A stretch of DNA of 32,219 bases, taken from Candidatus Peribacteria bacterium. GTDB taxonomy: Bacteria > Patescibacteriota > Gracilibacteria > Peribacterales > Peribacteraceae. The position numbers and the translations under genes were made by a program. Every line of letters starts with the position of its first letter. Position 1 is the first letter of the stretch. Below the pieces are notes generated by a model, which was not told the DNA's origin, ran no database searches, and saw nothing but the letters and a program-made list of their open reading frames with translations. Below, piece by piece: positions 1 to 32,219 of the stretch. The DNA is taken from the NCBI GenBank assembly GCA_028286915.1, contig JAQBQQ010000010.1, forward strand, positions 1-32,219, read 5' to 3'.

Positions 1-449
1 AGGCCGGAGACAGTCACCATGCAGGCCTGCACGAAAGCCGGCGTAAAGAACTCCGTCACGCGCTTGCCATAGTTGGTCATGGCACGCGTGCCAACCAGAC
101 CGATAGTCGGCTGGCTCAAAATAGACAGATCGCCTTTATAGGACAGAAAAACCGGCGGATCCCCTATTTCCAGTAACCGCGACGGATACAGCGGATCGAA
201 CATATCCACAATCTGGATACCGCGTCTGGCCAGCTCCGTGGCATACCGGTTGGCATCAAACTCTTCCAGGCGCACCAGCGTCTTTTCGACGGTATCCGGC
301 CGGCAGCCAAGCGCCTGCAACAGTTCCGGCCCCATCCGCGTAAGTGCCGTTTCCAAATCACCATACACACCCAGCATGGCTTCCAACCGGTCTTTGGTAA
401 GAACGTGCAGAAAGGACCAGGTAAGAAAGGCGGCATTCATCATGGCCAT
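1..449 (-). CDS. dprA: DNA processing protein DprA (N-terminal part, runs off left edge)
   Basis: DprA/Smf loads RecA onto incoming single-stranded DNA during natural transformation, in the cytoplasm. The visible product begins MAMMNAAFLTWSFLHVLTKD and runs 149 codons to the window edge. An N-terminal helical region (about residues 1-75) is followed by the family signature FDPLYPSRLL and then the start of the Rossmann-like fold, with PTIGLVGTRAMTNYGKRV and, at the edge, VTVSGL (normally SGLAxGID). Three in-frame ATGs lie at 449, 443 and 440; the first is chosen, but no convincing Shine-Dalgarno sequence decides between them. The C-terminal two thirds is outside the window. Identification rests on the ordered YPxxLL and GLVGTR motifs and is fairly secure. 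Confidence 0.88.
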   Translation of the reverse strand, partial: MAMMNAAFLTWSFLHVLTKDRLEAMLGVYGDLETALTRMGPELLQALGCRPDTVEKTLVRLEEFDANRYATELARRGIQIVDMFDPLYPSRLLEIGDPPVFLSYKGDLSILSQPTIGLVGTRAMTNYGKRVTEFFTPAFVQACMVTVSG

Positions 450-740
450 AAGCTTAGAACATAAGGCAACAACCTGTTAACTCGTTTGCTCGTTTATTTA
501 TTGATGATTGCATTTTTGCCCAACTGAATGCGACAAAAGACGTTCCACACCACCGCAGAACGCCTGCGGGACAGGTCTGGAAGATTGCTTTATTTTTAAC
601 GGTATAGTGGTTTATACTCACGCTCCTTCATAAGCAGGGATTGATCATTTCTTAGGTAGCCTTTAACACTACCAACTCTTGTCGGCCATAGTCCGCCACG
701 GCGGACGACGGCTGAACTCACTACTCACTACAGACTCATT
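450..740. other. intergenic region between dprA and tRNA-Thr
   Basis: No gene is visible. Possible promoters toward the tRNA are TTATTT-17-TATACT around 590-618 and TTGATC-17-TAACAC around 642-670; both are weak guesses. A perfect hairpin, GTCCGC-CACG-GCGGAC, occupies 691-706, just upstream of the tRNA. At about 546-558 the string CACCACCGCAGAAC resembles part of the repeat found at 2530, 3113 and 4247, but the match is too short to count as a copy. Confidence 0.4.
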
Positions 741-816
741 GCCACCCTAGCTCAGCTGGTAGAGCATCGGTATCGTAAACCGAGGGTCACCGGTTCAAAT
801 CCGGTGGGTGGCTCCA
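741..816 (+). tRNA. tRNA-Thr (anticodon CGU)
   Basis: A complete cloverleaf can be drawn. The acceptor stem GCCACCC (741-747) pairs with GGGTGGC (806-812). The D-arm contains GCTCAGCTGGTAGAGC. The anticodon stem TCGGT/ACCGA encloses the loop ATCGTAA with anticodon CGT (774-776). The T-arm is ACCGG-TTCAAAT-CCGGT. The discriminator is T813 and the CCA end is encoded at 814-816. CGU reads the ACG threonine codon. The tRNA stands alone, with PLD-family and dprA genes on the opposite strand on either side. Confidence 0.96.
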
Positions 817-871
817 TACAAATATATGCTTTAGTTTAAAGCAAAGGACAGCCTGGCTTCGATATACATTG

Positions 872-2254
872 CTACTTCGATGAAATAGCTCCTTCCAGAC
901 TGGCTTTCTGCTGATCAAATGATACACGATGAACCCGCTTGCTTATTCTCAAATCTTTTTGCAGTTGCGCCAGAAGCTCACGCGTAAAAGCACACTGCTG
1001 ATCATTAATAAGAATGTTTGTCTCACCAAGCTCCGTCGTAGCTTGAGTATTGAGATTGGCCGAACCCAAGAATGATATTTTTTGGTCTACCATAATACAC
1101 TTGGCATGTGTCATCACTGGCAAATAATATACTTCAATAGTCGGAAATTGAAGAAATTCAGACATAATTTTTTTATTGAGATCATCCTGCACATTTGCTT
1201 TTTCAGGAATGAGTATTTTTATTGATACCCCTCTTGCAGCCGCCTCTTTAATGGAAGATGATATCTCTTTATCGCCAAAGTAAGCCATTTCTATGATAAC
1301 TTCTTCTTGAGCCTTAGACAGCAACTGTTGGACAAGAGGTTTGATCTCCCGCGATTGAACAATGCCGTTTCGCACAACGTTGACGCCAAAATCAACTGCC
1401 AAATCTTTGTTGATTGCTTTAGCTCCTTTAACTCTGTCGAGGAATGAGCGGACAAGTTCGGGGCTGTCGACGATCTTTACCATATAGTCATGCCATTTTT
1501 TGTGGTATTCATCGCCAATATTTTGACCACCTGTAATGAGAGTTTTGTCATCAAAAATGTAGTATTTAGAATGATCATTACGGATATCATTTGCTTCGAC
1601 CCGAATATTCGGATGATCCAGTATTTGCCTGACCAATGGATTATTTTGCTGCAATGCACTTTTCGCTTCACCTTCATTTACATAAGTATTATCAATGACT
1701 TTTGCTTTCATCCTCTCTGTAAAACTTAGGTCTTTATGAAAAAAACTTTGCTTATTTTGTTCGGCATGTTCAAAAAGCCCGCCAAGTCGATCTTTGACAA
1801 TTGTCACTTTCACACCCCTGTTTGCAGCCCCCAGAAGCTCACTGGCTATATTATTTCCTATCTCATCGTCTCTCCAAATAAAGATATTTATTTGAATAGA
1901 TTTTTGAGCAGTACGGATTTGTTCCACAATTTTTTCAAATGCGTCTTTACCATCAATTAACAATTCTATCTTCTCGACAAGTGCAGTCTCATAAGGGCCT
2001 GAATGAGCGAACAAAGGATGGTCAGGGAAAAGAGCATGTAATTTGGTCCAAATAGTATTTGCAAAATAAGACTGATTATTCTTCTCGGCCTTCTGGGTGT
2101 CTTTTTGAATAACAGTTAAAAGATCAGTGATTTCCTGACAATCAGCAGCGTTCAGATCTTTTTTGGAAGCAAGAATATCATTGATACGCTTAACTGCATC
2201 TAAAGTCGCTATAGCCGACTCTTTCAACTGCTGCGTAGTTTCAATGCCCATCAT
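872..2254 (-). CDS. phospholipase D / cardiolipin synthase-like protein with two HKD motifs
   Basis: The 460-aa protein belongs to the PLD superfamily, whose members cleave or transfer phosphodiester bonds, as in cardiolipin synthases, phospholipases and some nucleases. Both catalytic motifs are intact: HSKYYIFD (about residues 228-235, followed by GGQNIGDEY) and HAKCIMVD (about 383-390, followed by GSANLNTQ). HxKxxxxD repeated twice with GS/GG-x-N downstream is the family hallmark. The N-terminal ~100 residues are helical and charged, with no obvious transmembrane segment, unlike typical Cls enzymes, so the substrate is uncertain. The start at 2254 (MMGIETTQ) is chosen because it overlaps the end of a small upstream gene by 14 nt, suggesting coupled translation; a longer start at 2311 is possible. 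The region is A+T-rich. Confidence 0.85.
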   Translation of the reverse strand: MMGIETTQQLKESAIATLDAVKRINDILASKKDLNAADCQEITDLLTVIQKDTQKAEKNNQSYFANTIWTKLHALFPDHPLFAHSGPYETALVEKIELLIDGKDAFEKIVEQIRTAQKSIQINIFIWRDDEIGNNIASELLGAANRGVKVTIVKDRLGGLFEHAEQNKQSFFHKDLSFTERMKAKVIDNTYVNEGEAKSALQQNNPLVRQILDHPNIRVEANDIRNDHSKYYIFDDKTLITGGQNIGDEYHKKWHDYMVKIVDSPELVRSFLDRVKGAKAINKDLAVDFGVNVVRNGIVQSREIKPLVQQLLSKAQEEVIIEMAYFGDKEISSSIKEAAARGVSIKILIPEKANVQDDLNKKIMSEFLQFPTIEVYYLPVMTHAKCIMVDQKISFLGSANLNTQATTELGETNILINDQQCAFTRELLAQLQKDLRISKRVHRVSFDQQKASLEGAISSK

Positions 2255-2429
2255 CTGAAATGGGAGAAAAATCAAATGCCTCCTCTTTCTCGCGTGCTTC
2301 CAGCGCATCATTGAAATGAACTGTCAGGTGATGTGCAAGCTTCTCCTGATGAGCGATTTGCTGTCGCGACTTCTTTGCATCTTCAAAAAGATACTGAAAT
2401 CCCATATTTAATAATTGATTGGCGTTCAT
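2241..2429 (-). CDS. small hypothetical protein upstream of the PLD-like gene
   Basis: The 62-aa product (MNANQLLNMGFQYLFEDAKK...) is predicted helical, charged and soluble. I recognise no family. It is supported by an extended -10 box (TGATATAAT on the minus strand) ending about 13 nt before its ATG, and by a 14-nt overlap with the start chosen for the PLD-like gene, typical of an operon pair. The alternative is that this ORF and the PLD frame were one N-terminal region now split by a frameshift, since the PLD frame stays open back to 2311. I prefer two genes, with moderate confidence. Confidence 0.5.
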   Translation of the reverse strand: MNANQLLNMGFQYLFEDAKKSRQQIAHQEKLAHHLTVHFNDALEAREKEEAFDFSPISDDGH

Positions 2430-2442
2430 ATGTATTTGTTAT

Positions 2443-2451
2443 ATTATATCA
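2443..2451 (-). promoter_or_regulatory. extended -10 promoter for the small gene and PLD-like gene
   Basis: The minus strand reads TGATATAAT, a TGn extended -10 with a perfect TATAAT. The ATG at 2429 lies 13 nt beyond it, leaving an untranslated leader of only about 7 nt. No good -35 is visible, which fits an extended -10 promoter. Confidence 0.55.
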
Positions 2452-2529
2452 TATTTTTCTTAAAATTGATATATCTTAGTGATGGTTATCATACATATAA
2501 ATTCTTGGGTGATTTCCTAAGTATATTAG

Positions 2530-2565
2530 GCTTCGTTTCCAATCTGCTCCACCACAGAGCTCCAT
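2530..2565 (+). repeat. 36-nt intergenic repeat, copy 1
   Basis: This copy is identical over 36 nt to 4247-4282 and matches 3113-3135 over its central part. The core is CTGCTCCACCACAGAGCTCC. It contains a small GCTC/GAGC inverted pair around CACCACA. It lies upstream of the HAD gene, outside any credible coding sequence. Confidence 0.9.
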
Positions 2566-2612
2566 TTAAAAAAATATTAGACCAAACAAAGAAAGAGATT
2601 CACACTGCTATT

Positions 2613-3050
2613 ATGAAAGCAGTCATCTTCGACTATAACAGTACCATCTATAAACCTGATTCTGACGAACTTACAGAAGGAGCTTTGGATCTTTTACATC
2701 TTCTTAAACAAAAAGATATTACCCTCTTTCTTGTAGCAAAAGGTGATGAAAAGCGACGGGCTAGGATCCAAGAACTAGGATTGGAACCGTACTTTAAGAA
2801 AATTATCGTGAATCAGCAGAAATCCGGAAATGATTATGGCAGCTGTAAAAACGAAGTGCCTGCGGGTACCGAATTCTTTGCTGTTGGCGACCGGATTAAA
2901 GAAGAGATTACTTACGCAAACGAACAAGGAATGATCACTATCTGGTTTAAAAGTGGAAAGTTCTCAACTGAAGAACCGGAGAATGAAGCGGAAACACCTG
3001 CATTCATTATTACACATCTTAGTGAGGCGGCTGATATTATTCTTGGATAA
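2613..3050 (+). CDS. minimal HAD-superfamily hydrolase-like protein
   Basis: The 145-aa protein has a HAD-type Rossmann fold. Motif I is FDYNSTIY (D7 nucleophile position, N9, T11). The C-terminal half has VGDRIKEEITYANEQGM, matching the motif IV region with its acidic residues and the usual A-x3-GM ending. There is no cap domain, so it resembles the smallest phosphatases of the group. Motif I carries Asn where most HAD phosphatases have the second Asp (general acid/base), and motif IV has Glu in place of the second Asp, so catalytic ability is uncertain. The start at 2613 gives the normal MKAVIFD N-terminus; an upstream extension would translate the repeat and is rejected. The gene is flanked by repeat copies on both sides. 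Confidence 0.75.
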   Translation: MKAVIFDYNSTIYKPDSDELTEGALDLLHLLKQKDITLFLVAKGDEKRRARIQELGLEPYFKKIIVNQQKSGNDYGSCKNEVPAGTEFFAVGDRIKEEITYANEQGMITIWFKSGKFSTEEPENEAETPAFIITHLSEAADIILG

Positions 3051-3112
3051 CAAAAACTAAGCGACTAAGAATGATGCGGACACAAGTTCCTATGGGCAGG
3101 CTGCAGCTCTAG

Positions 3113-3135
3113 TCTGCTCCACCACAGAACTTCAT
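3113..3135 (+). repeat. intergenic repeat, diverged copy 2
   Basis: TCTGCTCCACCACAGA is identical to the other copies and is followed by ACTTCAT instead of GCTCCAT, with 20 of 23 positions shared. It lies between the HAD gene and the 354-aa orphan gene. The upstream part of the 36-nt unit is not recognisable here. Confidence 0.75.
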
Positions 3136-3169
3136 TGACACAAATAAATTAATAAACGATAATACCAAT

Positions 3170-4234
3170 ATGGGCATTGAGCATATCCCTGAAGGCATAC
3201 TCCATTCACAGAGTTTATTTACAATAGATAACGAACACTTTCACTTTTTACTTGAAGCAGTTTTTCAGGAAATTAGACCATACATTCGTGAGGAGTCAGG
3301 AGAAAATATCGAGAATAAGGTCGAATCAATATTTAAAGAAAAAGAAAGCAAGCGACCTAAGATATCAAAACCCTTCACGAGCATGCGTATTGCCATGCAT
3401 TACAATAGAAAATCTTTTGATGTAGAAGGCTTTAAAATCGCACAACCAGAAGCTGCTATTTATATAGATGGATTTTGCCATCTTCTTCGAGCCAAAGTAG
3501 CGCTCACATTATTTCCAGAAAAAATTGAAGAACTAATTGTAATTTTACAATCTGAAAATCTTCATGAATGGAATCCAAGTATTTTGGAACAAGAAGGACG
3601 TGTGGCCCTGAAAATGTGGTTATCAGATAATGTTCGAGACCGGCATGGTAAAATCGATTGGAAAATCATAACCCAAAAGGTAAACCAATTATACCCCTGT
3701 GAATTAAGATACATGGATCACCGTGATGCCTTTACACCTGAATCCGCGCTTGAAACCGCCAGAAAAGTTGCAGATGAATTTATTATGCAGAAAGGCCATT
3801 GGCATCCAGCTTATGATCTTGAAAGAAAAGATAAGGCTGTTTACAGTTATTTAACAGGATTGGATCAATTTCGACGGCCTTCTGACAGGCCCGATATAGA
3901 TCACAGAAAAGATACAAGACCCAACTGGTTTGCTATCGCTAAAGCAATGGGGCCTGACTACGAATCAACAATGATTGTAGGTCTTAAAGGTAACGAACAA
4001 AAACTTCGAACGTTTGATGAGGCTATTGACGAACTTTGCGATACTGTAAAAGACTTGGGCTGGAATAGCTGGAATGCCAACAAGTTAATGCATGGCAACA
4101 GCGCACTTTATGCTTGGTTTAAATACCATTGCAGAAATGAAATGGGGAAAGTGGACATACTGCGTATTTTAAAAGCTTTACCAATTGAAATACGAGAAAA
4201 ATATGCAAATTATGAACCACTTGATACGGAATAA
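3170..4234 (+). CDS. hypothetical protein, 354 aa
   Basis: I do not recognise this family. The product is soluble, without signal peptide or membrane segment, and rich in charged and aromatic residues. Notable stretches are a W-rich, metal-ligand-like region (MQKGHWHPAYDLERKDKAVY), RPDIDHRKDTRPNWFAIAKA, and a C-terminal LGWNSWNANKLMHGNSALYA. The many conserved-looking His, Asp and Trp residues suggest an enzyme or nucleic-acid-binding protein, but no catalytic motif can be assigned. The ATG at 3170 is used; there is no strong ribosome-binding site. A repeat copy ends 34 nt before the start and another begins 13 nt after the stop. Composition is A+T-richer than the genes beyond 5 kb, which suggests acquired DNA. 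Confidence 0.7.
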   Translation: MGIEHIPEGILHSQSLFTIDNEHFHFLLEAVFQEIRPYIREESGENIENKVESIFKEKESKRPKISKPFTSMRIAMHYNRKSFDVEGFKIAQPEAAIYIDGFCHLLRAKVALTLFPEKIEELIVILQSENLHEWNPSILEQEGRVALKMWLSDNVRDRHGKIDWKIITQKVNQLYPCELRYMDHRDAFTPESALETARKVADEFIMQKGHWHPAYDLERKDKAVYSYLTGLDQFRRPSDRPDIDHRKDTRPNWFAIAKAMGPDYESTMIVGLKGNEQKLRTFDEAIDELCDTVKDLGWNSWNANKLMHGNSALYAWFKYHCRNEMGKVDILRILKALPIEIREKYANYEPLDTE

Positions 4235-4246
4235 GTATTTTGCGAA

Positions 4247-4282
4247 GCTTCGTTTCCAATCTGCTCCACCACAGAGCTCCAT
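4247..4282 (+). repeat. 36-nt intergenic repeat, copy 3
   Basis: Identical over all 36 nt to 2530-2565. It starts 13 nt after the stop codon of the 354-aa gene and runs directly into the structured element at 4281-4346. Confidence 0.9.
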
Positions 4283-4346
4283 CCGTCTACGCTCCTGCGG
4301 GAGCTGCGCCGAGATTTCGCCGTAGGTTCAGAATTTTAAGACGGAT
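4281..4346. repeat. structured inverted-repeat element
   Basis: ATCCGTCT (4281-4288) is the exact reverse complement of AGACGGAT (4339-4346). Inside it, CTACG (4287-4291) can pair with CGTAG (4321-4325), and GCTCC-TGCG-GGAGC (4291-4304) forms a perfect hairpin. The following stretch, GGCGTAGTCCGCAGACGAAGCC (about 4352-4373), is of the GTAGTCCGC/GACGAAGCC type, and part of it resembles TAGTCCGCC and GGCGGACGAC near the tRNA at 689-709. No gene is seen up to 4413. Confidence 0.55.
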
Positions 4347-4413
4347 GCCTTGGCGTAGTCCGCAGACGAAGCCGGGCAGATCGTCCTACTCTACAAAGTT
4401 TTTCCTAACTTCA

Positions 4414-4953
4414 TTAAATAGAGAGCTCCAAATCATTTACTTTAATTATATGCAGCGCGCGGTTTCTTATCATTTCGTAGATTTCACGCAATTCCGTCTC
4501 GTATCGCTCCGTAGAAATTTTGCGCAGTTCTTTTTTGGATACGCCCATCATGACAGCGATATCATACTGTTCATAGAACCCACCGACCAATTCATCGGCC
4601 AATACAATTGACTCTTTAGTGGACACACTGTTGGCGGCTGCATGCGTCACATCAGTCGGCACCATAAATACATCATTTTCATTGGGTGAAGGACGGAAAA
4701 CACGCAAGAGCCTGGGCCGTATGGCGCGAGCGGTAACTGTATCGAAGCAAACCACAAAATCCCTGGCATACGGCCCGTCAGTTTCTCTGACAAGTCGCGT
4801 CCCCACGTTTAGGGTACGCATGTACCGTGCAAGACTGCTGTCTTCGAAGGACATATCTTTCTTGCGCAGTCCGATCCGGATATTTTCCTTCATGGATTGA
4901 AAAGCGCCGATAAATGCATCCGATGCCGGAATGGAAGGGGGCCAGGATTTCAT
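4414..4953 (-). CDS. hypothetical protein, 179 aa
   Basis: I do not recognise this protein. It is soluble, with mixed alpha/beta composition. The middle (YARDFVVCFDTVTARAIRPR, then FMVPTDVTHAAANSVSTKES) looks like a beta-rich domain, and the C-terminal third (VSKKELRKISTERYETELRE) is strongly helical and charged. Numerous basic residues and a palindrome over its promoter are compatible with a self-regulated DNA-binding protein, but that is inference only. The start at 4953 is the first ATG after an A+T-rich promoter (TTGCTA-16-TATATT). It is divergent from the haloperoxidase-like gene. Confidence 0.65.
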   Translation of the reverse strand: MKSWPPSIPASDAFIGAFQSMKENIRIGLRKKDMSFEDSSLARYMRTLNVGTRLVRETDGPYARDFVVCFDTVTARAIRPRLLRVFRPSPNENDVFMVPTDVTHAAANSVSTKESIVLADELVGGFYEQYDIAVMMGVSKKELRKISTERYETELREIYEMIRNRALHIIKVNDLELSI

Positions 4954-4963
4954 TATTAATAAT

Positions 4964-4980
4964 ATATACTAATAGTATAT
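4964..4980. promoter_or_regulatory. 17-bp palindrome overlapping the promoter of the 179-aa gene (operator candidate)
   Basis: ATATACTA-A-TAGTATAT is a perfect 8-bp inverted repeat around one central base. It sits 11 nt upstream of the ATG at 4953, inside the spacer and -10 region of the likely minus-strand promoter TTGCTA-16-TATATT. A repressor bound here would block that promoter and could also affect the divergent gene starting at 5077. Confidence 0.5.
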
Positions 4981-5076
4981 TTTAGCAAGTAGCATACCAT
5001 CCGTACTGATAACACCTCGTTGTTCGCATTCACAGCATTCATTGTACATACCGTTTCTATTCTCTATATTTCATAC

Positions 5077-7692
5077 ATGCGAAAAAAATCTGTGTGTATT
5101 TTAGCGATCCTTACTGTGCTTTTTTGCAGTACGCGTTCTACAAAAAGTCTGGGGTCCGGACTGGCGGATAGCGTCCGGCAGCCAATTCCTGTTGCACCTG
5201 TAAGCAAATTTACAACCAGTCCCGGTCATTTTATGTCGGTGGAGTTCCCTATGTCACAAAAGAAAAACTTTTCCTGCAATGCGGATGAAGTGCAGGTGAC
5301 CGTAAAAGGTTCTCCGGGGATTACCGCATGTCTGGACGGTACCACCTATGATTCCCTCACAGTGGATCTTACAATTGCCAAAGAGGAACTCCTTACGGAT
5401 CACAAAGATATCCGGGAAATTCTGGACGCTGCACAGTTGACGATCAAAGATCTGCCGAGCGGAGATCCCTTTATCAAAAAAAATACGTTATTCATACACA
5501 TCATGACGCAGTATGCACACTCGCTATGCAATGCAGATACCAGCAAACCAATAGTGAGTATTCCAAAGTCCGGCATCTACAATGCCTTTGCGCTTGCGCC
5601 AACCTGCAGTATTTCCGGCACCAGAAAAGAGGGATCGTCTGTGCGTCTGTCGGTTAATTTTCTGGACAGCAGCCACCAGAGCCGGACATATAGTTCACCC
5701 GCGCTCTCCTTCTCCGGTTCCTTTGCCGTCTTTGAAACGGGCACCGGTGAGCATCAGGTAACCTGCAGTTACCGTCCCAATTATTGCCTGCGGCCTGCAC
5801 TTTCTTCGCAGACGGTGACAGTCAAGGATCCTGTGCGTCACGCGCAGCAATCATATTCCGTGGCTCGCATGTGGAATGACGTTCTGCTCAATGCTATTTC
5901 GGTTGATAGAGTGAGACCGCCGGTACAGGCCAGGAATCTGTTTCATTTTGGCGCCATGCTGTATGACATCTGGACGCTCTATCACCCTTCCGAAAAACCG
6001 TATCTGCTTAACACAAAAACAGGCGGTACGGCGTGCAAGATCCAGGCGGATCCACGCTTATCCGGCACTATGGAAGAATCCATGAGCTACGCTGCCTATG
6101 CGCTCATCAAAGAGCGTTTTGCGGGGTCGCCGGGCTATGCTTCAACCCTGTCTGCGGCAGAGGCGCTCATGAATACCTTCGGGTATGACCCTGAGTATGT
6201 GACGCTGCGTGACCGGCAGAACCACCGGGCTGCTGCGCTGGGGAATTCTGTTGCTCACTGTTATGTTGCTTATGGCCTGAAGGACGGCTCCAACGAACAG
6301 GGGTCCTATGCCAACACCTATTACACATCTAAAAACCAACCGATTGATCCAAAGTCCCAGGGGAATCCCAATCTTACGGACTGGGATCACTGGCAGCCGA
6401 TTGCACTGGAGGTATTTGTTGACCAGGGAGGAAATGCCATTGCGGGCGGTGCGAGCGATTTTTTGGCTGCCGAATGGGGGAATGTTGCCCCTTTCTCTCT
6501 GCGTAACGATCAGCGTAAAGTTCTTGAAAGAGATGGCCAGACCTACAAAGTCTATCTGGACCCGGGCCCGCCACCGGCTTTCAGCGGCAGTACGGCCGAT
6601 GCCTACAAGTGGAATTTTCTGCTGACGGGCATCTGGTCCTCGCACCTTGATCCTGCCGATACTGTTCCCATAGATATTTCGCCGGCTGCCATGGGAAATT
6701 CCACTGCGTTGCCCACGTCCTTCAAAGAGATGCAGGATTTTTATTCGTTACTCATGGGAGGTACCAAATCTCTGGGCAGAGCCGTAAACCCTGTTACCAA
6801 CACGCCGTACGCTCCGCAAAAAGTGCTGCGGGGAGATTACACCAGAGCCATGGCCGAATACTGGGCCGATGGTCCGAAATCTGAAACGCCTCCGGGCCAC
6901 TGGTTTTCCATATTGAATACGGTGAGTAACCATCCGCAGTTTAAAAAAAGACTCTGGGGGAAAGGTCCGGAATTATCGACTCTGGAGTGGGACATAAAGA
7001 GTTATTTCACGTTGGGCGGGGCCATGCATGACGCGGCCATTGCCGCCTGGAGCACGAAGGGTTACTACGATGGCATTCGCCCTGTGTCGGTCATCCGGGC
7101 CATGGCGGATCACGGCCAGAGCACGGATAAAACGCTGCCTTCCTATGACCCGTTAGGCCTGCCTCTTGTGCCGGGCTATGTGGAACTCATTAAACCGGGC
7201 GACAAGCTGGCCGGTAAGAATAACCGCCGGGTGGGACAGGTGAAAATGCGCGCCTGGAAAGGGCCAAAGTTCATCCAGGATCCCGAGACCGATACCGCAG
7301 GTGTCGATTGGATTTTGGCGGCGAACTGGTGGCCGTACCAACGTCCGAGCTTTGTTACCCCGCCGTTCGGCGGCTATATGTCAGGCCATTCCACGTTCTC
7401 CCGGGCAGCAGCCGAGGTGCTTACGGCACTGACGGGCGATGCTTATTTCCCCGGTGGCATTCTCGAGTTGCCGGTCCATACCAATGCGTTTTTGGTATTC
7501 GAAAGTGGTCCAAGCCAGGATTTTACACTGCAATGGGCTACCTATGTTGACGCGGCTGATGCCTGCAGCTTGTCCCGTATCTGGGGAGGGATTCACACGC
7601 CCGCAGATGACATCGCCGGTCGTCTGGCCGGCAAACAGGTGGGCTTGCAGGCTGTAGAGTACGCAAAGAAATTTTTCTCTCCTTCACTATGA
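5077..7692 (+). CDS. exported vanadium-dependent haloperoxidase / PAP2-superfamily protein
   Basis: The 871-aa protein has an N-terminal signal peptide (MRKKSVCILAILTVLFC), an unassigned beta-rich domain up to about residue 255, and then the helical vanadium-haloperoxidase/PAP2 domain starting near SYSVARMWNDVLLNAI. The vanadate/phosphate-binding set is complete: KGYYDGIRP (K661, R668), SGHS (769-772, catalytic-region H771) and SRIWGGIHTPAD (S833, R834, H840, D844), matching KX6RP...SGH...SRX5HX3D. Such proteins oxidise halides with peroxide or act as acid phosphatases; the sequence alone does not decide which. The start at 5077 gives a clean signal peptide, whereas an ATG-less extension from 5020 would not. 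The stop overlaps the next start (ATGA), so the two are probably co-expressed. Confidence 0.88.
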   Translation: MRKKSVCILAILTVLFCSTRSTKSLGSGLADSVRQPIPVAPVSKFTTSPGHFMSVEFPMSQKKNFSCNADEVQVTVKGSPGITACLDGTTYDSLTVDLTIAKEELLTDHKDIREILDAAQLTIKDLPSGDPFIKKNTLFIHIMTQYAHSLCNADTSKPIVSIPKSGIYNAFALAPTCSISGTRKEGSSVRLSVNFLDSSHQSRTYSSPALSFSGSFAVFETGTGEHQVTCSYRPNYCLRPALSSQTVTVKDPVRHAQQSYSVARMWNDVLLNAISVDRVRPPVQARNLFHFGAMLYDIWTLYHPSEKPYLLNTKTGGTACKIQADPRLSGTMEESMSYAAYALIKERFAGSPGYASTLSAAEALMNTFGYDPEYVTLRDRQNHRAAALGNSVAHCYVAYGLKDGSNEQGSYANTYYTSKNQPIDPKSQGNPNLTDWDHWQPIALEVFVDQGGNAIAGGASDFLAAEWGNVAPFSLRNDQRKVLERDGQTYKVYLDPGPPPAFSGSTADAYKWNFLLTGIWSSHLDPADTVPIDISPAAMGNSTALPTSFKEMQDFYSLLMGGTKSLGRAVNPVTNTPYAPQKVLRGDYTRAMAEYWADGPKSETPPGHWFSILNTVSNHPQFKKRLWGKGPELSTLEWDIKSYFTLGGAMHDAAIAAWSTKGYYDGIRPVSVIRAMADHGQSTDKTLPSYDPLGLPLVPGYVELIKPGDKLAGKNNRRVGQVKMRAWKGPKFIQDPETDTAGVDWILAANWWPYQRPSFVTPPFGGYMSGHSTFSRAAAEVLTALTGDAYFPGGILELPVHTNAFLVFESGPSQDFTLQWATYVDAADACSLSRIWGGIHTPADDIAGRLAGKQVGLQAVEYAKKFFSPSL

Positions 7693-8174
7693 ATACATCC
7701 ATAATCACACTCATGCTAGGCTTCATGCTTACTCTTGCCGGACATTCAGGCAAACAGCCAGTTGGGCAAAGTACTTTAAGTGCTCTACGTTCCCAGAGGT
7801 CATCCGCCAGGCAGGCAGTAGATCTGTGGATCGATACCGTCATGACGCAGGGCTGGGCACAGGGAGGAGGCATATACCGAGTGATTAAACGTAATACGGA
7901 AGAAGATCCATGCTTAACTGCAGAATCAATACAATACGGCGGCAATCCCGCAAAAATACTTTACTCAAAAACCATCTGTGGCATGCAAGTCGGCACTACG
8001 CACTATGATTTTCACAATGTTGCAGCCATCGATTATACGAATCTGGCATGGAGAAAAGACGGCTTCCACTTTACGCTGGAGGATGATACCCGGGCGGAAG
8101 GGATTCTATTTTTCAACTGTGTCATACGGCACTTCGAGACTGATCCGAACATGCAATGCGTGCCAACGGTCTAA
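7689..8174 (+). CDS. small secreted hypothetical protein
   Basis: The 161-aa product has a hydrophobic signal-like N-terminus (MNTSIITLMLGFMLTLAG) followed by a polar, beta-rich domain with three cysteines (DPCLTAES, KTICGMQ, FNCVIRH; a fourth is near the end, NMQCVPTV) that could form disulfides outside the cytoplasm. I recognise no family. The ATG overlaps the TGA of the haloperoxidase-like gene by the ATGA arrangement, implying translational coupling and a related job, perhaps as an accessory or partner of that enzyme. This link is inferred from position only. Confidence 0.68.
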   Translation: MNTSIITLMLGFMLTLAGHSGKQPVGQSTLSALRSQRSSARQAVDLWIDTVMTQGWAQGGGIYRVIKRNTEEDPCLTAESIQYGGNPAKILYSKTICGMQVGTTHYDFHNVAAIDYTNLAWRKDGFHFTLEDDTRAEGILFFNCVIRHFETDPNMQCVPTV

Positions 8175-8371
8175 TGCCCGTCGCGAACAAGTAAGGCAAC
8201 AACTGCATCCATGCACAATATATACCCAACAACAATATTTCAGAATCACGGTACAATGTCTATCAGACAAATGGAAAGGAACGTCAATGAGTTTCAGAAA
8301 CTTCCGGGCGGCAGCCACGTCATCGCTTATTACTGCGTATGAGTAAGCCATCTGTTTTTCATCTATTCCCA
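8175..8371 (+). promoter_or_regulatory. intergenic leader with possible -10 and tiny ORF upstream of the beta-helix gene
   Basis: A TACAAT box lies at 8252-8257 without a good -35. A 19-codon ORF (MSFRNFRAAATSSLITAYE) starts at 8287 behind AAAGGA and ends just before the next gene. It may be a leader peptide or chance. No terminator for the preceding operon is visible. Confidence 0.3.
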
Positions 8372-9580
8372 ATGAATACCCGCCTCTCCTTCTGCATTGG
8401 CATACTGCTCACTGCGCTCATGAGCATTCCTGCGCAAGCCGCTACCATGCAGCATGCTGACAGTATCCACATTACTGTCCCTGTTTCTGATAATTTATAC
8501 TTGGCCGGTAATACTATTACGCAGGCTTCTCCCGTTGCCGGTGACTTACTGGCAGCCGGTGGAACCGTACGTGTGGAGGGAAGCGTGGGCAATACACTCC
8601 AGGCGGCGGGCGGTCAGGTTTCTATTGATGCGCCTGTCATGCGCAGCGCCCGGCTGGCCGGAGGAACCGTTAACGTCTCCAATCATATTGGCAGTGATCT
8701 TATTATTGCCGGCGGACAGATACTGGTGGAATCCGGAGCCGTCATCGACAAAGACATGGTAGTTTTTGGCGGTACCGTGACCATCAGCGGACATGTGAAA
8801 GGAAAACTGAAAGCTGCCGGAGGAACGATTATGGTGGACGGAGTCATTGACGGCCCGGTGGATATTACGGGAAATGACGTAACCGTGAACGGCAGTATTG
8901 GCGGTGCAAGCATATTGTCGGCATCACAGTTGCATGTGACAGACCGCGCATCATTCGGGCAGGCAGTGCGCTACTGGACAGGCAGCGGTGAAATTGCCTT
9001 CGGATCATCCATAAAAGGAGGCGCTGCCACGGCAATCTTTGATCCCGCTCTCGCGCGCGCACACCCGTCCGGAATGACGGGCAAGACCGGAGCTGCCATT
9101 TTGGGATTATTTGCACTCTATTCATTACTTTCATCCGCGCTCATTCTGTTCTTACTGCTCCTGCTTGGTGGACCATTCTGGAGGAGGGCAGGTGACATTC
9201 TCCGGCAAAAACCCTGGTGGTCTCTTCTCATCGGGTTTCTGTATTTCGTGGTCATGCCGCCGCTTATTGCTCTTCTCCTTATCACTATCATCGGTATTCC
9301 CATCGCGTTCTTTCTGCTTTTTGTGTACGTCTTTTCATGGGTCTTCGGCGGCGTGATCACTGCCATTCTGCTCACTCGCTGGCTGGAAGTATGGCAGCGT
9401 AAAACATGGAATCCCGGCGTATTTTTCCTTATCAGTCTGCTGATTCTTATTCTTCTCAAAATACTGAGTTTCATTCCCGTTCTCGGCTGGATTATACGTG
9501 CCATTCTGTTATGTATGGCATTCGGCGCATTGCTGTCGGACATTGGCGCTTCCTGGAAACGGAGTTCCTCTGGAAAGTAA
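8372..9580 (+). CDS. bactofilin-like beta-helix protein with C-terminal membrane helices
   Basis: The 402-aa protein begins with a signal peptide (MNTRLSFCIGILLTALMS, cleavage likely after AQA). Residues about 25-215 form a Gly/Val-rich repetitive region with turns such as GGTVRVEGSV, GGTVNVSNHI, GGTVTISGHV and GGTIMVDGVI, the pattern of polymer-forming (bactofilin-type) right-handed beta-helices. About four hydrophobic helices follow (from AAILGLFALYSLL through WIIRAILLCMAFG). With a signal peptide the helix domain would face outside the cytoplasm, unlike classical bactofilins, suggesting an envelope scaffold. Start 8372 is preferred for its clean signal peptide; 8339 is the alternative. A strong terminator follows. 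Confidence 0.8.
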   Translation: MNTRLSFCIGILLTALMSIPAQAATMQHADSIHITVPVSDNLYLAGNTITQASPVAGDLLAAGGTVRVEGSVGNTLQAAGGQVSIDAPVMRSARLAGGTVNVSNHIGSDLIIAGGQILVESGAVIDKDMVVFGGTVTISGHVKGKLKAAGGTIMVDGVIDGPVDITGNDVTVNGSIGGASILSASQLHVTDRASFGQAVRYWTGSGEIAFGSSIKGGAATAIFDPALARAHPSGMTGKTGAAILGLFALYSLLSSALILFLLLLLGGPFWRRAGDILRQKPWWSLLIGFLYFVVMPPLIALLLITIIGIPIAFFLLFVYVFSWVFGGVITAILLTRWLEVWQRKTWNPGVFFLISLLILILLKILSFIPVLGWIIRAILLCMAFGALLSDIGASWKRSSSGK

Positions 9581-9596
9581 CGTCATTATTCATATA

Positions 9597-9624
9597 AAAA
9601 AGAGCCGCATCCGCGGCTCTTTTT
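9597..9624. terminator. bidirectional intrinsic terminator
   Basis: AGAGCCGC-ATCC-GCGGCTCT forms a perfect 8-bp stem, extended by AAAA on the left and TTTT on the right. It separates the + strand beta-helix gene from the converging PepSY gene and can terminate both. Confidence 0.93.
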
Positions 9625-9669
9625 GGCTTCCCTTTGCCATGGCTACTCTGCCGATAGTGTTATTGTCTA

Positions 9670-10089
9670 CTACAGACCGACTGTTGGATCCTGGGCGTCA
9701 GCGGGATCTGCACCTTCCGGTACATCGTGACCCTGTGGACCACGCTGGCCGTCAATCCAGCTATCGGTAACTTTGCCGGTGGCGCTATCAATGATAACAT
9801 CGTACTCATTGCCGTCCGTGCCTTTCACTTCCACTTTATAACCACCGAAGTGGCTGTCTGTACGAGTGGCTTCGGTTATGGTACCGGGATGAGCGGCAAG
9901 TGCGGCTTGCTCAGCAGCGGACTGTGACACCTGTGCGGTTACAGTCGCTGGCTGTGCAGCAACCGCCTGCGTGGCGGCCGATGACACAGTGCCGACCGAA
10001 GCGGCATTACTTACCTGGGATAAAAAAGGAATAGCGAGTGCCAGGCTGGACATGCCGGCGATGGCACCGAGAGTGAACTTGTGGTTCAT
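9670..10089 (-). CDS. secreted PepSY-domain protein
   Basis: The 139-aa protein has a signal peptide (MNHKFTLGAIAGMSSLALAI..., cleavage likely near SNA-AS), an Ala/Gln-rich low-complexity linker (residues about 33-70), and a PepSY-type module: AALAAHPGTITEATRTD followed by GGYKVEVKGTDGNEYDVIID and ATGKVTDSW. PepSY domains occur in peptidase propeptides and small envelope proteins and are often inhibitory or binding modules. The acidic tail (VPEGADPADAQDP) may be disordered. The start at 10089 gives the standard signal peptide; an upstream ATG at 10140 would add a stretch unlike a signal. It is monocistronic, ending at the shared terminator. Confidence 0.85.
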   Translation of the reverse strand: MNHKFTLGAIAGMSSLALAIPFLSQVSNAASVGTVSSAATQAVAAQPATVTAQVSQSAAEQAALAAHPGTITEATRTDSHFGGYKVEVKGTDGNEYDVIIDSATGKVTDSWIDGQRGPQGHDVPEGADPADAQDPTVGL

Positions 10090-10184
10090 AAAAGTAGGTG
10101 GTAAAAAATAGAAACTTGTCGTCGCGACTGATGTAAGCATAGGGCACCCGCATTAAGAAACAGTTAACACGCTGGAAGATACGG

Positions 10185-10224
10185 CTGATAGATCTTTGAT
10201 ATACATCCGTTTTGTTGAGTATAT
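10185..10224 (+). promoter_or_regulatory. promoter of the phosphoesterase-copA cluster
   Basis: TTGATA (10196-10201) is followed after 17-18 nt by GTATAT/TATATC (10219-10225). Three nt upstream of the -35 lies CTGATAGA (10185-10192), matching 6 of 8 positions of the CTCTTAGA element seen before atpD and atpE. The first start codon is 58 nt downstream. Confidence 0.45.
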
Positions 10225-10281
10225 CCTGGCAGGCTGAACGTCTCTCCTATAGTATTTTTCTTCCCGGAACTTCCCGAAACA

Positions 10282-11283
10282 ATGATCCTCTCCCTGTCAC
10301 CTATGCAACGCCATACGTTCAAACTTTCCAACGGCCTTGCAGCTGTTGCCAGTTTTCTGGTTGTTCTGACGGCCGTTTCCACAGGCGTCTATTCTTTGTA
10401 TCAGCATACCAATCACGCAGCCGCCAGTATGCGTCGTTCTGCCGTACACACAACATATCCTGCGCCGGTGTCTGCAGCCGTATCTGTCCCGCATTTTACG
10501 CATGAAGTCATTATTCTGGAAGAAAACCATGATTACGCGCAGGTAATCGGCAATCCGGATATGCCGTTTTTAAACGGGTTGGCCAAAAAATACGGACTGG
10601 CTACGAACTATTATGCCAATACACACCCGTCCATTGGAAACTACTTCATGCTTACCATGGGAAAGGTGCAAACGAATAACGATTCATACATGAGCATGGT
10701 GGACGCCGACAACATTGTCCGGCAACTGGTAGCAGCCGGCAAAACATGGAAATCCTATGCCGAAGATTTGCCGTCCGCAGGTTTTACCGGCCCGTCGGCC
10801 AAAGCCTACGCCCGCAAACATAATCCGTTATCGTTCTTTTCCGATGTCGTACAAAACCCGACTCAGAAAAAGAATCTTGTTTCGGCCACTCAATTTGCAA
10901 CCGATGTGAAACAGAACACGTTACCCGACTATTCGTTCGTCATTCCGAACCTAAAAAATGACGGCCATGACGGGCCGCTTGCCACTGCCGATACCTGGCT
11001 GCAAAAAACAGTGGAACCTTACTTGCAAAGTCCTGCATTCCTTAGCGGCGGACTACTGGTTATTGCCTTCGATGAGGCCGAACATGACAAGGCGCATGGC
11101 GGCGGAAAAATTCCGCTGATTATTGCCAGCCCGTTTGCCAAAAAAAGCTATACGTCCAACACGCTGTACCAGCACCAGGATACACTGCGCATGATGATGG
11201 AAGGACTCAGACTGACGCAGTTCCCCGGTGCCGCCGCCACAGCACAAACGATGGCGGAATTTTTTACATCACCTATGCAATGA
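10282..11283 (+). CDS. membrane-anchored phosphoesterase (AcpA/phospholipase C-like, PF04185 family)
   Basis: The 333-aa protein has an N-terminal hydrophobic anchor or signal (about residues 15-38) and then the phosphoesterase fold. Family marks are VIILEENHDYAQVIGN, with the E-N-H/S-D metal region; MPFLNGLAKKYGLATNYYAN; THPSIGNYF, which carries the nucleophile-region Ser/Thr; and the late LLVIAFDEAEHD...HGGGKIPLIIASPF...YQHQDTLRMM block with its Asp/His ligands. Members hydrolyse phosphomonoesters or phospholipid head groups outside the membrane. The start could be 10282 or the ATG at 10303. It overlaps the DUF2127 gene by ATGA and heads a four-gene + strand cluster. Confidence 0.85.
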   Translation: MILSLSPMQRHTFKLSNGLAAVASFLVVLTAVSTGVYSLYQHTNHAAASMRRSAVHTTYPAPVSAAVSVPHFTHEVIILEENHDYAQVIGNPDMPFLNGLAKKYGLATNYYANTHPSIGNYFMLTMGKVQTNNDSYMSMVDADNIVRQLVAAGKTWKSYAEDLPSAGFTGPSAKAYARKHNPLSFFSDVVQNPTQKKNLVSATQFATDVKQNTLPDYSFVIPNLKNDGHDGPLATADTWLQKTVEPYLQSPAFLSGGLLVIAFDEAEHDKAHGGGKIPLIIASPFAKKSYTSNTLYQHQDTLRMMMEGLRLTQFPGAAATAQTMAEFFTSPMQ

Positions 11284-11801
11284 ATCAATCTTTGGCATCC
11301 TCCACATTATCCCCCAACCGGCTCCATCAGTTTTTTAGAATCGGCATTGCGCTCAAAGGTATCAATGGATTTCTGGAACTTCTGAGCGGCCTGGCACTCA
11401 TAGCTCTGCAGCCGGCGCAACTCAGCTGGATCGCCTACTATCTTACGATGGGCGAATTATACGAAGACCCCAATGATTTTTTTGCCCACATTATCCTTAA
11501 AACTATCGCCGGTTTTACGCCGCATGCCAGATTTGTGGCCGTTGTCTTTCTGCTCAGCCACGGCATTATCAAGCTGTTTCTGGTATGGGAAATTTTCCGC
11601 AATAAACTATGGGCGTATCCGCTCACTATAGCCGTACTGCTACTGTTTATGGTGTACCAGGTGCTGGAAATTATACATGGCCACTCGCTCCTGCTTACCG
11701 CTCTTACCGTATTTGACGCCTTCATTGTCGTTCTCACCTGGCAGGAATATCAAATGAAAAAAGCACACTTCCATACGCCTTCCACTACAGTCTCCTCCTG
11801 A
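11280..11801 (+). CDS. DUF2127-family integral membrane protein
   Basis: The 173-aa product has four likely transmembrane helices. It opens with the pattern HQFFRIGIALKGINGFLELLSGLALI (about residues 16-41), typical of DUF2127, and continues with ARFVAVVFLLSHGIIKLFLVWEIF, LWAYPLTIAVLLLFMVYQVL and a final LLTALTVFDAFIVVLTW. The function of the family is unknown. The start overlaps the phosphoesterase stop (ATGA), and the next gene starts 4 nt after its stop, so it is embedded in an operon with two phosphoesterases. Confidence 0.82.
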   Translation: MNQSLASSTLSPNRLHQFFRIGIALKGINGFLELLSGLALIALQPAQLSWIAYYLTMGELYEDPNDFFAHIILKTIAGFTPHARFVAVVFLLSHGIIKLFLVWEIFRNKLWAYPLTIAVLLLFMVYQVLEIIHGHSLLLTALTVFDAFIVVLTWQEYQMKKAHFHTPSTTVSS

Positions 11802-11805
11802 TCTT

Positions 11806-12672
11806 ATGACTTTTTTTGGCGCAACAGTGATTCTGGTTGTCGTATGTCTGGTTGCCCTGGTATACAGCACGGTGATTGAACCGAACATCATAATACTAAC
11901 AAAGAAGCGCATTCGCTTCCCGCTGAAAAAACCGCTGCGCATCGCACTTATCGGCGATTTTCATGTGGGGCCGTTCAAACAGACAGCTTTTATGCAGCGC
12001 ATTGTAAACCGCGTGAATGCGGAAAAACCGGACATTGTACTGCTTGCCGGTGATTTTATTCTTGAACCGCCGGCAGATGTAACTTTTCTGGAACCTTTAA
12101 AAAATTTGCAATCCGCGCTTGGAACATACGCGGTGCTGGGGAATCACGATTATCATCCGTACCCACGGCGCGTGAAGAAAAAATATGCCGCTATAAACCA
12201 GAGCCAGGAGATCGCTGATTTTCTGGCATCACTGTCTATTACCGTTCTGCGCAATGAACATGCGATTATTCACCGGGGAACCGAAACATTTGCGCTCGTT
12301 GGCGTTGATGACTGCGGTGAAAAAAAGTTTGCACTGCCAAATAGTTCGGACCTGCAGAAAGCCACGGACACGCTGCCGGATAACATCCCGTTCCTGCTCC
12401 TGTCGCATCAGCCGGATATTCTGCTGGACCCGCTGCATACAAAAGCCGATGCCATTTTGTGCGGCCATACGCATGGCGGCCAGGTGCGACTGCCGTTCTA
12501 CGGAGCCGTTGCGCACCTGCCAAATATTGTCAGTCAACTATACGACCAGGGTGTTTTTCCACTTAACGACAAAACGACACTTGTCATTACGCGCGGCCTC
12601 GGCGAATCGGACTTTCCCGTCCGGTTCTGGGCATGGCCGGAGATTATGATATTGGAGACGGTTTCTACATAG
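11806..12672 (+). CDS. membrane-anchored metallophosphoesterase (YkuE/YaeI-like)
   Basis: The 288-aa protein has one N-terminal transmembrane helix (residues about 4-24) followed by a calcineurin-like metallophosphoesterase domain. The metal ligands are in order: GDFHVGP (D51, H53), [22 protein letters not shown] and [15 protein letters not shown]. The [11 protein letters not shown] ending is characteristic of the YkuE/YaeI (UDP-2,3-diacylglucosamine pyrophosphatase-related) group, which acts at the membrane. The exact substrate is not determinable. It lies 4 nt downstream of the DUF2127 gene and 62 nt upstream of the copper ATPase start. Confidence 0.88.
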
Positions 12673-12734
12673 AATTATGCACGAAACAGCCGATTCTCGT
12701 TGCAGAGCCTTGCAACTGGTGGCACTCTATTTCT

Positions 12735-15059
12735 ATGGCAACCGCCCGTTCCACATTGGCTATCTCCGGCATGCACTGCGCCAGCTGCAGCGCGCGCATT
12801 GCGAACAAATTGAATAAAACCGATGGTGTCATAAATGCCAACGTCAATTTTGCGTCTGCCAAAGCACACGTTCATTTTGATCCGTCCAAAGTGCACGACC
12901 ATGATTTAGTGGCAGCCGTAGAGTCCGCTGGCTACGCGGCGGAGATCCGACATGACCACGGACACCATGGTGTGGAATTGGACAGAAAAAGACAGGAAGC
13001 AGAGATTGGCAACTACCGACAGAAATTTTTCATTGCCCTTGTTCTAAGCGCACCAATGCTGGGGCTCATGGTACTGTCGCTTTTTCCACATACACCACTA
13101 CATGATGCAGTCATGCCCTACATGGGAATTGTATCTCTTATTCTGACAACGCCCATTCAGTTCTGGCTCGGCAGAGATTTCTTCAAGGGGTTCTGGTCCA
13201 GCCTGCGTATGTTCACGTTTACCATGGACAGTCTGGTGGCTATTGGGACATCCACGGCATACGCCTACAGTTTGTACAATTTTTTTGATCATATTTTACG
13301 TTACAGGTCAGCCATTGGAATGATTCCCGATCTGTACTTTGAAGTCTCCGCTTTTCTTATTACATTCATTCTGCTTGGAAAATGGATGGAAGCGCGCGCG
13401 AAAGGCAGAACCGGCGTCGCCATCCAAAAGCTGATGAGTCTGCAGGCAAAAACGGCGCGGGTATACCGCAACGGTGAAACGCTGGACATTCCGATAGAAG
13501 AAGTGCAGGCAGGCGATACAGTCATTGTCCGTCCCGGAGAAAAAATTCCGGTTGATGGCACGGTTGTAAAAGGCCTGAGCTCCGTGGATGAATCCATGCT
13601 GACCGGTGAAAGTATCCCTGTAGAAAAGAAGGCAGGAGATCACGTCTTCGGCGCCACCATGAACGGGAATGGCAGCATGGAATTCCGGGCGGAAAGAGTC
13701 GGCTCCGACACGGCACTCGCCCGTATTATCCGGTTTGTGGAGGAAGCGCAGGGCTCCAAGGCACCCATCCAGGATGTTGCCGACTGGGTGTCGTCCTGGT
13801 TTGTGCCGGCCGTCCTCCTTATTGCCGTTGCCACGTTTGCCGGCTGGGTCATGGCCGGTGCATCCGTCACCTTTGCCATACTGGCTGCCGTCTCCGTACT
13901 AGTAATTGCCTGTCCGTGCGCACTGGGCCTTGCCACGCCCACGGCCATTATGGTTGCCACCGGCAAAGGTGCCGAACTCGGCATTCTCATCCGCGGCGGC
14001 GAACCGCTGGAAGCAACACATACTATTGATACCATTGTGTTTGATAAGACAGGAACACTCACCAAAGGAAAACCGGAAGTGACGGATATTATGGGTTTTG
14101 AAATATCAGAAGATGATGTTCTGCGGATTGCCGCCAGCCTGGAACAAGGCTCCGAACATTCTCTGGCGGAAAGTATCGTACAATACGCCAAGAAAAAAAA
14201 TGCCACGCTAAGCCCCGTAGATATGTTTATCGCTATTCCCGGCAAAGGAATTGAAGGAACTATCAATGGGACAACTTATCGCATTGGAAACAGATCACTC
14301 ATGGATACTGCCGCTGTCGTCGTGTATGAAAATCAAATAAGTGCGCTTGAGGAACAAGGAAAAACAGTCATGATTCTGGCTGACGGATCAAAAGTGTTGG
14401 GGCTGATTGCCGTCGCCGATACCGTCAAAGACACATCGAAAGAAGCAGTGGCGCGCCTGCAGAAAATGGGAATGACAGTCTATATGGTAACCGGTGACAA
14501 CAAGCGGACCGCCGAAGCGGTCGCAAAATCTGTCGGTATTATGCACGTCCTGGCAAATATTTTTCCCGAACAGAAAGCAGCGGAAATTCAAAAGCTGCAG
14601 GCTGCCGGCAAAAAAGTGGCCATGGTAGGCGACGGCATTAACGACAGTCCGGCTCTGGCAGCAGCCGATCTTGGCATTGCCATGGGCAGCGGTACGGATA
14701 TTGCCATGGAAACGGGCGGAATCATTCTGGCCAAAAACGATCTGCGCGATGTCGCGACTGCCGTCGAGCTCAGTAGGGCAACAGTCGGCAAGATCAGACA
14801 GAATTTATTCTTTGCTCTCTTCTATAACGTCATTGGCATTCCCATTGCGGCACGACTGTTCATCCACTGGGGTATTGTCCTGCGCCCGGAGCTGGCTGGC
14901 TTAGCCATGGCGTTCAGCTCGGTATCGGTGGTGACAAATTCTCTGCTACTCAAAAATTTTCATCCTGCCCGGCGCAATATATTGTCTAGTATGGCACCGT
15001 ATATACTGCTGATAGGCTTTGCCTGTCTGTTTTTTATATTTATACGGATTAGTAGTTAG
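12735..15059 (+). CDS. copA: copper-exporting P1B-type ATPase (CopA-like)
   Basis: The 774-aa ATPase pumps Cu+ (or Ag+) out of the cytoplasm. It has one N-terminal heavy-metal domain with [11 protein letters not shown] (C15, C18), a His-rich linker (HDHGHHG), then the transmembrane and catalytic parts: the actuator loop MLTGESIPV, the ion-path motif VIACPCALG (C393-P-C395), the phosphorylation site DKTGTLTKG (D437), the [12 protein letters not shown] motif, and the hinge [14 protein letters not shown] plus a CxxC domain points to the Cu+ class. The start at 12735 ([15 protein letters not shown]) gives the standard length; an upstream extension to 12633 would overlap the previous gene. Last gene of the + strand cluster; no clear terminator follows. 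No copper-responsive regulator is seen nearby. Confidence 0.93.
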
Positions 15060-15298
15060 ATATTGATCTCCATTTACAGTTGGGCGAATACCATGTCCCT
15101 TGTTTTTTCGCTTATACGTAGTGGTTTTTGATATACCACTTCACTCACATCGCCATGAAAAAGTTAAGGGTCTTAGAGGGCGCTTTTCCTTTAGCTGAGG
15201 CAATGTAAAACGTTGTTAGAAAGCTTTGTGTGGGCTTATGGCTAATCATCAGCTCTGGTCCATAACACAAAGGAGGACTCCGGTATCCTGCTCCAAAA

Positions 15299-15332
15299 TT
15301 GAGAAATATAATAAAAAGTTTATAATTTACAT
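15299..15332 (+). promoter_or_regulatory. strong promoter giving a leaderless mRNA for the inositol-phosphatase-family gene
   Basis: TTGAGA (15299-15304), a 16-nt spacer and a perfect TATAAT (15321-15326) end 6 nt before the ATG at 15333. The expected transcription start coincides with the A of the start codon, so the message probably has no leader. There is no Shine-Dalgarno sequence. Confidence 0.7.
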
Positions 15333-16169
15333 ATGCCTCTCAATACGCCCGAAGCTCTGGACACTGTAAATCTGGATTCCGCCCGAACATTAGCAATCGC
15401 TCTCGCGGAAAAAGCTGCCACAGAAGTACTGCAATTACGAAGTGAAAATAAACTTGATGTACGGGCAAAACGTCATGAAGGAGATATTGTGACTAAAGCT
15501 GACAGGGTCGCTGAAGATATTATTGTAAATGGCATTAAGGCAGCATTTCCGTTTCATAGCATTCGGGGAGAAGAAGGCGGTGGACAGCGCACGGAAGCGG
15601 ACTGGGAATGGATTATCGACCCTATCGACGGGACAATGAATTTTGTGAATCATGAAGAATTTGGAATATCGATTGGCCTGCTGCATAAAGGTGAACCGGT
15701 TATGGGAGTTATTCTTTTTCCACAAACAAGAGAATTAGCCCATGCAATCAAAGGATCTGGAACGTATCTTCGTAACATGAATACAGCCACAGAAGAGCGC
15801 ATTGTATTCACAGCAGATACTATTGTTGATCTGGCAAAAGCGACTGTGAATTTTGATTTCAGTACGGGCGATAGAGCATCTGAAGCAGAACACTATCTTC
15901 TTCCGCTTGTGCGTCAAACACGCTACCCAAAAATAATCGCCTGCAGTACCGTGAGTATTCTTGCAATGCTTCACAAGTCACGGGATGCATATGTGCATCC
16001 AGGTGCAACACCCTATGACATCGCGGCGGCAACTATCATCATACAAGAGGCAAGCGGCCATGTAGCAGGCGTTTCAGAAAATAATATTCGATTCGAAACA
16101 GAATATATACCCGTAATTTTTGCCAATCAAAAAGATCTATTACACCAGTTGAGAGAATTATTTGTATAA
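15333..16169 (+). CDS. inositol monophosphatase family protein
   Basis: The 278-aa cytoplasmic, Mg2+-dependent phosphatase belongs to the IMPase/FBPase/CysQ fold. Metal-binding motifs are GEEGG (E80-E81) and IDPIDGTMNFVNH (D96, D99), followed by a C-terminal PYDIAAATIIIQEASGHV (D229), where the usual W-D is replaced by Y-D. The order and spacing fit SuhB/IMPase-like enzymes; substrates could be inositol phosphate, PAP, or another sugar phosphate. It is slightly A+T-richer than copA upstream. It appears to be transcribed alone from its own promoter. Confidence 0.88.
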   Translation: MPLNTPEALDTVNLDSARTLAIALAEKAATEVLQLRSENKLDVRAKRHEGDIVTKADRVAEDIIVNGIKAAFPFHSIRGEEGGGQRTEADWEWIIDPIDGTMNFVNHEEFGISIGLLHKGEPVMGVILFPQTRELAHAIKGSGTYLRNMNTATEERIVFTADTIVDLAKATVNFDFSTGDRASEAEHYLLPLVRQTRYPKIIACSTVSILAMLHKSRDAYVHPGATPYDIAAATIIIQEASGHVAGVSENNIRFETEYIPVIFANQKDLLHQLRELFV

Positions 16170-16254
16170 ATATAAAGATTTGCGCGGTAATCTTGTCAAC
16201 AAGCCATCCTATGCAGTTCTACATAAGATGCACATAGAGCTCTAAAACTATCAT

Positions 16255-16623
16255 CTACAACCGGGCCTCCAATACTCTTACTCTCTGCGGCAGCTTCTCT
16301 ATTTTCATAGCGTCCAGCCGGGCATCAATAGAATCCACACCAAGAGTTAACGTATCCATTTTCCCTTCTAGACTTCCTAAGCGATTATCAATCTGCTCAA
16401 AACGGCTATCTACTTTGGCAAAACGGCTGTCCATCCGCTCAATGAACGCGGCATTATTCGTGGGGTTTATGTGGCTGAGCAATTGACAATATCGTAGTAT
16501 AAGAATTAAACATGCGTAGAGAAAGATTTGTTCCTTTACTGATAAATCGGCCATAAAACCCTGCAGAAGCCTGAGGAAAGCATCCTGGGAAACATGCGAA
16601 TGAATAGAGTATCGACTGACCAT
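16255..16623 (-). CDS. small protein with one membrane helix and a coiled-coil tail
   Basis: The 122-aa product has one hydrophobic segment (VKEQIFLYACLILILRYCQL, about residues 29-48), then a long heptad-patterned coiled coil: FIERMDSRFAKVDSRFEQID and NRLGSLEGKMDTLTLGVDSI. Repeats of (M/V)DSRF are like those in small CPR and phage-tail-linked coiled-coil proteins, but no function can be assigned. The start at 16623 is the first ATG after a good promoter; an ATG at 16554, just before the membrane helix, is a plausible alternative. It is divergent from the membrane gene at 16881, and both promoters carry the CTCTTAGA element. Confidence 0.65.
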   Translation of the reverse strand: MVSRYSIHSHVSQDAFLRLLQGFMADLSVKEQIFLYACLILILRYCQLLSHINPTNNAAFIERMDSRFAKVDSRFEQIDNRLGSLEGKMDTLTLGVDSIDARLDAMKIEKLPQRVRVLEARL

Positions 16624-16677
16624 AAAAATATACGTATAACAAAAAACACTGCTTTGGGTGGCGGCGTGTTAAGCGGT

Positions 16678-16717
16678 GGCATAGCAGATGAATGCGAAGG
16701 AAACAAGACTCTAAGAG
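16678..16717 (-). promoter_or_regulatory. promoter with CTCTTAGA element for the coiled-coil gene
   Basis: Reading the minus strand: CTCTTAGA (16717-16710), GTC, TTGTTT (16706-16701), 17 nt, TATGCC (16683-16678). The start codon is 54 nt beyond the -10. The architecture is the same as the atpE promoter. Confidence 0.6.
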
Positions 16718-16829
16718 GCCAGATTCATGCATACTTTAGAAAGGCTGGAAATCCATATTTTGGCTTCTAAAAGCCAATCTATAAGAAAATTATTTTCTCA
16801 AAACTTCTTGGAATCGCTGGCAAAGTGAC

Positions 16830-16869
16830 CTCTTAGAGCATTGATTTTTTTGCTGAGCTGTGGCATCAA
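16830..16869 (+). promoter_or_regulatory. promoter-like CTCTTAGA element for the two-helix membrane gene
   Basis: CTCTTAGA (16830-16837), GCA, TTGATT (16841-16846), 17 nt, CATCAA (16864-16869). The first 17 nt match the atpE promoter closely, but the -10 is poor. The ATG at 16881 follows within about 11 nt. Confidence 0.5.
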
Positions 16870-16880
16870 ATTCCATCCAC

Positions 16881-17258
16881 ATGTTTTATACGACAAAAGA
16901 ATCGGCCTTACTGGAAATGCAGATAAAAAAATATATCCTGCAGCAGGAAGCAGCCAAAAGAATGCAATCTGCACCGCCGCCTGTCGTGTTAAAACGCGAA
17001 ACGGTCGTGGAAACACACTATATCCCGCTGGAAGGCCATGATTATTTTGCCGTTACCTTTATTTTCATTGTCTCATTTCTGGCCGCCTTGCAGCACATAT
17101 TCAGGGTAGACTTTTTCCAGACACCACTGGGGAAATCTCTGGCACCGGCGATTGGCTTTATCCAGTTTTTAACGGCACTGCATATTGTCGTCATTTCATC
17201 CAATGCCAAGAAATCCCATATTCATCTGCGTGACAGAATAATTGAAGAGACAGGCTAA
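16881..17258 (+). CDS. hypothetical protein with two membrane helices
   Basis: The 125-aa product has a charged, helical N-terminus (MFYTTKESALLEMQIKKYIL), a Pro-rich linker (QSAPPPVVLKRE), two transmembrane helices (DYFAVTFIFIVSFLAALQHIF and IGFIQFLTALHIVVISS), and a short cytoplasmic His/Arg-rich tail. I recognise no family. The ATG at 16881 is chosen over an in-frame GTG at 16860, because the putative promoter lies immediately upstream. It converges on atpG with only 22 nt between stops and no terminator visible, so transcription from the two sides may collide. Confidence 0.6.
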   Translation: MFYTTKESALLEMQIKKYILQQEAAKRMQSAPPPVVLKRETVVETHYIPLEGHDYFAVTFIFIVSFLAALQHIFRVDFFQTPLGKSLAPAIGFIQFLTALHIVVISSNAKKSHIHLRDRIIEETG

Positions 17259-17280
17259 TACCTTTTGACGGCTGAATATA

Positions 17281-18216
17281 CTAATCCAGAGCCGCTTTAC
17301 TGGCACTCAGTTCGGCCAGCTCCGATGTAATATTTGCCTGACGCGTCTGGTTATAGGTAAGAGTCAGATCATCCAGAATATCGGACGCGTTATCCGAGGC
17401 GTTACGCATAGCCACCATACGTGCCGAATGTTCGGATGCAACGGCCTCAAGCAGGGCCTGATATACCTGCACTTCGGTAATTAACGGAATAATGGCGTCT
17501 ACAACCTCCTGCGGAGAGGGCTCAAGCAAATATTGCTTCCCGTGCATAGATGCAGGGTTGAACGGGGTATCTTTTGCTGCATTTTTCTTCTGAGACGCTT
17601 TCCCTACGGCCATCATTTCTTTTAGCGTTGAATCGGAAAACGGCAATAATACTTTTACCGTCGCCTCCTGAACCAGTGGAGAAACAAAGTCGGTATAAAT
17701 AAGAACCACGTGGTCATACTGCCTGCTGGCAAAACTGTCCGAAATTAAACGGATAACAGGCCGCATATCTTTAAACGACGGGTGATTACTGAAAGCCGGA
17801 AATGCCGCTACAACGTTGTGACCGTTGCGCGCCAGAAACTGCTGTCCTTTTTTGCCCACAGCAATAAAATCCACACTCTGAAATGTAGCCAGTTCTTTGA
17901 TGTCGCGGGTATAGTGCCCAGCTGTACGAAACAACTGGGAATTAAGACTTCCGGCAAGACCGCGATCCGATGAAAAAAGAACGGCAAGGACATTCTTTAC
18001 AGGCCGCTTCTGAAGCGAGAAGTGCAAATCCGGATTCAGCGATGCAACGCGCTGCAAAATATCCCATGACGCACTTGTATACCGTCGCAATTGCTGAGCA
18101 TTCATGACTGCCTTACGCATTTTGGAGGCCGCTACCAGCTCCATAGCCTTCGTCACCTGACGCGTGGCCTTGATGGCTTTCATTTTACGCCGGATGTCGC
18201 GGAGACTGCGTGGCAT
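17281..18216 (-). CDS. atpG: F1F0 ATP synthase subunit gamma
   Basis: The gamma subunit is the rotating central stalk that couples the c-ring to the catalytic head. The 311-aa protein starts with the conserved MPRSLRDIRRKMKAIKATRQ and VTKAMELVAASKMRKA, contains SSDRGLAGSLN, and ends with EHSARMVAMRNASDNASDIL followed by LTLTYNQTRQANITSELAEL, all hallmark regions. It is about 20-25 residues longer than many homologues, with extra sequence around VGKASQKKNAAKDTPFNPAS in the globular domain. Last gene of the atp operon, 59 nt after atpA; the gap contains an A+T-rich, imperfectly repeated stretch (GAATTGAGAATGAAGAATTA). Confidence 0.96.
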   Translation of the reverse strand: MPRSLRDIRRKMKAIKATRQVTKAMELVAASKMRKAVMNAQQLRRYTSASWDILQRVASLNPDLHFSLQKRPVKNVLAVLFSSDRGLAGSLNSQLFRTAGHYTRDIKELATFQSVDFIAVGKKGQQFLARNGHNVVAAFPAFSNHPSFKDMRPVIRLISDSFASRQYDHVVLIYTDFVSPLVQEATVKVLLPFSDSTLKEMMAVGKASQKKNAAKDTPFNPASMHGKQYLLEPSPQEVVDAIIPLITEVQVYQALLEAVASEHSARMVAMRNASDNASDILDDLTLTYNQTRQANITSELAELSASKAALD

Positions 18217-18275
18217 GGAGAACGTAGAATTGAGAATGAAGAATTATCGATTGTCGGATTGATCCGATTTAATTT

Positions 18276-19799
18276 TTAATTCGCAGCAAATCCTTTCTGC
18301 TCTTTATACTTCACAAGTGCCTCTTTCAATTCTTCTTCGGCTTCCTTGGTAAGCTCTTTGGCAAGCGTAGTTACTAGGGGCGCTTTTTCAATACGCAGGG
18401 ATGACAAAAATTCTGCCAGAAATTCGCGGACGCTTGTTACGGGAATATTGTCCAGATAGCCGTTTACACCGGCGTACAACATAATCACCTGTTCTGCCAC
18501 CGGGTATGGAGCAGACTGGTCCTGCTTGAGAATTTCGGTAAGACGCGCACCACGGTCCAGCTGCTTCTTGGTAGCAGCATCCAGATCCGAACCGAACTGG
18601 GCAAATACCGCCAGTTCGCGATACTGAGCCAGGTCCAGACGGATTTTCCCGGCTACTTTTTTCATGGACTTGGTTTGGGCCGCCGAACCCACACGGGAAA
18701 CAGATGTACCCACATTTACAGCCGGACGGACACCTTTATAGAACAAATCGGCTTCCAGGAATATCTGGCCGTCTGTGATGGAAATAACGTTTGTCGGAAC
18801 ATAGGCGGATATTTCTCCAGCCTGGGTTTCGATAATAGGCAAAGCAGTCAACGAACCGCCGCCGAATTTCTCATCCAGACACACGGCACGCTCCAGCAAA
18901 CGGGAGTGTAGGTAGAATACGTCTCCCGGATACGCCTCACGACCCGGCGGGCGACGCAACAGCAGTGAAATCTGGCGGTATGCCCATGCCTGGCGGCTTA
19001 AATCATCATATACTATGAGAACGTCTTTTCCCTGGTCCACGAAGTACTCGCCCATGGCCGTTCCGGAAAACGGTGCAATATACGACAGTGCAGCCGGTTC
19101 CGATGCTCCGGCAGATACCACAATAGTATATTCCATGGCACCGTTTCTTTCCAGTTCCTGTACGATTTTTGTTACCTTGGATTCCTTCTGGCCGACCGCT
19201 ACGTAAATACAGATAACAGGGCGATCAGAATTCTGCGTTGTTTTCTGGTTCAAAATAGCATCAATAGCTACAGCAGTTTTTCCTGTCTGACGATCACCGA
19301 TAATAAGTTCACGCTGACCACGACCGATAGGAATCATGGCATCGATGGATGTAATACCTGTCTGTAGCGGCATGGTAACGGACTTGCGTTCAATAACACC
19401 GGGGGCGATCTTTTCGACCGGATATTCAGCCGCACCCTTAATGGCAGGCCCGCCGTCTTTAGCCTCTCCAAGGGGCGAAACAACACGACCGATTAAATCC
19501 TCGCCAACAGGAATAGACAATACTTTACCCATGGCCTTTACCGTGTCACCTTGTTTTACCTTGGTAAAATCTCCAAAGATAATGGCTCCAATCATATCCT
19601 CTTCCAGGTTTAATGCGCTGCCAATGACACCGTTTCCAAAGTCGATCATTTCGGATGACCCTATATTGGACAAGCCCTTAATTTTGGCAATACCATCACC
19701 AATGGAAACAACTGTTCCAATGTGTTCCTGCTTAATTTCTCTGGAGTAGGAATCCAGTTTTTGCTGGAACATACCGTGCATATCAGTTTTGAGCGTCAT
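18276..19799 (-). CDS. atpA: F1F0 ATP synthase subunit alpha
   Basis: The alpha subunit forms, with beta, the hexameric head and carries non-catalytic nucleotide sites. The 507-aa protein has the Walker A motif GDRQTGKT (residues 168-175), the conserved [13 protein letters not shown] and [18 protein letters not shown] blocks, the subunit signature around [20 protein letters not shown], and [20 protein letters not shown]. Length is standard. The N-terminal segment ([14 protein letters not shown]) that normally contacts the delta subunit is present and of ordinary length, which is of interest given the very short AtpH upstream. The start at 19799 is preferred; an ATG six codons later is possible. 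Confidence 0.98.
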
Positions 19800-19847
19800 A
19801 GGTGAAAGAAGAAAATCAAACGAATGGTAGAGGTTTTAGACGTATCT

Positions 19848-20201
19848 TTATAGCGTTTCTCTGGCATCAAGCAGTGCTTTCTTTACGCTCATATCAATGC
19901 GCTCATCCTTAAACTGAATAATAATACCGCCGATAATGCCGGGATCGGCCTTTTCCTGGATGGATACCGGTTTTTTAAGCTTGGCTTGTACTACATCCGC
20001 AATAAGATCTTTTACAGAACCGGCATCGCCGTTTGGTGAAGTAAGGGTAATAGGTACGGTGCTCTGGTATTCATCTATAGCCTCGCGCAACAGCTCCAGG
20101 AAATCGGAGCCTTTTTGGTTTACACCCGTGGCCTTAAACGTATCAAACGCTGTTTCAATAGCGGCCTTAGTGATATCGAGAGGTGTTGGCTGATGCGTCA
20201 T
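19848..20201 (-). CDS. atpH: F1F0 ATP synthase subunit delta, N-terminally reduced
   Basis: Delta (OSCP) links the peripheral stalk to the head. This copy has only 117 aa, against roughly 175-180 in typical bacteria. The C-terminal domain is recognisable: VKDLIADVVQAKLKKPVSIQ, then DPGIIGGIIIQFKDERIDMS and VKKALLDARETL, matching the usual D-P-x-x-I-G-G...D-x-S-V pattern. The N-terminal six-helix bundle that grips the alpha N-termini is reduced to one or two helices (PLDITKAAIETAFDTF, FLELLREAIDEYQ). The start is fixed by the TAATG overlap with the atpF stop, so truncation by a wrong start is unlikely. Frame and context support a functional gene. Confidence 0.88.
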   Translation of the reverse strand: MTHQPTPLDITKAAIETAFDTFKATGVNQKGSDFLELLREAIDEYQSTVPITLTSPNGDAGSVKDLIADVVQAKLKKPVSIQEKADPGIIGGIIIQFKDERIDMSVKKALLDARETL

Positions 20202-20707
20202 TATTTAATAAGGGAAGGGATATCTTTTTCGAGAGTCTTTAAAATGCGTTCTTGATCCTTTGGTGTGAATTCACGTTCCAGAATTTTTTCGGCAAGTGTG
20301 ATACTGACATTGGAGATGGTCGCCTGGACATCGGCAATCATTTTATGACGCTCATCCTCCACCTGTTTGCGGCCTTTTTCTAATACCACGCTTGCTTCCT
20401 GCTGCGCAGTGGCCATGGCATCTTGCTTGAATTTATCCGCATATTCTTTGGCTTTCTGCAAAAATTCTTTTGCATCGGCATCCATGGATTTCAAGCGTTC
20501 TGCACGCTGCTTTTCCATATCTTTTACCTCCTGTTCCAGCTTTTTTGCATCGTCCATGGTTTTCTTTACGCGTTCCCGGCGATCATCTATGACACGGAGA
20601 ACCGGCTTATACAGAAAGTAGCTCAAGGCAGCCATAAGAATGACGAAGTTGACCATTTGAGCTATGAGCATGCCCCAGTTAATGCCGAGCGTAGTAAGAA
20701 GTGCCAT
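20201..20707 (-). CDS. atpF: F1F0 ATP synthase subunit b
   Basis: Subunit b forms the peripheral stalk. The 168-aa protein has one N-terminal transmembrane helix (about residues 10-32, NWGMLIAQMVNFVILMAALS), then a long charged coiled coil (KPVLRVIDDRRERVKKTMDD ... ADKFKQDAMATAQQEASVVL), and the C-terminal TLAEKILEREFTPKDQERIL block. YKPVLRVIDDRRERV is the usual membrane-proximal signature. One copy only, so the stalk should be a homodimer. Its stop codon overlaps the atpH start. Confidence 0.96.
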   Translation of the reverse strand: MALLTTLGINWGMLIAQMVNFVILMAALSYFLYKPVLRVIDDRRERVKKTMDDAKKLEQEVKDMEKQRAERLKSMDADAKEFLQKAKEYADKFKQDAMATAQQEASVVLEKGRKQVEDERHKMIADVQATISNVSITLAEKILEREFTPKDQERILKTLEKDIPSLIK

Positions 20708-20743
20708 GGGAAAAGGAAGGAAAATGAAAAGACGTGTAAAGCC

Positions 20744-21145
<402 letters not shown>

Positions 21146-21973
21146 TTAGGCAGGTGCTCCGTGAATCTGGGGAGGGATATCACCATGCTCGGCCGTACCA
21201 TGTTTTTCATCATGCTCACCATGGTGAGTCACGGACATTTTTATGAACGACAATGTAAGCATGGTAAATACCAGTGCCTGAATGAAACCGACGAATACTT
21301 CTAGTCCCAGGAATGGAATCGGCACAATGTACGGCACTAGGAATGACACAACCACCAGCAGCACTTCTCCGGCAAAAATATTTCCAAACAGACGGAAGAC
21401 AAAGGAGATAAGACGGGCGAATTCACCTACAAACTCCAGCAGGCCGACAAAGAAACCAACCGGACTCTTCCATGGCGCCACAATATATTTACGGGCATGC
21501 GTAAAAATACCAAGCGATGCTATACCGAGGACCTGAGTGACAATGACGGATATAAGAGAAAATGCGAGTGTGACGTTGGCATCGGCATTCATGGAGCGGA
21601 ACAGCGGGATAGCTGTTTCATGGCCTTCGTGCATACCCTGTATGGTAATACTCCCGACGCCCGGGAAAATACCCATCCAGTTACCCACCACAATAAAGAG
21701 GAAGAATGTAGCGGACATGGCGAAGATCCGACGTGTAAGCGCATTATCCTGCAAAATAGAATCGAAGAAATCGTAGAGGGTTTCCACAATAATCTCTGCA
21801 AAAGCCTGCAGGCGGCCGGGAATAAGCTTGTAGCCGGTGCTGCGCGCTACCAGGGCAAAACCGATAAGCACAGCCATGGCCATCCATGCCATAAGCAATG
21901 TGTTTCGGACCTCAAACTGCCCGATGTGGGCAATGGTTTCCGATGCAAGTGAGGGAGCTGTGATAGTAGCCAT
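21146..21973 (-). CDS. atpB: F1F0 ATP synthase subunit a
   Basis: Subunit a provides the proton half-channels next to the c-ring. The 275-aa protein has five to six transmembrane helices. The essential arginine is in FVFRLFGNIFAGE (R194), and the last helix carries FIQALVFTMLTLSFIKMSV, matching the conserved Q-A-x-x-F-x-x-L motif. Helix 1 and the loop after GNWMGIFPGVGSI are typical. It has an unusual His/Glu-rich C-terminal tail (THHGEHDEKHGTAEHGD) of about 28 residues beyond the normal end. It starts 15 nt after the AtpZ gene. Confidence 0.96.
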   Translation of the reverse strand: MATITAPSLASETIAHIGQFEVRNTLLMAWMAMAVLIGFALVARSTGYKLIPGRLQAFAEIIVETLYDFFDSILQDNALTRRIFAMSATFFLFIVVGNWMGIFPGVGSITIQGMHEGHETAIPLFRSMNADANVTLAFSLISVIVTQVLGIASLGIFTHARKYIVAPWKSPVGFFVGLLEFVGEFARLISFVFRLFGNIFAGEVLLVVVSFLVPYIVPIPFLGLEVFVGFIQALVFTMLTLSFIKMSVTHHGEHDEKHGTAEHGDIPPQIHGAPA

Positions 21974-21988
21974 AAGAAGAAAGGATAA

Positions 21989-22231
21989 TTACAGGGTAGA
22001 AAGGACGCGCTTAACGCTGCGGTACACTGTGACAAGCGAGATAGTTAGTGCGAAACCTAGTCCGGCGATAAGACATAAAGGCGACGTACTAAGTACTTTA
22101 TCCAAATACGCTCCACCAAAACCCAAGGCAAAAGCCGGCAGTGCAATAAGGAAGCCCAGTTCCCATACCAGACTGAGTGCAGCCCACGGGCTGTCAGTTG
22201 GTTTAGCCGATACTTTCTGCGTATCTGCCAT
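21989..22231 (-). CDS. atpZ: AtpZ/AtpI-type small membrane protein of the ATP synthase operon
   Basis: The 80-aa protein has two transmembrane helices (LVWELGFLIALPAFALGFGG and SPLCLIAGLGFALTISLVTV) separated by AYLDKVLST, matching the G-x-x-x-D...T-x-P pattern of the AtpZ/AtpI-like family (PF09527 type). Family members have been linked to c-ring assembly or to Mg2+/Ca2+ handling for the synthase. It starts 3 nt after the atpC stop and precedes atpB, the standard place for an I/Z subunit. Confidence 0.85.
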   Translation of the reverse strand: MADTQKVSAKPTDSPWAALSLVWELGFLIALPAFALGFGGAYLDKVLSTSPLCLIAGLGFALTISLVTVYRSVKRVLSTL

Positions 22232-22234
22232 AGA

Positions 22235-22666
22235 TTAGGAATCGGATGAGGTAAATGACCGGCGGCTCCGGTGACGGCGAACAGTCTTAAGACGAGCAAG
22301 CTCGCGGTTAAGGACAGCCAGTGCTTCTGTATATCCTTCGATATCCAGCCGCTTCTCCGACATCAGTTTTTCTGCATCAGCCTTGGCTTTCTGGATAGCC
22401 TCTTCATCAAGCTCATTGGCGGCATCCGCAATATCCGTTAAGACACGGGCACGCTGACCGTCCACCTCTATTACCCCGCGGGATACGGCAAATGCATGTT
22501 CACGGCCCTGTTCGCGCACAATAAGCGTTCCCGGCATTACCGAAGTAATAAGCGGAACGTGCATGGACAGGACAACAATTTCACCGTCGCCGGTTGGCAA
22601 TGTGACAGCGTCTACATCTCCTTCATAGACCACTTTCTCCGGTGTTATAATTTCGAGATGAAACAT
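22235..22666 (-). CDS. atpC: F1F0 ATP synthase subunit epsilon
   Basis: Epsilon sits at the base of the rotor and can inhibit ATP hydrolysis. The 143-aa protein opens with MFHLEIITPEKVVYEGDVDA and has the beta-sandwich signature LPTGDGEIVVLSMHVPLITS, then the two-helix C-terminal domain (ELDEEAIQKAKADAEKLMSE ... LNRELARLKTVRRH). The C-terminal helices are complete, so an inhibitory role is possible. It lies 124 nt after atpD, the largest gap in the operon, with a possible weak promoter (TTGGAA-18-TAAGTA) in the gap. Confidence 0.95.
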   Translation of the reverse strand: MFHLEIITPEKVVYEGDVDAVTLPTGDGEIVVLSMHVPLITSVMPGTLIVREQGREHAFAVSRGVIEVDGQRARVLTDIADAANELDEEAIQKAKADAEKLMSEKRLDIEGYTEALAVLNRELARLKTVRRHRSRRSFTSSDS

Positions 22667-22790
22667 GGGGTGATGTAATGATTAGTGGAACGCTTGGTGG
22701 GAGGGATAATGAAAGGTATGAGGTTAATTGGTTCTGATACTTAGGGTGTAAAAGCATTTGGTTCCAATAAACCAGTCAACCCGTACGTTC

Positions 22791-24278
<1,488 letters not shown>

Positions 24279-25322
24279 TTACATATACCCTTGTCCCGGA
24301 CCTCGGTAATCACGCTTTTGGACTTCGGATAAGCGGCCAAAAAACTGGCGATATGCGACTCCTTCATCATGTAATTGCTCCAAATCTGTGGATATATGCT
24401 GAATGGAATGCATATCCAATCCATGCAGAGTGGATCTGGTCATATGATCGACCAGGTGTGATGTCACAGAAGGTGTGGCATATAAATAATGCCTGGCTGT
24501 CATTCTGCCTATAAGGCCCTGGAGATTCTCCGGAGAAAAAGCCTGTAACTGTTCAACCGTAATACCCGCATATTGTGCGTCCGACATATCCTGATACATA
24601 GCAACCAGTACAGTACCGGAAATGAGTGATACCTGCCGTACTGTAAGATACGGGATCATGGCACGCACCTCCTCCGGGCTGGCGGCTGCAACCTGCTCAT
24701 CAGGCAGATGCACAACACGGTCTTTTTCCACCAGCAAACGAAGTTCTTCTATTTTTCGTGAATGAAGATTCGTCAGTTCCCCTTTTTCGACTGCGGAAAC
24801 AACAGCTGCGGCAAGACCTGGGCCCACATGACTCAGTACATCGATAGAATTAATGGCTTTCACGGTGTTTTCCTTCTGAGCCGTATCCATTTCCTCAAAC
24901 TTTCTGGCAAAATACAGGCTGAGAATGAGCGCATCAACTTCCGTGTAGCGCTCAGGCGGCAATGACTCCAAATGCTTCATAATTCTACTTTTATGATACT
25001 CATTGAGCGCACGTTTCTCCTTACGTGCAGCTGCGGCAAGCATATTCATGGCTCTTATTGAAGATTGTATGTTCTTAGGATTCTCATTTATTGTTGTTTC
25101 CGCCCCCGCAGGAAACAGGCTTAAAACAGTGTCGTGGAGAACTTTATAAAAAGCCCGCCTTGGCGCGCGCACAGCTTCCAAAACAACTTCTCCATTCTCT
25201 AATTGATGTTCTGACATGTCTGCTCCACCTTCCGTATTTACTACCATTACATCAGGTACGGCTGCCAAAGGTAACTCCATAGGATCTATTTCAGCCGGTG
25301 TTTCCTGACGATCAATACCCAT
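24279..25322 (-). CDS. hypothetical protein, 347 aa, all-helical
   Basis: I do not recognise this protein. It is soluble and almost entirely helical by composition. Charged Glu/Arg-rich helices (AARKEKRALNEYHKSRIMKH) are followed by a set of short helix-loop units with similar phrasing: VSAVEKGELTNLHSRKIEEL, AAASPEEVRAMIPYLTVRQV, AGITVEQLQAFSPENLQGLI. This resembles helical-repeat scaffold proteins in which each unit reads T/S-x-E-x-L/V-x-x-L/I. The start at 25322 (MGIDRQET) is preferred, since a -10 (TATAAA, 25375-25370) lies too close to the next upstream ATG at 25367. It is directly upstream of the atp promoter and on the same strand, but nothing links the functions. Confidence 0.7.
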   Translation of the reverse strand: MGIDRQETPAEIDPMELPLAAVPDVMVVNTEGGADMSEHQLENGEVVLEAVRAPRRAFYKVLHDTVLSLFPAGAETTINENPKNIQSSIRAMNMLAAAARKEKRALNEYHKSRIMKHLESLPPERYTEVDALILSLYFARKFEEMDTAQKENTVKAINSIDVLSHVGPGLAAAVVSAVEKGELTNLHSRKIEELRLLVEKDRVVHLPDEQVAAASPEEVRAMIPYLTVRQVSLISGTVLVAMYQDMSDAQYAGITVEQLQAFSPENLQGLIGRMTARHYLYATPSVTSHLVDHMTRSTLHGLDMHSIQHISTDLEQLHDEGVAYRQFFGRLSEVQKRDYRGPGQGYM

Positions 25323-25369
25323 ATATACAGAATAAAAGAATAGAATGAAGAAATGAATTATTGGCATTA

Positions 25370-25375
25370 TTTATA
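25370..25375 (-). promoter_or_regulatory. -10 box for the 347-aa gene
   Basis: TATAAA on the minus strand, with a weak TTCTGA -35 about 18 nt upstream. The transcript would start near 25363, which favours the ATG at 25322 as translation start. Confidence 0.4.
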
Positions 25376-25437
25376 ATTTGGTCAAATACAAACTCAGAAT
25401 TCTTTCGCGAATCGTTTATGTGAGCTTCATTTATATT

Positions 25438-25474
25438 AAAAAGGGGCTCAATATCATCGTTGATACTGAGCCCC
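25438..25474 (-). terminator. intrinsic terminator of the small-membrane-protein operon
   Basis: On the minus strand GGGGCTCA-G-TATCA-ACGA-TGATA-T-TGAGCCCC forms a 14-bp stem (one G-U pair) with a 4-nt loop, followed directly by TTTTTAAT. The wobble is G-U only in the minus-strand RNA (A-C in the other), so it acts best for the leftward operon. Confidence 0.92.
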
Positions 25475-25514
25475 GGTCCATCCAGATGGATGGAAAATGT
25501 GTGCTACTTCGTTA

Positions 25515-25679
25515 CTATCTCCGTCTGCGAATACCCAGAAATTTCTTAAAAGGACCAAGGACATAGACCCATAACAGCGGCACCATGACGAGGATCCCGG
25601 CCCAGAAAGCCAGAACCAAAAAATCCTGCCTGTTCAGCTTTCGCCTGTTAACAGGCGCGCCGTATCTGTCCACCTCCAT
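25515..25679 (-). CDS. small single-helix membrane protein (fourth gene of micro-operon)
   Basis: The 54-aa product reads MEVDRYGAPVNRRKLNRQDF, then one hydrophobic helix (LVLAFWAGILVMVPLLWVYV), and a basic tail ending GIRRRR. The positive-inside rule is ambiguous because both ends are basic, which could fit a peripheral amphipathic arrangement. It is supported by AAGGAG five nt before the ATG and by a one-base TGATG overlap with the gene before it. The terminator follows 41 nt after its stop. No family recognised. Confidence 0.75.
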   Translation of the reverse strand: MEVDRYGAPVNRRKLNRQDFLVLAFWAGILVMVPLLWVYVLGPFKKFLGIRRRR

Positions 25680-25861
25680 CACTTCTCCTTATGTGTGAAT
25701 GATCGGGGCGGCCGTTTAAATCCCTTGGCTCTGTCGTTATTCTGCCCTCTGGGATAGAGGGCACAAGCGACAACAAGTACCAGAAATATGGCAAGCAACA
25801 GCCTTTCCCACCAATTGAGCGGGAAAGAAAGCTGGGACGAAAGCGTCCTGCCTGGGCTCAT
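25679..25861 (-). CDS. small single-helix membrane protein (third gene of micro-operon)
   Basis: The 60-aa product has a short polar N-terminus (MSPGRTLSSQLSFPLNWWER), one transmembrane helix (LLLAIFLVLVVACALYP) and a strongly basic tail (AKGFKRPPRSFTHKEK), predicting the C-terminus in the cytoplasm. The start at 25861 is fixed by AGGAGG seven nt upstream and by the ATGA overlap with the previous stop. The FPLNWW...helix-Y arrangement echoes the FPVWV and CPAWV helices of the first two gene products, so all three may be distant relatives. Confidence 0.78.
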   Translation of the reverse strand: MSPGRTLSSQLSFPLNWWERLLLAIFLVLVVACALYPRGQNNDRAKGFKRPPRSFTHKEK

Positions 25862-26106
25862 CGACCAGCCTCCTGCGAAGTTACGGCCTTCTTCGCCCCC
25901 GAGGGGGCGGAAGACGACCGGGCGCTGTACATCATAATGAAGGCACAAAAGATTGCGCCGATGAGGATGCTGACCCAGACGGGGAAGTCGCCGGACTGGT
26001 TATCGGGCTGGGTGACGAGCGCCTGACGGGCGAGGGGACATTTCTTCGTCGTGGTCTGAACGGACTGCAAGGCGATGTTCGCGAGGCTGTCAGTGGTCTG
26101 AGGCAT
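25858..26106 (-). CDS. small single-helix membrane protein with CPLAR/SGD motif (second gene of micro-operon)
   Basis: The 82-aa product has an N-terminal soluble part with KKCPLARQAL (residues 21-30) and SGDFPVWV (38-45), one transmembrane helix (SILIGAIFCAFIMMYSA, 46-62), and a Ser/Ala/Lys-rich tail. It is a diverged paralogue of the preceding gene: ALxSV, CPLAR, SGDxPxWV and the helix follow in the same order, with 10 instead of 13 residues between CPLAR and SGD. The ribosome site is GAGG before the ATG at 26106. No known family recognised; the single Cys in CPLAR could be a metal, disulfide or modification site. Confidence 0.78.
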   Translation of the reverse strand: MPQTTDSLANIALQSVQTTTKKCPLARQALVTQPDNQSGDFPVWVSILIGAIFCAFIMMYSARSSSAPSGAKKAVTSQEAGR

Positions 26107-26162
26107 GTTTCGATCCTCTAAAAATGGGATTCTGAAATGAGAGAAGGAAGAATGGCATCGTC

Positions 26163-26426
26163 TCAGCGGGCGGACGACTTGATCTGCACGACAGGTGCGA
26201 ACCTGGTCGCTCCCTCGCCGTACTGGTACCTGACAAGAATAACGAACCCGATGACAAACATCATAATCACGGCTTCCACCCACGCGGGGCAGTCGCCGGA
26301 TTCGTCCTCAACCTGCGGGCTGACGTTCGTCAGCGAGATGCGGGCGAGAGGACACTCAATGCTGGGGACGGCATGCAGGGCCGTCTTGACGACATCCTTG
26401 GCGGCGGCGGTGCTGGCGCGTTCCAT
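26163..26426 (-). CDS. small single-helix membrane protein with CPLAR/SGD motif (first gene of micro-operon)
   Basis: The 87-aa product has an N-terminal helix (ERASTAAAKDVVKTALHAV), then IECPLARISL (residues 23-32), SGDCPAWV (43-50) and a transmembrane helix (AVIMMFVIGFVILVRY, 52-67), ending in a basic tail (RFAPVVQIKSSAR). It shares the CPLAR...SGDxPxWV-helix plan with the next gene. The start at 26426 has GGAG seven nt upstream. It is G+C-richer than the noncoding DNA around it, as expected for a real gene. It has 56 nt to the next start. Function unknown. Confidence 0.78.
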   Translation of the reverse strand: MERASTAAAKDVVKTALHAVPSIECPLARISLTNVSPQVEDESGDCPAWVEAVIMMFVIGFVILVRYQYGEGATRFAPVVQIKSSAR

Positions 26427-26466
26427 GTTGAACTCCGTCAAAAACTGGACGTAAATAGTAACGATT

Positions 26467-26512
26467 CGTAGCACTCTGGATACCTGACGCTTCTGATGTC
26501 CAGGGTGCTACG
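26467..26512. repeat. long imperfect inverted repeat in the leader of the micro-operon
   Basis: CGTAGCACTCTGGA (26467-26480) and TCCAGGGTGCTACG (26499-26512) pair over 14 positions with one exception around an 18-nt loop. The exception is a U-G pair in + strand RNA and a C-A mismatch in minus-strand RNA. It lies between the operon promoter and the first start codon, so the operon mRNA would carry it. Confidence 0.6.
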
Positions 26513-26542
26513 GATTTGAATGGTGTGCAAGGAACTATGCAT

Positions 26543-26570
26543 ACTTTAGTACTTAAATTTATTCTGTCAA
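26543..26570 (-). promoter_or_regulatory. promoter of the small-membrane-protein operon
   Basis: On the minus strand, consensus TTGACA (26570-26565) is followed after 16 nt by TAAAGT (26548-26543). The leader to the first ATG is about 110 nt and contains the inverted repeat at 26467-26512. Confidence 0.6.
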
Positions 26571-26779
26571 GTACTCGCTTTTTATTCTATTAAAGCCATA
26601 TGTAGGTCTTGCTGCCCGCCAGACACTTTGTTATTGGCGTGCTCCATTAGGGTGATGTCAAAGATCGGAAACAGTAGGGGCAAAGGAGCCGCAAAGAGCG
26701 TTCATATTTACAAGAAGTGCGACCTGGAGGAGTGCCTATGAGCGATCATAAACACACTCCTCCGGGCAAATAATGCAGG
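26571..26779 (+). other. intergenic region with SD-sequestering hairpin and 11-aa ORF
   Basis: No ordinary gene is seen. A 12-bp stem (26723-26734 with 26755-26766, core GGAGGAGTG/CACTCCTCC, one T-G pair) encloses a 20-nt loop. Inside, an ORF of 11 codons (MSDHKHTPPGK, 26738-26773) starts four nt after GGAGGAGTGCCT. Its Shine-Dalgarno sequence is the left arm, and the Thr-Pro-Pro codons form the right arm. There is no T-tract after the stem, so it is not a standard terminator. The sequence before it (GGGGCAAAGGAGCCGCAAAGAGCG, 26677-26700) looks structured, but I could not match it to a known riboswitch. Confidence 0.4.
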
Positions 26780-27070
26780 TTACATTATTTTGGCATCGCT
26801 GGTTACAGGATAGGCTCCTTCAAGCTTTTCCAATGGAGTGGCAGATGTATCGTGTCCTTTAAAGGAATCGGCAATCATACCTTTAAACGCTTCACCCATT
26901 TTACGAAGAGAAGCCATTACATCAGGCATTTTTGGAGCAATATCCGGCGTTTTTGGAGCATCGAATTCCATTTCTGCCGTGGCGGACCGCCCCTTCATAT
27001 CTTCAAAAGGGGAAATATTGGCATCTTCGCGGCCTGTTCCGGAAAAAGGATCTGCTTTAATGTTGCGCAT
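26780..27070 (-). CDS. small hypothetical soluble protein
   Basis: The 96-aa product starts MRNIKADPFSGTGREDANIS, has a Pro/Asp-rich middle (DAPKTPDIAPKMPD), and a helical C-terminal part (VMASLRKMGEAFKGMIADSF). No signal peptide, membrane helix or known motif is present. The start at 27070 is chosen because the frame upstream of it reads as improbable protein; no good ribosome-binding site is visible. It could be a real small gene or a remnant. Confidence 0.45.
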   Translation of the reverse strand: MRNIKADPFSGTGREDANISPFEDMKGRSATAEMEFDAPKTPDIAPKMPDVMASLRKMGEAFKGMIADSFKGHDTSATPLEKLEGAYPVTSDAKIM

Positions 27071-27664
27071 AAAAAAGTGGGGAAAAGAGGGAAACAGAGA
27101 TTCCGCCACAAGACACAGAAGAAATCGCTCGGCCAATACGCACTAACGTACGGTAAAAAGCTGATTGGTCCTGATTCCCGAAGCGGTGACCGGGTGAATG
27201 TGTCGTGTTTTTTTGTGAGAGTTTCCAAATCGCGGAGGCCTGGTGGTCTGAGTGACAAAAAATTGCCTTAAGCGAGTTGGGAAGGATGTGGGCACGAATG
27301 TCGGGCCCTTCCTTTTGGCGGCTTGCCATGTTGTAAAAAAGTGGATGAGTTGGTAAAAGAAATAAAGTGGCCACGGTTTACTCTTCTTTTCGGGGAAGTC
27401 AAGGGTGCAATATAAAAACCAGGATTTCCCCGTATGATGGCCGAAACGGAAAAATTCTTTAAAAGAAAGCAAAAATGCAGCAGTTTTGAGCTAAGAATTT
27501 TTCAAAAAAATGCAGACATACTGCATAAAAATTTTAGATCCGCAGAAGCAATAGACAAAATCAGCTGATATCCAGCTGCATCTCAACTCTATATGAATGA
27601 CACAGTATTTGAAGATACCCTGACATTTTGGGCAGCTGTCATGGCAGAGTAAGGCGTAAGACCC
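27071..27664. other. roughly 600-nt region without a recognised gene
   Basis: Open frames here (for example 27143-27472 on the minus strand) have implausible composition and no ribosome-binding site, and I do not call them. No tRNA, rRNA, CRISPR or transposon end is recognisable. It may contain an uncharacterised RNA or promoter for the gene at 27070, but nothing specific can be supported. Confidence 0.4.
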
Positions 27665-27692
27665 TTGACATCCGGAAAGTGAGGAATAGAGT
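27665..27692 (+). promoter_or_regulatory. promoter of the APC-type transporter
   Basis: Consensus TTGACA (27665-27670), 16 nt, TAGAGT (27687-27692). Immediately upstream GCGTAAGA-CCC resembles the CTCTTAGA-CCC placed before the atpD -35 (5 of 8 positions plus the CCC). The ATG follows 56 nt downstream. Confidence 0.6.
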
Positions 27693-27748
27693 CCCGCAAA
27701 CTCTGATTTTACGTCACGGTCTTCTCTTTTTCTCTTTCCCTTTTCTCT

Positions 27749-29590
27749 ATGGAACAAGCCCACACGGCCTCTGCCCATCATCCACATGCTCATACAAAGC
27801 TGGGGCAGCTGTATGCCACCGCTATTAGCGGTAATGACATTATGAGTTCTTGTTTGTATGTATCGGGTATTGCCATTTTATTTGCCGGTATTTACGCACC
27901 ACTTATTCTTCTCTCCATTGGTGCCGTCTTGTTCCTATACAAAATGGTGTATATAGAAGTAGTCGAAGCACTCCCTGTGAACGGCGGTGCCTATAACTGC
28001 CTGCTCAATGCCACCTCTAAAACCGTTGCCGCTGTTGCCGGTGTTATGACTTTCCTTTCCTACGTAGCAACTGCTGTTATTTCCGCCAAAGTCGGTGTTG
28101 TATTTTTGCATTCCATTCTGCCCGCATCTGTCGATGCGTTTTTCGCCCCTTTCAGCTTTATAGGAGGTGATGCTGCAAATACAGCCATTATTGTCATTAC
28201 TGTTCTGGTACTTTTGGCCTTTGCCATTCTGGTTATAGGCGGCGTGAAAGATTCTGCAAAAGTAGCTTTTGGTATTTTTGCATTCCATCTCCTTATTCTC
28301 ACCAGTGTTGTTCTGTATGGTGCCTACTATGCGTTTATTCTGCATGGCGCTTCCCATTTTGCCGATAACTACGCCCAGACTGCCGGCGTTATTCGTGAAC
28401 ACGGGGGCATTGCCAAAACATTATTCTTTGCCTTCTCTGCCTGCCTCCTGGGCGTATCAGGTTTCGAATCTTCTGCCAACTTCGTAGAAGAACAGCAGCG
28501 CGGCGTGTTCCGCAAGACGCTTCGCAATATGTTATTGGGTGTCGTTATTTTCAACCCGCTCATCGCTCTTGTTATCCTGAACACTATCCCAATAGAAAGC
28601 GTAACAGAAGCAACAACCGACTACGTTCTTATTAACACATCTAAGGATTTGGGCGGCATGATCTTCCAGTACTTCGTAGTGATTGATGCCTTCCTGGTAC
28701 TCTGTGGTGCCGTTCTTACTTCCTATGTGGGCGTAAGCGGACTGCTCAACCGCATGAGCTCCGACGGCTGTCTGCCGAGTTTCTTCAATAAGGAAAACAA
28801 GAAAGGTTCCTTCCCGCGCATTATCATTACGTTCTTCCTGCTCTGCACATCCATTCTGGTTGCCACCAAGGGCAACACGCTGTCTCTGGCCGGCGTGTAC
28901 ACCATCGCCTTCCTTGGCGTCATGACATTGTTTGCTTTCGGTAACCTTGTTCTTAAAGAGGCGCGCAAAGACTTAAAGCGTACCTACCACGCCCCGCGCA
29001 TTGTGGCGCTTGTGGCTCTCATTTCCACGGCTGCAGGTATGATCGGCAATATTCTCATCAATCACCAGAACATTGTCTTTTTTGCCACGTACTTCGTGCC
29101 GGTCATGCTTATTGTACTGGTTATTATCTACGCGGATTTCGTTCTGCGGGGTCTCATGAGAATGTTCGGCAACATGTCGGGCATCAGCAAAGCCATTCAA
29201 AGATATTTTAGTGATATTACCGGCGGAAAGTATGTTGTCTTTATTCACCATGCCAACCGTCTGTACTCCGCGCTGGATTACCTGAACCGTAACGAGACCG
29301 GTCGTAACGTTACACTGGTGTACTGTAATAACGGCGCCATGGATACGGAAGATGACGACAAGAACTTCAAGGAAATTCAGGAGACTCTGCCGTACCTGGT
29401 AAAGGCGGGCTTTATGCCGCACATGACCGTGGACCTGAAGTACGTAGACAAGCCGTTCGGCCCGGAGACCATCGACAGCGTGTCCCGCGAAATGGGTATC
29501 CGCAAGAACCGTATCATGATTGGTTCCATCCATGATTTCCATGAGTTCGAATACGACGAACTGGGCGGCGTCCGCATTATTTTCGGCTAA
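27749..29590 (+). CDS. APC-superfamily amino acid permease with C-terminal Usp-like domain
   Basis: The 613-aa protein has a His-rich N-terminus (SAHHPHAHTK), about twelve transmembrane helices (residues about 20-480) and a soluble C-terminal domain of about 130 residues. The first helix, ATAISGNDIMSSCLYVSG, carries the unwound substrate-binding G-x-x-I/M-S-S type motif of APC transporters, and ACLLGVSGFESSANFVEEQQ matches the helix 6 GFE signature. The tail (GKYVVFIHHANRLYSALDYL, VTLVYCNN, MGIRKNRIMIGSIHDF) has the strand-helix order of universal-stress-protein folds, which can bind nucleotides. Substrate is probably an amino acid or amine, not specified by sequence. A terminator follows. 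Confidence 0.85.
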   Translation: MEQAHTASAHHPHAHTKLGQLYATAISGNDIMSSCLYVSGIAILFAGIYAPLILLSIGAVLFLYKMVYIEVVEALPVNGGAYNCLLNATSKTVAAVAGVMTFLSYVATAVISAKVGVVFLHSILPASVDAFFAPFSFIGGDAANTAIIVITVLVLLAFAILVIGGVKDSAKVAFGIFAFHLLILTSVVLYGAYYAFILHGASHFADNYAQTAGVIREHGGIAKTLFFAFSACLLGVSGFESSANFVEEQQRGVFRKTLRNMLLGVVIFNPLIALVILNTIPIESVTEATTDYVLINTSKDLGGMIFQYFVVIDAFLVLCGAVLTSYVGVSGLLNRMSSDGCLPSFFNKENKKGSFPRIIITFFLLCTSILVATKGNTLSLAGVYTIAFLGVMTLFAFGNLVLKEARKDLKRTYHAPRIVALVALISTAAGMIGNILINHQNIVFFATYFVPVMLIVLVIIYADFVLRGLMRMFGNMSGISKAIQRYFSDITGGKYVVFIHHANRLYSALDYLNRNETGRNVTLVYCNNGAMDTEDDDKNFKEIQETLPYLVKAGFMPHMTVDLKYVDKPFGPETIDSVSREMGIRKNRIMIGSIHDFHEFEYDELGGVRIIFG

Positions 29591-29613
29591 TTGAGCCGCT
29601 TGTAAGACTATAC

Positions 29614-29651
29614 AAAAAAAGCGTTTGCCGTTAGTGGCAAACGCTTTTTTT
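29614..29651 (+). terminator. intrinsic terminator after the APC transporter
   Basis: GCGTTTGCC-GTTAGT-GGCAAACGC is a perfect 9-bp stem extended by A7/T7 runs on the two sides, with a T-tract. It would work in both directions, but only the transporter lies in reach. Confidence 0.94.
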
Positions 29652-29805
29652 ATGTTCGCAGTGTGCCCGACCGCAAGTTATGCGGAGAATTTTCCGCCGT
29701 CGCATGAGTCAATCCTGCCGCAGCCAACAGGTACTATATGTGAATCGTTTTTATTTTGTCTATATTCGGTAGTACACTGTGAAATCTACTCCATTCCATC
29801 CGCAC

Positions 29806-30230
29806 GTATGCCAGCAAAAACAGCCGAGAAAAACCCGCAGAAACTACCTGCGCCATCTGTTGTCCTGTGTTCCCGCGGCTATTCGTTTGAAGACCGCCTG
29901 GAAGGAGTGACGGACTACGCCGAACGCAATAAAGTGAAGAAAGTCATTCTGCTCCACTGCCCGGAAAAAAAGCACAGCGAAAAGTTTGTGCAGGATATTC
30001 AGGAACATGCCGTGAAGCTGTTTGCCGCCACCAATAAAAAACTGCTCAAGCACGGCAAAAAGGAGCTCAAGTTTGAACTCCGGATGGAAGAAGGACTACT
30101 GGAGGACAACCTCAAAAAACTTCTGGCTAAAGAGAACGTGTCCGTGGTCTTCGTAGGTATGAAAATGCTGGATTACCGCCTGAGTGAAATCAAGAAACTG
30201 AAGACTGCCTTTTATTTTATGGGAAAGTAG
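29806..30230 (+). CDS. small basic protein, possibly Usp-like
   Basis: The 141-aa protein opens with a Lys/Pro-rich tail and then strand PSVVLCSRGYSFEDRLEG, a helix, KVKKVILLHCPEK, a long Lys-rich helix (EHAVKLFAATNKKLLKHGKK), ELKFELRMEEGLLEDNLKKL and NVSVVFVGMK. The alternating alpha/beta order with VILLH near the second strand and VVFVGMK near the end is reminiscent of universal stress proteins, but the ATP-binding G-x2-G-x9-G-S/T motif is missing, so this remains tentative. The ATG at 29806 is used; the frame extends upstream through the terminator of the previous gene, so an earlier start is unlikely. Confidence 0.6.
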
Positions 30231-30232
30231 AT

Positions 30233-30275
30233 AGTAGATAGCTGTGAGCTTTGAGCTATAAGCTGTAAGCCCAAT
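30233..30275. repeat. AGCT-rich imperfect direct repeats
   Basis: AGCTGTGAGC, TTTGAGCTATAAGC and TGTAAGC are imperfect copies of a 7-8-nt unit (AGCTATAAGC type) between the Usp-like gene and the terminator. No gene or known site is evident. Confidence 0.5.
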
Positions 30276-30294
30276 GATAGAAGCACAATAAAAT

Positions 30295-30325
30295 GACGGC
30301 CCCCGCGATGGGGGCCGTCTTGTTT
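30295..30325. terminator. bidirectional intrinsic terminator
   Basis: GACGGCCCCC-GCGAT-GGGGGCCGTC is a perfect 10-bp stem followed by TTGTTT on the + strand and ATTTTATT on the minus strand. It lies between converging genes and can end transcription of both the Usp-like gene and kup. Confidence 0.94.
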
Positions 30326-30374
30326 CCTGTACAGTGAAGTACAAGAAACGGGGTTTGATTGGTTGGTGGAAATT

Positions 30375-32219
30375 CTAGACCAATGTCAGTTCGGGAACGG
30401 GTGGCTTTGCCGGTTCTTCATAATAGTCCAGCTCAAGCTCGGGAAGAACGACTCGAACCCCATCCCGCGAGAACTCAACAGGGATGATTTCCTTGGAGAT
30501 GGCCGCGTCGTACTTGAGTCCGAAGAACTTCTGGGCAGGTGTGGACAACCGGAGCGTCAGCTTGAAGAGCATCAGCCGCAGCCGCGTAAACAAACCGACG
30601 TCCTCGCCTACGATGATGTCTTCTTCGCCAACCACGATAATCCAGCGGTCGGACGGGATGTTGATCCTACCCTGCCGCTGAAGCTCGTGAAGAGCGCCGC
30701 GAACATCAGGCGGTTCGGTGTAGCCGTACGTACCGGTGACGGAGACAATGTTGCGGCCGAGATCGGTCACTTGGAAGTTCTGTCCTCCTTCCGCCTCGGC
30801 CACCGAGACTTGGTGAACATGAAAGAACGTAACGTGTGCCGGGAGCACACCGTACTTCTTGAGGAAGATACGGAATGACGGCGGCAGAGTGGAATCCATG
30901 GACTGAATAGCACGTGAGCAAAGGAAAACGAACGCGCGGTCCGTCACTCCCAGCTTCCTCTTTCCGGTAACCAGCTGGTTAGCCACGGAAAGGCCATTAG
31001 ACGCAGATTCCCGCATGTCATCCAGCTTGTCGCGCAGTGCAACGAGCCAGCCGACCTTTTTGGGCCTGGTGCCTTCGTTGCCGAACACGCCGTCGTAAGT
31101 CTTGGCGATTTCAGTCCGGCCCCACTGCCAGGTAAGCATGATAGTCACGATCACGGCGGCGATTGCCACGGGCACATAACCGCCATGCGTAATCTTGAGC
31201 AGATTACTGGCAAAGAAGAGGACGTCCACGGCCATAATGGGCGTGCAGACAGCCAGAACTTTGAGAATGTTCCAGTTCCACCGATAATACGCCACGTATC
31301 CGAAGACCAGTGTCGTAATACCCATGGTGCCGGTGACGGCGATGCCGTAAGCCGCAGCCAGGTTACCTGCCGTGCGGAAGATCAAGGTGATCGTCACGCA
31401 GCCAAGGAACATGGACCAGTTGACGGCCGGAATGTACACCTGCCCCTCTGCTTCACGATTCGTGTATGTGACTTTGAACCGCGGGCAGAAGCCAAGTGCA
31501 ATTGCCTGCTTGATGATGGAGAACATCCCCGTGATGAGCGCCTGCGATGCGATGAACGCAGCAATCGCAGAGATGATCAGATCGACAGTGAGGATGATGC
31601 TATTTGTCAACACCCAGCCTTCGATCTGCGGAGTAAGTGCGTAGAACGTATTTGCCCGAGGGGGAATCCCTTTCTCGAGCATATAGCCGACCTGCCCTGC
31701 GTAATTACAGAGCAGACAAGGCAAAACCAAGTAGAACCACGAAAACATGACCGGCCGTCGGCCGGAAAGCTTTGGATCCAGACTCTGGCCTTCTTTGCTG
31801 TTCTGGCCTCCTCTGGCGAAGTGGCCGATGTCGGCATACTTCGCTTCTCCTCCGGTAATGGCCAAAACGACCACGCCGAGGATAACGAACGCGCCGAGAC
31901 CCGGGAATTGCATGACGAAATGATAGGCGTACATAGGATTGAACGCCTTGATCAACTCCGGATGGCGAACCATCCAAGGAATGCCTTTGATGGCAATCCA
32001 CGGGAACCAGACGAGCATCATGAACCAGCCGAAAAGGCTGCCCACCTTGCTGGTTCCACGCCATTGCGCTTTGAAGAGGATGAAAAGACTGACCAGCGTA
32101 GCAATCACTGCCCAGGATTCACCCAGCGGTTCGTACGCACCCAACATACTGATGGGCGGCGTAATGACACCGTCAGCAGCCAAAAGACCGGCAGCTGCCA
32201 CGACCAGATATCCAATGAA
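30375..32219 (-). CDS. kup: Kup-type potassium transporter (N-terminus outside window)
   Basis: Kup proteins import K+ across the cytoplasmic membrane, probably with H+. The visible 614 aa begin in a transmembrane helix at the edge (FIGYLVVAAAGLLAADGVIT, then PPISMLGAYEPLG), matching the conserved DGVITPxISVLSAxEG block. About nine more helices follow, with the family phrases ERGIPPRANTFYALTP-like KGIPPRANTFYALTP, IASQALITGMFSIIKQAIAL and LAAAYGIAVTGTMGITTLVF. A cytoplasmic C-terminal domain of about 230 residues (from about RTEIAKTYDG) ends PAKPPVPELTLV. The first methionine and promoter lie beyond 32219. It is more G+C-rich than its neighbours. Confidence 0.93.
   Translation of the reverse strand, partial: FIGYLVVAAAGLLAADGVITPPISMLGAYEPLGESWAVIATLVSLFILFKAQWRGTSKVGSLFGWFMMLVWFPWIAIKGIPWMVRHPELIKAFNPMYAYHFVMQFPGLGAFVILGVVVLAITGGEAKYADIGHFARGGQNSKEGQSLDPKLSGRRPVMFSWFYLVLPCLLCNYAGQVGYMLEKGIPPRANTFYALTPQIEGWVLTNSIILTVDLIISAIAAFIASQALITGMFSIIKQAIALGFCPRFKVTYTNREAEGQVYIPAVNWSMFLGCVTITLIFRTAGNLAAAYGIAVTGTMGITTLVFGYVAYYRWNWNILKVLAVCTPIMAVDVLFFASNLLKITHGGYVPVAIAAVIVTIMLTWQWGRTEIAKTYDGVFGNEGTRPKKVGWLVALRDKLDDMRESASNGLSVANQLVTGKRKLGVTDRAFVFLCSRAIQSMDSTLPPSFRIFLKKYGVLPAHVTFFHVHQVSVAEAEGGQNFQVTDLGRNIVSVTGTYGYTEPPDVRGALHELQRQGRINIPSDRWIIVVGEEDIIVGEDVGLFTRLRLMLFKLTLRLSTPAQKFFGLKYDAAISKEIIPVEFSRDGVRVVLPELELDYYEEPAKPPVPELTLV

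Follow-up and report, generated by a model that had tools for sequence, protein, structure and literature searches.

How does an operon of four small membrane protein genes, each led by a strong Shine-Dalgarno (SD) site, come to lie in the chromosome of a bacterium that makes little use of such sites? The operon occupies the minus strand at positions 25438-26570 of the window, that is, of the whole 32,219-nucleotide stretch of Candidatus Peribacteria bacterium contig JAQBQQ010000010.1 that was analysed.

A self-contained unit of four overlapping or closely spaced genes

From 5' to 3' on the minus strand, the locus consists of a promoter-like site, a leader with a hairpin, four ORFs of 87, 82, 60 and 54 codons (products P1, P2, P3 and P4), each with its own SD site, and a strong terminator. 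The promoter-like site, TTGACA-N16-TAAAGT (26543..26570), was detected in a consensus scan with 10 of 12 matches; as such sites were not above the shuffle rate (7 found, 5.2 expected), it is regarded as a putative promoter. The leader of about 110 nt contains an inverted repeat (26464..26515) with 24-nt arms that are 79% complementary (fold z = -2.9). Compared with Rfam, the leader gave chance matches only and no family, and it has no second copy in its own genome.

P1 (26163..26426) is a predicted single-pass membrane protein of 87 aa, with CPLAR at residues 25-29, SGDCPAWV at 43-50 and a helix at about 47-69; its SD is GACGGAG. P2 (25858..26106; 82 aa) carries CPLAR at 23-27, SGDFPVWV at 38-45 and a helix at about 41-59, and is preceded by AGAGGA. 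P3 (25679..25861; 60 aa; SD AGGAGG) and P4 (25515..25679; 54 aa; SD AAGGAG) are also predicted to be single-pass membrane proteins, P4 being basic at both ends. P1 and P2 are separated by a 56-nt gap, P3 starts within an ATGA overlap with P2, and P4 within a TGATG overlap with P3; because the P2, P3 and P4 cistrons overlap, their translation can be coupled. The unit ends with an intrinsic terminator (25443..25474), GGGGCTCAGTATCA-ACGA-TGATATTGAGCCCC followed by TTTTT, in which a 14-bp stem precedes the T5 run. Pairing energies of the SDs with a canonical anti-SD were -6.1, -5.8, -10.3 and -8.2 kcal/mol for P1 to P4, respectively. A four-gene operon had been proposed by an earlier, sequence-only reading of this DNA, and its ORFs, SDs, overlapping junctions and terminator were all found. 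In conclusion, the micro-operon is a real, self-contained unit.

Around the micro-operon lie the ATP synthase operon, an orphan ORF and genes for an amino acid permease and a KUP-like transporter. The orphan ORF (24279-25322; 347 aa), which lies between atpD and the micro-operon, matches nothing in Pfam and has no relative among 70 genomes of the family. The permease (27749-29590) has a paralogue of 60% identity on contig C7 of the same genome and one relative (G024) among 59 genomes. The ATP synthase genes (17281-24170) are in an unusual order, with beta and epsilon before a, c, b, delta, alpha and gamma. The class to which the host belongs includes one genome whose atpD has in-frame TGA codons, which is part of the reason for placing the host, with some probability, near Peribacter.

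P1 and P2 as paralogues in a putative membrane assembly

P1 and P2 are homologous, with 37% identity over 41 aa (BLASTP E = 9e-9 as a single comparison), and in a search of the whole genome each was the second match of the other (E = 3-4e-4). The shared residues include CPLAR and SGDxPxWV just N-terminal of the helix. These similarities bear out the paralogy already proposed from the sequence: P1 and P2 are, by the evidence of their alignment, diverged products of a duplication. Both scored as coding in their own frame, and the other frames scored below or near zero. The dN/dS comparison, proposed earlier as a check, was made on the two paralogues over 43 hand-picked, hand-aligned codons; dN was about 0.54 and dS about 1.36, which leans to purifying selection, and this evidence is weak because dS is near saturation.

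As had been claimed, each of the four products has one hydrophobic stretch, with a mean Kyte-Doolittle value of 2.25-2.51 over 19 residues. The net charges before and after the helix are -3/+3 for P1, 0/+3 for P2, +1/+5 for P3 and +2/+6 for P4. By the positive-inside rule this suggests an N-out, C-in topology for P1, P2 and P3; the orientation of P4 is uncertain because it is basic on both sides of the helix. An AlphaFold model of P1, built from two sequences, contains helices at 5-18, 26-33 and 48-69, of which only 48-69 is confident (pLDDT 59 for the model).

As one message encodes all four single-pass proteins, and two are paralogues that share a conserved juxtamembrane motif, the products would most likely form an envelope assembly. 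In such an assembly the N-terminal part of P1 and P2, about 40 residues with CPLAR and SGDxPxWV, would lie outside and the basic tails inside, if the positive-inside rule holds for them. P1 and P2 would most likely associate through the conserved juxtamembrane motif and the helix, giving a hetero-oligomer of the kind that the earlier reading had also envisaged, and P3 and P4 could be accessory subunits of the same small envelope complex.

The host has lost the anti-SD core and rarely uses SDs

The 3' end of the host 16S rRNA (minus strand of L036, about 1600-1490, G000:C41) reads GGAACAUUUCCUUA instead of the usual bacterial GGAUCACCUCCUUU; the anti-SD core is lost. The host is of the SD-scarce type, with a ACAUUUCCUUA tail that lacks CCUCC and with few SD-led genes. 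Loss of CCUCC and scarcity of SDs have already been described for Candidatus Peribacter riflensis and SR1 (PMC10783764). Degenerate tails of a related kind (ACAYYUCC) occur in most other family genomes, where the stretch lies opposite a downstream GGGAR segment with partial complementarity to it. In a 314-kb sample of the host genome, 114 native ATG genes were at least 200 aa long; only 4 of them reached an SD energy of -5 or below, and most of the positions upstream of the 114 genes were poor in G. The observation that good ribosome sites are unusual in the window was correct, and it is the key to the locus.

The altered 16S tail does not make the SDs of the micro-operon useless by necessity. 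With the host's own tail, pairing energies were -3.7, -5.8, -5.9 and -7.9 kcal/mol for P1 to P4, compared with a native-gene median of +0.3. Partial pairing is possible because GGA or AGGA pairs with UCC or UCCU of the altered tail, and the SDs of the micro-operon may still help initiation in this host.

P1 and P2 also differ from native genes in codon usage. Their GC3 is 0.80 and 0.78, whereas in a 553-kb sample of the same genome the native median is 0.55 and the 99th percentile about 0.69. A synonymous-codon model was trained on ten other SD-led, high-GC3 genes of this genome, P1 to P4 being left out; with this model P1 and P2 scored above all 1,457 native 83-codon windows. Neither P3 nor P4 stood out in it. 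The SDs had been taken as a sign of high or independent expression. Independence agrees with the promoter-like site, the SDs and the terminator that the unit has of its own. High expression gains no support: the host's ribosomal protein genes lack SDs and their GC3 is about 0.5-0.63, so that the codons and SDs of P1 and P2 do not match the signature of high expression in this host.

Similar units are dispersed in the genome

The 553-kb sample, about 39% of the genome, contains about ten other ORFs that share an SD, a high GC3 and the codon signature (gene starts were taken mechanically). When a single criterion was applied throughout, 10 SD-led, high-GC3 ORFs were found in the 553 kb of this genome, whereas 400 kb from four relatives yielded a single one, which is probably spurious. 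An SD motif was present in 5 of 7 genes with a GC3 of at least 0.68 and in 17 of 492 genes below that value (Fisher p = 2e-6). Five units encode products with a recognisable family: a Ham1-like protein (L081:1980-2612), CsrA (L089:8859-9149, immediately following a second csrA), an M23 peptidase (L094:12970-13644), a Nudix protein (L105:11235-11873) and a DUF11 protein (L096:8866-11868). Four have no family (L040:14317-14760, L104:10576-11415, L107:4672-5271 and L078:380-784), and one more unit lies at L076:10779-11492. In most units a TTGACA-N16/17-TATTAT-like promoter lies about 50-120 nt before the gene, and a hairpin terminator with a T-run follows it; neither feature was a selection criterion. 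The L076 unit lacks a good promoter. Because the class was defined by filtering on SD and GC3, its size and membership are approximate. These results go beyond the sequence-only reading: the P1/P2 locus has a foreign composition and is one of a class of similar units scattered through the genome.

Some members have features of their own. The adjacent csrA genes (L089:8859-9149 and 9349-9558) encode products that are 51-53% identical over 47-49 aa, and the downstream gene of the pair has the SD and the foreign codon usage. Two SD-led units lie directly 3' of tRNA genes in the same orientation (Pro and Val; L104:10345-10421 and L078:997-1073). The DUF11-repeat protein (L096:8866-11868) has 1000 aa and an N-terminal LEGRQLMA stretch, which we take to resemble the LEPR-XLL motif of Planctomycetes; this likeness is a possible hint of a donor. 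The word TTCGCGAAAGA occurs just downstream of both the micro-operon (25401-25411 of the window) and the Ham1 unit (L081:2690), with 2 copies in the 314-kb sample, which is not enough to claim an insertion site.

Searches for relatives

Searches with P1 to P4 gave nothing above threshold in Pfam, PHROGs, NCBIfam and PADLOC, which agrees with the earlier statement that no family matches, and no relative in the PDB. The PHROG matches of the four proteins and a match of P4 to the Pfam family MRAP were below any useful threshold and were discarded. Nothing beyond chance was obtained with the four proteins in viral contigs, in two scans of GTDB genome contigs or, by tblastn and blastn, in phage and plasmid records. 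A profile of P1 and P2 found this genome only among 74 family genomes, and among 380 phylum genomes only two weak matches (L090 and L091), which were rejected as homologues since both are antisense to lepA. A profile search for homologues had been put forward as the main check of the earlier proposal, with their absence to count against it; within the collections searched there are none, and conserved synteny cannot be shown because no homologues were found. The region upstream of atpD in 14 relatives, some represented by short stretches, contains no comparable operon. The genus is represented by this single genome in the comparison set.

The Ham1, L107 and Nudix units likewise had no relatives in viral contigs. 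Neither an att site nor, apart from short words, a shared repeat was found in the flanks of the micro-operon, and no integrase was recognised among the neighbouring ORFs. In genome contigs, viral contigs, phages and plasmids, no relative was found that would point to a donor lineage of P1 to P4.

Origin of the micro-operon

We consider that the micro-operon was probably gained by horizontal transfer, as a self-contained cassette that expresses a small assembly of single-pass membrane proteins; its foreign origin as such is likely. It would have been imported from an SD-using, GC3-rich source and placed between native genes of an SD-less Patescibacterium. The features that lead to this reading are the composition and codons of P1 and P2, unlike those of native genes, the strong terminator and 10/12 promoter-like site of its own, and its absence from the 74 family and 380 phylum genomes. 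Several observations weigh against it: the searches revealed no donor, integrase, att site or flanking repeat, P3 and P4 lack the foreign codon signature, the class, obtained with an SD and GC3 filter, is of approximate size and includes the L076 unit without a good promoter, and a genus represented by one genome leaves room for a native, lineage-specific origin. On this reading, and by extrapolation from the sample, the genome would have taken up perhaps two dozen such units.

A native origin is the first alternative, and an unlikely one. The units would then be lineage-specific genes with a special mode of expression, their strong SDs and GC-ending codons marking a small, differently translated regulon, as with rpsU in SD-less Bacteroidota. 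The coincidence of SDs and codon bias in units with similar promoters could be read in this way, and the altered 16S tail still allows pairing. The CsrA family binds GGA motifs in leaders, and one member of the class is a csrA gene. However, the ribosomal protein genes, which are the natural reference for high expression, lack both the SDs and the high GC3, the class is essentially absent from the sampled relatives, and its members have no common function.

It is somewhat less probable still that the micro-operon is the remnant of a phage or plasmid, with products that were once small proteins for coat, lysis or entry exclusion and whose genes stayed behind in the chromosome. Compact, SD-led operons of small single-pass membrane proteins with a terminator of their own are indeed common in mobile elements, but PHROGs, viral contigs and phage and plasmid records contained no match, and no phage or plasmid gene lies nearby. 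We also hold it doubtful that the dispersed SD-led units, including the micro-operon and csrA, form a second, separately regulated translation class whose SDs are read through the altered 16S tail or by another factor.

P3 and P4 raise a question of their own, as codon evidence gives no support to P3 and weak support to P4. Dinucleotide shuffling of their region, repeated 5,000 times, never gave two tandem ORFs of at least 50 aa that both had an SD and a membrane helix (0/5,000), and P3 and P4 are for this reason taken as probable genes. That they are chance open frames next to real P1 and P2 genes would suit their weak coding scores and lack of foreign codons, and is quite improbable given the strong, properly spaced SDs on both, the tight overlaps, the single helix in each, the terminator soon after P4 and the outcome of the shuffles. 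A repeat shared by P3 and P4 (D2) is out of frame and was put down to chance.

If the acquired-cassette reading is right, cassettes that keep their SDs where ribosomes lack a canonical anti-SD provide a natural experiment on whether SDs still aid initiation there, and SDs together with codon usage become a simple marker of recent imports in SD-less lineages such as these Patescibacteria, in which gene acquisition is poorly known. P1 to P4 would themselves be an unstudied small membrane assembly.

Comparison with known systems

Morons and ORFan cassettes are autonomous transcription units that were gained by horizontal transfer and became inserted among native genes. The micro-operon resembles them in its own promoter-like site and terminator, its deviant composition and its absence from relatives. 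It differs in that it lies in a bacterial chromosome and not in a prophage, in that no donor or recombination site was found, and in that it carries four membrane miniproteins.

With Candidatus Peribacter riflensis and SR1, the host shares a degenerate anti-SD core and SD-less genes. The survey of these organisms was made at the scale of whole genomes and, in the part consulted, gives no account of a minority of SD-led genes with deviant codons within such a genome, as found here (PMC10783764).

In Flavobacteriia, rpsU is SD-led although most genes lack SDs, as described in the same survey (PMC10783764). The likeness to the micro-operon lies in a strong SD on particular genes of an SD-poor genome. 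However, rpsU is, by that account, a native ribosomal protein gene whose SD is thought to be autoregulatory, whereas the SDs described here precede genes of orphan membrane proteins, two of which have foreign codons.
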